Shown piece by piece: positions 1 through 60,467 of a stretch of DNA of 60,467 nt. Position 1 is the stretch's first letter; every line of letters begins with the position of its first letter. This stretch comes from Oligoflexia bacterium. Its GTDB lineage: Bacteria > Bdellovibrionota > Bdellovibrionia > JABDDW01. The translations under genes and the position numbers were made by a program. The DNA lies in the NCBI GenBank assembly GCA_020847095.1, contig JADLCR010000018.1, positions 1 through 60,467 on the forward strand, written 5' to 3'. The notes beneath the pieces were generated by a model. The model had not been told where the DNA came from and searched no databases. It saw only the letters and a list, made by a program, of their open reading frames with translations.

Positions 1-167
1 CCTGGGTATCTTCTCAAAAAGAAGTTAGTGCGAGCTTAATCCAACGACGGTTTCGGTTTGGCTACCCAAAGGCCGCTCGTCTTATCGAAATGCTTGAACA
101 AGAAGGTGTTGTAGGTCCATCAAACGGCAGTAAACCCCGCGTAGTCCTTGCGCAAAGGCTTGATTAA
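1..167 (+). CDS. ftsK: DNA translocase FtsK, C-terminal end (partial)
   Basis: This is the 3' end of a gene that begins before the window; the reading frame starts at base 3 and stops with TAA at 165-167. The 54 visible residues form the winged-helix gamma domain that ends FtsK/SpoIIIE translocases: SLIQRRFRFGYPKAARLIEM, then a short EGVVGP turn and a KPRVVL strand. In the family this domain reads KOPS/SRS sequences and activates XerCD during chromosome segregation at the septum. Only the last domain is present, so the motor and membrane parts cannot be judged. A TPR gene follows after 15 nt. Confidence 0.88.
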   Translation, partial: WVSSQKEVSASLIQRRFRFGYPKAARLIEMLEQEGVVGPSNGSKPRVVLAQRLD

Positions 168-182
168 CTGTAAATCTGAGGA

Positions 183-968
183 GTGATTTCGTACCTATTA
201 TTTGCCCAATTGGCCTTTGCTTCTGCGGAGTTAGACCAAGTTGTTGTGGCTAAGGCAATCAAAGAAGCAGAAAGTCTTTCGCTTGCGCACGACCGTGAAC
301 TTGCGACGACCGTTCTTGTTCGCAATATTCGAAAAGTAGGTAAGAGTGGGCAAAAGAAGCTTAAAGAAAAAATTAAGAGTCTTTCAAAATTTTTCTATAC
401 CGACAAAGGCCTTCAAGAATTTCAATTAGCCCAAGAACTCGTTGAAAAAGGGCAGTATGCCGAGGCGTTAGAGCGACTTGTCATCGCCGACCAAACCGAA
501 AAGGGAAACGTCGCTGTTCTTGAGCTCATGGCTCGAACAGAATTGGAGCTTAAAAAACCTTCTTCGGCATTGAAGAATTTGGATCGCGCCTTCACAATGG
601 ATCCGTATTCATCAGAACTTTTGCGACTTAAATATTTTGCATATCTCGAAGCTGAAGAGTTTCAAAAAATTTTGGATGAGCTTGGAGATCTAAGTGTCGA
701 GCATAGTGATGGAACTTTGAAGAAGTTTCGCGCTCAGGCTCTAATTGGATTAGGAAAGGCTTCCGAAGCACTTGCGGTGTTAAAAGAGATCAAAGAGAAC
801 CAGCAGGTTGATGTCCATTACTTGCTTTCAAAAGCGGACGTGGCGGAGAAAAAGACAGAACACATTAAAAAGTATCTTAAATCTTGTACACAAAGACCAG
901 AGAAGACGCTTTCTGTTTTTGATCCTTGTCGTTACGCCGCTGAACTAAGAAAGGATACCGAGCTTTGA
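183..968 (+). CDS. Exported TPR-repeat protein
   Basis: Unrecognised protein of 261 residues. The first 15 residues (MISYLLFAQLAFASA) look like a short signal peptide with an ASA cleavage site, although no basic residues precede the hydrophobic stretch. The body is alpha-helical with TPR-like pairs, clearest at about residues 80-150 (AQELVEKGQYAEALERL, then KPSSALKNLDRAFTMDP) and again near 180-200. GTG at 183 is the only usable start, because a TGA lies in frame just upstream; the GAGGAG motif abuts it, which is closer than ideal. It probably acts as a periplasmic scaffold. Its stop overlaps the TTG start of the next small lipoprotein, so the two are translationally coupled. Confidence 0.75.
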   Translation: MISYLLFAQLAFASAELDQVVVAKAIKEAESLSLAHDRELATTVLVRNIRKVGKSGQKKLKEKIKSLSKFFYTDKGLQEFQLAQELVEKGQYAEALERLVIADQTEKGNVAVLELMARTELELKKPSSALKNLDRAFTMDPYSSELLRLKYFAYLEAEEFQKILDELGDLSVEHSDGTLKKFRAQALIGLGKASEALAVLKEIKENQQVDVHYLLSKADVAEKKTEHIKKYLKSCTQRPEKTLSVFDPCRYAAELRKDTEL

Positions 969-1126
969 AGTTCTTAGTATTAATTTTAAGCTGTCTCGCC
1001 CTTGCTTCGTGTGGAGTCAAAGGTGATCCTGTTGGCCCAGAATCGCCGGCTGATTTTGGTACGGGCAAGCCCCTTTATAAATACCCGTCAGAATCGCCAA
1101 CGCCTACGCCAAAGGACAAAAGATAA
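965..1126 (+). CDS. Small LptM/YifL-like lipoprotein upstream of dapF
   Basis: A 53-residue ORF starts with TTG at 965, nine bases after an AAGGA ribosome binding site, and overlaps the preceding stop codon. It has a short hydrophobic leader and a lipobox (LASC), and the mature protein would start CGVKGDPVGP, followed by a proline-rich tail. That start resembles the CGLKGPLYFP start of LptM (YifL), the enterobacterial lipoprotein that helps LptD oxidation during LPS-transport assembly. In E. coli yifL also sits directly upstream of dapF, as here, where the stop TAA shares its last A with the dapF ATG. The match rests on a short motif plus synteny, so function is inferred. Confidence 0.65.
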   Translation: MKFLVLILSCLALASCGVKGDPVGPESPADFGTGKPLYKYPSESPTPTPKDKR

Positions 1127-1863
1127 TGTTGAAATTCGTGAAGGCCCAAGGGGCAGAGAACGACTTCATCTTTATCAATCAAAAGGTTGGGCCGACTAAG
1201 GCCCTAGGCCTGGCTAAGACTCTGTGTCATCGCCATAAAGGCTTAGGTGCTGACGGACTTGTTTTTTGGTGGAAAAAAGGTCGGGGAGTATACGAATGGC
1301 TTTTTCTAAATTCCGATGGGAGCAAGGCTGAGTTTTGTGGAAACGCCGCGCGCTGCTTTTTTGTTGTCGCTGGTCAAGAAAGCCATTCGCGAACCCCGAT
1401 GATTCTAAAAACAAGCGTTGGATTGATTTCTGGAAAATTGGTTTCCCGAAACGAAGTTAAAATCACACTGCCCTTTTTTCCGAAAGTAAGAGTTGAGAAT
1501 AAGAATGGAACCCTCATCATGGCCGGGGTGCCACATCTTCTCGTGGGAATGGGACAAAGGGCGCGGGCTAAGAAACTAAGAGCACAGTCGCAAAAATATA
1601 TTCGTGGCGGTGCTAATATTACCTTCGTTCAAAAAACGTCGCCAAAATCGACTTTCGCAATATCATTTGAACGGGGAGTGGAAAATTTCACGAGAGCTTG
1701 CGGGTCAGGCGCAATTGCCGCTGCATTATGGCTTAGTCGTGAGCGCAGCGGAAATTATTTGGTGAAAATGCCTGGGGGAAAACTCACCGTTGGTTTGGAT
1801 TTCAAAAACGGTCAGGCAACTTTGTCGGGGCCGGCGCACTTAGTTTTCGAAGGAAAGGTTTAA
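1126..1863 (+). CDS. dapF: Diaminopimelate epimerase
   Basis: DapF interconverts LL- and meso-diaminopimelate, the last step before lysine and the source of meso-DAP for peptidoglycan. Both catalytic cysteines are visible: Cys71 in NSDGSKAEFCGNAARC and Cys192 in TRACGSGAIAAA. At 245 residues it is about 30 shorter than E. coli DapF; the spacing between the two cysteines is also shorter, so the loss lies between the lobes. The start ATG overlaps the stop of the LptM-like gene by one base. dapA follows after 14 nt and dapB overlaps dapA, so this is a compact dap operon. Confidence 0.95.
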   Translation: MLKFVKAQGAENDFIFINQKVGPTKALGLAKTLCHRHKGLGADGLVFWWKKGRGVYEWLFLNSDGSKAEFCGNAARCFFVVAGQESHSRTPMILKTSVGLISGKLVSRNEVKITLPFFPKVRVENKNGTLIMAGVPHLLVGMGQRARAKKLRAQSQKYIRGGANITFVQKTSPKSTFAISFERGVENFTRACGSGAIAAALWLSRERSGNYLVKMPGGKLTVGLDFKNGQATLSGPAHLVFEGKV

Positions 1864-1877
1864 TAGGTGGAGTATTT

Positions 1878-2765
1878 ATGAAAGAGCGATTTTTCACTGG
1901 AGTATCAACAGCGCTAGTAACGCCTTTTAAAGATGGCAAGCTCGATTTAAAATCTTTTTCTAAACTTATTCGGTGGCAACTTGATCAGGGAGTCCAGGGA
2001 ATAGTTATTTGTGGGTCCACCGGAGAGGCGGCAACGCTTTCAAAGCAAGAGAAGCTTCAAATTGTTGAGTTTGGATTGTCAGAGGTTGCTGGCGCCGTTC
2101 CTGTTTTGGCAGGATGCGGAACATTCAACACTGCCGAAACGGTCGATTTAGCAAAAAGTTTTGAGAAACTTAAAGTGACCGGGCTCTTAGTTGTTACGCC
2201 CTATTACAACAAACCCCCTCAGCGAGGGCTGGTCTTGCACTTTACAGAGGTGGCAAGGGCGGTGAAATGCCCCATTATTCTCTACAATGTGCCGTCACGG
2301 ACTTCGATGACGATGACCGTGGAAACGTGTTTTAAGATTGCGACTCAAAATGAAAATGTAGTTGGGGTCAAGGAAGCTGCGGGTTCGCTTGAAGTCATGG
2401 GGCAATATGTGAAATCAGCACCCAAGAACTTTAGTGTTTTGTCAGGTGATGATGCCACATTCGCTCAAGCTATTTGCGAGGGGGCCCACGGAGTGATTAG
2501 CGTTGTTAGTCATCTTATTCCAAAGGCCTGTGTTGAAGTCAGCCGACCGGGGAGATCCACTCAAGAGGTTGAGAAGTTTTTAAAAGGTTATTTAAATCTA
2601 ATTAACGGAATTTATGTTGAATCCAATCCAATTCCGGTTAAGTGGGCCCTTAAAGAAATGGGAATAATTGAATCTTCCGAATTACGCCTTCCCCTTGTTG
2701 ACTTGGATTACATTCATCACAAAACTCTTAGAGAGCAATTGATTCAGGCGGGGGTAATTCATTGA
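1878..2765 (+). CDS. dapA: 4-hydroxy-tetrahydrodipicolinate synthase
   Basis: DapA condenses pyruvate with aspartate semialdehyde at the entry of the lysine/DAP pathway in the cytoplasm. The 295-residue protein has the family's usual length. The Schiff-base lysine is Lys165 in VVGVKEAAG. The GSTGEAATL motif (about residues 45-53) and the tyrosine in ILYNVPSRT (about residue 137) complete the active site. The ATG at 1878 follows a GGTGGAG site. The 3' end overlaps the TTG start of dapB by four bases, which implies coupled translation. Confidence 0.96.
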   Translation: MKERFFTGVSTALVTPFKDGKLDLKSFSKLIRWQLDQGVQGIVICGSTGEAATLSKQEKLQIVEFGLSEVAGAVPVLAGCGTFNTAETVDLAKSFEKLKVTGLLVVTPYYNKPPQRGLVLHFTEVARAVKCPIILYNVPSRTSMTMTVETCFKIATQNENVVGVKEAAGSLEVMGQYVKSAPKNFSVLSGDDATFAQAICEGAHGVISVVSHLIPKACVEVSRPGRSTQEVEKFLKGYLNLINGIYVESNPIPVKWALKEMGIIESSELRLPLVDLDYIHHKTLREQLIQAGVIH

Positions 2766-3460
2766 AGTTAAAAATTGGGCTATTCGGATCGAAAGGAAAA
2801 ATGGGCCAAGCCGTTTCTGCTCTTGCCAATAGCGAGCGTGGAATTGAGATCGTGGCCCGATGGGATCGGGTTTCAGACGTCACGGACGCATCGCTTAAAA
2901 AAGTGGACGTGGTGGTTGATTTCTCGGGGCCCGCGGCACTGGTAAAACTTTTGCCTATTTGTGGAAAGTTAAAAATCGGGCTGGTGACCGGCACCACGGG
3001 CTTGTCTAAAAATCAGGAAAAGCTATTGAAAAAAGCGGCACTAAAAACCCCCATCATCTGGGCTCCAAATTTTGGTTTAGGAATTCGATCACTTCGGGAG
3101 AGCCTTGGTCCGTTATTAAAAAATTTTTCACCCTCAGAAGTGATCATTGAAGACATTCATCATCGCTACAAAAAAGATGCGCCCAGTGGTACGGCAAAGT
3201 TGCTAGCGGAGACCATTTCAAAACTCAAACCGAGATCGACCAAGTTAAGCCCGACCGTGAGTATAAGGGGTGGAGAGGTCTTCGGTGTTCACAGAGTTTA
3301 TTTGTTGTCGGATGGTGAGTGGATTTTGCTGGAGCATCAGGCAACCGATCGAAAAGTTTTTGCTCGAGGAGCACTCTTGGCCGCTCAATGGATCAAGGGG
3401 CGTCGGCCTGGGCTTTATACATTCGATCAAGTGAGGAAAAGTGCAAGAGGCCATCGTTAG
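2762..3460 (+). CDS. dapB: 4-hydroxy-tetrahydrodipicolinate reductase
   Basis: DapB reduces the DapA product with NAD(P)H. The nucleotide-binding loop is at the N-terminus (GLFGSKGKMGQAV), GTTGLS follows near residue 80, and the catalytic HH pair with the downstream lysine is in IEDIHHRYKKDAPSGTA (about residues 130-146). It starts with TTG at 2762 inside the dapA stop, preceded by GGGGG in dapA. At 232 residues it is shorter than the usual 265-273, mainly in the region after GTTGLS. Its last 20 bases overlap the folK start. Confidence 0.94.
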   Translation: MKLKIGLFGSKGKMGQAVSALANSERGIEIVARWDRVSDVTDASLKKVDVVVDFSGPAALVKLLPICGKLKIGLVTGTTGLSKNQEKLLKKAALKTPIIWAPNFGLGIRSLRESLGPLLKNFSPSEVIIEDIHHRYKKDAPSGTAKLLAETISKLKPRSTKLSPTVSIRGGEVFGVHRVYLLSDGEWILLEHQATDRKVFARGALLAAQWIKGRRPGLYTFDQVRKSARGHR

Positions 3461-3947
3461 TCTTGGATCAAATTTCGGTGATCGTAAAGAAATGTTGAAA
3501 AAAGCCGTTGAGCGGATTTCTTTTGGCTGCAAAATTACGGGCATCAGCAATGTTTATGAAACTTTTCCTAAAACGGGAGCCCATCTAAAACCCTATCTTA
3601 ATTGCTGCGTCAGTATCGAGACCGATATGGATCCAAAGGGACTCATGCTCTTTCTTGTCGAAATTGAACGGCAACTGGTTGCGGAGTCTACAGGGGCCTC
3701 AGAAACCCATCACCCTATTGATTGTGATCTTATTGCGGTCGGGCAAGAGGTTGTGATGACCCCACAGCTAACTCTTCCCCATCCTGACGCTCATCGGCGA
3801 GCTTTTGTAATGATACCTTTGGCCGATTTTAAGGCCGATTGGGTGCACCCCATTCTCGAAAAGAATGCAGAAACCCTGGCTCAAGAGGCTTTTTGGGACG
3901 GGTGGGGGAGATATCATTCTCCAGGTCAAAGCCTGCTTGATTTTTGA
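3441..3947 (+). CDS. folK: HPPK-family protein (FolK-like) with an altered catalytic loop
   Basis: The 168-residue protein has the fold signatures of 6-hydroxymethyl-7,8-dihydropterin pyrophosphokinase: VSLGSNFGDR at the N-terminus, PYLNCCVSIET in the middle and LPHPDAHRRAFVMIPLADF near residue 125. The two metal-binding aspartates are kept in HPIDCDL. The catalytic loop is not ordinary: an ungapped comparison with E. coli HPPK puts Ala, Ser, Thr, Ser, Glu and His where Arg82, Arg84, Lys85, Arg88, Trp89 and Arg92 should be. It may be slow, inactive or act on another substrate. The GTG start at 3441 follows GAGGA and lies inside dapB. Confidence 0.78.
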   Translation: MQEAIVSLGSNFGDRKEMLKKAVERISFGCKITGISNVYETFPKTGAHLKPYLNCCVSIETDMDPKGLMLFLVEIERQLVAESTGASETHHPIDCDLIAVGQEVVMTPQLTLPHPDAHRRAFVMIPLADFKADWVHPILEKNAETLAQEAFWDGWGRYHSPGQSLLDF

Positions 3948-3989
3948 GCACAGCCCCACTAGATCTAACGGAAATAAAGAGGAGCAGAA

Positions 3990-4634
3990 ATGAAGCTGTA
4001 TATCGACAGTGCGGATATTAAGGACATCAAAGAAGGACTTGAGTTGGGGCTTTGCGATGGAATTACCACAAACCCCACGCTTATTTCTAAGACAGGTAAG
4101 CCCTTTAAAGACGTCATCAAAGAAATTTGCCAAACAGTTAATGGCCCTGTTTCGGCCGAAGTCGTCAGCCTTGAGGCTGATAAAATGTACGCCGAAGGAA
4201 AGGAATTGGCCAAAATTCATGACAATATCGTTGTGAAAATTCCAATGGGCTCCGAGGGACTCAAAGCCGTACGAAGATTTTCTGCTGATCGAATTCGAAC
4301 CAACGTGACCTTGATCTTTAGCCCGCTTCAAGCGTACTTGTGCGCCAAAGCCGGTGCGAGCTTTGTTAGTCCATTTGTCGGTCGTCTTGACGACGTCGGG
4401 GCTGTCGGAATGGATCTTATTCGCAACATAAGAACAATTTTCGACAATTACGACTATAGTACAGAAATTCTGGTGGCCAGCGTTCGAAACCCTATACACG
4501 TACTCGACGCGGCTCTTGCTGGAGCAGATATTTGCACCTTGCCATTAGCTGTTGCTAAGTCACTTTCTAACCACCCCCTTACCGATAAGGGAATTGCGCA
4601 ATTTCTAAAAGACTGGGAAAAGGCTAGCAAGTAA
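3990..4634 (+). CDS. Small transaldolase / fructose-6-phosphate aldolase family
   Basis: A 214-residue class I aldolase of the TalC/MipB/FSA group, which either transfers dihydroxyacetone units in the pentose-phosphate pathway or cleaves fructose 6-phosphate. Diagnostic stretches are YIDSADI at the start, [10 protein letters not shown] near residue 26, the Schiff-base Lys83 in VVKIPMG, and SPFVGRLDD near residue 132. Sequence alone does not separate transaldolase from FSA activity. The ATG follows an AGAGGAG site. A lipoprotein gene begins on the base right after the stop codon. Confidence 0.9.
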
Positions 4635-5087
4635 ATGAAGGTTAGGTGGGGGCTTGCGGCTTGGATAACCATGGCTATCGGGTGTTCATCGACGCCGACC
4701 CGAGATGTTGACTATCCAATCCAGGCAATAAGGGCCACCATAGAGTCGCAGTTGACCATGGGTATTCAAAAGAAATCCAACAACGGTTATGAGTATCTAT
4801 CCCGACCCTTTGTGGTTAAGCAGCCTCCGGAAGCGGAGTTTCACTCGTTCCGAGACCGAGGGCGAGCGCGCGTGACGATTCGGGGATACGAACGACCCTA
4901 TACCTTAGAAGTAGAAGTGAGCATTGAGCGCGGATATTCAAAAAAAGGCAAGGCCCCGTCGGATGAAGAGTATTCGCATCACCACTATGACAATGGACTA
5001 GCCAAGAAGTTACTCACGAATATCTATAGCCTACTCGATAAGAGTGACCGAGACCGCAACGTCGTTGACGACTTTAAGCCATTCTAG
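4635..5087 (+). CDS. Uncharacterised lipoprotein
   Basis: Not recognised. The 150-residue product has a 16-residue leader ending in a lipobox (MAIGC) and a mature start CSSTPTRDVDY, so it should be a lipid-anchored envelope protein. The rest is polar and charged. A basic stretch (FRDRGRARVTIRGYERPY) is followed by a beta-strand-like TLEVEVSIERGY and a histidine-bearing EEYSHHHYDNG segment near residue 115. It starts on the base after the transaldolase stop with a weak upstream GGCTAG, so it probably depends on coupling. Confidence 0.72.
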   Translation: MKVRWGLAAWITMAIGCSSTPTRDVDYPIQAIRATIESQLTMGIQKKSNNGYEYLSRPFVVKQPPEAEFHSFRDRGRARVTIRGYERPYTLEVEVSIERGYSKKGKAPSDEEYSHHHYDNGLAKKLLTNIYSLLDKSDRDRNVVDDFKPF

Positions 5088-5133
5088 TTATCCTTAAACA
5101 TAGCAATATTAGTTATCTCATTCGCTAAGGACG

Positions 5134-7341
5134 GTGAATGAAGTGATATCAACAGCGTTATCCACATTTCGATTGGCCCCCTGGGTATCACAGTGGCTTG
5201 CGACAATCGCATGCGCGTCGGCGTTTGTTTCAGCACCTTCAAAAACGGCGAATTTTAGAATTGTTACGGTAACTAACGACGAAGCACTAACGCTTTCGGT
5301 ATCGAGAAACTCGCCACCGATGGCCGCCATCGCCGACGAACATTTACCTGTAATTGTCGAAGAAAAACTGACCGCTATTAAGCTTGAGCAAGGCCAGTCC
5401 CTTATTGTGGCGGGCAATCAAAATGCCTGGCTGAAAATCGAACGATATTTTTCAGAGCCCCTGGCTCAAGTTAAGGCTCCTGAGGTTGAAAAAGAAGAGG
5501 CCTTGATTAAGGCTCCCCCGGCGGTGTTGACTCGTTTCTATAATAATAATGACGGAGAAAAACTCCCGAGTGATGCCCGATTGGCCATTTACCTTCCTGT
5601 AACAGAGCAAAAACCAAAACCTGAGATTGCAGCGCCGACCCTAAAAGTAGAAACGCCACAGCAAAAAGTCGAAGTAAAAAATATCACAGGCGAAATCGAT
5701 CTTAAAAAGCACGAAGAATTTATTGCGGGCGTGCCTTCAATTCCGGCCAAGTCGATTATCAATCAGGCAAATAGTCAACCGGAACACCAAGCATCTGTGC
5801 CCCAGCCAGAACACAAGACTGAGCCGGCCATAGACCGGCAATCCCCATCAATTGAAGTGGCGCAAAAAAATAATAAGAGCCTAGAACCAAATTCCACTAA
5901 TCAACCTGAGGCATTGGCGACGATCAAGGGACAAATCGAATTTTCAGGAGGTTTGGCCTATACCGGGTCCAGCACAAAGTTGGTGGTTTATCATGCTTAC
6001 GGCGGTGAAATGAGCGAAGGTCAGGTAGAACTTCCTGAGGGAAGGTTTACAGTCAATTATCCCGCCGAGCGCCCAGGAACGGTTATCGTCCAGCTTATTA
6101 ATGAAAATGGCTACACATTGGGCCGCGGTGAGTATTCACTTGTACAATCCGAAGAGTTTGCCAAAGGCGACGTTCAGGCAGATTTTGTAAAAATCGTCGT
6201 TGAACCTCTTGAGTCAAGCGTTCGAGGGATTCTCATCAGTGGATATAGCTATGGAAATAGTATTATCCCGGCAAGAGGCGAAGTGTTTGGCCCTGCTTCA
6301 AATCGTGAGCAAAGCGATAGGTCTGGAAGATTTAGATTTCAGCGCTTAAGCCATCAATCACAAATGGTGATGGAAGCGTATGCTCCAGAACATTTAACCT
6401 CGAGAATGTTGGCGGACTCCGCACAAGTTAACACCATCGAAATCTACTCAAACAAAATGATTGAGAGTTTGTTTCAACTCAATGGCATCGAGCCGAATTC
6501 TGGCAAGGGCGTCATTTTTGGAAAAATATCTAGGAATAAAAAAGGGTTAAAAAATGTTTCGGTGACCCTCATTGGAGGAAGAGGAACTGGGCCCATATAC
6601 TTTAATGAAATTTTGATTCCGGACAAAAATCTCAAGGCTACTTCAGAGGCCGGCTACTTTGCGTTTCTCAATGTGGATCCTGGCGTTTCAGTTGTCACGG
6701 CAAAGTTAGGCGAGCGTGAATTGCCGTCAACGGTATTGTCCGTGGCTGAAGGCGCGGTATCTCCAACCCACATCAAAATGAAGCAAATTAACATGGTCGG
6801 CTCGTTGTTTGACGGCGCAACCGGCGCACCTATTTCGGGAGAAATGACCGTACTCGGAACAAAACAACTTATAAAGATATCGTCGAATGGCTTCGGGGCT
6901 AAATTTCCTCATAGTGATGGTCTGATTTTCGCCGAGCTTAGGGCGGGCGAAAATATGATGCCCGCCAGAACGGTGTTCAATCGCTCTCGCGCGCAGCAAG
7001 CCCATGCCTTTACAGTGAGTCGTGATTGGCTCAAATCTCGAATTGGACAAGCCAAGTTGCAAACGGGAATAGTCTTGGGACTTGTGGCCGGAGGGCCGTT
7101 TAAAGTTTCTGTCGAATCGCCAGATCGTCAGTTAATCGAAGCAAATGTAAACTACTTCAATACCCAAGGAGAGTCTTCGATTGATCCAGACGACTCCTCA
7201 GTTGGTTTTTCGATTCAAGGGCTGAACTCGGGTCTCTATCAAATCAATATTCAGAATCCTTCAGGAGACATTGTGGCCACAAGGCTAGCGTTGGTTGAAG
7301 ATGGCTATCTTTCAACGTTAACCGCCGACTTGGTTCCTTGA
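5134..7341 (+). CDS. Large exported protein with proline-rich linker and carboxypeptidase-regulatory-like beta domains
   Basis: A 735-residue protein without recognised enzyme motifs. A leader (hydrophobic stretch WLATIACASAFVSA, about residues 21-34) suggests export. Residues 35-120 form a beta-rich domain; about 125-265 is low complexity (Pro, Glu, Lys, Gln) and probably an extended spacer. From about 265 to the end come repeated beta-sandwich segments with signatures of CarboxypepD_reg/CNA-B folds, such as IKGQIEFSG, VRGILISGYSY, VIFGKISRNKKGLKNVSVTL and MVGSLFDGATGAPISG. GTG at 5134 (or in-frame GTG at 5143) follows TAAGGA. A surface or periplasmic structural or adhesive role is inferred. 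Its last 24 bases overlap the convergent transglycosylase gene. Confidence 0.75.
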   Translation: MNEVISTALSTFRLAPWVSQWLATIACASAFVSAPSKTANFRIVTVTNDEALTLSVSRNSPPMAAIADEHLPVIVEEKLTAIKLEQGQSLIVAGNQNAWLKIERYFSEPLAQVKAPEVEKEEALIKAPPAVLTRFYNNNDGEKLPSDARLAIYLPVTEQKPKPEIAAPTLKVETPQQKVEVKNITGEIDLKKHEEFIAGVPSIPAKSIINQANSQPEHQASVPQPEHKTEPAIDRQSPSIEVAQKNNKSLEPNSTNQPEALATIKGQIEFSGGLAYTGSSTKLVVYHAYGGEMSEGQVELPEGRFTVNYPAERPGTVIVQLINENGYTLGRGEYSLVQSEEFAKGDVQADFVKIVVEPLESSVRGILISGYSYGNSIIPARGEVFGPASNREQSDRSGRFRFQRLSHQSQMVMEAYAPEHLTSRMLADSAQVNTIEIYSNKMIESLFQLNGIEPNSGKGVIFGKISRNKKGLKNVSVTLIGGRGTGPIYFNEILIPDKNLKATSEAGYFAFLNVDPGVSVVTAKLGERELPSTVLSVAEGAVSPTHIKMKQINMVGSLFDGATGAPISGEMTVLGTKQLIKISSNGFGAKFPHSDGLIFAELRAGENMMPARTVFNRSRAQQAHAFTVSRDWLKSRIGQAKLQTGIVLGLVAGGPFKVSVESPDRQLIEANVNYFNTQGESSIDPDDSSVGFSIQGLNSGLYQINIQNPSGDIVATRLALVEDGYLSTLTADLVP

Positions 7342-8859
7342 GGCTCCCGCCGTTTTTCTAGGCAAAGATTCTTTAATCCCAAATGTGCCTTTCATTCGAT
7401 CGATTGTGTGGCGTGCTTCAGCATCCTGCTTATAGAATAATTCAAGCCGCGTCTTGCGCCCGCTAGGGAGTCGCAAGTGAAAGCCTCGGGGCAGTAGGGT
7501 TTTGGGCGTGACTGTTGAAACCTTCAATTCGGGATTGAAGTATCGAATTTCTTCGTCAGAGATTCCTGTTATTTCGGAAAGCTGTTGAAGTGAAACATTA
7601 AAGCGCAGATCGATCGCCTCGGACTCGATTGGTGAAAACTTATCCATGGGTCCAAAAATCTCTTCGTGATACTTTTCGGCATGAAGGGCCGCCAAGAACT
7701 CACAATAAAAGTTTTCAGAAGCAAATCCAAATGATCTTGAGTCATATTTTGAAATCATTTCAGCAAGTGACGTTGTCTTAAGTTTTTTCTGTGCTCGAAT
7801 AAGTCCTCCGGGTCCATGATTGTACGCTGTAATGGCTAGAGGCCAAGTGCCCAGAATTTTAAAGTTGCTCTTTAATAACTTAGCTGCAGCTTCGGTGGCT
7901 TTAAGAGGAGAGTGCCTTTCATCGATGAGATGATTGACCTTTAAAAACTTTCGACCTGTATCGGGCATAAATTGCCAGATTCCACTTGCCCCCACCTTGC
8001 TTAGCGCACGATCGTTGAAACTGGATTCAACAAACGGTAATCTCACAAGCTCTGTGGGCATTCCAAAGGATTGAAATATATCTTCCATTTCTTGAATATA
8101 CTTTGAACCCAAAATGATTCCCTGGCGGAAAAAATTTTTCTGACCCCGTTGAGTCCTAACATTTTTGGCGGCTTCAGCGAGAACCTTTTTTCTTTTGCCG
8201 GGAATGGATTCTAAAAGACTTAAGTAACGAGATTCTTCAAGGGTGAGATTCTTTAGATTTTTCCTTTGCGCCAAACTTTTTAATAAAAGTCGAGTTTTGC
8301 TAAGTGTCCTATGAATGAGAATTCGCTCATTGGCCGATTTGGTAACATGTGATGCTTCTGTCTCGTAAATAGATCGCGCATCGATAATTTCATAAATGAT
8401 CCAAGGGCGGTGAATATCATGGACAACCGAAAAACGACCAGAATATCGAGTATAAATATCAAACCAAAACTTAACCCTATCTCTTAAGTCGTCAGGAACT
8501 TTAAATTCCTCTGAAATTCTTTGGTCCACATCTTTCAAAACGTTGTCAGCACTGAGCCGATTGCTGTGAAATCCCAAAGGGATGAGGTTCGGGTCTTCTT
8601 CGACCTTGAGTTTTCGTTTCAGTTCAGAGGCTTTAAAAGTGTCAGAAATAAAAACGGTGCGCGTGCTCGGCGAAGCCTCCATGGAGCTGGAGTCAAATTC
8701 GGTGGGGTTTTCAAATTCATAAACTGGCATCATATATCGACTAATGGGCTCAAGCCTGTGGGAGTGCTTATCAACGATATGGGTTATCAAACCCAATATA
8801 GCCGTGGGCAGCCCAACATATATAAGGACTGAGAAAGCGACCTTTTTGTGCGATTTCAT
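7318..8859 (-). CDS. Membrane-anchored lytic transglycosylase (MltD/Slt type)
   Basis: A 513-residue protein with a single N-terminal membrane segment (about residues 8-27) and a C-terminal SLT domain that cleaves the MurNAc-GlcNAc bond with 1,6-anhydro formation. The catalytic glutamate is about residue 280 in PFVESSFN, followed by SKVGASGIWQFMPDTG and AITAYNHGPGG, which are typical of family 1 enzymes. A LysM-like segment (about 430-475, LSEITGISDEEIRYFNPEL) would bind peptidoglycan. The N-terminal 240 residues are helical and unassigned. A strong GGGAGGGG site precedes the ATG. It could serve wall turnover or attack on other cells' walls. Confidence 0.87.
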   Translation of the reverse strand: MKSHKKVAFSVLIYVGLPTAILGLITHIVDKHSHRLEPISRYMMPVYEFENPTEFDSSSMEASPSTRTVFISDTFKASELKRKLKVEEDPNLIPLGFHSNRLSADNVLKDVDQRISEEFKVPDDLRDRVKFWFDIYTRYSGRFSVVHDIHRPWIIYEIIDARSIYETEASHVTKSANERILIHRTLSKTRLLLKSLAQRKNLKNLTLEESRYLSLLESIPGKRKKVLAEAAKNVRTQRGQKNFFRQGIILGSKYIQEMEDIFQSFGMPTELVRLPFVESSFNDRALSKVGASGIWQFMPDTGRKFLKVNHLIDERHSPLKATEAAAKLLKSNFKILGTWPLAITAYNHGPGGLIRAQKKLKTTSLAEMISKYDSRSFGFASENFYCEFLAALHAEKYHEEIFGPMDKFSPIESEAIDLRFNVSLQQLSEITGISDEEIRYFNPELKVSTVTPKTLLPRGFHLRLPSGRKTRLELFYKQDAEARHTIDRMKGTFGIKESLPRKTAGASRNQVGG

Positions 8860-8898
8860 GACCCCTCCCTGGTGCCTAAAAAAGCAAGGTAAATGCCA

Positions 8899-8942
8899 TT
8901 TGATTTGACAAATATGTCAGTAATTTCAAATAGTTATCAAAT
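8899..8942. promoter_or_regulatory. Nested AT-rich inverted repeats upstream of the transglycosylase gene
   Basis: Within the 160 bp between the MltD-like and PepC-like genes there is a perfect dyad TGACA-AATA-TGTCA (8906-8919) nested inside a wider pair ATTTGAT (8899-8905) and ATCAAAT (8936-8942). It lies 40-83 bp upstream of the minus-strand ATG at 8859, where a promoter would be expected. It could be an operator, but no regulator can be named. The same gap holds a GC-rich dyad at 8969-8997 (TTTGA...TCAAA around CTGGCCAG) with no T-run. Confidence 0.35.
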
Positions 8943-9019
8943 GAGTCGGGGCCTCAGAATGCCTACCCTTTGATGGCCTGGCCAGGGCCTAGTCAAAACT
9001 AACCTAAGTATTTGAAATA

Positions 9020-10552
9020 TCAGAAGTATTCCACTTCCTCGTCAAGTACTTTGGGCGGATCTTTTAACCGTTTAATTTCGTCGTTAGAAAGTAGGGCCTT
9101 AGGCACCACAATCACGAAGAGGTTACGTCGGAGCCATTCACGGTACATGTGAAAAACACCCTTATCCCCCGATTGATCACCCCAAGAGTTTTCCACCTTA
9201 AACTTGATAACCGGTCCACCAGGTACGGGTTGGTCGTATCCGGAAATCACCATGGCGTGATTAGGCGAAGTGAGTCTCAGAAAAACCCGATGGGCCTGAG
9301 TCATTTGGGATTCGGGGTCTTGCTTAAAACCATAAACGGTTGATGTATCCAAAATTTCAGGGTGCATAATTCCTGTTTTTGCATCGACCTCTTTTTGAAC
9401 GTCGGCGGCAAACCAAAGCGGTTGCCCTAAATTAATGGACTCAACAATGAGTTGCTCTAGCCGTTCTACAGGTAGATTTAAGAATTTTAAGTCGTATCGT
9501 GAATCTTTCGATACGCCGATGGCGCTATCTGTAACGGTGTAATGTCCATTCTCATCAAGTAGCGGCGTTGTTGTGATGACCACATAATCGTCCGGATTGA
9601 AGCCGACAAACTCTTTGGCAAACTCATGGGGGGTGTATGTTTTCGTCGTGGTCGTTTTGACCTCTACGCCATTCTTTGTTTCTGGTTTTCCTTCGGTGCG
9701 AAATTCAAATTGTTCCGGCGGAAGTCCCAAATGGGTCACTAAAATTTTAAACACATTGCTCATGGCTTGAGACTTCATGGCCTTTAAACGACGGATTTCT
9801 GTGTCCGACAGATCTCTTTTTTCAGCTCGGGCGTCAGAGTAGGCGTCAAGAATTTGAGCAGAGACTTCTCCCAAATATCGCTGAAGCTCAGACAAGAGTA
9901 GCGCGGTTGATGATGAGCTTGGAGTTTCAGGCATGACTTCTTTGGGAACCAGTCCGTATTTGGCAACGAGATATTGAAAGTATTCGTACCAGCCACCATC
10001 GCCCAAAGCCTTTTCAACCTTAATCAGCGATCGCAGTTCGACGGGGTCTTTTGTTTCGCTCAGTTTTTTGAAAATGCCGGTCAAAAACCGATTTGATTTC
10101 TCAAGCATGTTAAAAAAGTGAAGGTAGGCATATGAAAACTCAAATTGGCTTCCCACTTTACCTTCTGCAATTAATCTTGAGCGTTCAACATTGCAGCCGG
10201 CAAAAATCCAGCAGCGGCCGGAGCGCTTTTGATCGGTAACAACCCCGCGTTTGATTTCATGAGTGTATTTATCATTGTGTTGGGTTAGTACGCGTTTACT
10301 TGTGGCGACAGCACTGACTCCGAGAGTTTGAGCGGCCTCACGCATTTTTCTAGTACCGGGCTCTTCTTTCGCCAAAGCCCCCTTCTGTTCGCTTATCCAC
10401 TCTTCGGTGACTTCTTGCTCAAGGTCCGCCAGCAGCGAAGCGCAGGGTTTGGCCGGAGGAAGGTCTTTAGCAAGGCCCGCGGCTGCGAAGCCAAGGCATA
10501 TCATGAAAAAAAGAGAGGTTCTTAAAACAACATTTCCTGAGTGAATTCCCAC
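9020..10552 (-). CDS. Exported C1-family cysteine peptidase (bleomycin hydrolase / PepC-like)
   Basis: A 510-residue papain-fold peptidase of the bleomycin hydrolase group. The catalytic triad is visible: Cys about 114 in QKRSGRCWIFAG, His about 431 in SPNHAMVISGYD and Asn about 454 in KVENSWGD. Unlike cytosolic PepC it has a hydrophobic leader (residues 13-28, LFFMICLGFAAAGLA), so it should be exported. It starts with GTG at 10552, seven bases after GGGGGA. It is longer than PepC (about 445) because of the leader and an insert near residues 280-330 rich in Thr and Lys. It is likely a secreted amino- or oligopeptidase. Confidence 0.86.
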   Translation of the reverse strand: MGIHSGNVVLRTSLFFMICLGFAAAGLAKDLPPAKPCASLLADLEQEVTEEWISEQKGALAKEEPGTRKMREAAQTLGVSAVATSKRVLTQHNDKYTHEIKRGVVTDQKRSGRCWIFAGCNVERSRLIAEGKVGSQFEFSYAYLHFFNMLEKSNRFLTGIFKKLSETKDPVELRSLIKVEKALGDGGWYEYFQYLVAKYGLVPKEVMPETPSSSSTALLLSELQRYLGEVSAQILDAYSDARAEKRDLSDTEIRRLKAMKSQAMSNVFKILVTHLGLPPEQFEFRTEGKPETKNGVEVKTTTTKTYTPHEFAKEFVGFNPDDYVVITTTPLLDENGHYTVTDSAIGVSKDSRYDLKFLNLPVERLEQLIVESINLGQPLWFAADVQKEVDAKTGIMHPEILDTSTVYGFKQDPESQMTQAHRVFLRLTSPNHAMVISGYDQPVPGGPVIKFKVENSWGDQSGDKGVFHMYREWLRRNLFVIVVPKALLSNDEIKRLKDPPKVLDEEVEYF

Positions 10553-10609
10553 TGTTCCCCCATACTAAGACGGCGATCGTCCCAGGGGTCTTTTGCAGGT
10601 TTCGGGCCA

Positions 10610-11806
10610 CTAGAGGTCGTATTTTCTTAGAACATTGATCGCGCTCTTAAATCCAATCTTGACGATGCGGCTTAGGATCTCCGGATCCAATGAAAAATGA
10701 TCAACGAAAAACATTTCATAGTTTTGAGGTTGGGGATGAATGTAAATGAAATCAACGCCCCTCTTATATCCAGATTTTTTGGTCATGATCTCCACCAGTT
10801 TTTCGGCGTGCTCTGGAGGAAGTCCATTTTCTTTGAAATAACCCGCAACCGTGCTGATTAGAGTGTTGGCCGTCTCCCGAGCTTGAATGCTCTTGGCAAT
10901 TTTCTGTTGTACCACTTGATAAAGCGCCTGGTTGATGATGATTGGAATTCCAAACTGGCTGAGACTTCCGACCTCAGGGGTAAAGTGGTAGGGCTGAATG
11001 GAATAGCTTGCAATGACCAAGTCGGCACCAACATCAGAGGCCACATGTGTGGATAAGGTGTCTCGAATTTCGCCGTCGAAATAAAAAACGTTTTGCCCTT
11101 GAAGATTTTTGATTCCGTACGGACTGAAAACAGGGGGCAAGCTCACGCTGGCGGCAACGGCATCACTAATGGGAACATAATTGATAAACTCTACTTCCGG
11201 ATCTTTGGACTGAGTTGGAAGAGGGCCAAACACGGCTTTCTTAGAATAATCCAAATTAGTTGCAATAGTGAAAAGCTCTACGCCCAGCTCTAAAAAAGAA
11301 TTTGTCGGCAAGACGCTTTTTCGCAAATATTGCTCAACGCCTTTAGCGGTGAAGAGACCATCCACCTTCAAGCGATTTTTTAAAAGTGTTTCAAATCCTC
11401 CGCTGATGACGCTTTGATTTCCAAAAAAGAATTTATACAAACCTTCGAGCGATGGAGAGTTGATTCGAAACATATCCAAATAGCCCATCGGTCTAAATCG
11501 TGTTTTTCGTGGAGGCTTTCGCAGCAAACCCGCCCCCATTTGAAATCCATCGACAACTTCTTCGATGGAGTGACCGGCAGCTAGAGCCGCCGAAATAAAT
11601 GATCCGGCACTTGAACCCACATAAGTGCGAATGGCCAGAGGGTCGTGAAGATGGGGGCTTTCATCGACTTTTTCTTGGGTCCCGCCCAAAAATTTGAAAC
11701 CTTTTTCTTGAAGAGCTAGGCAAACGCCCACATGAAAGGCCGCCGCTTTTACACCGCCGCCACTCAATACAAGAGCGACTTTTTTCTTTTTGCTAAGCTT
11801 TAACAC
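10610..11806 (-). CDS. Patatin-like phospholipase
   Basis: A 398-residue patatin-fold lipid acyl hydrolase. The oxyanion loop LVLSGGGVKAAAFHVG comes near the N-terminus, the nucleophile serine is about residue 67 in GSSAG, and the catalytic aspartate about 245 in YFDGEIRD, giving the Ser-Asp dyad of the family. No signal peptide is visible, so any export would need another route. I chose GTG at 11806 because GAGGA sits seven bases upstream; an in-frame start at 11875 would add 23 residues without a good site. Substrate (phospholipid or neutral lipid) cannot be told. Confidence 0.87.
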   Translation of the reverse strand: MLKLSKKKKVALVLSGGGVKAAAFHVGVCLALQEKGFKFLGGTQEKVDESPHLHDPLAIRTYVGSSAGSFISAALAAGHSIEEVVDGFQMGAGLLRKPPRKTRFRPMGYLDMFRINSPSLEGLYKFFFGNQSVISGGFETLLKNRLKVDGLFTAKGVEQYLRKSVLPTNSFLELGVELFTIATNLDYSKKAVFGPLPTQSKDPEVEFINYVPISDAVAASVSLPPVFSPYGIKNLQGQNVFYFDGEIRDTLSTHVASDVGADLVIASYSIQPYHFTPEVGSLSQFGIPIIINQALYQVVQQKIAKSIQARETANTLISTVAGYFKENGLPPEHAEKLVEIMTKKSGYKRGVDFIYIHPQPQNYEMFFVDHFSLDPEILSRIVKIGFKSAINVLRKYDL

Positions 11807-11928
11807 ACCTAGTTCCTCAACTCTGAATCGGCAGATTCTACCAAGGGTTCTAGTCCTGTTCAGGTGAATACTCAATTTTACGTTTACAAATAATTCTCAG
11901 ATGTTAAGCTGACTATTCGGAGGGTTTT

Positions 11929-12399
11929 ATGGCGGACATTCAATGGCTCGCTTTACTAAATTACTCGGCCAAATACGGCGTAAGCCTTTCAACTTTGCGG
12001 CGTCGCATCAAGAATAACTCAATTAGATTTAAGCTGGAGTCGGGTAAGTACTTTATTGCCGACGAAGCAGTGGAAGCTGAGGGGGGAGATCATTCTCAAG
12101 GGACCAAATCCCAACAACCCTTAAGTTCGCTTATTTTACCCACAACGTCATCAAGCGTCTCCGAAGGAGCTGTTTTATCAAGCGCTCATCGTTTAGTCGA
12201 AGAGCTCAAGGCCGCATACGCTAAAATTCTTCAAGAAAAAGAAGAGCAAATCGGACTCTTAAAAGAAGAGGTCGTGGATTTACGCATGCTCGTTCGTATT
12301 TTGGAAGACAAGGCCGGCCTCGGCGCAGAAAAAAAATCGTCGCCCCAGGCAACGGGCGACGATGTGTTCTTTAGTCAATTTCAGACTAAAGATATTTAG
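11929..12399 (+). CDS. HTH DNA-binding protein with C-terminal coiled coil
   Basis: A 156-residue protein with an N-terminal winged-helix motif like those of MerR or excisionase proteins (residues 9-45, YSAKYGVSLSTLRRRIKNN then a wing, GKYFIADEAV). A serine-rich linker (about 52-80) leads to a coiled coil (about 86-125, LKAAYAKILQEKEEQIGLL) that should dimerise it. No ligand or catalytic domain is present. The ATG follows GGAGG. It ends convergently on lon, overlapping its stop by three bases, and its last 25 codons contain lon's transcription terminator. The target is unknown. Confidence 0.72.
   Translation: MADIQWLALLNYSAKYGVSLSTLRRRIKNNSIRFKLESGKYFIADEAVEAEGGDHSQGTKSQQPLSSLILPTTSSSVSEGAVLSSAHRLVEELKAAYAKILQEKEEQIGLLKEEVVDLRMLVRILEDKAGLGAEKKSSPQATGDDVFFSQFQTKDI
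12329..12363 (-). terminator. Intrinsic terminator of lon, inside the convergent HTH gene
   Basis: Read on the minus strand, a 10-bp perfect stem (ATCGTCGCCC, 12363-12354, pairing with GGGCGACGAT, 12345-12336) with an 8-nt loop is followed at once by eight T residues (12336-12329). This is a textbook intrinsic terminator for leftward transcription from lon. It lies about 33-67 bp past the lon stop and entirely within the coding sequence of the HTH gene. On the plus strand no T-run follows, so it should not stop the HTH transcript. Confidence 0.88.
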
Positions 12400-14831
12400 G
12401 CGGCTCCAGCGACGACGCGAGTTTTTCGCGAGCGTGCGCCACGAGCGCCCAAACCTGATCCCGGATCTCTACCGGTAACTTGAATATGCTTGAGCGGACG
12501 CTCAAGGGCAACAGCAAGCACCTCGTTTAAAGATTTCACAGGGATAAAGTTAAGCTTCTTTCTAAACTCTTCAGGAATATCTTCAAGATCCTTGAGATTC
12601 TTAAATGGAATCACAACGTCTTTGATTCCCTGTCTCATGGCGGCAAGGGATTTTTCCTTCAAGCCTCCGATTGGAAGAACTTTTCCAAGCAAGGTAAGCT
12701 CTCCAGTCATCGCCACATCTTTTCTTACAGGAACCCCAGTGACGAGGCTGATGATAGCCGTTGCTAGAGTGATACCTGCAGAGGGTCCATCTTTTGGAAT
12801 GGCGCCGGCGGGCAGATGAACGTGGATATCGTTTTCAGCAAAATAGCTTTCGTCAATTCCAAGTTCGGTGGCATGAGATCGTGCAAACGAAAGGGCGGCT
12901 GTGGCGGATTCTTTCATCACGTCACCAAGCTGTCCTGTTAAGGTCAGTGCGCCCTTGCCTTTCATTCTGGTTGCTTCGATATACAATATCTCGCCACCAA
13001 ATTGAGTCCAGGCAAGTCCCGTTGAAACCCCAACTTCGTTTTTCTCCAGATCGTCTTCACGAACATATTTAGGCGGCCCAAGTAGCTTTTCGACGAGCTT
13101 CGCATTAACAATAAATTTTTCTTGGCTGCCTTGCGCTACTTCGCGGGCCACTTTGCGGCAAACACTTCCGATTTCACGCTCTAGATTACGTAATCCGGCC
13201 TCTCGTGTGTAGCTACCAATGATTTTCTTGAGACCATCTTCTTTAAATTCAATACTTTTTTCGGTAACCCCATTTTCGTCCATTTGCTTTCGAACGAGAT
13301 ATTTTTTGGCAATGATAAGTTTTTCTTCTTCGCTATAACCAGCGAGTTGGATTATTTCCATTCGGTCTCGAAGTGCTTGTGGAATGGTTTCTAAGACGTT
13401 GGCAGTTGCCAAAAACATCACGTTGCTGAGGTCAAAGTCGATATTGATATAATGATCTCTGAATGCATGATTTTGCTCGGGATCCAGTACTTCGAGCATA
13501 GCTGAAGAGGGATCTCCGCGGAAATCACTGCCGAGTTTATCAATTTCATCAAGAACGAAAATTGGATTATTTGTTTGAGCTTGTTTAAGCCCTTGCACAA
13601 TGCGACCTGGCATTGCGCCAACATAAGTTCTTCGATGACCACGAATTTCTGCTTCGTCTTTGACGCCACCAAGACTGATTCGAACAAACTCTCGACCCAT
13701 TGAGCGAGCAATGCTCTTGCCGAGAGAGGTTTTTCCTACTCCTGGGGGACCAACGAAACAAAGAATGGGGCCCTTCATTCGGGACTTAAGTTTGCGAACA
13801 GCTAAGAACTCGAGAATGCGGTCTTTGATCTTTTTGAGATCAAAATGATCTTCATCCAAAATAGCCTGGGCTCTCTCGAGATCATAATTGTCTTGAGTGT
13901 TTTTGGACCATGGTAAATCTACGAGCCAATCAAGATACGTTCGAACCATGGTGGCTTCCGATGCGTCGGGGTGCATACGCTCCAGTCGATTGAGTTGTTT
14001 GACGGCCTCTTTTGAGGCGTGTTCGGGCATATGGGCCGATTCAATTTTTTCACGTAATTCATCTAGTTCTTCAGTTTTTGTATCTTGCTCACCGAGTTCG
14101 GACTTGATGGCACGAATTTGCTCGCGCAAAAAATATTCTTTTTGAGAGCGAGTCATTTCATCTTTAGCTTGCGAACGAATGCGCGCTTGCATCGCCAGCA
14201 ATTCTAGCTCTTTCACCAGAAGATCATTAACGCGCTTCAAGCGTTCTTTATGATCAGCTGTTTCTAAAATAGCTTGAGCCTCTTGAACTTTGAGTCCGAG
14301 GTTGCTGGCCACTAAATCTGCCAGGCGACCAGGGTCGGAAACATCATCGAGAACCATTAAAATGTCGGGAGAAAGCATTTTTCCAAGAGAGATTATCTTT
14401 TCTAGGTGTTCTTTGACGTTTCGAATCATGGCTTCGACTTCGATTGTGTTGCCGCTCACCGGAACATCATCAATCTTTTTAACCTTCACAACGAAGTTTG
14501 GAGCGGTTTGGGAAAAAGATTCGATGCGACCCTTTGCCATGCCTTGAATGAGAATTTTCACGCGGCCATCGGCAAGCTTTCGCATGCGCATGATCATCGC
14601 AATTGTTCCCACTTCGTAAATTGATTCAGGCGTGGGGTTCTCCTCGGTGATTTCTTTTTGCGATGATAGAAAGATCAGTCGATTCTTTGACAATGCATCT
14701 TCAACCGCTTTTATCGACGGCTCGCGACCGACGAACAACGGAAGAATCATGTACGGAAAAACTACTATGTCCCGCACCGGGAGCATTGGTAGCTGTTCGG
14801 GAATCTCAAGTGCTTTGTCGTCAAAATTCAT
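12396..14831 (-). CDS. lon: ATP-dependent protease Lon
   Basis: Lon degrades misfolded and regulatory proteins in the cytosol. The 811-residue product has the LonN domain (PMLPVRDIVVFPYM at the start), a coiled-coil region, the AAA+ module with Walker A GPPGVGKTS (about 358-366) and FVLDEIDKL, and the protease domain with catalytic Ser about 682 in KDGPSAG and Lys about 724 in GGLKEK, close to the E. coli positions 679 and 722. I chose ATG 14831 because GGAGG lies eight bases upstream; an earlier in-frame start lacks such a site. The short basic tail (GARGARSRKTR) is unusual but minor. Confidence 0.97.
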   Translation of the reverse strand: MNFDDKALEIPEQLPMLPVRDIVVFPYMILPLFVGREPSIKAVEDALSKNRLIFLSSQKEITEENPTPESIYEVGTIAMIMRMRKLADGRVKILIQGMAKGRIESFSQTAPNFVVKVKKIDDVPVSGNTIEVEAMIRNVKEHLEKIISLGKMLSPDILMVLDDVSDPGRLADLVASNLGLKVQEAQAILETADHKERLKRVNDLLVKELELLAMQARIRSQAKDEMTRSQKEYFLREQIRAIKSELGEQDTKTEELDELREKIESAHMPEHASKEAVKQLNRLERMHPDASEATMVRTYLDWLVDLPWSKNTQDNYDLERAQAILDEDHFDLKKIKDRILEFLAVRKLKSRMKGPILCFVGPPGVGKTSLGKSIARSMGREFVRISLGGVKDEAEIRGHRRTYVGAMPGRIVQGLKQAQTNNPIFVLDEIDKLGSDFRGDPSSAMLEVLDPEQNHAFRDHYINIDFDLSNVMFLATANVLETIPQALRDRMEIIQLAGYSEEEKLIIAKKYLVRKQMDENGVTEKSIEFKEDGLKKIIGSYTREAGLRNLEREIGSVCRKVAREVAQGSQEKFIVNAKLVEKLLGPPKYVREDDLEKNEVGVSTGLAWTQFGGEILYIEATRMKGKGALTLTGQLGDVMKESATAALSFARSHATELGIDESYFAENDIHVHLPAGAIPKDGPSAGITLATAIISLVTGVPVRKDVAMTGELTLLGKVLPIGGLKEKSLAAMRQGIKDVVIPFKNLKDLEDIPEEFRKKLNFIPVKSLNEVLAVALERPLKHIQVTGRDPGSGLGARGARSRKTRVVAGAA

Positions 14832-14876
14832 TTTGTTGCCTCCGAGGGAGTGTTGCCTGTTCATGTACTTAATCGG

Positions 14877-14894
14877 AGGTCAGCGAGATGACCT
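14877..14894. promoter_or_regulatory. Perfect 6-6-6 inverted repeat in the lon upstream region
   Basis: AGGTCA-N6-TGACCT lies between the dksA terminator and the lon start, about 46-63 bp upstream of the lon ATG, where the lon promoter must be. A regulator-binding dyad or a short hairpin in the lon leader are both possible. No clear sigma-70 or sigma-32 boxes could be fixed around it. Confidence 0.4.
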
Positions 14895-14939
14895 TTAAGA
14901 AAAAGAAAAGCCCAGGTCGTTAGTCGAGTCCTGGGCTTT
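14895..14939 (-). terminator. Intrinsic terminator after dksA
   Basis: On the minus strand a 10-bp stem, AAAGCCCAGG (14939-14930) pairing with CCTGGGCTTT (14916-14907), has a 13-nt loop and runs into TTCTTTTTCTT. It lies 27 bp after the dksA stop codon and separates dksA from lon, so lon needs its own promoter in the 75 bp that follow. Confidence 0.88.
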
Positions 14940-14966
14940 GCTTTTGGATAGTTTCGATCGAGTGAT

Positions 14967-15332
14967 TTAGTAAGCGAAGATGCGTTCTTTGTGCTCTTGC
15001 TCTTCTTTACAAGCAATGCACATTGATGCAACCGGTCGCGCCTCCAAGCGCTTAACCTCGATGGGTTCCTCACAGGAGTCACAAACTCCGTAAGTCCCCT
15101 TTTCAATCTTAGATAGGGCGTTCTCGATCTTTTGAATCAAGAGCCGCTCGCGATCTCTAAGACGCAGAGTCAAGCTTTGGTTGATTTCACTGGCTGCTAA
15201 ATCTGTCTCGTCAGCAAGGTCATCCGGACTATGCTGGGCCTCTTCGGTCAAAAGTTTACGAGAGCTATTAAGCAACTCGGCCTTTTGACTAAGAAGCATC
15301 TTTTTAAAGCGTTCCAAATCTTTTGCGCGCAT
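14967..15332 (-). CDS. dksA: DksA/TraR-family zinc-finger transcription factor
   Basis: DksA-type proteins bind the secondary channel of RNA polymerase and, with ppGpp, retune rRNA and amino-acid promoters. The 121-residue protein has the N-terminal coiled coil (about residues 1-75), including the DDLADETDLA region, where the DxxDxA tip of DksA is expected. A C4 zinc finger follows: CDSC near residue 85 and CIAC near 105-109. ATG 15332 follows a GGGGAGGGG site; a longer in-frame ORF from 15431 lacks one. It is slightly shorter than E. coli DksA (151), so a shorter DksA paralogue is possible. Confidence 0.88.
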   Translation of the reverse strand: MRAKDLERFKKMLLSQKAELLNSSRKLLTEEAQHSPDDLADETDLAASEINQSLTLRLRDRERLLIQKIENALSKIEKGTYGVCDSCEEPIEVKRLEARPVASMCIACKEEQEHKERIFAY

Positions 15333-15464
15333 GGCTTCCCCTCCCCAATGCGAACTACTGGAAACAGCTACTAAAGATAAATGCTTGAACTTCTTTCCCC
15401 CTGCCTGTTCTGAATTGTTTACACAACGCACAACAGACTTTTTAAGATTTGTAGCTGCGGTCTA

Positions 15465-15488
15465 GGTATTTGTCACGTAAAAAATACC
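15465..15488. repeat. Inverted repeat in the dksA upstream gap
   Basis: GGTATTT (15465-15471) and AAATACC (15482-15488) form a 7-bp stem with a 10-nt loop in the 195 bp between dksA and the LpoA-like gene. It lies 40 bp beyond the stop of the LpoA-like gene on the minus strand. It may be a weak terminator for the grpE-dnaJ transcript or a site near the dksA promoter. No proper T-run follows it. Confidence 0.3.
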
Positions 15489-15527
15489 AGCCGCCACCTT
15501 TTTAACCCGGATTTTTATGCGAAGCGT

Positions 15528-17501
15528 CTATTTCAACGATCCGCCACCGGTATCGGATTTGACTACCGATCCCTTGGTGACGGTTAACGGAATGAGTGAT
15601 TTTTCAATTTCTTTTCGAGGCGACATTTTCAAAATGCCCGAAGCGCCAGTCGTAGAAACATTGAATAGTTGGTCGCGAATAGCGGCACGAGAAGAAGAAA
15701 ATCCAGAGGCCTTCATTGCGGATAATAAAGTAACGCCCGCATCGAAGGCTTGAGACTCGATGATGTCGGGTTTGTATCCAAAGGCCCCATGGAACTCATT
15801 TGAAAATCGACTAAAGTTTGGGTTTGTTTCAGCGCTTAATATCTCATCAAAAAACAAAGAGTTTTCTACGGCCTTTCCGGCGCGCACAGGTAACTGGGGG
15901 GAATTCCACAAATTCGTTCCAAGTAAAACGACATTGTTGATGTCGTTGTAAGCAAGCATGGCCGAAATTTGACCGATAACTTTGGGACTATCGGGAATAA
16001 ATAAGGCATCAAAATCAACTACCGGCGGAAGAATATCTTTCGGCGGTTTCAGTCGCGCGGATTTGCTTGTTTGCGCTTTTTTCCACTCGTTGAGCCGATA
16101 GGCTAATTCTTTGCCGCGGTCTTCCTCATAAAAAGTTCCCGCAAGCCGTTGAATGGCCTCTCGAAAATCCTTTTCATCAGGAGCGTATGTTTGGGCCGCT
16201 ACGACTTGTCCACCGTTGAGCAATACATAATCCCAAAAGGCGGTGGCATGCTCAGTTCCATAAACGTCATTTGGATATAAAATGGCAAACCGCTTTAACC
16301 CGCGCTTTTGAACAGCAAAGTCAGCAAGAGCTCTCATTTGCATGTCAGGGGTGAGGCTTACGCGAAAAATCCATTCGCCAATTTCAGTAAGACCTTGTTT
16401 TTGCGAAAGAGTCAGGCACGGAACGCCGAGCTCTTGGGCCTTTTGCGCAGCCACTTGGGCGCTTTTACTTGTGATGTCTCCCACAATTGCGATCACATGA
16501 TCTTCAGTGACCAGGCGCTCGACAGCTTTTTGCGCAGCCTCTGAGGTTCCCTCCGAATCAATAACGGCTAACTTGATTCCCGAGGAATTTTTTCCAAAAA
16601 TACCAAAGGCGAGCTGAAGCCCGCGCAAAGCTTTTTGACCCGCCTGAGCATTTTTCCCTGACAAGGGAAGTAATACTCCGACCACGTTTGAGTCCGTAAC
16701 CTCGCGGGCATCAAGTAAGTTCAAATATTGCTGGCCTCGGCGAGCGTACTCGGTGCCCGTGAATTTGTTAGTTAAAACTGCGAAGTGATTGCGCGCAGGG
16801 CCCCAATTTTTAGCAGTATAATTCAAGATCCCCAGTCGGTATCGAATCAACGGTTCAAAAAGGGACAGATCGCTGTCCGTTGCGATTTGTTCGAGCTCCG
16901 AAAGACTTAAGTTGGCGCCAATGATCTCACCGGCTCGGTTGATCAGCGCTTGTTTATCTGTGATTTGATCCAAAAATTTTGACGACGCATAAAGGTCTCT
17001 GACGGCCTCAAGATTTTGTCCTTGAGCGGCTTTCAGTCGGCCCGATAATTCAAGGATTTGCTGATGGACGGATTTCTCTGTCGTTGCAACGGGCTTAAAC
17101 TTCAAAATAGTGGTCAAGGCCTCAGATGACCGGCCTGATTGCGCAAGTCCTTGTGCGGCTCGAAGAGTGGACACGTCCGCGAATTCACTTTGAGTGTCCC
17201 CATTGACTATATAGAGCCAGTAGGAAATGGCCGTTTTTTGCTCGCCCAGTTCGTGGTGCATTTGCGCCAAATAGTAGGCCGCATTGTCAGAAACGTCAGT
17301 TTTCGGATTGGCCTTCAAGAATTCGTAAAGTTTCTTTATGGCCTGGGGGTACTTCTTTTTCTTAAAGAGATTTTCACCCTCTTTATAATCGAAGTACTGA
17401 GTTTGTGTTACGGGTTGTGGCTCCTCTTTTTGAGGCTGAGAAGTTGTGGCACATCCAAATAAGACCAACGTCGCGGCAAAAACGAGAATTACGCGGATCA
17501 T
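15528..17501 (-). CDS. LpoA-like lipoprotein (TPR plus periplasmic-binding-protein fold)
   Basis: A 657-residue lipoprotein with lipobox LFGC at residues 14-17. Residues 35-270 are TPR-like helices ([16 protein letters not shown] and following pairs). From about 280 to 640 there is a type I periplasmic-binding-protein fold ([20 protein letters not shown], then [18 protein letters not shown]). This two-part layout is that of LpoA, the outer-membrane activator of PBP1a, and of related penicillin-binding-protein activators. The start overlaps the dnaJ stop by four bases, so it is translated with the chaperone genes, which is an unusual pairing. The amino-acid receptor family is the alternative, but the TPR part argues against it. 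Confidence 0.78.
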
Positions 17502-18631
17502 GGGTTCCTTTTAAGTTGCTTGAGTTTCTCCTGGTATTGTTTCTTAAGAGGCGTCTCTTGTCCAAGACTATCGAATTTTTTGAGCACTTCTCGCTGCTCG
17601 GCCGTCAATTGGCTTGGAACGTCGACAATAACTCGCACAAATAAATCTCCCGATCCATAACCTCCAAGGCGGGGAAAGCCTTTTCCCTTTATTCGAAAGG
17701 TTTTGCCCGTTGGAGTACCGGCGGGAACTTTCAAAGAAACCATTCCGGTTAAAGTGGGGACCGAAACCTCTACTCCAATAGTGGCTTCAGCAAAGCTGAT
17801 TGGAAATTCACAAAGCACGTCATCTTCTTGTCGCTCAAACAACGGGTGCTGGGCCAACTGTATAACCACATACAAATCGCCGCTGGGACCGCCGGACAAT
17901 CCTGCGTCGCCTTCTCCCTTAAGCTTGAGTCGCTGGCCTGAGTTAACTCCAGCAGGAACGGTGACCGCAAGCTTAGCTGGAGCCTGAACGGCACGTTCAC
18001 CACGGCAAGACGGGCAAGGGTTTTTGATCACCGATCCTTCGCCATGACATTGCGGACATGGTCGGGATACTGCAAAAAAACCTTGTTGAAATCTTACTTC
18101 TCCGCTTCCGCCGCACTGACCGCAAGCCGTAGGAGCCTCTCCATTTTTAGTGCCCATTCCTTTGCAGGTTTGGCAGGGGCGATGTCTCATAAAGCTAATT
18201 TGTTTTTCACATCCGAGAGCGGCTTCTTCAAAAGTGACAGACATGGTGTATCGAAGATCGGCCCCTCGTTGTCTGCGATCGTGGCCTCCACGGCCGCGAG
18301 GACCGCCGCCACCAAAAAAGTCACCAAAGACATCATTGAAAATGTCTTGAAACGAGGCCCCCTCGCCAAAGCCACCGAATCCCTGACCCGCTCCGCCCCC
18401 AAATCCTTGAGCGCCGGCATGACCAAACTGATCATACATTTGTCGCTTCTTCGGGTCGCTTAGTACCTCGTAGGCTTCAGAGAGTTCTTTGAATTTCTCT
18501 TCGGCCTCTTTGTTGTTGGGATTCTTGTCTGGGTGAAACTTAAGTGCAAGTTTGCGATAAGCTTTTTTGAGCTCATCGGCATTTGCCGTTCGTGTGACGC
18601 CAAGAATTTCGTAGTAATCACGCTTGGCCAT
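17498..18631 (-). CDS. dnaJ: Chaperone protein DnaJ
   Basis: A type I J-protein of 377 residues, the co-chaperone that delivers clients to DnaK. The J domain carries HPD (LKFHPDKNP, about residue 33), followed by a Gly/Phe-rich region (about 75-115). The zinc domain has [24 protein letters not shown] and CPSCRGER; the fourth repeat lacks its last glycine but keeps both cysteines. The C-terminal client-binding domains are complete. It begins three bases after the grpE stop and overlaps the LpoA-like gene by four bases. dnaK is not in the window. Confidence 0.96.
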
Positions 18632-18634
18632 AAA

Positions 18635-19165
18635 TTAATTTCCGTTCTTTCCGCCATCTTGAGAAATTGTGTTTACCACGACCTGAGCAGGTCTGATCAC
18701 TCGACCGTGAAGCTTGTAAGCTTTCTTAAACACTTGGGTGACCACATTTGGAGGCACGGCCGGGTTGCTCTCAGAAGTTAACGCTTCGTGAATCATGGGG
18801 TCAAATATTTGTCCCTTAGGGTCGACTTCTTCTACACCAAATTTTTCTAAAACTTTTCTAAACTCACCCGAGATGAGAGACAGCCCTTCTTTAAAAGTTT
18901 CAATGCTCTCGGTCGTTAAAGGTGTTTGACGGGCGCGCTCCAAATTGTCCAATACGGCTATGAATTCACGGAGCACGGGTTCAGACCCGTACTTCATTAA
19001 ATCCGAGCGTTCTTTTATTGTTTGTTTTCGGAAATTATCAAAATCCGCTCTTAGGTAGAGGTATTGTTTTTTATGCTCTTCAATTTGTAACTTGAGGCTT
19101 TCGAGCTCGTCAGGCGCGGGTGTACCGTTACCATTGTTATTTGGAGTGTCGTTCGAATTTTCCAT
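18635..19165 (-). CDS. grpE: Nucleotide exchange factor GrpE
   Basis: GrpE drives ADP release from DnaK. The 176-residue protein has an Asn-rich, flexible start, the long helical dimer region (about 22-75, with YLRADFDNFRKQTIKER), and the beta-domain signature (IFDPMIHEAL near 125, then GRVIRPAQVVV). The ATG follows AAGAGG. It heads a grpE-dnaJ-LpoA-like operon. TTGACA lies upstream (minus strand, 19211-19206), but a matching -10 would put the start site in the ribosome binding site, so the promoter is not assigned. Confidence 0.95.
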   Translation of the reverse strand: MENSNDTPNNNGNGTPAPDELESLKLQIEEHKKQYLYLRADFDNFRKQTIKERSDLMKYGSEPVLREFIAVLDNLERARQTPLTTESIETFKEGLSLISGEFRKVLEKFGVEEVDPKGQIFDPMIHEALTSESNPAVPPNVVTQVFKKAYKLHGRVIRPAQVVVNTISQDGGKNGN

Positions 19166-19221
19166 AGGACCTCTTAAGTTAGCAATATGAGGAGGCTTTT
19201 CAATTTGTCAACGAATGAGCC

Positions 19222-20361
19222 TTAAAAAGCAAACTCCACAAACACTTGATTTGATATCAGAATTCCTTGTCGAGTCAACCGCAGGTCCTCTCCTTCAAGG
19301 GTAACCAAGCCCTGATTTTGAAGGCGTTTAATGGCTTGCTGCTGCGCTGAATCCAGGGGGCCTCCAAAGGTTCGAGCAAATTCCCTAAGATTTAGACCTT
19401 GGGATGTGCGCAATGAGGTATGGCAAAAGTCCGTTTTGGCCTGATTAAGTGTTAACAACTCCCCTTGGGTTTCAGAAACCTTCAATGGATCAAAATCTTC
19501 TTTGATTTGTTCAAAATATTCAGAAAGCGAACGGGAGTTCCAGAATCGGACCCCCCATGAGCCTTTTTTAAGGTAAGAGTGAGACGACAATCCAACACCC
19601 CAGTACTCTTGATTTTGCCAATACAAAAGATTATGCCGGCTTTCAAAACCCCTGATCGCGTAATTGCTGATTTCATATCTATAAAAATCACGCTTCGACA
19701 GTTCTTCATCGATCAAGTCGAACATTTGGGCCTGCTCTTCGTCAGGCGCGCGCCCCGTATTCATGGGGTGCCCTGTGGGCACCGTGAGGCAGTAGGGGCT
19801 TGCGTGTTTGGGGTTGTAGTCGTCAAGAATATTCAAATCGGAGGCGAGGTCACCGAGCGTTTGGGTTGGAAGTCCAAACAAAATATCCACCGAGTAGTTG
19901 AGCTTTCGAGACTCCAAAAGTTTAAGAGTTTCATGGGTATCCTGGGCAGAATGCTTGCGATGACAAAGCTTTAAGAGCCGATCATTAAAGGTTTGAACGC
20001 CTACGGAAAATCGATTGAACCCCGCTTCCGTGAAAGCCTCGATTTTTGTTTCATCTAAGGTGGCGGGATTTATCTCCAGGGTCACTTCGGTCTGACTATT
20101 CCAGGTAAACCCGTTTATCGAAAACTCTGCGAGAATATCACCCAATAGGCTTGGGTGCAGCAAAGAGGGGGTGCCGCCTCCAAAGTAAATCGTATCAACC
20201 GCGCGGGGGCCAACGGCAGTTCCCCGATTGCGAATCTCGTTTTTTAGATGATTGATATAGAGGTTTGGGGATAAGATTTGGCTAGCTTCAAATGTTGCAA
20301 AATCGCAGTAAGTGCAACGCTGAAGACAGTACGGAATGTGAACATATATTCCAAAAGCCAT
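19222..20361 (-). CDS. hemW: HemW-type radical SAM heme chaperone
   Basis: A 379-residue radical SAM protein of the HemN/HemW group. The 4Fe-4S motif is CLQRCTYCDF (about residues 11-20, CxxxCxxC), and GGGTPSLL (about 65-72) binds SAM. It lacks the N-terminal extension of true coproporphyrinogen oxidase HemN and matches HemW in length. HemW is thought to bind heme and deliver it to respiratory proteins. I chose ATG 20361, six bases after AAGGGA; an in-frame start at 20508 would overlap the divergent peptidase gene. Only 32 bp separate the two start codons. Confidence 0.92.
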   Translation of the reverse strand: MAFGIYVHIPYCLQRCTYCDFATFEASQILSPNLYINHLKNEIRNRGTAVGPRAVDTIYFGGGTPSLLHPSLLGDILAEFSINGFTWNSQTEVTLEINPATLDETKIEAFTEAGFNRFSVGVQTFNDRLLKLCHRKHSAQDTHETLKLLESRKLNYSVDILFGLPTQTLGDLASDLNILDDYNPKHASPYCLTVPTGHPMNTGRAPDEEQAQMFDLIDEELSKRDFYRYEISNYAIRGFESRHNLLYWQNQEYWGVGLSSHSYLKKGSWGVRFWNSRSLSEYFEQIKEDFDPLKVSETQGELLTLNQAKTDFCHTSLRTSQGLNLREFARTFGGPLDSAQQQAIKRLQNQGLVTLEGEDLRLTRQGILISNQVFVEFAF

Positions 20362-20393
20362 CGATATTCCCTTCTTGGAGGTATAACAAACAG

Positions 20394-23009
20394 ATGCTTT
20401 CCCATTATAGCCTAAAGAATAAGTTGAAAATTTTACTGGTAGAGTCGCGCAAAGCGCCGGTGGTTTCGATCCAGGTCTGGGTGAAAAATGGAAGTGCTGA
20501 CGAAACAAAAGGCATTGAAGGCATCAGTCACTTCATCGAGCACCTCGTCTTTAAGGGAACTGAATCGTTTGGCGTCGGAGAGGTGGCCCGCACAATCGAA
20601 GGTGCCGGTGGAGAGCTTAACGCCTATACGACTTTTGATTACACGGTATTTCACGTCACGATGTCTAAAGAAGATTCTAAGACAGGACTTCATGCATTGT
20701 ATGAAATGGTGGCCAAGCCCAAATTTGACGCCGAAGAAGTAGATAAAGAAAGGGAAGTGGTCATTGAAGAAATCAAGCGCTCCCTTGATAACCCCTATCA
20801 GGTTTCATCGCAGAAACTATTTTCGACAGTCTTTCAAAAACATCCCTACGGCATTCCGATCATTGGATTTGATAAAAACATCCGCAAGGTGAATGTCAAA
20901 ACTCTGCGTACTTTTCATCAAAAGCGTTATTCAACGGACAACATGACCGTTGTCGTCGTGGGCGACTTTAATCGAAAAGAAATTGACCGCCAAATTACGC
21001 AGACCTTTGGGACGCTTTCGGCCTCGAGAGTTACGGCCGCGAAAAGAAAAACTGAACCAAAACAATCTAAGCCTCGCATCCTGTATGAGTTAACTAAGTT
21101 TAAAGAGGCCTCGATTAACTTTGCCTTTAGAGCGCCGTCGATCAGTAGCCAAGATGTGGCGACGCTTGATGTGATGTGCATGATTATTGGTCAAGGAGAC
21201 AGCTCTCGACTTGTGCGGCGATTGCGCTTAGAGGCTCCACTGGTTAACAGCGTGGGTGCTGGCCAATACAACCCGAAAGATCCGGGGTTACTCAGCGTCA
21301 CTTGTCACTTGAATGTAGAAAACATCTCTAAGGTCGCAGAAACCGTTGCGCAAGAATTGTCTGCCATATGTCGAGGAGACATCTTGGCGCAAGAAATTGA
21401 GCGCGCGAAGTTGAATATTGAAGCTGATGAGGTGTTTTCGCTTGAAACAGTAGATGGTCTGGCAAGAAAGGTTGGCTTTTCTCAGTTGATGACTCGGTCT
21501 CCGGACTATATTGAAAAATACTTAGACCTATTACGTAAGGTCGATGTGAAAAGCGTCACAAAAGTTGCAAGAAAATATTTGGACCCAAAACTTTCGACAA
21601 TTTGCTTGTGCATTCATAAAGAGGATGCAGGCGTCTATACAAAGAAAAAATTTGCAGATGACTGCCGCCAGCTCACCACAGCATTAAAGACGGCGATCAA
21701 GGCTAAAGTGTCGCCATCTCAGAAAGTAAAATCAGAAAAGCACTTACATATTGCTTTGAAAACCTCCGGTCGCACGCATCCGATTGTGAAGCATAGGTTG
21801 TCGAACGGTGGGCTGCTTATTTTGAAAAAAAATCCTGAGATTCCAATTATCCACGGAAAAATAGGATTTCTTGGAGGCTTGCGAAAAGAAACGTCAGCTA
21901 ATTTGGGCGTGACAACGCTTTTGTCCAACGTTTGGACGTCAGGCACTCAAGGTTACTCAGAGCGCGAAATCGCCGAAGTTATTGAAGGTTGCGCCGGGAG
22001 TATTTCAGCGTTTGGAGGGCGAAACAGCATCGGCATTAATATTGAGATGCTCAAAACTCATCAGAAGGAAGCTTGGGATATTTTCGAAAAAGTTGTGACG
22101 GAACCAACCTTTCCTAGTGAAGCTGTTGCGCGAGAGGCAAGTCTCCAAATTGAAGCCATTAAAACTCGACACGATCACCCCAGTTCAGTGGCCACCCAAT
22201 TGTTTTTAGAAGCGATGTTTCAATCGCATCCTTATGCACGAGATGTCATGGGTAAAGAGCTCTCAGTGTCTCGAATCGATCGCGACACCGTGAAGGATCA
22301 CTATAGAGGAACGGCACTTTCGGGTAATGCGGTTGCCGTTGTCACCGGAGATTTCGATCAAAATAAAGTGATCGATCGCTTTGAGCGTTTGACCTCAAGT
22401 TTAGAAAAGGGACCTAAATATCTAGAAGTGTTTCCGCTGGGAAGCCTGACTGAAGATCAAACGGTTTTTGAAAAGTCAGAAAAAGAGCAAAGTCACATCA
22501 TCATTGGTGTGCGCGGGCTTACTTTTTCGGACCCGGATCGCTATTGCCTCACGGTGCTTCAAGGAATCTTGGCGGGTCAAGGTGGCAGGTTATTTCTAGA
22601 GTTAAGAGACAAGGCATCGCTTGCTTATACAGTAAGCCCGGTCAGCATGCTGGGAGTGGAGACCGGGTATTTTGGGGTATACATTGGATGTTCCCCGGAT
22701 AATGGCAAAAAGGCCGTTTCAATGATTAATGAAGAGCTCGAAAAAATTGCTCGAACATCACCAACCGAAGAAGAGGTTGAGAGAGCTAAGCGATACTTGA
22801 TCGGGCGAAATCATATTGATTTGCAAAGAAATGGCTCCCAAGCATCAGCGATACTTTTTGACGAACTGTATGGAATCGACTGTGAAGAAGCCTTTAGGTT
22901 TTCTGAACATTTGAAGCCCATTAAAGCCCATCATGTGAGGGATTTGGCCCATAGGCTCTTTTCTCAAAAAAGGGTATCCGTAGCCGTCGGTCCTGAGGCT
23001 CCCTGGTAA
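20394..23009 (+). CDS. M16 (pitrilysin-family) zinc peptidase, tandem double domain
   Basis: An 871-residue protein made of two M16 units. The first (about 1-420) has the inverted zinc motif HFIEH (residues 45-49) and the third ligand in REVVIEEIKRSLDNP. The second (about 460-870) keeps the fold (GVTTLLSNVWTSG, then ETGYFGVYIGC) but lacks HxxEH, so it is a non-catalytic half that closes the chamber. No signal peptide is visible from ATG 20394, which follows GGAGGT. Family members degrade peptides up to a few kDa. The start is 32 bp from divergent hemW. Confidence 0.92.
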   Translation: MLSHYSLKNKLKILLVESRKAPVVSIQVWVKNGSADETKGIEGISHFIEHLVFKGTESFGVGEVARTIEGAGGELNAYTTFDYTVFHVTMSKEDSKTGLHALYEMVAKPKFDAEEVDKEREVVIEEIKRSLDNPYQVSSQKLFSTVFQKHPYGIPIIGFDKNIRKVNVKTLRTFHQKRYSTDNMTVVVVGDFNRKEIDRQITQTFGTLSASRVTAAKRKTEPKQSKPRILYELTKFKEASINFAFRAPSISSQDVATLDVMCMIIGQGDSSRLVRRLRLEAPLVNSVGAGQYNPKDPGLLSVTCHLNVENISKVAETVAQELSAICRGDILAQEIERAKLNIEADEVFSLETVDGLARKVGFSQLMTRSPDYIEKYLDLLRKVDVKSVTKVARKYLDPKLSTICLCIHKEDAGVYTKKKFADDCRQLTTALKTAIKAKVSPSQKVKSEKHLHIALKTSGRTHPIVKHRLSNGGLLILKKNPEIPIIHGKIGFLGGLRKETSANLGVTTLLSNVWTSGTQGYSEREIAEVIEGCAGSISAFGGRNSIGINIEMLKTHQKEAWDIFEKVVTEPTFPSEAVAREASLQIEAIKTRHDHPSSVATQLFLEAMFQSHPYARDVMGKELSVSRIDRDTVKDHYRGTALSGNAVAVVTGDFDQNKVIDRFERLTSSLEKGPKYLEVFPLGSLTEDQTVFEKSEKEQSHIIIGVRGLTFSDPDRYCLTVLQGILAGQGGRLFLELRDKASLAYTVSPVSMLGVETGYFGVYIGCSPDNGKKAVSMINEELEKIARTSPTEEEVERAKRYLIGRNHIDLQRNGSQASAILFDELYGIDCEEAFRFSEHLKPIKAHHVRDLAHRLFSQKRVSVAVGPEAPW

Positions 23010-23065
23010 AAAGTCTAGTTAAAACAGCAATTTAGCTAATGCTTTCGGCGAGTCCTGCCGAATAG

Positions 23066-23071
23066 TATAAT
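23066..23071 (+). promoter_or_regulatory. Possible -10 box before the tat-linked operon
   Basis: A perfect TATAAT occurs 34 bp upstream of the TTG at 23105. At 17-bp spacing the -35 position reads TTTCGG, which is poor and overlaps a small hairpin (TTCGGC-N7-GCCGAA, 23044-23062). The position suits a promoter for the unknown gene and tat genes, but the -35 is unconvincing. Confidence 0.35.
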
Positions 23072-23104
23072 AGATAATAGGGTAGTTTTTGGGGGGTATA
23101 GAAG

Positions 23105-23716
23105 TTGGGTAAGCCCAAAATCGATTTGGTTCTAGAGCCAGCCGAATTCTTTATGAAGCAGGTCACAAGCGCCATGGCCCGTCAGAACCTCAATGCGTCA
23201 AAAACGGCTGAGTTCTATTTGGTAGAGCTATTAAACCGTTTTATCCACTCTTCAAATCTTTATTCCGAAAACGGTGGGGAGCAGGAGCCCCTAGCAATCA
23301 TGTTTTTGAAATCCCAGTCTAAGGATGTTGAGGGGGGTGAAAAGGTCAGGCTTTTGAAAAGAACCGGCGACATTTCGTTATACATCAGCGGATTTTTTGC
23401 AGACTCACTAAATCGCAAAGTGGTTGATCTCGATTATTACAGATCAATGGGCGCCATTGCCTATCGCACTCTTTCGGGTGCTATCAGAGAAGACTGCTTT
23501 CAGGAGCTCTATACGGAGCTTCACAACAAATTCTCTGCGTTTGCCGATGTGCTCACAGAGATTAGCCAGGATATTTTTTCCAAAGATAATCAAAATTTAT
23601 TGCGTCTTTACGAAGTCTATGCTCGAACTGGCAGCGAAGTTATTCGCAAACAGCTTGTCGAGCGCGGACTGGTGGCTCCGGCCGTTACGTCGCCCTCTGG
23701 CAAGCTTAAAAACTGA
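23105..23716 (+). CDS. Conserved-looking cytoplasmic protein of unknown function upstream of tat genes
   Basis: Not recognised. 203 residues, without signal peptide or membrane segment, mostly alpha-helical with acidic and aromatic residues (AEFYLVELLNRFIHSS, then DCFQELYTELHNKFSAFADVLTEI). It starts with TTG at 23105 after a GGGGGG run. Fourteen bases separate its stop from tatB, so it is probably co-transcribed with the Tat genes and might assist substrate handling or regulate the pathway. That link is inferred from position alone. Confidence 0.72.
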   Translation: MGKPKIDLVLEPAEFFMKQVTSAMARQNLNASKTAEFYLVELLNRFIHSSNLYSENGGEQEPLAIMFLKSQSKDVEGGEKVRLLKRTGDISLYISGFFADSLNRKVVDLDYYRSMGAIAYRTLSGAIREDCFQELYTELHNKFSAFADVLTEISQDIFSKDNQNLLRLYEVYARTGSEVIRKQLVERGLVAPAVTSPSGKLKN

Positions 23717-23730
23717 AGAGGATTAATTCA

Positions 23731-23958
23731 TTGTTTAACCTCGGATTCAGCGAAGTGCTGATTTTGGCGGCAATTGCGCTAATTTTCATCGGTCCAAAAG
23801 AGCTTCCTCAGATTGCGAAGGTAATTGGAAGAATGCTTGGTGAATTTCGCCGAGCGCTTTCTGACGTGAGTCAATCAATGGACCAGCAGGTTCAAACTCC
23901 ACCCAAATTAAAGGAACAAGGCACACAATCAAATGGTGATGACACAGCAAAATCCTGA
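23731..23958 (+). CDS. tatB: Twin-arginine translocase TatA/TatB-family subunit (TatB-like)
   Basis: A 75-residue protein with the TatA/B layout: one N-terminal membrane helix (VLILAAIALIFI, residues 9-20), a GPKELP hinge, an amphipathic helix (to about residue 48) and a polar tail. The start MFNLGFSEVL, with Glu8, is closer to TatB than to TatA. TatB passes folded twin-arginine substrates to TatC in the inner membrane. It uses TTG at 23731 after GAAGAGGA. Its 3' end overlaps tatC by 26 bases. No second small subunit is present here, so it may do both jobs or have a TatA partner elsewhere. Confidence 0.88.
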   Translation: MFNLGFSEVLILAAIALIFIGPKELPQIAKVIGRMLGEFRRALSDVSQSMDQQVQTPPKLKEQGTQSNGDDTAKS

Positions 23959-24700
23959 CCCTCACGATTCGGCAGTGATGTCGATTACCGAGCACTTGGG
24001 AGAGTTGCGCACGCGACTTATTAATGTCGCATGGATTTTAGTTCTTGGTTTTTTAGCGGCGTATTTTTTCAGTGAAAGGATCTTTGACTTCATTCGTGGC
24101 CCAATTGTTCCCTATTTGCCAGCAGGCACCACCGGCCTTTATTTTACTTCTCCTATTGAAAAGTTTATGGCTCATGTAAAAGTAAGTTTTCTCGGAGGTT
24201 GTATTATAACCTCACCTCTATGGCTCTATCAGGTGTGGGCATTTATAGCCCCCGGGCTTTACAGAAAAGAGCGTTCTTTTGCCACCGGATTCATGTTTTC
24301 AGGAGTTACCCTTTTTGTTGGAGGATGTGCGTTCGCTTATTATTTAGTATTGCCTCTTGCATTCAAATTTCTCTTAGGGTTCGGTGGGACGACGGACGCT
24401 CCGATGATCACCATTGGGGAATATTTAGATTTTATTATCAAATTTTTTCTAGCCTTTGGATTCTCTTTTGAGATGCCCGTTGTAATTGTCTTTCTCGGAC
24501 TCATGGGGCTTGTGACTTCTGAGCAATTGAGAAAAGGAAGAAGGTGGGCCGTTGTCATTATTGCCTTAGTGTCGGCCGTCGTAACACCTCCCGACGCCGT
24601 GAGTATGTTGGCGCTCATGATCCCGCTCGTCGGGTTATATGAAGTGAGCATTGTTCTTGTTAGAATTTTCGCAGGAAAAGCTCAAACCCACAGCGGCTAG
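23933..24700 (+). CDS. tatC: Sec-independent translocase TatC
   Basis: TatC is the twin-arginine signal receptor of the Tat translocase. The 255-residue protein has about six membrane helices and the family signatures: EHLGELRTRL near residue 20, SPIEKFMAHVKVSF near 75, PLWLYQVWAFIAPGLYRKER near 100 and VVTPPDAVS near 220. Several in-frame starts (ATG 23933, GTG 23936, ATG 23939) cluster inside the tatB end; the first is used here. It converges on the EEP gene with a 3-bp gap. Confidence 0.96.
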   Translation: MVMTQQNPDPHDSAVMSITEHLGELRTRLINVAWILVLGFLAAYFFSERIFDFIRGPIVPYLPAGTTGLYFTSPIEKFMAHVKVSFLGGCIITSPLWLYQVWAFIAPGLYRKERSFATGFMFSGVTLFVGGCAFAYYLVLPLAFKFLLGFGGTTDAPMITIGEYLDFIIKFFLAFGFSFEMPVVIVFLGLMGLVTSEQLRKGRRWAVVIIALVSAVVTPPDAVSMLALMIPLVGLYEVSIVLVRIFAGKAQTHSG

Positions 24701-24703
24701 AAA

Positions 24704-25939
24704 TTAATCAAATAAAGAGCAGTAAGATTTAATTTGCTTTCTTAGGTTCAAAATCTTGTCGTCCGTACTTGGCATCTCAGACAGAGCATACTGATAATAC
24801 CGGACTTTCATGAGAGAATCTTTGATGCGACAACTTTTACAAAATCGGTCTTGGATGCCTTTGAACACTTCGGGAAGCTCTATTTCGGGCGGATTAAAAG
24901 TCTTTCCCAAATGTTCAACGAGCCTTGATTCTAAATAGACCAGTGCCGATTGAAATCTCTGACAAACCCGTTGAGAGAGACCCTTTGGAGGAGCTTCGTT
25001 AACCCGAATCTTCGCTACGAATCCGAAATGGTCGGACAAGTAGAGTTTTCTTCCAGATTTGGAATCAAAGGGCTCAGCAAAATCCAAATTAAACTGTGAA
25101 AGCTTCAGTCGCGGCGAAACATGAATGTAATCCAATTGCCCCCCATTAATGTGTGAGGGGCGATAAATATTTGGGCAAGCTGTGCAAATGGGCGAGCCCA
25201 CGTCTTCAATTTGAATTCCTTCGAGTGAACTCAGGGTCTTCCAAAAATGGTAATCGTGATGGGTTAGTCGACTGTTAAAATCGCCGGCGACGATAAAAGC
25301 ATCACTCGTCCGACGCTCAATGACCGTTTGCATGACTTCAAAATACTGCATCATGCGTTCTGGGGTGTACTTGTCTTCTACGGTATCCGAGGGCGTATCA
25401 CTGTGCCGAGCAACGGCGTGGGTATTGATGAAATTAATGAGCAGGCCGTGGGCATTGACTTCAGTCAAACTTGCGCCTTTGCCTGCGAAAATTTCCCCTT
25501 CCCAAATGCGGCGAATGGAGCCGTTCATGGTAAAGGGTTGAAAGTAAACTGGCCTGATTGGAAATTTTGACAAGTCGTATAGGCCGGATCCCACCGTTCT
25601 TGGCCAATGAAAATAGTGATAGTACGGAAGCCCTGAGTTGACTTGAATCAGCTGTCGAGCACTTTCGGTCCAAGCTTCTTGCAGTAATACGTGATCCAAC
25701 TGTCGATCTCGTATGGTGGTCCCAATTCGCGGCATGCGCTCTGAAGTGAATTTGCTGACATATTTAAGAGCCCAAACGTTAAGGGATCCAACGCGAAGCT
25801 CCCAGCGAGACCAGTCTTGCTGAGTTGTCGCCTCGACCGGCGAGCCAGTCGTCAATTGGGGCAACAAACAAATAATGACAGTAAATACTTTAAATCGTGA
25901 TTTTTTCGCGGTAAGTACCAAATTCTTGGCGAAGCGCAT
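24704..25939 (-). CDS. Exported endonuclease/exonuclease/phosphatase-fold enzyme
   Basis: A 411-residue protein with a signal-peptide-like start (basic residues, then [20 protein letters not shown]) and an EEP domain (about 50-310). Visible active-site parts are [16 protein letters not shown] with the metal-binding Glu, VAGDFNS, LDYIHVS and the catalytic SDHFG. The fold covers DNases, sphingomyelinases and phosphatases, so the substrate is open; neutral sphingomyelinase or nuclease are most likely. A C-terminal tail of about 90 residues has CKSC and other cysteines. ATG 25939 overlaps the mutase gene by 50 bases; an in-frame TTG near 25920 is possible. Confidence 0.8.
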
Positions 25940-27461
25940 GGCTAATTTCCCCCAAAGTAACTCCATCTGTGACGGCGGTGATGAACAAAGGAATCAAACA
26001 AACTTCTTGCTTGGCACCATTTCGAATTTTTTCCAAATGAGACTTCACGAGTTCAGGCTTTCGCTTTTTCTTAAACGCTTTAAGGCGGGTGATCTGTTTC
26101 TTTTCTAGGTCTGGCTTAATTTTCAATACGTCCGGTTTGAAATCCCGAGAGTCCTTGTGAATGTTTATTCCAACGATGAGCTCTTCTCCGGACTGCACCT
26201 TTAACTGATAGTCGTAAGCCGAGTTTTGAATTTCTTTTTGGATGTAACCAGTTTCGATACATCTAATGACCCCGCCCAGATCATCGATTCGTTTTAGGTA
26301 AGCGAGGGCCTCCGTCTCAATTTTGTTTGTCAGGTGTTCTACGTAATAACTGCCGCCAAGGGGATCAACCACATCAGCAACCCCGGTTTCGGAAGCGATG
26401 ATCTGTTGGGTTCTCAGTGCTAGTGTCGCGGCCGCTTCTGTTGGAAGGCCTAACGCCTCATCTTTTGAGTTTGTGTGCAATGATTGGGTTCCGCCAAGCA
26501 CGGCCGAAAGGGCCTGCATTGTAACCCGCACCACATTGTTTTCTGGTTGCTGGGCCGTAAGGGTGACGCCGGCTGTTTGAGTGTGAAATCGAAGAAGGAG
26601 ACTCTTTTGACTTTTTGCCCCAAAACGCTCTTTCATAAGATGGGCCCAAATGCGTCGCGCCGCTCGAAATTTGGCGACTTCTTCAAAAAAGTTGTTGTGC
26701 ACATTAAAGAAGAAACTAAGTCGTGAAGCGAAATCATCAATTTGAAGTCCTGATTTGAGTGCGCTTTCAACGTAAGTCACTCCGTTTGCCAAAGTAAAAG
26801 CAAGTTCCTGGGCGGCTGTTGAGCCGGCTTCTCGAATGTGGTAGCCGGAAATACTAACCGTGTTCCACTGTGGGACATTCTCAGAGCAATATTTAAAAAT
26901 GTCGGTGACAAGCCTCATCGAGGGTTTTGGCGGATAAATATACGTGCCTCGAGCAATGTACTCTTTCAAGATATCATTTTGCACAGTTCCTCGAAGTGCG
27001 CTTTCGGAGATACCTCGCTTTCGGGCCACGGCAATATAAAGAGCTAGAAGGATTCCCGCCGTTGCATTGATGGTCATACTTGTTGAGACCGTTTCAAGGG
27101 GGAGCTCGTCTAGTAAAGTCTCCATGTCTTGAAGCGAAGAAATGGCGACGCCAACTTTTCCCACTTCTCCCCGGGCCATCAAATCGTCGGAGTCGTAACC
27201 CATTTGAGTAGGCAAATCAAAAGCGACGCTGAGCCCAGTCTGGCCCTTATCAAGCAGTAGCCGATAGCGCTTATTACTCTCTGCGGCTGTTCCAAAACCG
27301 GCATATTGTCTCATGGTCCAAAGGCGACCGCGGTACATGTCTTTTTGAATGCCACGAGTGTACGGAAATTCACCCGGGGCGCCTAGTTTTTCGGAATAAT
27401 GTTCAGGTGCGACGCCGCTTTCAGGGCCGAAGCAAAGGTCAGTCGGCTTCAAAGGTGACAA
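25890..27461 (-). CDS. Methylmalonyl-CoA mutase, catalytic (large-chain) domain only
   Basis: A 523-residue protein covering the TIM-barrel catalytic part of adenosylcobalamin-dependent methylmalonyl-CoA mutase. Signatures are [20 protein letters not shown] (catalytic Tyr), [20 protein letters not shown], whose Arg matches the carboxylate-binding Arg of MCM rather than Gln of isobutyryl-CoA mutases, and [11 protein letters not shown] (His). The C-terminal B12-binding domain (DxHxxG) is absent, so a separate small subunit is needed, as in archaeal-type enzymes. I chose TTG 27461, six bases after AGGAG, overlapping the biotin carrier gene by 23 bases. Confidence 0.9.
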
Positions 27462-27966
27462 GAACCGCTCCTGTATCGACGGAGTTTCCCTCCGACACAT
27501 GTACGTTTTTGATCACGCAATCGTGAGTGGCCTTCATTTCGTTTTCCATCTTCATGGCTTCCATGATCAGAAGAGGCCCGCCAGTCGCCACTCTTTGGCC
27601 AGGCTTTACGAAGACTTTTGCAATCTTCCCAGGCATTCCGGCTTTGAGCTGATCGGAACTTCCGAGTCCGCCAGCACCTTTCAGTGATTCGTGCAAAAGG
27701 CTTTCATCATTATGAATAGTGATTTGACGGTAGCTGTTTCCGGTATAAATCGTGTAGCCACCTTTGATAGGAACCAAATCAAGCATGTATGATTTTCCAG
27801 TGAAGAGAAACGAGATAGCGTCGTCAAATTTGGTGTAGTCGGTTTTTGAAATCTGAATCTCTTCTTGGGCGTCGGATCCTTGTTGAATCTTTAAGACCCA
27901 GTGAGATTTTGTTTCTTTCACTTCGATTTTGTATTTCTTCTTCTTTATTTCCGCTTCGAAATACAT
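27439..27966 (-). CDS. Biotin carboxyl carrier protein of acyl-CoA carboxylase
   Basis: A 175-residue protein. The C-terminal biotinyl domain (about 105-175) contains EAMKMEN, whose lysine (about 139) carries biotin, with the paired APGKI-like turn here reading [14 protein letters not shown]. The N-terminal 100 residues resemble the linking region between carboxylase and carrier in propionyl-CoA carboxylase alpha chains, so this is the alpha chain's tail as a separate protein. It starts two bases after the biotin carboxylase stop and overlaps the mutase start. Confidence 0.92.
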
Positions 27967-27968
27967 GG

Positions 27969-29465
27969 CTACCTCAAAGAAAGTCGGCGCCCAAGGCGCT
28001 TCCAGTTACTGACCAGATTTAGATCCCAGACGCCCTGACTCTTTTGTTCATTGTAGGCTTCTATGGCCGCGGTAATCAAAAAGACCCGGTCATCGATGGA
28101 GGTGAAGAGTTTGTCGAATCCATCAAAGTCTTTTTCAATGAAGTGAGTTGAGAAATCACCTTTCAAAAACTTATCGTGCTGCAAAATTCTCTTATGAAGA
28201 GGAATATTAGTTTTAATTCCCGTTAGAATAAACTCGTCAAGGGCCCGCTGGCAGCGATCAATGGCTTCGCGTCGATCCGAACCCCAGGTGCTTAGTTTTG
28301 CAATCATGGGGTCGTAATGCATTGGCACTTCATAACCCGGATAAACGTAACTATCGATACGAGTAAAAGGACCTTGCGGATGACGGCATCTGACGATTTT
28401 GCCAGGGCTTGGCATAAATGTAATCGGGTCTTCAGCATAAATTCTTGCTTCAATAGCCCAACCGTTTTGTTTGAGTTGATTCTGCGAAAAAGAAAGTCTT
28501 TCGCCTGCAGCAACCAAGATTTGTTCTTGAACCAGGTCAACGCCAGTCACAAGCTCCGTTACGGGGTGCTCTACTTGAAGCCGAGTATTCATTTCCAAAA
28601 AGTAGAAGTCTTTGGTGTCGATATCGTAAATGAACTCGACGGTTCCGGCCCCTTGATACGAGACGCTCTTGGCCGCCTTAACGGCAATCTCGCCCATCGC
28701 CATACGTGTTTCATTCGAGAGGGCGGGCGAGGGAGCTTCTTCAATAATCTTTTGATGACGTCGTTGGATTGAGCATTCGCGTTCAAAAAGATGAGTGACA
28801 TTTCCATGACCGTCACCAAACACCTGAATTTCTATGTGTTTGGGGTTAGTCACATATTTTTCCACATAAACTTTGTCGTCACCGAAATAGCTTAAAGCCT
28901 CAGAGCGTGCCGCGCGAATAGCGCTTTCAAGGTCAGCTTCTGATTTTACAAGACGCATCCCCTTTCCTCCGCCGCCAGCCGAGGCTTTAATTATAACGGG
29001 GAAGCCAACTTTTTTGATAAGGGCACGAATCTCGTCAGGAGATGAAACCGGGCCGTCACTTCCTGGAACACAAGGTACGCCCGCTTTTTTCATTAAGTCG
29101 CGGGCGGCCAACTTATCCCCCATGCTTGCAATGGCATGCACAGAGGGACCGATAAAAGTAATTCCGGCTTTCTGGCAAGCTTCGGCGAAGTCTTCGTTTT
29201 CAGATAAAAATCCATACCCCGGGTGAATGGCATCAGCCCCAGATTTTTTCGCCACTTCAATAATCTTATGCAGATTAAGATAACTCTCGCGACTCGCGGC
29301 CGGACCGATGCAATAGGCTTCATCGGCGAGTAAAACGTGGAGACTGTTTCTGTCAGCCTCGCTGAACACCGCAACTGAAGGCACGCCTAGTTCTTTGCAG
29401 GCGCGATGGACACGAATGGCAATTTCGCCTCGATTTGCGATTAAAATTTTCTTGAAGAGCTTCAT
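27969..29465 (-). CDS. Acyl-CoA (propionyl-CoA) carboxylase, biotin carboxylase subunit
   Basis: A 498-residue ATP-grasp biotin carboxylase that carboxylates the biotin on the carrier protein. Signatures: KILIANRGEIAIRV at the start, HPGYGFLSEN near 85, KASAGGGGKGMR (ATP-binding) near 160, ERECSIQRRHQK near 235 and EMNTRLQVEHPVTE near 295. I use ATG 29465 because AAGGA sits eight bases upstream; ATG 29474 is the alternative. It follows the carboxyltransferase gene by 11 bases. With MCM downstream, propionyl-CoA is the likely substrate. Confidence 0.92.
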   Translation of the reverse strand: MKLFKKILIANRGEIAIRVHRACKELGVPSVAVFSEADRNSLHVLLADEAYCIGPAASRESYLNLHKIIEVAKKSGADAIHPGYGFLSENEDFAEACQKAGITFIGPSVHAIASMGDKLAARDLMKKAGVPCVPGSDGPVSSPDEIRALIKKVGFPVIIKASAGGGGKGMRLVKSEADLESAIRAARSEALSYFGDDKVYVEKYVTNPKHIEIQVFGDGHGNVTHLFERECSIQRRHQKIIEEAPSPALSNETRMAMGEIAVKAAKSVSYQGAGTVEFIYDIDTKDFYFLEMNTRLQVEHPVTELVTGVDLVQEQILVAAGERLSFSQNQLKQNGWAIEARIYAEDPITFMPSPGKIVRCRHPQGPFTRIDSYVYPGYEVPMHYDPMIAKLSTWGSDRREAIDRCQRALDEFILTGIKTNIPLHKRILQHDKFLKGDFSTHFIEKDFDGFDKLFTSIDDRVFLITAAIEAYNEQKSQGVWDLNLVSNWKRLGRRLSLR

Positions 29466-29476
29466 CTTCTTCATCC

Positions 29477-31036
29477 TTATAACGGGATATTGCCGTGTTT
29501 TCGTGGAGGGTTGGTATCACGTTTATTTTTTAACATTTCCAATGCGTCGATAATGCGACGACGAGTTTGAATCGGTTCGATCACCTCGTCAATGTAGCCG
29601 AGCTCGGCCGCTTTGTAGGGATTTGCAAATGTTGTACGGTAATCTTCGGTGAGTCGATCTTTGACCGCCGTATCGGCGCCGGCTTTGGCAATTTGCTCTC
29701 TAAAGATAATATTAACCGCACCGTCTGGTCCCATGACCGCAATTTCTGCAGTGGGGTACGCAAGGTTGACGTCGCCTCTTAAGTGCTTCGACGACATAAC
29801 GTCGTAAGCGCCCCCATAAGCTTTTCTGGTGATGATCGTTATTTTTGGAACAGTCGCCTCAGCGTAAGCGTAAAGCAGTTTTGCTCCATGACGAATGACA
29901 CCATTGTACTCTTGCTCGGTTCCGGGCAAAAATCCTGGTACGTCGACAAGGGTAACGATAGGAATATTGAAGGCATCACAAAATCTAACGAATCGCGCCG
30001 CTTTGACTGAAGCTTTAATATCTAAGCAGCCGGCCAAATTCATGGGCTGGTTAGCCACAATGCCCACACTGCGGCCGTTGAAGCGAGAAAAACCAATTAA
30101 GATATTCGGAGCATAGTGTTGCTGAACTTCTAAGAAATAGCCTTCGTCGACAATCATTTTGATCAGTTCTTTCATGTCGTAGGGCTTTTTTGAGCTGTCC
30201 GGAACAATCGTGTTAATGCGTTCGTCTATACGCTCAACAACATCTTTCGGCGGCAGCACTGGCGGATCGTCAATATTGTTGGACGGCAAGAAATTTAAAA
30301 GTTCACGAATCATTAATAGGCAGTGCTTGTCGTCTTCACAGGCAAAATGCGCAACACCAGATTTTGCCGAGTGAGTGAGAGCTCCGCCAAGATCTTTCTT
30401 TGTGACTTCTTCGTGGGTGACGGCCTTAATAACATCGGGGCCCGTGACAAACATGTAACTGGTGTCTTTAACCATGAAGATAAAATCAGTGATTGCGGGG
30501 CTATAAACCGCTCCACCTGCGCAAGGCCCAAGTATGGCAGAAATTTGGGGAATGACTCCCGAGGCGAGGGTGTTTCTTAAAAAAATGTCGGCGTAACCAC
30601 CCAAGCTTTCAACACCCTCTTGAATGCGAGCGCCCCCCGAATCGTTCAAGCCAATGACGGGAGCCCCATTTTTAATGGCCATTTGTTGAATTTTTGTAAT
30701 CTTCTTTGAGTTGGTGGCGCTGAGACTTCCGCCAAATACCGTAAAGTCTTGGCTGTAAACATAGACGAGTTTTCCGTTAATGCGGCCGTACCCGGTGATG
30801 ACTCCGTCGCCAGGAATTTTTTTATTAGCCATTCCAAAATCGTTACAGCGATGAGTAACAAAACGATCAAATTCGACAAATGACCCTGGATCCAACAAGA
30901 CCTCAAGCCGTTCGCGAGCGGTCAGTCGTCCACTTTCTTTGTGCTTCGCTAAACGTTCTTTACCACCACCTTGAAGGGCTGCCTCGTTGCGAGACTCTAG
31001 ATCTCTAATTCGTTCTTCCGTTGTCATTTCTGGCAT
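29477..31036 (-). CDS. pccB: Propionyl-CoA carboxylase carboxyltransferase (beta) subunit
   Basis: A 519-residue carboxyltransferase with two crotonase-like halves. The N-half has [27 protein letters not shown]-like [10 protein letters not shown] and [18 protein letters not shown]; the C-half has [33 protein letters not shown] and [15 protein letters not shown]. These match PccB of propionyl-CoA carboxylase, which makes methylmalonyl-CoA. The linked mutase supports propionyl-CoA rather than acetyl-CoA. It starts 15 bases after asnS, after an AGGTAG site, so it may share that transcript. Confidence 0.93.
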
Positions 31037-31051
31037 AACAATCTACCTCTT

Positions 31052-32344
31052 TTACGGATACATGCGGCCATAAAGGCGTGGAAATGGGGCTGTCTCTCGG
31101 ACGTGGGGCAATCCGCAAATCCAAGCAACCGTTCTTTCAACGCCCAAGCCAAATCCTGAGTGTGGGAAGGTTCCATATTTTCGTAAATCTAAATACCAAG
31201 AAAAATCCTGTTCGCGTAATCCATGCTCATGAATGCGGCTAAAGAGTTTTTCCAAATCGTCTTCGCGTTGACCGCCTCCAATGATTTCCCCATAACCTTC
31301 GGTAGCCAAGAGATCGCAACTTAAACTCGAAACTTCATCCGAAGGATCGCGCTTCATGTAAAACGCCTTTACGGCCGCTGGGTAGTGGTGAACAAATACA
31401 GGACGATCAAATTTCGAAGAAACAATCGTCTCGTCGGTTCCGCCGAAGTCATCTCCCTTTTTGAATTCAGGATTTTCTTTTAAAATCAACTCTGCCGCCT
31501 CGTTGTAGTGCAAGCGTGGGAATGGGGCCTGAATTTTTTCAAGCGCGGCCGTGTTCCGCTCAAGGACACGAAGTTCCTCGGCGCGATTTTTAAGGACCCG
31601 CTGGACGATGTATTCGACAAATTGTTCGGCGAGTTCCATGTTTTCGTACAGATCAGCAAATGCTACTTCTGGCTCGACCATCCAAAACTCGATCAGATGT
31701 CGGCGCGTTTTTGATTTTTCAGCGCGAAACGTCGGACCAAAACAATAAACTTTACCAAAAGCGGCTGCGCCGGCCTCGTTGTAGAGCTGTCCGCTCTGAC
31801 TTAAGTAAGCTTTTTCGTCGAAGTAATTTGTCTGAAAAAGTGTCGAAGTTCCTTCACAGGCACTGGGCGTAAAAATCGGAGCGTCAACAAGTGTGAATCC
31901 GCGCCCATCGAAAAAATCTCGGATCGATTTTATTATTTCGTGACGTACGCGAAGTGCTGCGTGCTGTCTGGAGGACCGCAACCAAAGATGACGATGATTC
32001 ATTAAAAAATCCGTGCCGTGCTCTTTGGGGCTAATGGGGTACTCAGCCGCGATGGAATGAATGGTCAGATTCTTTGCGCTGAGTTCGTAGCCTCCGGGGC
32101 TTCTCTTTTCTTCTTTGACCGTTCCGGTGACGTAAACGCAAGATTCTTGAGTGAGCTTTTCAAAGGCCTCAAACGACTCCGGGTTACAATCGCCTTTAAA
32201 ATAAACGCACTGACAAACTCCAGTGCCGTCTCGAAGAAGTAAGAACTTAATTTTGCCGCTTGAGCGGGTGTTATACACCCAACCTCGAAGCTCAACTGTT
32301 TGCCCAACATGTTGGGAAAGATCTGAAATATAGACTCGATTCAT
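31052..32344 (-). CDS. asnS: Asparaginyl-tRNA synthetase
   Basis: A 430-residue class IIb synthetase that charges tRNA-Asn. The N-terminal OB-fold starts [20 protein letters not shown]; the catalytic core has motif 2 ([20 protein letters not shown]), GGGQREDD and motif 3 ([15 protein letters not shown]). The [14 protein letters not shown] form is AsnS rather than AspS. ATG 32344 matches family starts; TTG 32377 and ATG 32362 are in frame upstream and cannot be excluded. It lies at the head of the propionyl-CoA carboxylase genes. Confidence 0.95.
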
Positions 32345-32415
32345 AAACACCCTGGGTAACATGACCGGGGAGTTCAACTCAAACGAGAAATCGACTATAA
32401 TGCTAAGCGTTATTG

Positions 32416-33699
32416 CTAATTTCCGAGAAGGATCTGGGCAGACTGCAAGGCGTTAATCTTTCCTTGGGTGCGGACGCCAAAACCACCCGTGCTGACGCCG
32501 GCGTTGATGAGGTTTACCACATCGACGGCGCTCATGAGTGGGCGGGCGCTTAACAGCACGGCGGCCAGTCCCGAAACAAATGGAGTGGACATGCTTGTCC
32601 CTCGAAGCCCACACATTTGCCCTTGGGGTTGAGTGGGTGATTGCGGGGGGACCGTGCTTAAAATCGCGTCACCTGGAGCGGAGACATCAACATACTGACC
32701 GTAATTTGAAAATGACGAAAGCGTTTGACCAATGCCATGTGCGCCGACAGTTAGTTTTCCGCCAAATCTATAAACTGCAGGCCATTCAGGCATCTTGGCT
32801 AGATCGTGACCTGAATTGCCGGAGGCGTTGACGAACACGACGCCCAGACTTGTGAGTGAGGCGATCGAATCCTCTAAGATTTGGCTGCAAAGATCTCCAC
32901 CCCAGCTGGCATTGATGACACGGGCGCCATATTTTTGGGCATATTCCATGGCCACAATCGCATCTCCAACAGAGCCCTTTCCATCGGAGTCGATAAACTT
33001 TAACACCATAATTTTTGACTTAGGCGCGATACCCGTAAAGCCGAGGGGCCCAGACTGTCCGGCGACAATTCCAGAGACATGGGTGCCGTGGGTTGAAGAA
33101 GAAGAAACATCCGGAGTCATGTTAGAAAAATTGAACCCTTTGTAGTCGTCGACGTAGCCGTTGCGATCGTCATCAACGGCGTTGTTCGGGATCTCGTCCG
33201 GGTTAGTCCAGATTTGTGATGATAAAAGTGGGTGATTGGTATCAGCTCCTGAATCCACAACAGCGACGGTGACCGCTTCACCTTTTTTGCCTAATAAACT
33301 CCAGGCGTCTTGAATTTTAACATCACCCGGGCCCCACGCCGTTGGTAGCCGTACGGTGTCGCACCCGTCAGCGTGAGGAAAAACATCTTCTGGTGCTACA
33401 TTGAATTCGTGCTCGGCTTTTCTGATTTGATCGCTATATTTTTTCAACACATCGTTTTCTAAAATCTGTTTTTCAACTTGAGAAAAGCGGGTGACTCGAC
33501 TGTCGGGGGAAAGTTTTAGAGATTCAAATTCTTTAGGAACGGCACCTGCCCATTGAACAAGAAAGCGATTGGGCAAAACCTGCTCCGCGCACATGGGACC
33601 AACTGACGAGACAGAGCCGCGATTGCCCGTTGAGCACGCGGCGAGACTCAGACTAAGCAAAGAACTTAAGAGTAAAGAATTGCGAAGAGTTGCGTCCAT
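32416..33699 (-). CDS. Subtilisin-like (S8) serine protease lipoprotein
   Basis: A 427-residue lipoprotein with lipobox SLAAC (cysteine 22). Residues 40-110 look like an inhibitor-type prodomain ([13 protein letters not shown] onwards). The S8 catalytic domain has Asp about 148 in VAVVDSGAD, His about 203 in HGTHVSG, the oxyanion Asn in NASGNSG and Ser about 369 in [12 protein letters not shown] calcium-loop-like segment [13 protein letters not shown] follows the Asp motif. It should act in the periplasm or on the cell surface. A small hairpin (CCGCA...TGCGG, 33718-33735) lies in the upstream region. Confidence 0.93.
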
Positions 33700-33795
33700 G
33701 CAACCGGCCCCCCGTTACCGCACCATAAAATGCGGACCCCTGATTCTTTATGTTAACACTGAATAGGCTAAGTCGGGTTAGGTGGGGGCAAAAGA

Positions 33796-34212
33796 TTATG
33801 AACGAGCTAGACCTTTGTCTAAAAAAGACTTGTCATAAGTCCAGGTCAGCAATTCACTTAAGTGAAGTTTTTCAACACGCTTCAAAGTATTGTTTGCGGT
33901 GTAAATAACAAGGTCTTTTGAAAATTCGGCCATTACCTGAAGACACATTCCGCAAGGAGCGCAAGGACGTCCTGTGCTATTGACGATGTACACGGCGCGA
34001 AGAGTTCTTTCTCCGTGGGAGATGGCCTGAGTGATGGCGGTTCGTTCTGCACAAATGGTAGAGCCGTAGCTCGCATTTTCCACGTTGCAACCGCCATAAA
34101 TTTTTCCGGAGCCGCCGATAACGACCGAACCCACCTTAAACTTGCTATAGGGAGCATAAGCATTTTTAGAAAGACGCTTAGCGTTTCGCAGGTGCTTTAT
34201 CGAGGTGGGCAT
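33796..34212 (-). CDS. cdd: Cytidine deaminase
   Basis: A 138-residue zinc enzyme converting cytidine and deoxycytidine to uridine forms. Zinc ligands and the catalytic Glu are in GSTICAERTA and RPCAPCGMC; the substrate part AYAPYSKFKVG and GCNVENASYG are at the N-terminus. The length matches tetrameric Cdd. It is the last gene of the deoC-pdp-punA-cdd operon and overlaps punA by 35 bases, with GGAGAA ahead of its ATG. Confidence 0.95.
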   Translation of the reverse strand: MPTSIKHLRNAKRLSKNAYAPYSKFKVGSVVIGGSGKIYGGCNVENASYGSTICAERTAITQAISHGERTLRAVYIVNSTGRPCAPCGMCLQVMAEFSKDLVIYTANNTLKRVEKLHLSELLTWTYDKSFLDKGLARS

Positions 34213-35032
34213 TTATTTCTCCAATGAGTTGAGTGACAAGATGCTTAAACTTCTGTTCAACAAACTTAGCTGTCGTGGTGACCTCGTTATGACTTAGTTT
34301 TCCACTTGAAAGTCCCGCCGCCAAATTGGTTATGCAGCTGACGCCGCAAACTCGAACGCCCAAATGGTTCGCCGCGATCACCTCGGGAACGGTACTCATT
34401 CCAACCGCATCTCCGCCAATACTTTGCAAATAACGAACCTCGGCTGGTGTTTCGTATGTTGGTCCTGGAAGCCCCACGTAAACGCCCTGCCAAACATTTA
34501 ATTTGTTTCCTTTGGCACAAGAGGAAATGAGGTTTGCAAGAGAACGATCATAGGCCTCGGTCATATCCGGAAATCGCGGTCCAAGTTGCTCTAGGTTTTT
34601 ACCTTTAAGAGGGTTGTCGCCCATCAGATTAATGTGGTCGGTGATAACCATGAAGTCACCCGGAGTCATTTTTTTATTCAATCCGCCCGCTGCGTTGGTG
34701 ACGAGAAGAACTTGGATCCCCAGCATTGCAAGTGTTCGCGTTGGAAAAACGACCTCCTGAGCATTGTATCCTTCATAAAGGTGAAGTCGCCCTTGAAGTG
34801 CAGCAACGGGCACATCTCCAATTTTCCCTAGGATTAGACGTCCCGTATGCCCCTCAACTGAAGTTGTTTTAAAATGTGGAATTTGCGAGTACTCGCAACT
34901 CCATTCAGGAACAATAGAGTCGACGAAGTTGCCTAAACCGCTTCCCAGTATCATGCCGACGCGAGGCTTAAGAGAGCAGTGGGACCTGATGAACTGTGTT
35001 GTATCTGAGAGCTTTTGTACTAAATCCGTCAT
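34178..35032 (-). CDS. punA: Purine nucleoside phosphorylase (trimeric PNP-II type)
   Basis: A 284-residue phosphorylase that splits purine nucleosides with phosphate. The family signatures are MILGSGLGNFVD at the start, HTGRLILGKI with QGRLHLYEGY, NAAGGLNKKMTPGDFMVITDHINLM and GPTYETPAEVRYLQSIGGDAVGMSTVPEVIAA. The last is the base-binding segment of the mammalian-like, low-molecular-weight PNP, which prefers guanosine and inosine. It begins 11 bases after pdp and overlaps cdd by 35 bases, a long overlap for a coupled pair. Confidence 0.94.
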   Translation of the reverse strand: MTDLVQKLSDTTQFIRSHCSLKPRVGMILGSGLGNFVDSIVPEWSCEYSQIPHFKTTSVEGHTGRLILGKIGDVPVAALQGRLHLYEGYNAQEVVFPTRTLAMLGIQVLLVTNAAGGLNKKMTPGDFMVITDHINLMGDNPLKGKNLEQLGPRFPDMTEAYDRSLANLISSCAKGNKLNVWQGVYVGLPGPTYETPAEVRYLQSIGGDAVGMSTVPEVIAANHLGVRVCGVSCITNLAAGLSSGKLSHNEVTTTAKFVEQKFKHLVTQLIGEINAHLDKAPAKR

Positions 35033-35043
35033 TTCGTGGCCTT

Positions 35044-36336
35044 TTATTTCATCACAGTATGCAAAAGTTTTTGTCTTGGACCTTTGAGAGGACCAATTAA
35101 AATCGCCTCATTAAGGTAATTCAGAGCCTGATTGTATTGGGCCGATTCTACCCGGAGATTGTGGTGAATCTCAACCAAAGGTTCACCCTTCTTCACTTTA
35201 TCATTGTACTTTTTTAACAAAACAAGTCCCGCCGAAGGGTCAATGACATCACTTGTTTTGCGTCTGCCGGCCCCAAGGGAGAGGCTCGCCAGTCCCAAAC
35301 TTTCGACTTCAAAGTGATTGAGAAATCCAGATTTTGGAGAATTAAAAATTTCCTTAAATTGCGATTTGGGCAGATTTAAGCTTCCGCCCTGTGCTTCAAC
35401 CACGCTTCTGAATTTTTGAAGGGCCGACCCGTTTTCAAGGCTTGTTGTCGCCATTCGGCGAGCTTGGTCGAGACTCTTGGCTTTCCCGCCCAACACGATC
35501 ATATGAGCAGAAAGTTCCAAGCTTAATTCTTTGAGATCGTCAGGTCCGGATCCGGATAAAACATCAAGGCATTCTTGAACTTCAAGCGCATTACCGATGC
35601 AACGCCCAAGCGGAATATTCATATTCGTAATGAGTGCGGTAACTTTTGTCTTACCAAGCTTGGCAATGGAGAGGAGTTTTGAGGCGAGTATTTTTGCTTC
35701 ATGCGCGGTTTTCATAAAAGCGCCTGAGCCATATTTAACATCTAAGACAAGGCCATCGATACCTTCAGCGAGTTTTTTCGACATGATGCTGGCACAAATA
35801 AGTGGAATGCACTCCACCGTTGCCGTTACGTCCCGCAAAGCGTACATTTTTTTGTCGGCAGGACAAATGCTTGGTGTTTGACCGATGAAACTTAATCCGA
35901 GTTGGTTAATTTGCTCTTTAAACTGCACTAAAGTAAGTTGAGTATTGAACCCCGACAGGCTCTCGAGCTTGTCTAGGGTGCCACCCGTGTGACCAAGTCC
36001 GCGGCCACTCATCATCGGAACAATCACTCCACAAGAAGCCACTACGGGCCCCAAAATAAGGCTGGTTTTGTCACCCACTCCACCGGTGGAGTGTTTGTCG
36101 ATTTTGCGACCTGACACTTGATGGAGATCGACGACCTCTCCGGATTTTAGCATGGCACGGGTCAGGGACCATGTTTCTTTATCCGTCATGCCTCGAAAAA
36201 ACACGGCCATCAAGAATGCGGACATTTGATAATCAGTAACCTGGCCGTCTACATAGCCGTTAACGAAATCCGCAATTTCTGATTCAGTAAGACGGCCACC
36301 ATCGCGTTTTATTTTGATGAGTTCAGCCGGAATCAT
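35044..36336 (-). CDS. deoA: Pyrimidine-nucleoside (thymidine) phosphorylase
   Basis: A 430-residue phosphorylase that releases bases from thymidine, deoxyuridine or uridine. Motifs: GRKIDKHSTGGVGDKTSL with the phosphate-binding KHSTGG, then SGRGLGHTGGTLDKLESL, and LVLDVKYGSGAFM near residue 195. The C-terminal beta domain is complete. Sequence alone does not separate thymidine phosphorylase (DeoA) from the broader Pdp. Its ATG shares its first base with the deoC stop (TGATG), so the two are coupled. Confidence 0.92.
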   Translation of the reverse strand: MIPAELIKIKRDGGRLTESEIADFVNGYVDGQVTDYQMSAFLMAVFFRGMTDKETWSLTRAMLKSGEVVDLHQVSGRKIDKHSTGGVGDKTSLILGPVVASCGVIVPMMSGRGLGHTGGTLDKLESLSGFNTQLTLVQFKEQINQLGLSFIGQTPSICPADKKMYALRDVTATVECIPLICASIMSKKLAEGIDGLVLDVKYGSGAFMKTAHEAKILASKLLSIAKLGKTKVTALITNMNIPLGRCIGNALEVQECLDVLSGSGPDDLKELSLELSAHMIVLGGKAKSLDQARRMATTSLENGSALQKFRSVVEAQGGSLNLPKSQFKEIFNSPKSGFLNHFEVESLGLASLSLGAGRRKTSDVIDPSAGLVLLKKYNDKVKKGEPLVEIHHNLRVESAQYNQALNYLNEAILIGPLKGPRQKLLHTVMK

Positions 36337-37016
36337 CAGTAGCCCCCTTGAGCCGAAGCTTGGTGGGTGACGATGCTTACGCCCGAAGAGGTTCCTAGTC
36401 TATTAGCGCCCGCGGCCAGCATCTTAATCGCATCTTGATAAGACCGAATTCCGCCGCTAGCCTTAACTCCCATTTGGGGGCCCACTGTTCGACGAATAAG
36501 TTGAACGACTTCGGCGGTTGCCCCTGATTTCGAAAATCCAGTGCTTGTCTTAACAAAGGCAGCTCCGGCAGTTTTGACGATCTGGCTGGCGTTCACAATT
36601 TGCTCATGAGTTAGCTCACTGGTTTCCAAAATGACTTTAACAGGCGTGTGCTTGGCTTCATTAACTACGGCACGGATTTCGTCAAAAACTCTTTTTGAAT
36701 CGCCCGCCTTGAGGGCTAGGTAATTCATCACCATATCGATTTCTTGGGCTCCCGAATCAATAGCTTCGCGGGTTTGACGAACCTTTAGCGCTACATCTCC
36801 TTGGCCAAAAGGGAAGTCAATGACAGTAATGGCTTTCACTCCGGTCGATTTAAGTTTTTCTGATGTGAATTTCAAAAAATCGGCGTAAACGCAGACACCC
36901 GCAAACCCGTATTTTATTGCTTCGTCAATGAACTGTGAAACCTGTTCTTTGGTAGCATCTGGTTCAAGCAAGGTGTGGTCAATGGTTGCTGCAATATTTT
37001 CGACTGGGTGTTCCAT
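36336..37016 (-). CDS. deoC: Deoxyribose-phosphate aldolase
   Basis: A 226-residue class I aldolase that cleaves 2-deoxyribose 5-phosphate to acetaldehyde and glyceraldehyde 3-phosphate. The Schiff-base lysine is in FVKTSTGFSK (about residue 160), with GVKASGGIR near 190 and IDHTLLEPDAT at the start. I chose ATG 37016 because AAGGA is six bases upstream; ATG 37022 would abut that site. It heads the nucleoside-salvage operon and has a good promoter upstream (37058-37086). Confidence 0.95.
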   Translation of the reverse strand: MEHPVENIAATIDHTLLEPDATKEQVSQFIDEAIKYGFAGVCVYADFLKFTSEKLKSTGVKAITVIDFPFGQGDVALKVRQTREAIDSGAQEIDMVMNYLALKAGDSKRVFDEIRAVVNEAKHTPVKVILETSELTHEQIVNASQIVKTAGAAFVKTSTGFSKSGATAEVVQLIRRTVGPQMGVKASGGIRSYQDAIKMLAAGANRLGTSSGVSIVTHQASAQGGY

Positions 37017-37057
37017 TCTCATTCCTTCGCCGGTGATAGAGCGGCGGAAAACCATGG

Positions 37058-37086
37058 AAATTAGCAACGCTCCCCGTTATTGTCAA
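37058..37086 (-). promoter_or_regulatory. Sigma-70-type promoter of the deoC operon
   Basis: On the minus strand, TTGACA (37086-37081) is followed after exactly 17 bp by TAATTT (37063-37058), which keeps the three most important -10 bases. A transcript would start near 37051 and give a leader of about 35 nt that contains AAGGA (37027-37023) before the deoC ATG. The -35 box lies just before the divergent acylphosphatase ATG at 37090. Confidence 0.65.
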
Positions 37087-37089
37087 AGC

Positions 37090-37362
37090 ATGGCCGCAAA
37101 GAGAGTCTTAATTTCAGGCAAAGTTCAAGGGGTTGGATTTAGGTTTCATTCATTTGAACGGGCTGTGGCACTGGGGCTAAAGGGTTGGGTTCAAAACTTG
37201 CCTGACGGTCGCGTGGAACTAGTGATATTCGGTGAAAGCTCGGCCATTGACGAGATGCTATCATGGGCCCAAAAAGGACCGCCGTCGGCTGATGTAAAAA
37301 AGGTTGATGTTGAGTCCTTTGCTGGCGAAGATCCAAAGGAAGACTTCTTCATTAAGAGGTAA
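37090..37362 (+). CDS. acyP: Acylphosphatase
   Basis: A 90-residue acylphosphatase that hydrolyses acyl phosphates such as carbamoyl or 1,3-bisphosphoglycerate phosphates. The signature is complete: SGKVQGVGFRFHSFERA, with the phosphate-binding Arg, and GWVQNLPDGRVEL, with the catalytic Asn. ATG 37090 has a weak ribosome binding site; an in-frame ATG at 37054 would extend it by 12 residues. It is divergent from deoC, and a small exported protein gene follows after five bases. Confidence 0.92.
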   Translation: MAAKRVLISGKVQGVGFRFHSFERAVALGLKGWVQNLPDGRVELVIFGESSAIDEMLSWAQKGPPSADVKKVDVESFAGEDPKEDFFIKR

Positions 37363-37367
37363 CAGCG

Positions 37368-37769
37368 ATGAAACGATTCTTGATTACTCTGATGGCCGTG
37401 ACTTTTATGGCGAGCGCTTCGTTTGCGCAGCAGTCGATTCGCAAAAAATCAGGTCCCCGTCGTCAATTGGCGACAATTGTTTTTTCGGGACTGGGCGGAG
37501 CTATCCTGGGCCTTTCCACATTGAGTTTTTACGGAAGGCCTCAGGAGTATTTGGGTAACATCGCAATAGGATTTGCGGTTGGCGTGATAGGTGGAACAAC
37601 GTACGTGACATTTCGATCAGCTACAACAAGGGAATATTACGTCGATCCTGATAACCCACAGTCTTTGAATCATTCTATCGAAGAAAAAACTTTTGCGATC
37701 TCTCCTGCCCCAATGTGGGATAAAAACAAAAATCTTGCCTGGGGATTCACTTCAGAATTTCGATTTTAA
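37368..37769 (+). CDS. Small membrane protein with signal peptide, unknown function
   Basis: Not recognised. 133 residues. The start MKRFLITLMAVTFMASASFAQ is a clear signal peptide. After a basic patch (SIRKKSGPRRQ) come two hydrophobic segments (about 36-53, glycine-rich IVFSGLGGAILGLSTLSF, and 65-82, IAIGFAVGVIGGTTYVTF) that form a possible glycine-zipper hairpin. The C-terminal half is polar and ends in an aromatic residue (EFRF), as in outer-membrane proteins. GAGGTAAC precedes the ATG. It is likely an envelope protein. Confidence 0.72.
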   Translation: MKRFLITLMAVTFMASASFAQQSIRKKSGPRRQLATIVFSGLGGAILGLSTLSFYGRPQEYLGNIAIGFAVGVIGGTTYVTFRSATTREYYVDPDNPQSLNHSIEEKTFAISPAPMWDKNKNLAWGFTSEFRF

Positions 37770-37781
37770 TGAGTACAGGCT

Positions 37782-38924
37782 TTAGCCAGACTTCTTGATA
37801 GGCGGGGGCATCTTGATATTTCCGCCGGTCTGAGGGCCCATGCCGGAACCCATCGGAGGAGCTCCCGATCCAGAACCGCCAACGCCGGGTAGGGTTTTTT
37901 TGCCGAGAAAACTTGCCGCGTCTTTTTGAGAAATGATACCCCTTTTTAATAAGTCCTGTACGTAGGAGTCAAAGGTGATCATGCCCTCGTTTCGGCCTGT
38001 TTGCATGGCGCTTGGAATCTGAAATGTCTTACCTTCACGAATGAGATTGGCCACAGCGCTCGTGTTCTGTAAAACTTCAACAACAGCAACGCGGCCTTGG
38101 CCATCGGCTTTGGGTAATAGGGCTTGCGCGATCACGCCCCTTAGACTTTCTGATAACATAACGCGAACTTGAGACTGTTGTTCTTGCGGAAACACATCAA
38201 TAATTCGGTCGACGGTTTTGTGGGCGCTATTGGTGTGAAGAGTTCCAAAAACCAAGTGACCGGTTTCAGCAGCGGTCATGGCCAAACTAATCGTTTCCAG
38301 GTCACGCATCTCCCCAACCAAGATAACGTCGGGATCTTCACGAAGTGCGGCTTTTAGGGCGTTGCCAAAAGACTTGGTATGGCTTGAAACCTCACGCTGA
38401 TTGACGAGAGATTTTAAGTTTGGATGAACAAACTCAATGGGATCTTCAATTGTAATAATATGGCACTGTTCATTGGCATTAATGTGGTGAATCAAAGAAG
38501 CTAAGGTTGTTGATTTACCAGAGCCGGTCGCACCGACAACCAAAACCATTCCTTTGTGAACATTAATCAAATCTAAGAGATTTTCAGGAAGTTGAAGCTC
38601 TTGAAGCGTCTTGATTTTTTCGGGAATTATTCGAAACACAGCTCCGATACCTCGGCGCTGCATAAAAATGTTACAACGAAATCGGCCGACTCCTTCGAGC
38701 GTGTAACTGCAATCGAGCTCCCAATTTTCGATAAACTGGCGCTTTTGCTTTTCAGTTAAAAGCTCAAATATCAAGGCTTGCGTTTCTTCTGGAGTTAGGT
38801 TGTGGTAGTTGAGCTTAACCATTTCTCCGTGCAAACGAAGAAATGGAGGAGCACCCGTGGTGAAATGCAGGTCAGATGCATTTTGTTGCTTCATTAATGT
38901 AAATAACTGATCAAGTTTCGCCAT
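37782..38924 (-). CDS. pilT: Type IV pilus retraction ATPase PilT
   Basis: PilT powers disassembly of type IV pili and twitching. The 380-residue protein has the N-terminal PAS-like part with DLHFTTGAPPFLRLHGEM, Walker A VGATGSGKSTT (about residue 130), Asp box IEDPIEFVH, Walker B VGEMRDLETI and His box TAAETGHLVFGTLHT, and the AIRNLIRE-type motif near 290 (VANLIREGK). A Gly/Pro-rich tail of about 35 residues is added after the usual end. It converges on the small membrane protein gene and is divergent from the RNase G gene. Confidence 0.94.
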   Translation of the reverse strand: MAKLDQLFTLMKQQNASDLHFTTGAPPFLRLHGEMVKLNYHNLTPEETQALIFELLTEKQKRQFIENWELDCSYTLEGVGRFRCNIFMQRRGIGAVFRIIPEKIKTLQELQLPENLLDLINVHKGMVLVVGATGSGKSTTLASLIHHINANEQCHIITIEDPIEFVHPNLKSLVNQREVSSHTKSFGNALKAALREDPDVILVGEMRDLETISLAMTAAETGHLVFGTLHTNSAHKTVDRIIDVFPQEQQSQVRVMLSESLRGVIAQALLPKADGQGRVAVVEVLQNTSAVANLIREGKTFQIPSAMQTGRNEGMITFDSYVQDLLKRGIISQKDAASFLGKKTLPGVGGSGSGAPPMGSGMGPQTGGNIKMPPPIKKSG

Positions 38925-38961
38925 AGGTTTCTCTAAGTAATCATTCGGTTTTTTGGGAGCG

Positions 38962-38980
38962 GGACATGAATGAAATGTCC
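38962..38980 (+). promoter_or_regulatory. Hairpin in the leader of the RNase G gene
   Basis: GGACAT (38962-38967) and ATGTCC (38975-38980) form a perfect 6-bp stem with a 7-nt loop, ending 23 bp before the ATG of the RNase E/G gene. No T-run follows, so it is not a terminator. It may be a leader structure or an operator in the 79-bp gap shared with divergent pilT. Confidence 0.4.
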
Positions 38981-39003
38981 AATATCAAGACTAAGGGCGA
39001 GAA

Positions 39004-40506
39004 ATGTCAGAGCTAATTATAAATGCCACAACCGTTGAAACTCGAGTTGCCCTCGTTGAAAACGGGGTTATCAGCGATCTTGTTATTGAGCGTGAAAAAG
39101 AACGCGGTCTAGTTGGCAACGTCTTTAAAGGTCGAGTGGTTCGAGTGCTTCCAGGTATGCAAGCCTGCTTTGTGGACATTGGTCTAGATCGCGCGGCTTT
39201 TTTATATGTTGGCGATGTGTTGGGTGGGGTAGCGGACGCGGTTGACATGTTCGACGAAGACGGGCTTGTCAAAGTTGAGGGAGTCAATCGAGCTCCGCCA
39301 AAAGTACCCATTCAAGACGTTGTTAAAGAAGGCCAGCTCATGTTGGTTCAAGTCGCCAAGGACCCCATCGGAACCAAAGGAGCCAGGCTCACCATGCATA
39401 TCAGTCTGCCGGGGCGTTACTTGGTTTACATGCCTACGGTTTCACATTTGGGAGTTTCTCGGCGAATTGAGCAAGAAGAAGAGCGTGCGCGACTCAAAGA
39501 TATCGTCCAACAGCTAAAGCCCGACGAGGGCGGATTCATTGTGAGAACGGCTTGTGAAGGTGCTTCCCAAAAAGATATTAAAAATGACATCGAATATTTG
39601 ACCAAGCTCTGGAAAGAGATTCACAAGGCTTACGACAAACAAAACGGCCCAGGAAATATCCACATGGATTTGGATGTGGAGCTTAGAGCTATTCGCGATT
39701 TATTTGATGACAACGTCAAACGAGTTATCGTTGACGACCCAAAGATTCATAAAAAGGTGCTGAAGTTTTTTAATCAGTTCTTGCCAAAGTTTAAGAGCAA
39801 TATTGAACTCTATGCGGGGGCGGGTCCAATTTTTGATCACTTTGGCATCGAGCTTGAGATTTCTAGGGCCCTGGGGCGCAAGGTTTGGCTGAAAAGTGGT
39901 GGATACATCATCGTGGATGAGGCCGAGGCCCTTGTTGCCATTGACGTTAATACGGGTCGCTATGTCGGCAAACGCAACCTTGAAGACACCATCATCAAGA
40001 CCAATCTTGAAGCCGTTAAGGAGATTGCTTACCAGCTCCGCCTTCGAAATTGCGGCGGGATCATCATTCTAGATTTCATCGACATGGAAAAAGAATCTAA
40101 TCGTGAAAAAGTTCTAGAGTCCCTAAAAGAAGAATTGGCTAAAGATCGCGCCAAAACCAATGTATTGACAATGAGCTCCTTGGGCCTGGTTGAAATGACC
40201 CGAAAGCGCACCCGCGAAAGCCTTGTGCGAACGCTCTGCGAGCCGTGTAGTTACTGTGACGGTAAGGGGTATCTCAAATCCAAGACCACCATATGCTATG
40301 AAATCTTCCGTGAGCTGGCTCGAGAGGCCAAAGTTAAAGAAGCCACCTCCAGCCAGGTGCATGTGCACCCTGACATTGCAGACTGGTTATATTCGGAAGA
40401 GCGGGAAATGCTTGAAGAAACTGAAGAATATTTAGGGCGCCCCATATCGATAAAGACCGAAGAAGGGTTTCACCTAGAACAGTTCGAAGTCGTCTCTAAG
40501 CATTGA
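39004..40506 (+). CDS. rng: Ribonuclease E/G (RNase G type)
   Basis: A 500-residue endoribonuclease of the RNase E/G family, acting in rRNA maturation and mRNA decay. An S1 RNA-binding domain lies in the first 120 residues (VFKGRVVRVLPGMQACFVDIG). The DNase I-like catalytic part has metal-binding Asp about 313 in VAIDVNTGRYVGK and Asp about 356 in IILDFIDM. A cysteine-rich zinc-link segment (CEPCSYCDGKG) is near residue 415. The long C-terminal scaffold of RNase E is absent. The ATG follows AAGGG. Confidence 0.93.
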   Translation: MSELIINATTVETRVALVENGVISDLVIEREKERGLVGNVFKGRVVRVLPGMQACFVDIGLDRAAFLYVGDVLGGVADAVDMFDEDGLVKVEGVNRAPPKVPIQDVVKEGQLMLVQVAKDPIGTKGARLTMHISLPGRYLVYMPTVSHLGVSRRIEQEEERARLKDIVQQLKPDEGGFIVRTACEGASQKDIKNDIEYLTKLWKEIHKAYDKQNGPGNIHMDLDVELRAIRDLFDDNVKRVIVDDPKIHKKVLKFFNQFLPKFKSNIELYAGAGPIFDHFGIELEISRALGRKVWLKSGGYIIVDEAEALVAIDVNTGRYVGKRNLEDTIIKTNLEAVKEIAYQLRLRNCGGIIILDFIDMEKESNREKVLESLKEELAKDRAKTNVLTMSSLGLVEMTRKRTRESLVRTLCEPCSYCDGKGYLKSKTTICYEIFRELAREAKVKEATSSQVHVHPDIADWLYSEEREMLEETEEYLGRPISIKTEEGFHLEQFEVVSKH

Positions 40507-40572
40507 CAAAGACAGTCACAATATGGCAAAACCCTGTGATTTAGGATCCTTATCAGTTCGGAGGTTTATTCC

Positions 40573-41085
40573 GTGATTTATGCAGTAGTGAAAGCCGGTG
40601 GGCGACAGTATCGAGTTGTCCCAGGACAGACATTCAGCGTTGAGAAAATTGAAGGCGCACCCGGATCTTCGGTGGAATTAAACGAAGTGTTGATGGTGGG
40701 GGGAGACGCTCCCGTTGTTGGTTCTCCGTTAGTTTCTGGCGCTAAAATTAAAGCCGTTGTTGAAAGCCAATACCGTGGAACAAAAGTTTTGGTTTTTAAG
40801 AAGAAGCGACGTCATAAATATCGAAAGATGAAAGGACATCGCTCTGAATTGACAAGACTTTTTGTTGCTGAAATTGTGAGCCCAAAGGGTTCATATAAAG
40901 CTGACAACGAGCCGCGTATTGATAGCGAAGAAAAACGCGCTCAAAAGTTAGAGCGAAAAGAAAAGGCCAGACTGCAGGCGGCCGACACACAAGAAGCCTC
41001 AGGCACAAAGAAGGCTAAAAAGCCCGCAGCTAAAGCAAAGAAAACTGGAGCCAAGAAAAAGGCTTCAACCAAGAAAAAGAAGTGA
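40573..41085 (+). CDS. rplU: 50S ribosomal protein L21 with lysine-rich C-terminal tail
   Basis: The first 105 residues are ordinary L21 (MIYAVVKAGGRQYRVVPGQ, then VFKKKRRHKYRKMKGHRSELT), which binds 23S rRNA domain regions near L20. It then continues for about 65 residues of low-complexity Lys/Ala/Glu sequence ending in AKKPAAKAKKTGAKKKAS-type repeats, resembling histone H1 tails. Most bacterial L21 proteins stop near 103 residues. It starts with GTG 40573 after GGAGG and is followed by rpmA after 14 bases. Confidence 0.94.
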   Translation: MIYAVVKAGGRQYRVVPGQTFSVEKIEGAPGSSVELNEVLMVGGDAPVVGSPLVSGAKIKAVVESQYRGTKVLVFKKKRRHKYRKMKGHRSELTRLFVAEIVSPKGSYKADNEPRIDSEEKRAQKLERKEKARLQAADTQEASGTKKAKKPAAKAKKTGAKKKASTKKKK

Positions 41086-41099
41086 GAGGGTAAGTAGCG

Positions 41100-41354
41100 A
41101 TGGCAACCAAAAAAGCCGGTGGAAGTACTAAGAACGGTCGCGACTCACAGAGTAAGCGACTAGGTGTAAAAAGTTTTGGTGGCGAGATGGTGGTTCCTGG
41201 AAACATCATTGTTCGTCAGCGTGGAACAAAATTCCATCCTGGAAAAAACGTTGGAATGGGTCGTGATCATACGATTTTTGCTCTTATCCCTGGTCGCGTG
41301 ACTTTCGAATGGAAGTCGAAGACCCGAATGGCTGTGAGCGTTTACCCAGCCTGA
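41100..41354 (+). CDS. rpmA: 50S ribosomal protein L27
   Basis: L27 reaches the peptidyl-transferase centre with its N-terminus. The 84-residue protein starts [20 protein letters not shown] and has the signature [21 protein letters not shown] followed by [10 protein letters not shown]. No N-terminal cleavage extension is present. It sits directly after rplU and is followed by a strong terminator. Confidence 0.97.
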
Positions 41355-41377
41355 CATTTAACTGAAGGAAGTAAAGG

Positions 41378-41414
41378 GCTGGGTGGGGTTTTATTCCCCA
41401 CCCAGCTTGTTTTT
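41378..41414 (+). terminator. Strong intrinsic terminator between rpmA and obg
   Basis: An 11-bp perfect stem, GCTGGGTGGGG (41378-41388) pairing with CCCCACCCAGC (41396-41406), has a 7-nt loop and is followed by TTGTTTTT. It should end the rplU-rpmA transcript. Its T-run stops only 9 bp before the obg ATG at 41423, leaving no room for a promoter after it. Confidence 0.93.
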
Positions 41415-41422
41415 GAAGTGAC

Positions 41423-42454
41423 ATGAAGTTCATAGACGAAGCTAAGATTTATGTTCGTTCTGGCCACGGAGGCCCTGGTGCAGTGTCGTTTCGGCGAGAG
41501 AAGTTTATTCCTCGCGGCGGACCAGACGGCGGTGATGGGGGCGCTGGTGGCAGCGTCATTTTTCGAGTCAACTCGCAATTGGGAACCCTTCTTGACCTTA
41601 GATTCAAAAGAAAATTTTTAGCTGGAGATGGAGAGCCCGGGGACCGTCAAAATATGACCGGTCATAACGGTGAAAACGTCGAAATCAGTGTTCCAGCAGG
41701 AACGTTAATCAAATCTCCAGACGGACAAGTGATTGCCGATATGAGTGGCGACTCTGCGGAATTTGTATTTTTAAAGGGCGGCCGCGGGGGCAAGGGAAAT
41801 CAGTTTTTTAAAAACAGTGTCAATCAAGCCCCGAAATTTGCACAACCCGGTGAGCCTGGGGCGGAAGCAGAAATCGTTCTTGAGTTAAAGCTTATTGCTG
41901 ATGTGGGAATCATTGGATTTCCGAATGCGGGAAAATCAACGTTGATTTCAAAAATTTCAGCGGCTCGTCCAAAAATTGCGGATTACCCGTTCACAACCCT
42001 AGCTCCGAATTTAGGAGTGGTTAAATACGAAGATTTTAGAAGTTTCGTCGTTGCGGATATTCCAGGGCTGATCAAGGGTGCTCATACCGGGGCAGGTTTG
42101 GGCATTAAGTTTTTACGGCATATTGAGCGAACAAGATTTTTTGTTCACCTCGTTGATGCCTCGGGATTTTCGGGTCGTGACCCCGTTCAGGACTTTGAAG
42201 ACATTTGCAACGAACTTGAACAGTACGACCAAACCAGGGCACAAGATGAAGGGTTTTTTGAACTCAGTCGGCGCCCCCAAATCGTTGTGCTCAACAAAAC
42301 AGAGTTTTTAGAAGAGAGTGAAAAAATCAAATTGAAATCGGCCTTTTCAAAAAAAGGCCATAAAGTCCTTTTTATCTCGGCGCTGACAGGCGCTGGGCTC
42401 AAAGACCTTATTCGAGAAATGGTAGGCAAATTCCGTGACCAAGAAACGCACTAA
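41423..42454 (+). CDS. obg: GTPase Obg (CgtA)
   Basis: A 343-residue ribosome-assembly GTPase. The glycine-rich Obg fold occupies residues 1-158 (FIDEAKIYVRSGHGGPGAVSF, then GGPDGGDGGAGGSV). The G domain follows, with Walker A GFPNAGKST (about 167-175), DIPGLIKGAH and the NKTE specificity motif (about 291-294). The C-terminal OCT domain seen in many bacteria is lacking. Ribosome binding site is weak (GAAGTG). A terminator ends nine bases upstream. The last 20 bases overlap the NadD-RsfS gene. Confidence 0.96.
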   Translation: MKFIDEAKIYVRSGHGGPGAVSFRREKFIPRGGPDGGDGGAGGSVIFRVNSQLGTLLDLRFKRKFLAGDGEPGDRQNMTGHNGENVEISVPAGTLIKSPDGQVIADMSGDSAEFVFLKGGRGGKGNQFFKNSVNQAPKFAQPGEPGAEAEIVLELKLIADVGIIGFPNAGKSTLISKISAARPKIADYPFTTLAPNLGVVKYEDFRSFVVADIPGLIKGAHTGAGLGIKFLRHIERTRFFVHLVDASGFSGRDPVQDFEDICNELEQYDQTRAQDEGFFELSRRPQIVVLNKTEFLEESEKIKLKSAFSKKGHKVLFISALTGAGLKDLIREMVGKFRDQETH

Positions 42455-43574
42455 GAAAAAATCGCCCGTAAAAGCAAAAGCTTCCAAAACTAAAAAGCGC
42501 CCTTCGGCAACGAAGAAAGTAATTCTCAAGAAGAAGGCGGCTCCAGTCGCTAAAACAAAAAAATCCGACGAGATCATTGGCATTTTGGGGGGCTCATTTA
42601 ACCCCATTCACATTGGTCACCTCCATATCGCATTGTCCGTTAAAGAACGTTTGGGATTGAGTAAAGTCGTCTTTATTCCTTCGTTTGCTTCTCCAATGAG
42701 AGAGCCCGCAGGAATTCATCCCGATGATCGACTTAAGATGGTGGAGCTCGCAGCTGAGAGATATCGAGATGATTTGGCTGTTGATCCAATTGAAGTTAAG
42801 CGCGGCGGGGTTAGTTACACCGTCGATACGCTAAAAGCGTATAACAAAAAATATAAACCCGAGAATCTGTATTTCATTATGGGTGCAGATAGTTTTTTGA
42901 AATTTCCGCAATGGAAAAACTTTGAAGAACTTTTGAGTTTGGCGAACTGGGTTGTTTGCGTAAGACCGGGGGCCCAAGTTTCGTTAACTAGCGTCGATTT
43001 GCCCTCTGGGCTGGAACAACACATTGTAGCGGCTGACGAGCGGAAAGTTGTCTTGAAGTCCGGCAGAACGATCAGTCTTGTTGAAAATGATCCAATTGCA
43101 GTTTCATCAAGCGAAATTCGAAAGAAGATTCGTCAGGGACAAAGTGTACAAAGCTTATTAACTCCAAAGGTTCACGACTTCATCTTAGAAAACAAACTTT
43201 ATCAGCGCACTTCGCCGCTAGTATCTGATTACAAAAAATTTACTTTAATGTGCGCCGAGAGCGCCTTGGATAAAAAGGCTTTGGGATTAAAAGTGTACGA
43301 TCTTTCCCGACTGAGCTCTTACACGGATTATTCAATTGTGTGCAGCGCCACCTCGACCAAACATGCGGCGGCCGTTGCCGAGGGCGTCATTAAAACAGTG
43401 AAGGAAGAATTCGGAATTAACCCAATTAGCGTAGAGGGCTTGCGAGAGGGTCGTTGGGTGCTTGTTGATTTTGGAGCAGCCGTGCTCCATGTGTTTGAAG
43501 ACACTTTACGCGGGCACTATAAAATTGAAGAACTTTGGCGAGCTTGCCCTCAAATTCAATCTGGGGCGCCGTGA
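42435..43574 (+). CDS. Fused nicotinate-nucleotide adenylyltransferase (NadD) and ribosome silencing factor (RsfS)
   Basis: One 379-residue frame holds two normally separate proteins. Residues 1-45 are a Lys/Ala-rich basic arm. Residues 46-250 are NadD, which adenylates nicotinate mononucleotide for NAD synthesis: GILGGSFNPIHIGHLHIA with the (H/T)xGH nucleotidyl-transfer motif near 59-62 and SSSEIRKKI near 223. From about 260 to 375 is RsfS/Iojap, which binds L14 and blocks subunit joining in starved cells: KVYDLSRLSSYTDYSIVCS, then GRWVLVDFGAAVLHVF. nadD and rsfS are often neighbours, so fusion is plausible. GTG 42435 lies inside obg; rlmH overlaps its end. Confidence 0.88.
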   Translation: MTKKRTKKKSPVKAKASKTKKRPSATKKVILKKKAAPVAKTKKSDEIIGILGGSFNPIHIGHLHIALSVKERLGLSKVVFIPSFASPMREPAGIHPDDRLKMVELAAERYRDDLAVDPIEVKRGGVSYTVDTLKAYNKKYKPENLYFIMGADSFLKFPQWKNFEELLSLANWVVCVRPGAQVSLTSVDLPSGLEQHIVAADERKVVLKSGRTISLVENDPIAVSSSEIRKKIRQGQSVQSLLTPKVHDFILENKLYQRTSPLVSDYKKFTLMCAESALDKKALGLKVYDLSRLSSYTDYSIVCSATSTKHAAAVAEGVIKTVKEEFGINPISVEGLREGRWVLVDFGAAVLHVFEDTLRGHYKIEELWRACPQIQSGAP

Positions 43575-44041
43575 AACTGGCCTTTATTGGGATAAGCACG
43601 AGAATTCCACCTTGGCTTGATCAATTAGGACAAGATTACAAAAAGAAAATTTCCTATTGGATCGATACCAACATCCAATATTTCAATTCTCCATCACACG
43701 ATCGCGATGCCGCTCAAAAGAAAATTGAGTCGGAGTCCGAAATCCTCCTAGATGCCCTGAGTCAAGACGACTTTGTCATCCTTTGTGATGAACGAGGAAG
43801 TTCGCTTTCCTCAGAAGAGTTTGCAAAAAAACTCGAAAAAATATTGGCCGGTGGCAAAAAACGCATTGTTCTCATTATTGGGGGAGCCTATGGTGTTAAT
43901 GATTCCGTCAAAAAAAGGGCAGACTTGAAATTATGTCTTTCAGAATTCACAATGACACATCATCTTGCGATGGCCGTCGCTCTGGAGCAAACTTACAGAG
44001 CCATGACCATTTTAAAGGGAACTTCCTATCACAACGGGTAA
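43571..44041 (+). CDS. rlmH: 23S rRNA (pseudouridine1915-N3)-methyltransferase RlmH
   Basis: A 156-residue SPOUT methyltransferase that methylates pseudouridine 1915 on the 70S ribosome. The SAM-binding knot is in IVLIIGGAYGVNDSVKKRAD, and the end MTHHLAMAVALEQTYRAM carries the substrate-binding part. The length matches the family. GTG 43571 overlaps the previous stop (GTGA), so it is coupled to the NadD-RsfS fusion; the neighbourhood is rich in ribosome functions. Confidence 0.95.
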   Translation: MKLAFIGISTRIPPWLDQLGQDYKKKISYWIDTNIQYFNSPSHDRDAAQKKIESESEILLDALSQDDFVILCDERGSSLSSEEFAKKLEKILAGGKKRIVLIIGGAYGVNDSVKKRADLKLCLSEFTMTHHLAMAVALEQTYRAMTILKGTSYHNG

Positions 44042-44044
44042 TTC

Positions 44045-45568
44045 ATGAGTGAAAAGAAAGTCGTTTTGATCATTCTTGATGGCTACGGGCATTCGGACTC
44101 TCATGAGGACAATGCCATTTTCATGGCCAAAAAGCCCGTTATGGACAAGTTAATGGGGCGATTTCCCCATGCGTTACTTGAAACTTCGGGACGCTCGGTC
44201 GGTCTTCCTGACGGAGTGATGGGAAATAGCGAAGTCGGACATCTTAATATCGGCGGCGGCCGGATCATTAAACAAGAACTTACTAAGATTGCAGAGTTTG
44301 CTCAGAATAAGGGTTTTGATAGTTTGCCCGATATCAAACGACTTTTTACCGGAACGCAAGGCGCGCTGCACATTATGGGTTTGGTCAGCGATGGAGGAGT
44401 TCATTCCCATCAAGAACACTTGTACCTGCTTCTGGAAAACGCAAAAAAAGCTGGAGTCAAAAAACCAATCTACATCCATGTCATTACCGATGGCCGAGAT
44501 ACGCCGCCGAAAAGTGCTATCGACTATGTACAAGCGCTCGAAAAAGTGATTTTGAAAGTTGGAATTGGTCAGATCGCGTCAGTGTGCGGGCGCTATTTTA
44601 TGATGGATCGAGACAAACGGTGGGATCGTACCGAACTTGCGTATAAAAGTTTGATTCGAACCCATCAGTGTCTCGAATTCAAAACAGGGTCAGAAGCAGT
44701 TAAAGACGCCTATGCAAAAGGTGAAACTGACGAATTTATTAAGCCCCGATGGGTGGCTGGAGCTAAAGCCCTAAGCGCGGAAGATGGCTTCATATTCTTC
44801 AATTTTAGAGCCGACCGCGCTCGTCAGATTTGTCGGGCTTTGGCCATTGTGGATTTTAAAGAATTCGAAACGCCGGTTAAACTTAACCCCCTCCAGCTAG
44901 TCACTTTCACTTCGTACGAAGAAGCATTTCCGTTTCCGGTTTTGTTTAAGCCTTCGAAATATGAAAATCTCTTAGGAGAGATCGTGGCCAAAAAGGGGTT
45001 TAAGCAGCTGCGCATTGCCGAAACTGAGAAATACGCCCACGTGACCTACTTCTTTAATGGGGGCGAGGAAAAAGTTTATCTCGGTGAAGACCGGATTTTA
45101 ATTCCGTCTCCTAAAGAAGTTCCGACGTATGATTTGAAGCCCGAAATGTCGGCAGTAAAGGTGACCGATGAACTACTTAAGAAATTGCAAACGGTTAATT
45201 ATAAGCTCGTCGTCTTGAACTTCGCCAACAGCGACATGGTGGGACACACAGGTGATCTCAACGCGGCCATAAAGGCGGTTGAAACCATTGATCAGTGTCT
45301 TGGCCGTATTTTCGATTTCGCTTCGAGGCATGAATACGACTTGTTCATAACGGCAGACCATGGAAATTCTGAATGTATGGTTGATCCGTTAACAAAAAAT
45401 CCTCACACAGCTCATACGACCAATCCCGTTCCCGTGATTTGGTGCCCTGCCCACAAGAGCTCTAAGAAACTTAAGGACGGAATTCTTGCCGATGTGGCAC
45501 CAACCATTCTTGAAATATTCGGTTGGGATCAGCCCAAAGAAATGACCGGACAATCGTTGTTGGTTTAG
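44045..45568 (+). CDS. gpmI: 2,3-bisphosphoglycerate-independent phosphoglycerate mutase
   Basis: A 507-residue manganese enzyme of the alkaline phosphatase superfamily that interconverts 3- and 2-phosphoglycerate in glycolysis. The metal and phospho-serine site are in LIILDGYG and GNSEVGHLNIGGGR (Ser about 62), with DGRDTPPKSA near 150, FFNFRADRARQ near 258 and TADHGNSECMVD near 437. The length is normal. It begins three bases after rlmH. Confidence 0.96.
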   Translation: MSEKKVVLIILDGYGHSDSHEDNAIFMAKKPVMDKLMGRFPHALLETSGRSVGLPDGVMGNSEVGHLNIGGGRIIKQELTKIAEFAQNKGFDSLPDIKRLFTGTQGALHIMGLVSDGGVHSHQEHLYLLLENAKKAGVKKPIYIHVITDGRDTPPKSAIDYVQALEKVILKVGIGQIASVCGRYFMMDRDKRWDRTELAYKSLIRTHQCLEFKTGSEAVKDAYAKGETDEFIKPRWVAGAKALSAEDGFIFFNFRADRARQICRALAIVDFKEFETPVKLNPLQLVTFTSYEEAFPFPVLFKPSKYENLLGEIVAKKGFKQLRIAETEKYAHVTYFFNGGEEKVYLGEDRILIPSPKEVPTYDLKPEMSAVKVTDELLKKLQTVNYKLVVLNFANSDMVGHTGDLNAAIKAVETIDQCLGRIFDFASRHEYDLFITADHGNSECMVDPLTKNPHTAHTTNPVPVIWCPAHKSSKKLKDGILADVAPTILEIFGWDQPKEMTGQSLLV

Positions 45569-45639
45569 TCCGACTCTCAAACTTTTCGGACCAGAGATAG
45601 CACTAGAAAATAACGGGCGGTGGACTTGACTCTGCATTT

Positions 45640-46212
45640 ATGTCCAGAATGGATTGTTTTTTCTGCGGGGCCATTTCGATTTTTCGACCTGTTTGCCCCG
45701 TTTGCCAGCACATTATTTTCAAGTTCAAACCCTATGTACAGCGAATCAAGGGACTGCCGGTTGTCAGTTTCTATCCTTATCAAGAGCCCTTTGTGGAAAT
45801 CATCGATAGTCTGAAGGGAGGAAGAAATAAAAAACTCGCCCAATTACTTTTAGCAATTGGTTTGGAGCATCTCATACAAATCGACGGAGGCGATGCGGTG
45901 ATTCCAGTTCCGGGAGCCTCGCGGTTTGATCATGCCTACATATTGGCCCTAGCCTTATCAACATTGAAGGGATCCAACTTGCGAGTGATCGACAGCCATC
46001 CAAAAAAGATCAAATTAAAACAGCTTCGGGCTTTTGAGAGGTGGAAGGCGGCCGGCACAAAATTCGAGAGCCCCCAACTTTGCCAATCTGGTGTGGTCAT
46101 CATAGTCGATGATGTAATAACAACAGGGGCCACGCTGTTTCACTTTTGGAAACAGCTCAATAAACCGCCAGCGCTAGGATTAACTCTTTGTTGGACTCCC
46201 CAGCTTCATTGA
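45640..46212 (+). CDS. comF: ComF-family phosphoribosyltransferase-like protein
   Basis: A 190-residue protein with two CxxC pairs near the start (CFFC and CPVC, a zinc finger) and a type I phosphoribosyltransferase domain, including the PRPP loop VVIIVDDVITTGAT near residue 155. ComF proteins take part in DNA uptake, probably with ComFA/PriA-like motors, in transformable bacteria. No ribosome binding site is evident before ATG 45640 (or ATG 45649). A LolA-like gene follows. Confidence 0.87.
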   Translation: MSRMDCFFCGAISIFRPVCPVCQHIIFKFKPYVQRIKGLPVVSFYPYQEPFVEIIDSLKGGRNKKLAQLLLAIGLEHLIQIDGGDAVIPVPGASRFDHAYILALALSTLKGSNLRVIDSHPKKIKLKQLRAFERWKAAGTKFESPQLCQSGVVIIVDDVITTGATLFHFWKQLNKPPALGLTLCWTPQLH

Positions 46213-46244
46213 TCTTAGGACTCGAATTTGCTAGTTTTGGCAGC

Positions 46245-46913
46245 ATGCTTTCAAGTGTTATCAAATACTTAGCCCTATCGGTCTTGGCTTGCGCAAGCGG
46301 CGGTCAAAAACCGCCCAATGGGCATCATCTCCTTAACCAGGCAGAAAAGCTCTATCAAGGGGCCCAGTCCATTCATCTGATGGTCGAAAAAGTCGTCAAG
46401 ATGGAGCTGTTAAATAAAACTCGAATATCAAAAGGGGAAATGTGGATAACAAGTGGTGGAAAGCTTAGGTGGGAAACCCAATCACCAAACAAGCAGCTCA
46501 TCGTGATCAATCCTAAAACGGTGTGGCTTGTGGATTATCCCCAATCAGAAGAAGAACCGGTCGCCATATTGAAAGCCCGGCAGCCAAAAAAGAGTCAGCC
46601 CCAGGCATTAGTGACCTTTTTAATGGGGCAAGGGAAAATTTCGGACTCCTTTCGAATCAAGGAATTTAAAAAGGGTGCAGGAGAAGTTGCGGGCGTGATC
46701 ACTCTGAGCCCAAAAGAATCTCCCTCAAATATAAAGACAATCACCCTTGAAATTTCAAAAGGAAAGCCAGTCATCAGAAGTTTAAAGTTCGTAGACGACA
46801 TCGGAAACGAAACTTCTTTAAAATTTTCTGAGGCGGCATTTGATAATGGCTTTGAAGATAAATTGTTTGAATTTGATCCGCCAAAAAATTCAGAAATAAC
46901 AGTCGTGGATTAG
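46245..46913 (+). CDS. lolA: LolA-like outer-membrane lipoprotein carrier protein
   Basis: A 222-residue protein with an N-terminal signal (SVIKYLALSVLACASG) and a LolA/LppX fold: long amphipathic beta strands such as GEMWITSGGKLRWETQSPNKQLIVINPKTVW and LVTFLMGQGKISDSF. LolA ferries lipoproteins from LolCDE to the outer membrane across the periplasm. The LAC sequence is a poor lipobox, so the mature form may be soluble or lipidated. I chose ATG 46245; an upstream in-frame start at 46188 would lie in comF and add a non-hydrophobic stretch. Confidence 0.78.
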   Translation: MLSSVIKYLALSVLACASGGQKPPNGHHLLNQAEKLYQGAQSIHLMVEKVVKMELLNKTRISKGEMWITSGGKLRWETQSPNKQLIVINPKTVWLVDYPQSEEEPVAILKARQPKKSQPQALVTFLMGQGKISDSFRIKEFKKGAGEVAGVITLSPKESPSNIKTITLEISKGKPVIRSLKFVDDIGNETSLKFSEAAFDNGFEDKLFEFDPPKNSEITVVD

Positions 46914-46922
46914 GAGAGTTTG

Positions 46923-47408
46923 ATGCCAAGTTTTGATGTGGTTTCAGAATTAAATCTTCAAGAAGTCGATAATGCTATTAATCAAGCGCGAAAAGAAGTT
47001 GCAACTCGTTACGACTTTAGGGGTTCGAAGGCCGAAATTAATCTAGAAAAAGATGAAATCAAGTTAGTCGCTGAAGACGAATATAAGCTCAAAGCTTTGA
47101 GAGAAATTCTAGAATCAAAAATGATTAAGCGCGGTGTTAGCATAAAGGCTCTCGAGTATCTCAAAGAAGAAGATGGGGCGATGGGCGGTCGCAAACAAAC
47201 AATCAAACTGATTAATGGACTATCGAAAGAAAAAGCCAAAGAAGTTGTTCAAATAATTAAAAATGGCAAATTTAAAGCCCAACCCGCAATTCAAGATGAT
47301 GTGGTTCGAGTAACAAGCAAAAGCATCGATGAACTTCAAACGGTCATTGCGACTTTAAAAAACTCTAATTTTACGGTGCCCTTGCAGTTCACCAATATGA
47401 GGTCTTAA
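46923..47408 (+). CDS. yajQ: YajQ-family nucleotide-binding protein
   Basis: A 161-residue YajQ protein, beginning MPSFDVVSELNLQEVDNA with the tandem RNA-binding-like folds and ATRYDFRGSKAEI near residue 30, LINGLSKEKAKEVVQIIK near 102. Family members bind c-di-GMP and act as effectors in Xanthomonas and Pseudomonas, or bind tRNA or GTP; the ligand here is open. ATG 46923 is three bases after an in-frame TTG and follows GGAGAG. It is coupled to rimO by a one-base gap. Confidence 0.93.
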   Translation: MPSFDVVSELNLQEVDNAINQARKEVATRYDFRGSKAEINLEKDEIKLVAEDEYKLKALREILESKMIKRGVSIKALEYLKEEDGAMGGRKQTIKLINGLSKEKAKEVVQIIKNGKFKAQPAIQDDVVRVTSKSIDELQTVIATLKNSNFTVPLQFTNMRS

Positions 47409-47409
47409 A

Positions 47410-48816
47410 ATGTCGAACCAGCTACAAGCCGCTTCGCTAGGCGAAAAACATGTTCATTTTGTAAGCTTAGGTTGTCCGAAAAATCTGGTTGATAGTGAGA
47501 TCATGTTGGGGCACTTGACTGGGGCTGATTACAAAATCACTCCTTCGCCCGAAAATGCCGACGTGATTATTGTTAACACTTGCGGGTTTATCGACGCTTC
47601 AAAGCAAGAATCCATACAAACTATTTTAGAAATGGCCGAGTATAAGCGCGGGCCGAAGGCACATATGAAACTGGTTGTTGCCGGCTGTCTGACGCAACGT
47701 TATCGAGACGAATTAGTCGAAAGCCTTCCAGAAGCGGATTTGTTTATCGGAACTGGGGAGTTTCACAAAATTACTGACATCTTGACTGAGACTGAAAAGT
47801 TAAAAAGCCAAAAGAAGTTCTTTAGCCTTCCCACCTATTTGCAGGAAGACTCCTCTCCTCGAGTGAACACTCAGCCTTTTTACACAGCCTATACTAAGAT
47901 CTCAGAGGGCTGTTTAAAGCGCTGCGCCTTTTGCGCAATTCCAAAGATCCGAGGAAATATTCAATCCCGAAAGCTAGAAAGTATTGTGAACGAAGCTCAT
48001 CGGCTTGTGGCTACTGGCGTGCGAGAGCTCAATGTTGTTTCTCATGACTTTACTGATTTTGGCTGGGATTTGCGCCGCAGAAACCCAGAGGCACAGGAAA
48101 ATCCCGTCACCTTGTTGCGAGCGCTATCCGAAGTGAAGGGGCTTGATTGGATCAGGGTTTTGTACCTCTATCCCGACGGAATTACACCTGAGTTGGTTGA
48201 GCTCATTAAATCCAAAAGCAACCTGGCGAAATATTTTGATATGCCCCTTCAGCATATTTCAAACAGTGTTTTAAAACGTATGAACCGGAAAATGACCCAA
48301 GAAGAAATTCGTGAAGTTATTAAACTTATTCGAACTGAAATTCCTGATGCCGTTATCCGAACCCAATTCATAGTGGGCTTTCCGGGCGAAACCGAAGAAG
48401 ACTTTCAGCAGCTTTTGGAGTTTGTGAAAGAGATGCGCTTTGATCGCGTGGGATGCTTTGAGTATAGCCCAGAAGACGTGACCCCGGCAGGAACAATGCC
48501 TGATCAAATTGACGATGCTGTAAAACGGCGTCGGCAAGCCGAGCTCATGTCTTTGCAGCAAGAAATCAGCCGCGATGTCCATCGTCGATACGTCGGACAA
48601 ACACTGCCGGTTTTGGTTGAAGGGTTTTCAGAGGAAACCGACCTTCTCTTAAAAGGAAGAACTCGAGAGCAAGCGCCCGAAATTGATGGACACGTTCTTA
48701 TTTCATCCGGAACGCCAAAAGTGGGTGATATTGTGAATGTTCGAATCACCGAATCGATGGATTATGACCTGGTAGGAGAAATTGTTGACGAATCAGGTCA
48801 AGTTCTATCTAATTAG
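47410..48816 (+). CDS. rimO: Ribosomal protein S12 methylthiotransferase RimO
   Basis: A 468-residue radical SAM methylthiotransferase that modifies the conserved aspartate of ribosomal protein S12. The N-terminal UPF0004 domain has VSLGCPKNLVDSEIMLG and NTCGFIDASKQES, holding the second 4Fe-4S cluster; the radical SAM motif is CLKRCAFCAIP near residue 165; a TRAM domain closes the protein (about 400-468, LVEGFSEETDLLLKGR onwards). The CPKNLVDSE form and DMPLQHIS are RimO rather than MiaB. It begins one base after the yajQ stop. Confidence 0.95.
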   Translation: MSNQLQAASLGEKHVHFVSLGCPKNLVDSEIMLGHLTGADYKITPSPENADVIIVNTCGFIDASKQESIQTILEMAEYKRGPKAHMKLVVAGCLTQRYRDELVESLPEADLFIGTGEFHKITDILTETEKLKSQKKFFSLPTYLQEDSSPRVNTQPFYTAYTKISEGCLKRCAFCAIPKIRGNIQSRKLESIVNEAHRLVATGVRELNVVSHDFTDFGWDLRRRNPEAQENPVTLLRALSEVKGLDWIRVLYLYPDGITPELVELIKSKSNLAKYFDMPLQHISNSVLKRMNRKMTQEEIREVIKLIRTEIPDAVIRTQFIVGFPGETEEDFQQLLEFVKEMRFDRVGCFEYSPEDVTPAGTMPDQIDDAVKRRRQAELMSLQQEISRDVHRRYVGQTLPVLVEGFSEETDLLLKGRTREQAPEIDGHVLISSGTPKVGDIVNVRITESMDYDLVGEIVDESGQVLSN

Positions 48817-48840
48817 GGGGCAGCTTGGGGGAGCAGAATA

Positions 48841-48915
48841 ATGAACGGAAACATTGTTGTGGCTTTCATACTGTCCGTGATTACGTTTTTTGTTGTGAAC
48901 GTATTGATTCATTAA
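48841..48915 (+). CDS. 24-residue single-membrane-span small ORF
   Basis: A short ORF with GGGGGAG (48827-48833) seven bases ahead of ATG gives MNGNIVVAFILSVITFFVVN plus VLIH, essentially one membrane helix (residues 5-22) with a polar start. It lies in the gap after rimO and overlaps the end of convergent hpt by four bases. Small membrane peptides of this size often modulate transporters or act as toxins; no role can be assigned. Evidence is the ribosome binding site and hydrophobic pattern only, so chance is not excluded. Confidence 0.5.
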   Translation: MNGNIVVAFILSVITFFVVNVLIH

Positions 48916-49442
48916 TCAGGTAAATACCTGATCTCGGGCAAGTTTCTATAAGTTTCAGAAAAGTCTAATCCGTAACCGACAACGAACAAGTCGTCGATAA
49001 CACGGCCGACGTAGTCCGCTTGAATTTGGGCCACTCTTTTTGAAGGTTTGTCGAGAAGCGCACAGATTCGAACGCTTTTTGGTCCATGCCCCATCAGATG
49101 TTCTCTGAACCTATTCAAGGTCGAACCCGTATCTAAAATGTCTTCTACAACCAGGACATCTCGACCTTTCACGTCTGAAGTAATGTCTTTAACGATCTTA
49201 ATTTGGCCCGAAGACGTTTTTGAACTTCCGTAACTTGAAAGCTGCACAAATTCTACGGAGAGCGGAAGGTTAATATGTCTAATCAAATCAGCTGTAAAAA
49301 TGAAACTTCCTTTAAGAATACAAATGATCAACAGATTTTTATCGCGATAGTCGGACTCGATTTGTTTTCCAAGTCGTCGGCAAACTTCGTTGATTTCATC
49401 TTGAGTGATGTAAGGGAGGGTCTTTTCAATGGCGAATGTCAT
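48912..49442 (-). CDS. hpt: Hypoxanthine phosphoribosyltransferase
   Basis: A 176-residue purine salvage enzyme that makes IMP (and GMP) from the base and PRPP. The PRPP-binding loop is in VLVVEDILDTGSTLNRF (about residue 100), with IICILKGSFIFTADL near 42 and VQLSSYGSS near 70. The C-terminal FVVGYGLDFSETYRNLP closes the active site. Its start overlaps the TPR gene stop by four bases, so it ends a long bamD operon; the salvage link to that operon is only positional. Confidence 0.95.
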   Translation of the reverse strand: MTFAIEKTLPYITQDEINEVCRRLGKQIESDYRDKNLLIICILKGSFIFTADLIRHINLPLSVEFVQLSSYGSSKTSSGQIKIVKDITSDVKGRDVLVVEDILDTGSTLNRFREHLMGHGPKSVRICALLDKPSKRVAQIQADYVGRVIDDLFVVGYGLDFSETYRNLPEIRYLPD

Positions 49443-50158
49443 AGACTGGTCACACCTACTTCTTGGGCAAGTTTAATGTAGTTCAGCGCATCAGAATGTT
49501 GGGGGTCGCGCATCAGTACGCTTTCCCATTCTTGCATGGCTTCAACGACCTTGTTGGAGTTATAAAACACGACGCCAAGTTTGAGTCGAGCTGGTAGGTA
49601 GGCTGGGTATAAGTCAATGATGCGTTTTAATTCTTTGACCGCCTTATTGCCCTGACCTTTTCGCAAATACACTTCGACAGTTTTCATGTGGACATCTGGC
49701 TTACGCGTCGTGAGCTGAAGCGCCTTTAGAAATTGTTCGAGGGCTTCGTCATAGCGCTGATATTGATAGTAAAGATCCCCAAGTTCTAGGTGCTTTGAAG
49801 CGAGGCGCTCTTCGATATAAGGATCGCCCTTGGAGCGCTTTTCGTTGAGAATTTTCTGGGCCTCTTGAAAGACCTGCTTTCCTTCATCATATTTTCCGAG
49901 ATCATTGTAAATGATCGACAATCCTACGCTAGCATCGGTGAAAGCAGGATCTATTTCCAAAGCTCTTTTGAAAGTCTGAATCGCCCGGGTAAACTTGCCC
50001 TGATCGTAATAAATGGTGCCAAGCATGTGATAGACTTCGGGAATCTTGTTGTTGAGCAGAATAAGTTGTTGCAACAACCTTTCCGCCAAACCCATTTGAC
50101 CTGCTTTAAACTTTTCTCTCGCCGCTTCCAGCAGCTCCCTTTCGTCAACGACCGCCAT
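49439..50158 (-). CDS. Cytoplasmic TPR-repeat protein
   Basis: A 239-residue protein made of about six tetratricopeptide repeats, for example EVYHMLGTIYYDQGKFTRAI, ASVGLSIIYNDLGKYDEG and KHLELGDLYYQYQRYDEALE. No signal peptide, membrane segment or enzyme motif is present, so it is probably a scaffold. I chose ATG 50158 after GGAGG; the upstream in-frame start at 50182 would overlap bamD more. The start overlaps the bamD stop by 14 bases. Confidence 0.82.
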   Translation of the reverse strand: MAVVDERELLEAAREKFKAGQMGLAERLLQQLILLNNKIPEVYHMLGTIYYDQGKFTRAIQTFKRALEIDPAFTDASVGLSIIYNDLGKYDEGKQVFQEAQKILNEKRSKGDPYIEERLASKHLELGDLYYQYQRYDEALEQFLKALQLTTRKPDVHMKTVEVYLRKGQGNKAVKELKRIIDLYPAYLPARLKLGVVFYNSNKVVEAMQEWESVLMRDPQHSDALNYIKLAQEVGVTSL

Positions 50159-50924
50159 ATTTTTGCAAAGCCTCCTTGGCATCAGCAGTGTATTCCCCTT
50201 TTGGAAATCGCTCGATCAACTCTTTGGAAAACTTTATGCCGTTTTCTTTGTCGCCCGATTCAAAGGCGCTGATTGAAGCTCGATACATGGCGAGCTCATC
50301 AAAGCCTTGATTTGGATACTTGGTGAGAAGTCCGGAATATCTTCTATAGGCCGAATCAAAGATTCCTCTAATGAAGTAAAAATTGCCGATATAAGACTCT
50401 TTTTCCGCCAACAGCTTCAAACAAGAATTCTTTTTTTCTTTAGACTCAGCCACGTACTGAGATTGAGGAAAAGAGGCAACCACTTCATCAAAATACTGCA
50501 TGGCCTTGAAAGAAGGAGACAAGTCTCGGTCGGCAGTCGCGGGCAGTTGATTATAGAAACTCATTGCCAGTCTGTATGTCACATAATCGGTTCGTGGATG
50601 TTTGGGGTGAAAGTCTTTAAAAAGCTGATAAGCAGTTTGGGCATCGGCGAAATTTTCTCGCTTAAAGTAAATGTCGGCAATCTTCAGCTCGGCTTCTACC
50701 GCAAATCGACTATAGGGGTGTTTGTTTTTTACTTCACTAAATTTTGTGATTGCGTCTTCAAAGCGTTCGTCTTTTTCATACTCTTCGGCCGCTTTAAATG
50801 CCGCTTCTGGGTTGTTGCTATCTACGAGTTCACCAGACGCACAGCCTAAATGACTGATCGCAAAAGCCGCAAGGAGCGCGGCTGTTAGCCCTTTAAATGC
50901 AATGTTTTTCATGAGGGTATTCAT
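50145..50924 (-). CDS. bamD: Outer membrane assembly lipoprotein BamD
   Basis: A 259-residue lipoprotein with lipobox SHLGC and five TPR-like repeats (NPEAAFKAAEEYEKDERFED, then FSEVKNKHPYSRFAVEAELKI), matching BamD/YfiO, the essential partner of BamA in beta-barrel insertion. I chose ATG 50924 after TTAGG. PerM lies seven bases upstream, and the TPR gene overlaps its end. No bamA is in the window. Confidence 0.88.
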   Translation of the reverse strand: MNTLMKNIAFKGLTAALLAAFAISHLGCASGELVDSNNPEAAFKAAEEYEKDERFEDAITKFSEVKNKHPYSRFAVEAELKIADIYFKRENFADAQTAYQLFKDFHPKHPRTDYVTYRLAMSFYNQLPATADRDLSPSFKAMQYFDEVVASFPQSQYVAESKEKKNSCLKLLAEKESYIGNFYFIRGIFDSAYRRYSGLLTKYPNQGFDELAMYRASISAFESGDKENGIKFSKELIERFPKGEYTADAKEALQKYGGR

Positions 50925-50931
50925 ACGAAAC

Positions 50932-51993
50932 CTAACCACGAATGTCCACCACATGGTTATAAAAGACCGAAAAAGTGAGCTTGAGAATGCTCGCCACGGG
51001 GATGCTTATAATCATCCCCAAGACACCCATAACCTGGCTTCCAATAATAATGACGACAACCACGGTCACCGGGTGGAGATCGACAATTTTGGCTATGACG
51101 AGGGGGATAATAAAAATCATATCTAAAATCTGAGCCACTACATAAACCAAGGCAATCAACATGAGAACTGTGGATGTAGCCCCGCTAACAAATCCAATGG
51201 CCAATCCGGGGGCTGCGCCGATGACGGGGCCAATATACGGAATCAAATTAGTTAGGCCCGCGACAATGGCAAGAAAGAGGGAGTACGGCACGTCGAGCAA
51301 ATAGAGCCCTGGCCAAACCACGGCCCCCACCAAGAGAGATTCAACAAGGCGTGCGCGAATGAAGCCCCCGAGCTGTTGATTGATTTGATAAATCAAGTTG
51401 AGCGAAAGTTCGAAAAAATTATTAGGCACGAGCTGGAGCAGCTCCTTAGTGATAGAGCGTCCGTCTCGAAGCATAAAAAACGCAAAAAATGGAGCCAGAA
51501 GTAAAGTTGTCAAAGATAGCGAAATAAAATTCGGAAGCTCCGTGAGAAAATTGCTAGAGCTTGTTTTTGCCCATTCCGTTAGACGGGCCGTTACATCGAA
51601 ATTTCCAAATTTTGAGAGAAGCTCGTTGACGGTTTTGGAATGTGTTTCAAACAGCTCGCCCAGGCTAGCGCTATACTTAGGAAGCTCTGCTTGTAACTCT
51701 ACGAGCGATTCTGTAATTCCAGGAAGAAGCAGTTTATAAACGCCCCAAAGCAAAACGCCAACTACCGAAAAAGGTATCAAGATCGCAGCTGTTCGATTTG
51801 TTCCATTTCTTTCGAGGGCATTCACGACGGGCTTAAACATATAGGTGATCACGAAGGCCAACAAAAACGAAACGAGCATTCCGGGAACGCCGAGAAGCGT
51901 GAGCAGGCCGATGACGACAAAAATTCCAAGAGTGATGAGTCTAATAAGGGACTCGCGCTTGATGACTCGCTTGCGAAATTCTTCAGGAGTCAC
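50932..51993 (-). CDS. AI-2E/PerM-family membrane transporter
   Basis: A 353-residue membrane protein of the AI-2E exporter-like (PerM) family with about seven to eight membrane segments, grouped at both ends (VSFLLAFVITYMFKPVVNAL near 40-60, and LFLAIVAGLTNLIPYIGPVIGAAPG near 240-265). The NLIPYIGP motif is the family hallmark. Members export quorum signals or antiport sodium; which one is unknown. It overlaps the cNMP-binding gene by 11 bases and precedes bamD. Confidence 0.88.
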   Translation of the reverse strand: MTPEEFRKRVIKRESLIRLITLGIFVVIGLLTLLGVPGMLVSFLLAFVITYMFKPVVNALERNGTNRTAAILIPFSVVGVLLWGVYKLLLPGITESLVELQAELPKYSASLGELFETHSKTVNELLSKFGNFDVTARLTEWAKTSSSNFLTELPNFISLSLTTLLLAPFFAFFMLRDGRSITKELLQLVPNNFFELSLNLIYQINQQLGGFIRARLVESLLVGAVVWPGLYLLDVPYSLFLAIVAGLTNLIPYIGPVIGAAPGLAIGFVSGATSTVLMLIALVYVVAQILDMIFIIPLVIAKIVDLHPVTVVVVIIIGSQVMGVLGMIISIPVASILKLTFSVFYNHVVDIRG

Positions 51994-52546
51994 TCGTGTT
52001 CACCTCATGAAGCTCGCCTAAGAGGCGAATTTCTTTTTTTAGCTGGCTTATTTTTTCAGTCGTTTCTTTGAGCCGACGTCCCAAGACCTCAGCCAATCTG
52101 AATATCACTTTTACTCCGATTCCGGGATCTCGCTCTAAAATTTCCAAAAGATCTGGTTTAAAAAAACCAATAAGGATTGTGTCTGACGAGGCCACGGCCG
52201 AAGCTGATCGGCGACTCACGTCTTCAACCAAGGCAAGCTCGCCAAAGAAATCACCGGGTTCAAGACGCGTGACGACGACTTCTTTTTCTTCAGATGGATC
52301 AATGAAGATATCGTCAATAATAGTGATATCCACTCGCCCCTTGGCGATAATGTACATTCCGACGCCATTTTCGTTTTGACGGAAAATGTATTCGCCGGCG
52401 CGATATTTTCTGATGTGAATGATTTTTTCGATGAACCGAAGTTCTGACTTTGACAAGTTTCTAAACAAAATATTTTGCGCTAAGATGCTCGAAATGTTTT
52501 GTTCACGTTCAAGGCGTTTAAAAATATTTTCCCAAAGGTATTGCAC
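51983..52546 (-). CDS. Cyclic-nucleotide-binding domain protein
   Basis: A 187-residue protein with a CRP-type cNMP-binding domain (about 30-150), including FFGELALVEDVSRRSASAVA, whose Glu and Arg contact cAMP/cGMP. No DNA-binding domain follows; instead there is a helix-rich tail (about 160-187, KETTEKISQLKKEIRLLGE). It may act as a ligand-responsive partner of the membrane protein encoded next. It begins nine bases after the BatE-like gene. Confidence 0.87.
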   Translation of the reverse strand: MQYLWENIFKRLEREQNISSILAQNILFRNLSKSELRFIEKIIHIRKYRAGEYIFRQNENGVGMYIIAKGRVDITIIDDIFIDPSEEKEVVVTRLEPGDFFGELALVEDVSRRSASAVASSDTILIGFFKPDLLEILERDPGIGVKVIFRLAEVLGRRLKETTEKISQLKKEIRLLGELHEVNTSDS

Positions 52547-52555
52547 AAAGTCCCC

Positions 52556-53314
52556 CTAAAACCCAGTTGTCAAAATCGCCTGGTTTTCTGATACCCATCC
52601 GATGGAGCCATCCTTAGATCGAACTTGAAACCAACCGGGTTGGGTTTCGATTACGGCAAACTCCAATCCTTCAGTGACCCGAGCAATATCCGCGGTTGTG
52701 CTATCGGGTCCGCTCTTTAAGGCCGAAGAAGGTGCTACAATGGTAACGCGACGGGTGGTTTGGTCAACAAGCTTTGAGGTTGCCAGTCCCAAACTCAGCA
52801 CAAACAAAATCCCCCAAACGATAAGAAGACTTGGCCAGGCTCCTGGATTGTCCTTGTGAGATTGAAGAAATTTATAGAGGTTAAACAAAAACCAAGTCAT
52901 GGCAAAGAATAGGACAATTAAGAACTCTCTTAAGGTTCCTTGACTAAGGACCAGTTTTCTAAAAATTCCCCAATTGCTTTCGGCATAACGGGCCGCTTCG
53001 GGGATTTGCTCCAAAGCAGAGCGCAAAGCCATTCGACCTTGAGGATCTCTTGGCTGAAAATTAAGGCCCTTTCTTAGATAGGCCGCAGCCAAACCAAATT
53101 GTTTTTGACGCAAAGCAATAATCCCTAAATTGTAATATGATTGGGCACGCGTTCTGGGCTGATCCGCCGCGCTCTTGAAGAGTTCGACCGATCGCGTTAA
53201 ATTGCCAGACTGAAACTCCCTCACGGCCTGGTTGAAAATTTGGGAAGGGTCGTCGGCGATTGTGACTTCTGGCAAAATTAAGAGTATGAAAAGAGCCAAC
53301 TTTTTCAAATGCAT
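52556..53314 (-). CDS. BatE-like TPR membrane protein with SH3 domain
   Basis: A 252-residue protein: signal peptide (KLALFILLILPEVTIA), two TPR units (about 25-105, SYYNLGIIALRQKQFGLAAAY), two membrane segments (about 130-150 and 160-180) and a C-terminal bacterial SH3 domain (about 190-250, ending GWVSENQAILTTGF). This order is that of BatE in Bacteroides-type Bat (aerotolerance) operons, but no BatA-D is near. ATG 53314 has a weak site; in-frame TTG 53308 gives a cleaner MKKLALF start. Confidence 0.72.
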   Translation of the reverse strand: MHLKKLALFILLILPEVTIADDPSQIFNQAVREFQSGNLTRSVELFKSAADQPRTRAQSYYNLGIIALRQKQFGLAAAYLRKGLNFQPRDPQGRMALRSALEQIPEAARYAESNWGIFRKLVLSQGTLREFLIVLFFAMTWFLFNLYKFLQSHKDNPGAWPSLLIVWGILFVLSLGLATSKLVDQTTRRVTIVAPSSALKSGPDSTTADIARVTEGLEFAVIETQPGWFQVRSKDGSIGWVSENQAILTTGF

Positions 53315-53340
53315 GACCTAAGTCTATTAAGGAGTTGTGA

Positions 53341-54729
53341 TTGACACAAGCAGAGCTTTTTAATCAAAACGAGATTGTTAAGAAAAGTATAAAAACGCTC
53401 AAAGAGCAGTTGCTCCGAGCACAAGAATCCATAACTGGAATTCGGCCGCCTCAAAATGAAAAGGTCGAGGCCTACAAGTCCTACATATCAAATCTTAATC
53501 AGCTGCGAGGTCGAAATCTATTTTACAACTACATAGGTTCGGGGTTTGGGAGCGGGCCGCTTGTGGAGTTGGAAGATGGTTCAGTTAAGTATGATCTGAT
53601 TAATGGCATCGGCATCCACTTATTCGGGCACAGCCATCCCGAAGTGATTCTAGCCAGTCTGGAGGCGTCTCTGCAAGATGTTGTGATGCAGGGAAATCTT
53701 CAGCCAAACCGAGAGTACGGGGACTTGTTGGAGTTACTCTTAAAAGAAGCGGGCAAAAAATCTCGGTTGAGAAAAGGCTGGATCGGAACTTGTGGAACAA
53801 TTGCTAACGAAAACGCACTAAAAATCGCTCGTCAAAAAAACTCGCCAGCGAGAAAGATTTTAGCCTTTAAAGATTGTTTTGCTGGGCGCTCGACCTTGAT
53901 GGCCGAGATCACCGATAATGACGAGTACCGTGCGGGTCTGCCGCGATACGACGAGGTTTTATATCTTCCATTTTATGATTCGACCGATCCTCACTCGACT
54001 CAGAAATCGGTTGAAACCTTGAAAAAACATGTGGCCAATAATCCCAAAAACATCGCGGCCTTTATGTTTGAGATTGTGCAAGGCGAGGGAGGATTTAACA
54101 CCGCTCCCAAAGCGTTCTTTCAGGCGCTGTTTGAAGTTTGCAAGGAGCACAAAATCGCTGTTTGGGCTGACGAAATTCAAACGTTTGCGAGAACTGGAAA
54201 CCTATTTGCCTTCGAAACACTTGGCATCGGTGAATACATCGATATCGTCACGCTGGCCAAAACCGCTCAATGTGGAGCGGTTTTATATACGGAGGAGTAC
54301 AATCCTAAACCGGGGCTTATTGCTGGAACTTTTACTGCTGCAACAGTTTCACTAAAGACGGGACATAAAATTTTGCAAATGATGCTCGACGAGAAACCGG
54401 GGCAGAAGATGCTGGGTTCTGGCGGGCGGGTTGAAAAAATTCACAATGAGTTTAAGGCCATGTTGACCAAACTTGCAGAAGGGGATTGCCGAGGTCTGAT
54501 TGGCGAAATTGGGGGACTGGGGCTTATGATTTCGATGGTTCCCTATGACGGAGCCAAAGACAAAGTTCAAAAGCTGCTGCAGTCGCTTTTCGAAAAAGGT
54601 GTGATTGCCTTTAGCTGCGGGCACGGTCCTTACAAAATTAGATTTCTCCTTCCGGCAGTTTTGGAAGCTAGACACATAGAAGAAATTGGTGGCGTCCTTA
54701 AAGAGGCACTGATTGCGGGGAGACCTTAA
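53341..54729 (+). CDS. Class III aminotransferase (AstC/ArgD-like), divergent
   Basis: A 462-residue PLP-dependent fold I aminotransferase. Class III parts are present: GIHLFGHSHPEV, VWADEIQTFARTGNLFAFE with the PLP Asp, and DIVTLAKTAQCG with the Schiff-base Lys. The usual SGTEANEAAL is replaced by CGTIANENAL, so it is not a typical acetylornithine aminotransferase. By context it should use succinylornithine and 2-oxoglutarate, giving succinylglutamate semialdehyde for AstD. It starts with TTG 53341, eight bases after AAGGAG, 26 bp from the divergent BatE-like gene. Substrate is inferred. Confidence 0.8.
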   Translation: MTQAELFNQNEIVKKSIKTLKEQLLRAQESITGIRPPQNEKVEAYKSYISNLNQLRGRNLFYNYIGSGFGSGPLVELEDGSVKYDLINGIGIHLFGHSHPEVILASLEASLQDVVMQGNLQPNREYGDLLELLLKEAGKKSRLRKGWIGTCGTIANENALKIARQKNSPARKILAFKDCFAGRSTLMAEITDNDEYRAGLPRYDEVLYLPFYDSTDPHSTQKSVETLKKHVANNPKNIAAFMFEIVQGEGGFNTAPKAFFQALFEVCKEHKIAVWADEIQTFARTGNLFAFETLGIGEYIDIVTLAKTAQCGAVLYTEEYNPKPGLIAGTFTAATVSLKTGHKILQMMLDEKPGQKMLGSGGRVEKIHNEFKAMLTKLAEGDCRGLIGEIGGLGLMISMVPYDGAKDKVQKLLQSLFEKGVIAFSCGHGPYKIRFLLPAVLEARHIEEIGGVLKEALIAGRP

Positions 54730-56073
54730 TTGGACTTTCTTAACCTCTGCAAGAAGGCGATTGAAATTGATTCGACCCCGAGTGTGGGGAATGCCGCTAT
54801 GGCTGAATTCGCGGCTGATCTTTGTCGCCAATGGGGATTTGACGTTCACCTTCAAAAAGCGGAGTTTGACGGCAAAAAACAATACAACTTGTATGCGCGC
54901 CCTCCGGCATCAAAAAAGCGAGACGAAGTTATTTTTCAGACCCACCTCGATACGGTCGAACCGGGTCCCATGGGAAATTGGACAAAAACTGATCACAACC
55001 CATTTAAAGCTCATGTTGATGGTGATTTTATATATGGGCTTGGACCCGCGGATGTGAAATTAGACTTTCTATGCAAGGCTCGGGCATTGAAAGAGTTTGT
55101 TGCTCAAAAACAGACTCGCCCTTTTGTTTTGGTGGGAACTTATGCTGAAGAGCTCGGGATGCATGGGGCTCGGCTTGTGATGAGCTCCGGTGCCGTGCAC
55201 GCGAAATGGGCAATAATTGGCGAGCCTTCAGAGCTCAGTATTGTCTATGGGAACAATGGGTATCTTGTTTGCCGCTTTGAAATTCCATTTACCTCAGAAG
55301 AAATGAACAATCTGAGAGGGGCCCGACGGGACGACCATCATACGACCCAAGAAAAAGTATTTCATGGAAAAGCCGCACACTCGGCTACCCCGCATTTGGG
55401 TGAAAGCGCCATTAATAAAGCACTACAGTACTTAGCAAAAATGCCTCGAGGAGTAGGACTGTTGTCAATCAGTGGCGGTTCGGCGGTGAATACGGTTCCG
55501 GCAGACGCGACGCTTGAAATGGATGCGGGACATGTTTTCAAGGAAGCCGCGTCGATTAAGTTGCTGGAGTTGTTTCGAGCTTTAAACCGGCTTGAGACCG
55601 AATTCTTGTCACATGAGTACAAGGAGTTTCATCCGCCTCACCCCACGTTGAATCTGGGTATTGTTCGCACCGATGAGCAAAAAATTTGGGGCCGGTTCTC
55701 GGTGAGGATTACCCCACAAATTGACGATTCAACGGTGAAAAATTGGACGGGGAGAGTTGAAGAGCTTTGCAAATCTCAGAAAATTCAATTTTTTATTGAG
55801 CGCAGCTCTCCGGCGGCGCTAACCCCAACGGCTTCAGAATTAATCACCACCGCGATTGGCATTTCAAAACAACTGGGTCTCAGCGAAACGCCTATTACTA
55901 AGGCTTCGGGCACGGAGTGTTCAATTTATAGGCCGCATGGGTTGGACTGTTTTGTATTTGGACCAGGTGTGAGCCTGGGCAATAGTCACACGGCAAATGA
56001 AAGAAATCAGTTGTCCCATCTTGAAAAAGCCACCGACTTTTATCGAGAGTGCGTGAAGAGGTTTTGTCTATGA
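54730..56073 (+). CDS. M20-family metallo-amidohydrolase (putative desuccinylase)
   Basis: A 447-residue ArgE/DapE-type dizinc hydrolase. Metal ligands are in FQTHLDTVEPG (His about 77), GLGPADVKLD, YAEELG with the general base Glu, and IGEPS. The lid domain spans about 175-300. The operon context suggests it removes succinate from succinylglutamate (or succinylornithine), replacing AstE, which belongs to another family. It starts with TTG on the base after the aminotransferase stop and overlaps the astA ATG (ATGA). Confidence 0.85.
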   Translation: MDFLNLCKKAIEIDSTPSVGNAAMAEFAADLCRQWGFDVHLQKAEFDGKKQYNLYARPPASKKRDEVIFQTHLDTVEPGPMGNWTKTDHNPFKAHVDGDFIYGLGPADVKLDFLCKARALKEFVAQKQTRPFVLVGTYAEELGMHGARLVMSSGAVHAKWAIIGEPSELSIVYGNNGYLVCRFEIPFTSEEMNNLRGARRDDHHTTQEKVFHGKAAHSATPHLGESAINKALQYLAKMPRGVGLLSISGGSAVNTVPADATLEMDAGHVFKEAASIKLLELFRALNRLETEFLSHEYKEFHPPHPTLNLGIVRTDEQKIWGRFSVRITPQIDDSTVKNWTGRVEELCKSQKIQFFIERSSPAALTPTASELITTAIGISKQLGLSETPITKASGTECSIYRPHGLDCFVFGPGVSLGNSHTANERNQLSHLEKATDFYRECVKRFCL

Positions 56074-57101
56074 GTTTTTTGCTGCGCTCAATTAAAACCA
56101 GTGATCTTCGTGATGTAAAAGGTCTCGCTGAAGAGTTCAACCTTCTCAATCTCCCGCCAGACGAGAGAATCATTTCTGAAAAAATTGAGAGAAGTAAAAA
56201 ATCTTTCGCAGGCAAGACTACCACCCTCGATGAAAGCGAATACTTTTTCGTCGTTGAAGATACTGAGGCTAAAAAGGTCGTCGGTACGAGTCTCATTATG
56301 GCCAAACACGGAACTGAAGATTCCCCGCACACCTTTTTTGACGTCAGGCAAAAAGAGAAGTTTTCAAAAGAGCTCGGAATTGGTTTTATTCATCAGGTTT
56401 TGCGAATCGGATTCGACTCCGATGGACCTTCTGAAATCGGCGGGCTTATTGTTGATGAGGCCTATCGAGGTCGACCTGAAAAACTTGGAAAGCAAATCAG
56501 TTTGATTCGATTTTTATACATGGGAATGTACCCACAGCGGTTCGAAGACCGCATTTTGTGTGAGTTCGTCCCGCCACTCAGTCCCGATGGTAGGAGTGAG
56601 TTTTGGGAAGCTCTTGGGAGAAAATTTACAGGACTTCCTTACCAAGAAGCCGATTTTTTGTCCGGCCAAAATAAGGAGTTTATTAAAAATCTCTTTCCCG
56701 ACGAAGACATCTACACTTGCGTTCTTGACGCCAAAGCCCGCTATGTCATCGGGCGTGTGGGTTTAGCGACGATGCCAGCAAAGCATCTGCTTGAAGCCAT
56801 TGGATTTAAGTATCTCAATCAGATCGATCCGTTTGATGGGGGACCACATTATGGGGCCAATAGAGATGACATTACGTTGGTGAAAAAGACGAAGGCCTAT
56901 AAAGTTGTTGATGGAAAAGTCGGTCAGTTTGATGCGCTGGCGTTAGTGGGTCAAACCAAGGGCGAAGAGTTTAACGGGTGTCTTAGTTATTTTGATGTGA
57001 AGGCGGGGAAGCTGGTGTTGCCCGATAGCACAAAGCAACTGCTGGATCTTTCAAATGGCGATCAGGTGTTTCTGACGCCGATATCGGAGGGCACATTATG
57101 A
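56070..57101 (+). CDS. astA: Arginine/ornithine N-succinyltransferase
   Basis: A 343-residue AstA-family GNAT-like acyltransferase that moves succinyl from succinyl-CoA to the alpha-amino group of arginine or ornithine. It matches E. coli AstA along its length: LRSIKTSDLRDVKGLAE at the start, YFFVVEDTEAKKVVGTS near 60, REFW-like SEFWEALGRKFTGLPYQEADFL near 185 and FDGGPHYG near 260. ATG 56070 follows GAAGAGG. The substrate cannot be told from sequence; ornithine is favoured because no AstB is present. Confidence 0.92.
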   Translation: MSFLLRSIKTSDLRDVKGLAEEFNLLNLPPDERIISEKIERSKKSFAGKTTTLDESEYFFVVEDTEAKKVVGTSLIMAKHGTEDSPHTFFDVRQKEKFSKELGIGFIHQVLRIGFDSDGPSEIGGLIVDEAYRGRPEKLGKQISLIRFLYMGMYPQRFEDRILCEFVPPLSPDGRSEFWEALGRKFTGLPYQEADFLSGQNKEFIKNLFPDEDIYTCVLDAKARYVIGRVGLATMPAKHLLEAIGFKYLNQIDPFDGGPHYGANRDDITLVKKTKAYKVVDGKVGQFDALALVGQTKGEEFNGCLSYFDVKAGKLVLPDSTKQLLDLSNGDQVFLTPISEGTL

Positions 57102-58627
57102 AAAGCAAAATTTATCCCATTCCGTTTCTTGGAGATTTTATTGGTGGCGAATTTATAAAGCCTACAGCGCCGAATGGAAGTGTTGAGCGGCGAGATCCAG
57201 GTGATTTAAAAAAAGAACTTATAACGATCCAATTCAAGTACGAACATGTCAATGAAGCCTGTGCCGCTGCAAAGAAAGCATTTCGATCATGGGCCGATAA
57301 AAGCCTCGATGAAAGAAAAGCCCATTTAATAAAACTCAAAGAAACCTATATCGCCCATCAAGAAGAGCTGGCTGAAATAATCTCTCAGGACTCCGGTAAG
57401 CCCCTTTGGGAAGCCAAAACTGAAGTCCAAAGCATGATCAATAAAATAGATGTGACTTTGAACGAATCGCTAAAGCTTATTGAGGAAAAGCGAGTCGATC
57501 AAGCCGTCGGGAGCACTCCAGGCTTTTTGCGTTTTAAACCTCGAGGCGTCATGGCCGTCATTGGGCCTTTTAATTTTCCGGGACATTTGCCCAATGGACA
57601 CATCATTCCCGCTCTCATAACGGGAAATACAGTGGTCTTTAAACCGAGCGAGTTAACTCCGGCCGTTGGGCAGTTCATGGCCCAGATTTTTGAGAAAGCG
57701 GGATTTCCCAAAGGAGTGCTCAATGTGGTGCAGGGTGATGGTGAAGTTGGAAAACGGCTCGCGATGCATGAAGCGGTTGAGGGGGTATTGTTTACCGGGT
57801 CTTACGAGACTGGATTTCGTATCAAACAAGACACCTTGGCGCATTTTTGGAAAATTCTTGCTTTAGAAATGGGTGGAAAAAACGCTTCGGTCGTCTGGGA
57901 TGACTGCGATATTGACAAGGCCGTGTATGAAAACCTCATCGGCGCTTACATTTCTGCGGGGCAAAGGTGCAGCGCCACCAGTCGTATTATTGTGAGAAAA
58001 TCAGTTTCCGATGAGTTCATCTCGAAATTTCACGCTTCCGCAAAAAAGTTAACGATAGGTTATGGATTGGAAAATCCTTTTATGGGCCCTTTGATTAGCT
58101 CTGGGTCGGTTGATAAATATTTGCGATTTCAGGGCATAGCTAAACGTGAAAACGCTGAACAAATCATGAGAGGAAAGGTTTTAGAGTTCGATCGCGAAGG
58201 TCATTATGTGACGCCGTCGATTAATCTTGTCACCAAGGCGGATCCAGAAAGCGTATATCAAAAGTCAGAGGTGTTTGGTCCAAACGTAGCGATTTACATA
58301 GTCGATGAGTTCAATGAAGCGCTGAAAATTGCAAATCAATCAAGTTTTGGTCTGGTGCTGTCAGTTTTTTCTAAAGATCGAAAATTATACGACCGGTTTT
58401 TGCGCCAAACCCGAGTGGGTTTGGTCAACTGGAATCGGTCGACCGTAGGGGCGAGTAGCAAGCTTCCGTTTGGGGGAATGGGAAAGTCGGGAAACAATCA
58501 ACCCGCAGGGACATTTGCCATCTACAGCGTGACCTATCCGGTTGCTTGTTTGGAAGATCAATCGCCGCTTGATTTGAGCAAAATGCATCCGGGAATGAAT
58601 TTCAATTTGGAGAGTTTCAATAAGTGA
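57098..58627 (+). CDS. astD: Succinylglutamate semialdehyde dehydrogenase
   Basis: A 509-residue NAD(P)-dependent aldehyde dehydrogenase. The AstD-specific stretch GPFNFPGHLPNGHIIPAL (about 150-167) is present, with Glu about 257 in LALEMGGKN and catalytic Cys about 291 in GQRCSATSR. It converts succinylglutamate semialdehyde to succinylglutamate. Start and stop overlap both neighbours by four bases (ATGA with astA, GTGA with ruvX). It is about 20 residues longer than E. coli AstD. Confidence 0.94.
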   Translation: MKSKIYPIPFLGDFIGGEFIKPTAPNGSVERRDPGDLKKELITIQFKYEHVNEACAAAKKAFRSWADKSLDERKAHLIKLKETYIAHQEELAEIISQDSGKPLWEAKTEVQSMINKIDVTLNESLKLIEEKRVDQAVGSTPGFLRFKPRGVMAVIGPFNFPGHLPNGHIIPALITGNTVVFKPSELTPAVGQFMAQIFEKAGFPKGVLNVVQGDGEVGKRLAMHEAVEGVLFTGSYETGFRIKQDTLAHFWKILALEMGGKNASVVWDDCDIDKAVYENLIGAYISAGQRCSATSRIIVRKSVSDEFISKFHASAKKLTIGYGLENPFMGPLISSGSVDKYLRFQGIAKRENAEQIMRGKVLEFDREGHYVTPSINLVTKADPESVYQKSEVFGPNVAIYIVDEFNEALKIANQSSFGLVLSVFSKDRKLYDRFLRQTRVGLVNWNRSTVGASSKLPFGGMGKSGNNQPAGTFAIYSVTYPVACLEDQSPLDLSKMHPGMNFNLESFNK

Positions 58628-59040
58628 GAATATTAGCCCTAGACTTTGGTGACGTTCGAATTGGAGTCGCAATTAGCGACGAGATGGGTTGGACAGCGCA
58701 GGGAGTGGGGTTTATCAAACGCGCGTCGCTTGAAAAAGATCTAAAAGAATTGGAGCGAGTCATTCAGCCTTTTGGAACCGTTGATGAAATCGTCGTTGGA
58801 ATGCCCTTTAATATGGACGGTTCTGAAGGAGAAAGGGTTCACAAAACCCGAAAATTTTGCGATGCTTTGTCAAAGCGGTTTAATATTCCAATTATTGAAG
58901 TGGATGAACGGTTAAGCTCAATGGAAGCAGAAAAACTCATGATCTCATCAGATGTGAGTCGATCCAAAAGAAAAGGAAAAATTGACCAACTTGCAGCGAG
59001 CATTATTCTACAAACATATCTTTCGACGAGGATGAAATGA
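58624..59040 (+). CDS. ruvX: RuvX/YqgF-family nuclease
   Basis: A 138-residue RNase H-like protein, the putative Holliday junction resolvase or pre-16S rRNA nuclease YqgF. Motifs: LALDFGDVRIGVAIS with the first Asp, IVVGMPFNMDG, and VDERLSSMEAE with the second acidic residue, then DQLAASIILQTYL. The start GTG overlaps the astD stop and the end overlaps mltG (ATGA), a chain of coupled genes. Confidence 0.94.
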   Translation: MRILALDFGDVRIGVAISDEMGWTAQGVGFIKRASLEKDLKELERVIQPFGTVDEIVVGMPFNMDGSEGERVHKTRKFCDALSKRFNIPIIEVDERLSSMEAEKLMISSDVSRSKRKGKIDQLAASIILQTYLSTRMK

Positions 59041-60095
59041 AGAAGCTATTTGCAGTTTTATTTGTCATTGCGGGTCTTGCTCTGGCATTTGAGATTGGAA
59101 GCAACATTCATTTTATGCTCAAGCCAACATCGACGGACTCTACTCCTAAAATTATTTTAATTGAACCGGGATCATTTAATCAAACCGTCGCCCTTCTAGA
59201 GAGAGAAGGGCTTATTTCCGATGCTAAGAGATTTCGAATAGCCGTTCGTATCATGGGCATGAGCGGCCGAGTTAAGATCGGTGAATATCAAGTGTCTGCC
59301 GATATGTCGCCGTTTCAAATTTTAAGAATCATCTCGTCAGGAAAGAGCATTCTTCACGCCGTTAAGATTCCTGAGGGCTTTAATATCGACCAAATCGCTG
59401 AGGAGCTGGCTAAGAAAAATTTGGTGAGTGTTGAGGAGTTTACGGCCATGGCCCGCGATCCGCGAATGGCCAAGTTACTTGATGTTGAAGGCGACACTTT
59501 AGAGGGATACCTTTATCCCGAGACCTACAGCTTTACCCATTTTACTGGCGTACGAACTATCATTCAGACCATGGTTGGAAAGTTTAAAGAAGTTTGGGAG
59601 CGCGAATTGAGATTCGGAGCTCAAAAACTTGGATATAGTCAAAAATTTGTAGTGACGTTAGCAAGTATTGTTGAAAAAGAAACGGGTGCGGCGATTGAGC
59701 GACCGGTGATCGCAAGCGTTTTTCATAATCGACTTAGAATCGACATGCCTTTACAAAGTGATCCGACGGTTATTTATTCAAAACCTCCGTCGGAGCGTTT
59801 AAACATCACGCGAGCGGACTTAGTGTCTAAAAATGATTACAACACCTACACAAAAAAGGGATTACCCAAAGGGCCTATTTCAAATCCTGGTAAAGACGCC
59901 ATGATTGCAGTCATAGAACCTGCTCACAGCAAATTTCTTTATTTTGTTAGCCGTAACGACGGTTCTCATCAATTTTCCGAAACTTTAAAAGAACACAATA
60001 TGGCGGTTCAAAAGTTCCAAAGAAATGCAAAAGCTCGAGAAGGAAAGAGCTGGCGCGATCAGGCAGAAAACCCTCAGCTCACTAATAAGAAATAG
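59037..60095 (+). CDS. mltG: Endolytic peptidoglycan transglycosylase MltG
   Basis: A 352-residue inner-membrane transglycosylase that cuts nascent glycan strands and sets their length. There is one N-terminal membrane helix (about 5-20, FAVLFVIAGLALAFEIG), a LysM-like region (about 40-110, ILIEPGSFNQTVALLEREG), and the YceG domain with catalytic Glu about 213 in TLASIVEKETG, VFHNRLRIDMPLQSDPTVIY and YNTYTKKGLPKGPISNPG. It is coupled to ruvX, whose family is often found next to mltG. Confidence 0.95.
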   Translation: MKKLFAVLFVIAGLALAFEIGSNIHFMLKPTSTDSTPKIILIEPGSFNQTVALLEREGLISDAKRFRIAVRIMGMSGRVKIGEYQVSADMSPFQILRIISSGKSILHAVKIPEGFNIDQIAEELAKKNLVSVEEFTAMARDPRMAKLLDVEGDTLEGYLYPETYSFTHFTGVRTIIQTMVGKFKEVWERELRFGAQKLGYSQKFVVTLASIVEKETGAAIERPVIASVFHNRLRIDMPLQSDPTVIYSKPPSERLNITRADLVSKNDYNTYTKKGLPKGPISNPGKDAMIAVIEPAHSKFLYFVSRNDGSHQFSETLKEHNMAVQKFQRNAKAREGKSWRDQAENPQLTNKK

Positions 60096-60467
60096 TCGCA
60101 GACTCAGGCGTAGGGTCTACAGCTCGTTTGCTGAGAATCCTTTCTCTCGAAGCTAATTCATTGATCATCAAAAATTGGAGGCCAACCTCTGTTATTTTAC
60201 CTTTCAGTGCCGTTCGAAACCGGCGGAGGCTCTCGGCTTCCATACCGTACGGGCCATTCGCATATTGATCACAGGCCGGCAGGCCCGCGGCGAAGTGAGT
60301 GTCGGGGCAAGCGGCGTGGAGCATACCAGCCTCTGGTCCGTGGCCATCGGAGTGGCGGGCTTCGTGTACCAATTGACTTATTTGAAATCCGCGCAAAGAA
60401 AGTTCGTCTTTTATGGGGCGATCGAAAAATACTTGCCCCGTTCTAATGATTCCAGCCCGTGGGGAAA
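60082..60467 (-). CDS. Protein with HEARH metal-binding-like motif (partial, 5' end outside window)
   Basis: The minus-strand frame stays open from its stop at 60082 to the window end (128 residues seen). The visible part has GFQISQLVHEARHSDGHG, an HExxH-type motif with further histidines, and then cysteines in LHAACPDTHFAAGLPACDQY, a pattern seen in secreted metal-binding or metallopeptidase-like proteins. The C-terminal 50 residues are helical. No family can be named. It converges on mltG with a 14-base overlap. Confidence 0.6.
   Translation of the reverse strand, partial: SPRAGIIRTGQVFFDRPIKDELSLRGFQISQLVHEARHSDGHGPEAGMLHAACPDTHFAAGLPACDQYANGPYGMEAESLRRFRTALKGKITEVGLQFLMINELASRERILSKRAVDPTPESATISY

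Follow-up and report, generated by a model that had tools for sequence, protein, structure and literature searches.

The window, a stretch of 60,467 nucleotides analysed as a whole, contains a four-gene cluster at positions 53341 to 58627 that resembles the AST pathway and includes neither AstB nor AstE. This raises the question of which enzymes could supply the two missing steps, and whether arginine or only ornithine would enter the pathway.

The four-gene cluster and its conservation

The first-pass annotation had described an AST-type cluster at this position, and its coordinates, strand and Pfam families were confirmed. All four open reading frames lie on the forward strand and abut or overlap by a few bases. 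The first gene (53341..54729, +) encodes a class III aminotransferase (AT) of 462 aa with a TTG start (PF00202, 181 bits), for which the role of AstC is proposed. Directly after its stop codon lies the TTG start of the gene encoding an M20 hydrolase of 447 aa (54730..56073, +; PF01546, 84 bits, and PF07687, M20_dimer), a putative succinylglutamate desuccinylase. The next gene (56070..57101, +) encodes an AstA-like succinyltransferase of 343 aa when read from the ATG at 56070, which overlaps the M20 stop codon; an in-frame GTG at 56049 is a possible alternative start. The AstD-like aldehyde dehydrogenase gene (57098..58627, +; 509 aa; PF00171, 409 bits), whose product is the predicted succinylglutamate-semialdehyde dehydrogenase, begins with an ATG that overlaps the stop codon of the AstA-like gene. 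The chain of genes runs on into a RuvX-like gene (58624..59040, +), which overlaps the astD-like stop codon, and an MltG/YceG-like gene (59037..60095, +); both were identified by sequence inspection and belong to the flank, with the RuvX-like gene lying outside the pathway. On the other side, a gene for a protein with TPR and SH3-like domains (52556..53314, -) is divergent to the cluster and is followed by cyclic-nucleotide-binding and PerM-like genes. This divergent flank is common to relatives, an MltG-like gene is also found 3' of astD in loci L038, L040, L044 and L046, and a RuvX-like reading frame occupies the same place in L076 and L078.

The identification of AstA and AstD had been called clear. 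The AstA-like protein belongs to the AstA family by PF04958 (320 bits against a cut-off of 29), and its scores with TIGR03243 (229 bits, cut-off 284) and TIGR03244 (219 bits, cut-off 391), like those of the AstD-like protein with PRK09457 (474 bits, cut-off 514) and TIGR03240 (452 bits, cut-off 579), were under the curated cut-offs, these AST models being the best NCBIfam models for both proteins. The AT, a class III aminotransferase with the PLP lysine, reached 96 bits with the AstC model TIGR03246 (cut-off 610). Since all three proteins scored below the curated NCBIfam cut-offs, the assignments hold at the level of the family but not of the equivalog. Identity with the E. coli proteins was 29.5% over 261 aa for AstC, 32.5% over 338 aa for AstA and 38% for AstD, and the best PDB match of the AT was PuuE. 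Judged by sequence, the cluster is a diverged branch and not the canonical AST set. The PLP lysine of the AT (K307) was conserved in 77 of 77 sequences, and the catalytic Cys291, Glu257 and Asn159 of the AstD-like protein were kept in 65 of 65.

AstA-like genes were found in 54 of 60 relatives from the class and in 303 of the 369 genomes of the phylum. The gene order AT-M20-AstA-AstD recurs far beyond chance: it was seen in 61 of 80 named loci with a complete run and in most class loci read, including that of Bdellovibrio bacteriovorus; in strain kdesi (L143), the M20 gene lies directly 3' of the AT gene. A profile scan with the AT alignment gave only Bdellovibrionota-type records among the matches listed. 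The cluster is judged to be a new form of the AST pathway that has been conserved across a phylum made up largely of predators. A typical Bdellovibrio-type cluster was also seen in CALQIT020000003.1 (L167), a record titled as a Streptomyces griseus MAG, which seems to be mislabelled.

Bdellovibrio and its relatives live on the amino acids of their prey. No literature on Bdellovibrio together with succinylglutamate was found, and the papers retrieved do not set out how this group uses arginine. In a 2024 paper on Bdellovibrio amino acids, arginine and ornithine were measured and were not among the significantly consumed metabolites.

The missing AstB step and ureohydrolase U

The absence of AstB and of classical AstE, both stated in the first-pass annotation, was borne out in the assembly from which the window derives (97% complete). 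It gave no match to the AstB family PF04996, for which the E. coli control was positive, and no match to the AstE_AspA hybrid domain PF04952; with PF24827 there were only weak M14-like matches (best 1.7e-11), of a kind present in nearly all class genomes, including those without AstA. Although some relatives carry AstB away from the cluster, these results make a complete canonical pathway, with astB and astE elsewhere in the genome, extremely improbable. The stronger PF24827 matches of some relatives (about 1e-40) were considered as desuccinylases and set aside because they did not track the loss of M20; the one that was read (L101) adjoins a RimK-like gene. Arginine deiminase, considered as another route for arginine, was essentially absent, with a single 23.5-bit match in the same genome as the window.

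A candidate for the AstB step is named by its exclusion of AstB. This is U, a 311-aa ureohydrolase encoded beside mutY, outside the window, whose distribution is clean and two-peaked. AstB was found in 31 of the 369 phylum genomes. Among the AstA-containing genomes of the class and of families f25-f28, U was carried by 126, AstB by 23, neither by 14 and both by none (Fisher p = 1e-18, a value that ignores relatedness). When U was shuffled within families, which lessens the problem of relatedness and does not remove it, zero overlap arose in none of 20000 trials and the mean overlap was 12.3. Five genera (g27, g8, g61, g168 and g172) hold both U-type and AstB-type genomes, and a swap is visible at one locus, where the order is alaS-astB-mutY in G029 and alaS..U..mutY in G002 and G048. 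U mostly follows AstA, being absent from 9 of 13 AstA-less genomes in the class and from 13 of 13 in f25-f28; the complete genome G006, which lacks AstA and yet has U, counts against this link. U seems to supply the AstB step in most relatives, and others carry AstB instead.

At 56760..56762 (+), a Gly codon stands where E. coli AstA has its predicted catalytic His229, according to an alignment with AstA of E. coli K-12 and of P. aeruginosa (1yle). This position was Gly, Ala or Ser in 72 of 72 sequences of the clade, and His was never kept, even in AstB-bearing genomes. In the active site of AstB, E174, H248 and C365 were intact in 10 of the 10 read. Each AstB-bearing genome of the class has a single AstA, which belongs to the same clade as that of the window. 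The conservation of this AstA clade and its AstB partners make it probable that it is active, though through an altered active site. The H229A change in Acinetobacter was tested only jointly with L125A (PMC12375414).

U scored 218 bits with the agmatinase model TIGR01230 (cut-off 174) and 97.5 bits with the rocF arginase model (cut-off 227.6), and the solved structures nearest to it were 3-guanidinopropionase (3nip) and proclavaminate amidinohydrolase (1gq6), not an arginase. The substrate of proclavaminate amidinohydrolase resembles an N-acylated arginine. U shares its sequence family and metal motifs with such agmatinase-type ureohydrolases, but its distribution, which tracks AstA, excludes AstB and shows no pairing with arginine decarboxylase, argues against agmatine as the substrate. 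It is also unlikely to be an agmatinase because arginine decarboxylase (SpeA) was present in 60 of 60 class relatives and a different agmatinase-like gene lay within 10 kb of SpeA in 42 of the 44 checked.

AstB acts on succinylarginine. Because the relatives that have it possess AstA of the same kind, arginine is probably a substrate of the shared AstA. With a single AstA of one clade beside AstB, it is most economical to suppose that the succinylarginine made by AstA is the substrate of U as well as of AstB. The first-pass annotation had suggested that arginine reaches ornithine in another way. In U, a separate candidate for removal of the guanidino group was indeed found, but the evidence favours its action after AstA, on succinylarginine, over a route in which arginine bypasses AstA. 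U probably splits succinylarginine into succinylornithine and urea, the main rival being an arginase. In that case, arginine would first be converted to ornithine by an ordinary arginase-like reaction, and the AstA-like protein would be an ornithine succinyltransferase. Both the U/AstB exclusion and the link with AstA are also compatible with an arginase, canonical AstA takes ornithine too, and a homologue dedicated to ornithine, AstO of Acinetobacter, is known (PMC12375414). However, U lies far under the arginase cut-off and above that for agmatinase, its nearest structures are of other enzymes, and the specificity of AstA would have to switch at each exchange of U and AstB. No AstA residue signature separating AstB-bearing from U-bearing genomes was found (one column against a random mean of 1.35, a weak comparison of 13 sequences). 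Action as an arginase is, on these grounds, possible but somewhat unlikely. It is tentatively suggested that U is an N2-succinylarginine ureohydrolase, which would give the AST pathway a form that releases urea, and that U has been repeatedly exchanged with AstB across Bdellovibrionota. We know of no report of such an activity, and no literature pairing succinylarginine with a ureohydrolase was found. If U does work on succinylarginine, its activity would be new to enzymology, and the name agmatinase, suggested by model scores, would be wrong for genes in more than a hundred genomes.

In the genome of the window, the gene for U (G000:C55:42720-43643, the same as L059:6721-7650) contains two in-frame TAA codons. 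Together with a change of the GGDH motif to GVDH, they fall within about 20 codons, and the remaining frame is open. Elsewhere in the gene, the codon pattern is still the one expected under selection, with 70, 50 and 183 differences at the three codon positions. Either the gene was lost recently, or the assembly is damaged at this place. Owing to the two stops, the present arginine route is uncertain in this genome. If the stops are real, the ornithine-only route proposed in the first-pass annotation may be what remains here.

The M20 hydrolase and the proposed pathway

All seven active-site residues of the M20 hydrolase, comprising five metal ligands, the catalytic Glu and an Asp, are present in the window (H72, D74, D108, E140, E141, E165 and H420). 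The best PDB folds for its AlphaFold2 model (pLDDT 88) were E. coli ArgE and several DapE proteins, and ArgE and DapE are also its closest families in sequence. The fold and the dinuclear site are common to these enzymes, and DapE also removes a succinyl group, but the M20 protein scored under every NCBIfam cut-off and had 19% identity over the structural match. The intact active site and the ArgE/DapE fold make the previously proposed role of desuccinylase plausible in this genome.

This role cannot be extended to the relatives in general. All catalytic residues were kept in only 34 of 70 named loci; the gene was lost in G051 and in both f5 loci read, G024 has a degenerate copy without a Pfam match, and the order in other families is AT-AstA-AstD, with no M20 gene. 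Over the same loci, the catalytic residues of the AT and AstD were invariant. Since M20 is dead or missing in many relatives with intact AT, AstA and AstD, it is no general substitute for AstE, and the repeated loss of its active site warns against inferring replacement of AstE from context alone. In relatives of families f3, f7 and f8 (e.g. L035, L036, L039, L043, L107 and L108), the Glu-Glu pair was often changed to Ala-Gln, Ala-His or Gln-Gln. From these substitutions, it looks as if the enzyme had turned non-catalytic and had nevertheless been retained in the operon.

These losses would fit an M20 protein that serves as a partner or as a regulatory subunit, or that acts on another acylated amino acid, with a different hydrolase freeing glutamate. 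The M20 protein is also the fastest-changing of the four, with a median identity of 36% against 52-58% for the others. However, in the window, in its family, in most of f2 (B. bacteriovorus included) and in other classes (L075, L076 and L078), no ligand has been lost and M20 remains part of the AST cluster. Such a non-desuccinylase role is therefore considered rather unlikely.

With the M20 hydrolase taken as the desuccinylase, the following pathway may be proposed, each substrate in it being a prediction. The AstA-like protein would succinylate arginine and/or ornithine at the alpha-amino group. Succinylarginine would be split into succinylornithine and urea by U in most relatives, this step falling to AstB in others. 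The AT would convert succinylornithine to the semialdehyde, which the AstD-like protein would oxidize to succinylglutamate, and the M20 enzyme, intact in this genome, would most likely strip the succinate to give glutamate. Where U carries the two in-frame stops, as here, the pathway may now start from ornithine only. Against an AST reading stand the distance of the AT from AstC, the lack of His229 in AstA, the broken U of this genome and the frequent inactivation of M20. With these points weighed, it is held with moderate confidence that the four genes form the core of an AST pathway specific to this lineage, in which U supplies the AstB step in most relatives.

As in the astCADBE operon of E. 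coli K-12 (NC_000913.3), AstA shares an operon with enzymes of the AstC and AstD types, here in their proposed roles. In contrast to astCADBE, the cluster lacks AstB and AstE and has the order AT-M20-AstA-AstD; its AT is only distantly AstC-like, its AstA is without His229, and a ureohydrolase encoded elsewhere would replace AstB in relatives. The astNOP genes of Acinetobacter (PMC12375414, PMC12478604) likewise include homologues of AstC and AstA without AstB and serve entry into the pathway from ornithine. They differ in having a permease and no AstD or AstE of their own, a full ast operon being present in the same genomes, as well as in having neither an M20 gene nor a link to a ureohydrolase.

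A second AstA in family f12

In f12 genomes (L066, L068, L073 and more), a second, more canonical AstA, in which His229 is kept, occurs with an AT and an AstD near a gene for HGLS (2-oxoadipate dioxygenase). HGLS lay within 8 kb of the second AstA in 28 of 51 genomes, and this set could form a succinylated route for lysine. The AstA-like protein of the window might also succinylate lysine, with 2-aminoadipate and not glutamate as the end product, and the related set near HGLS in 28 genomes points in this direction. However, HGLS was not found in the window's own family, the AstA of the window belongs to a clade other than that of the second AstA, and AstB, where present, implies succinylarginine, which makes a lysine pathway at this locus very unlikely.

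In these same genomes with two AstA genes (L067:7092-7889, L069:6862-7542 and L074:7396-8226), a lone AstA remains at the ancestral syntenic place. It adjoins a shortened protein without a Pfam match, which in L074 resembles a remnant of an aminotransferase. In Bdellovibrio (L085:6868-8826), an HGLS gene is divergent to a gene for an M14 carboxypeptidase-like protein, and the same pair is present in L088.
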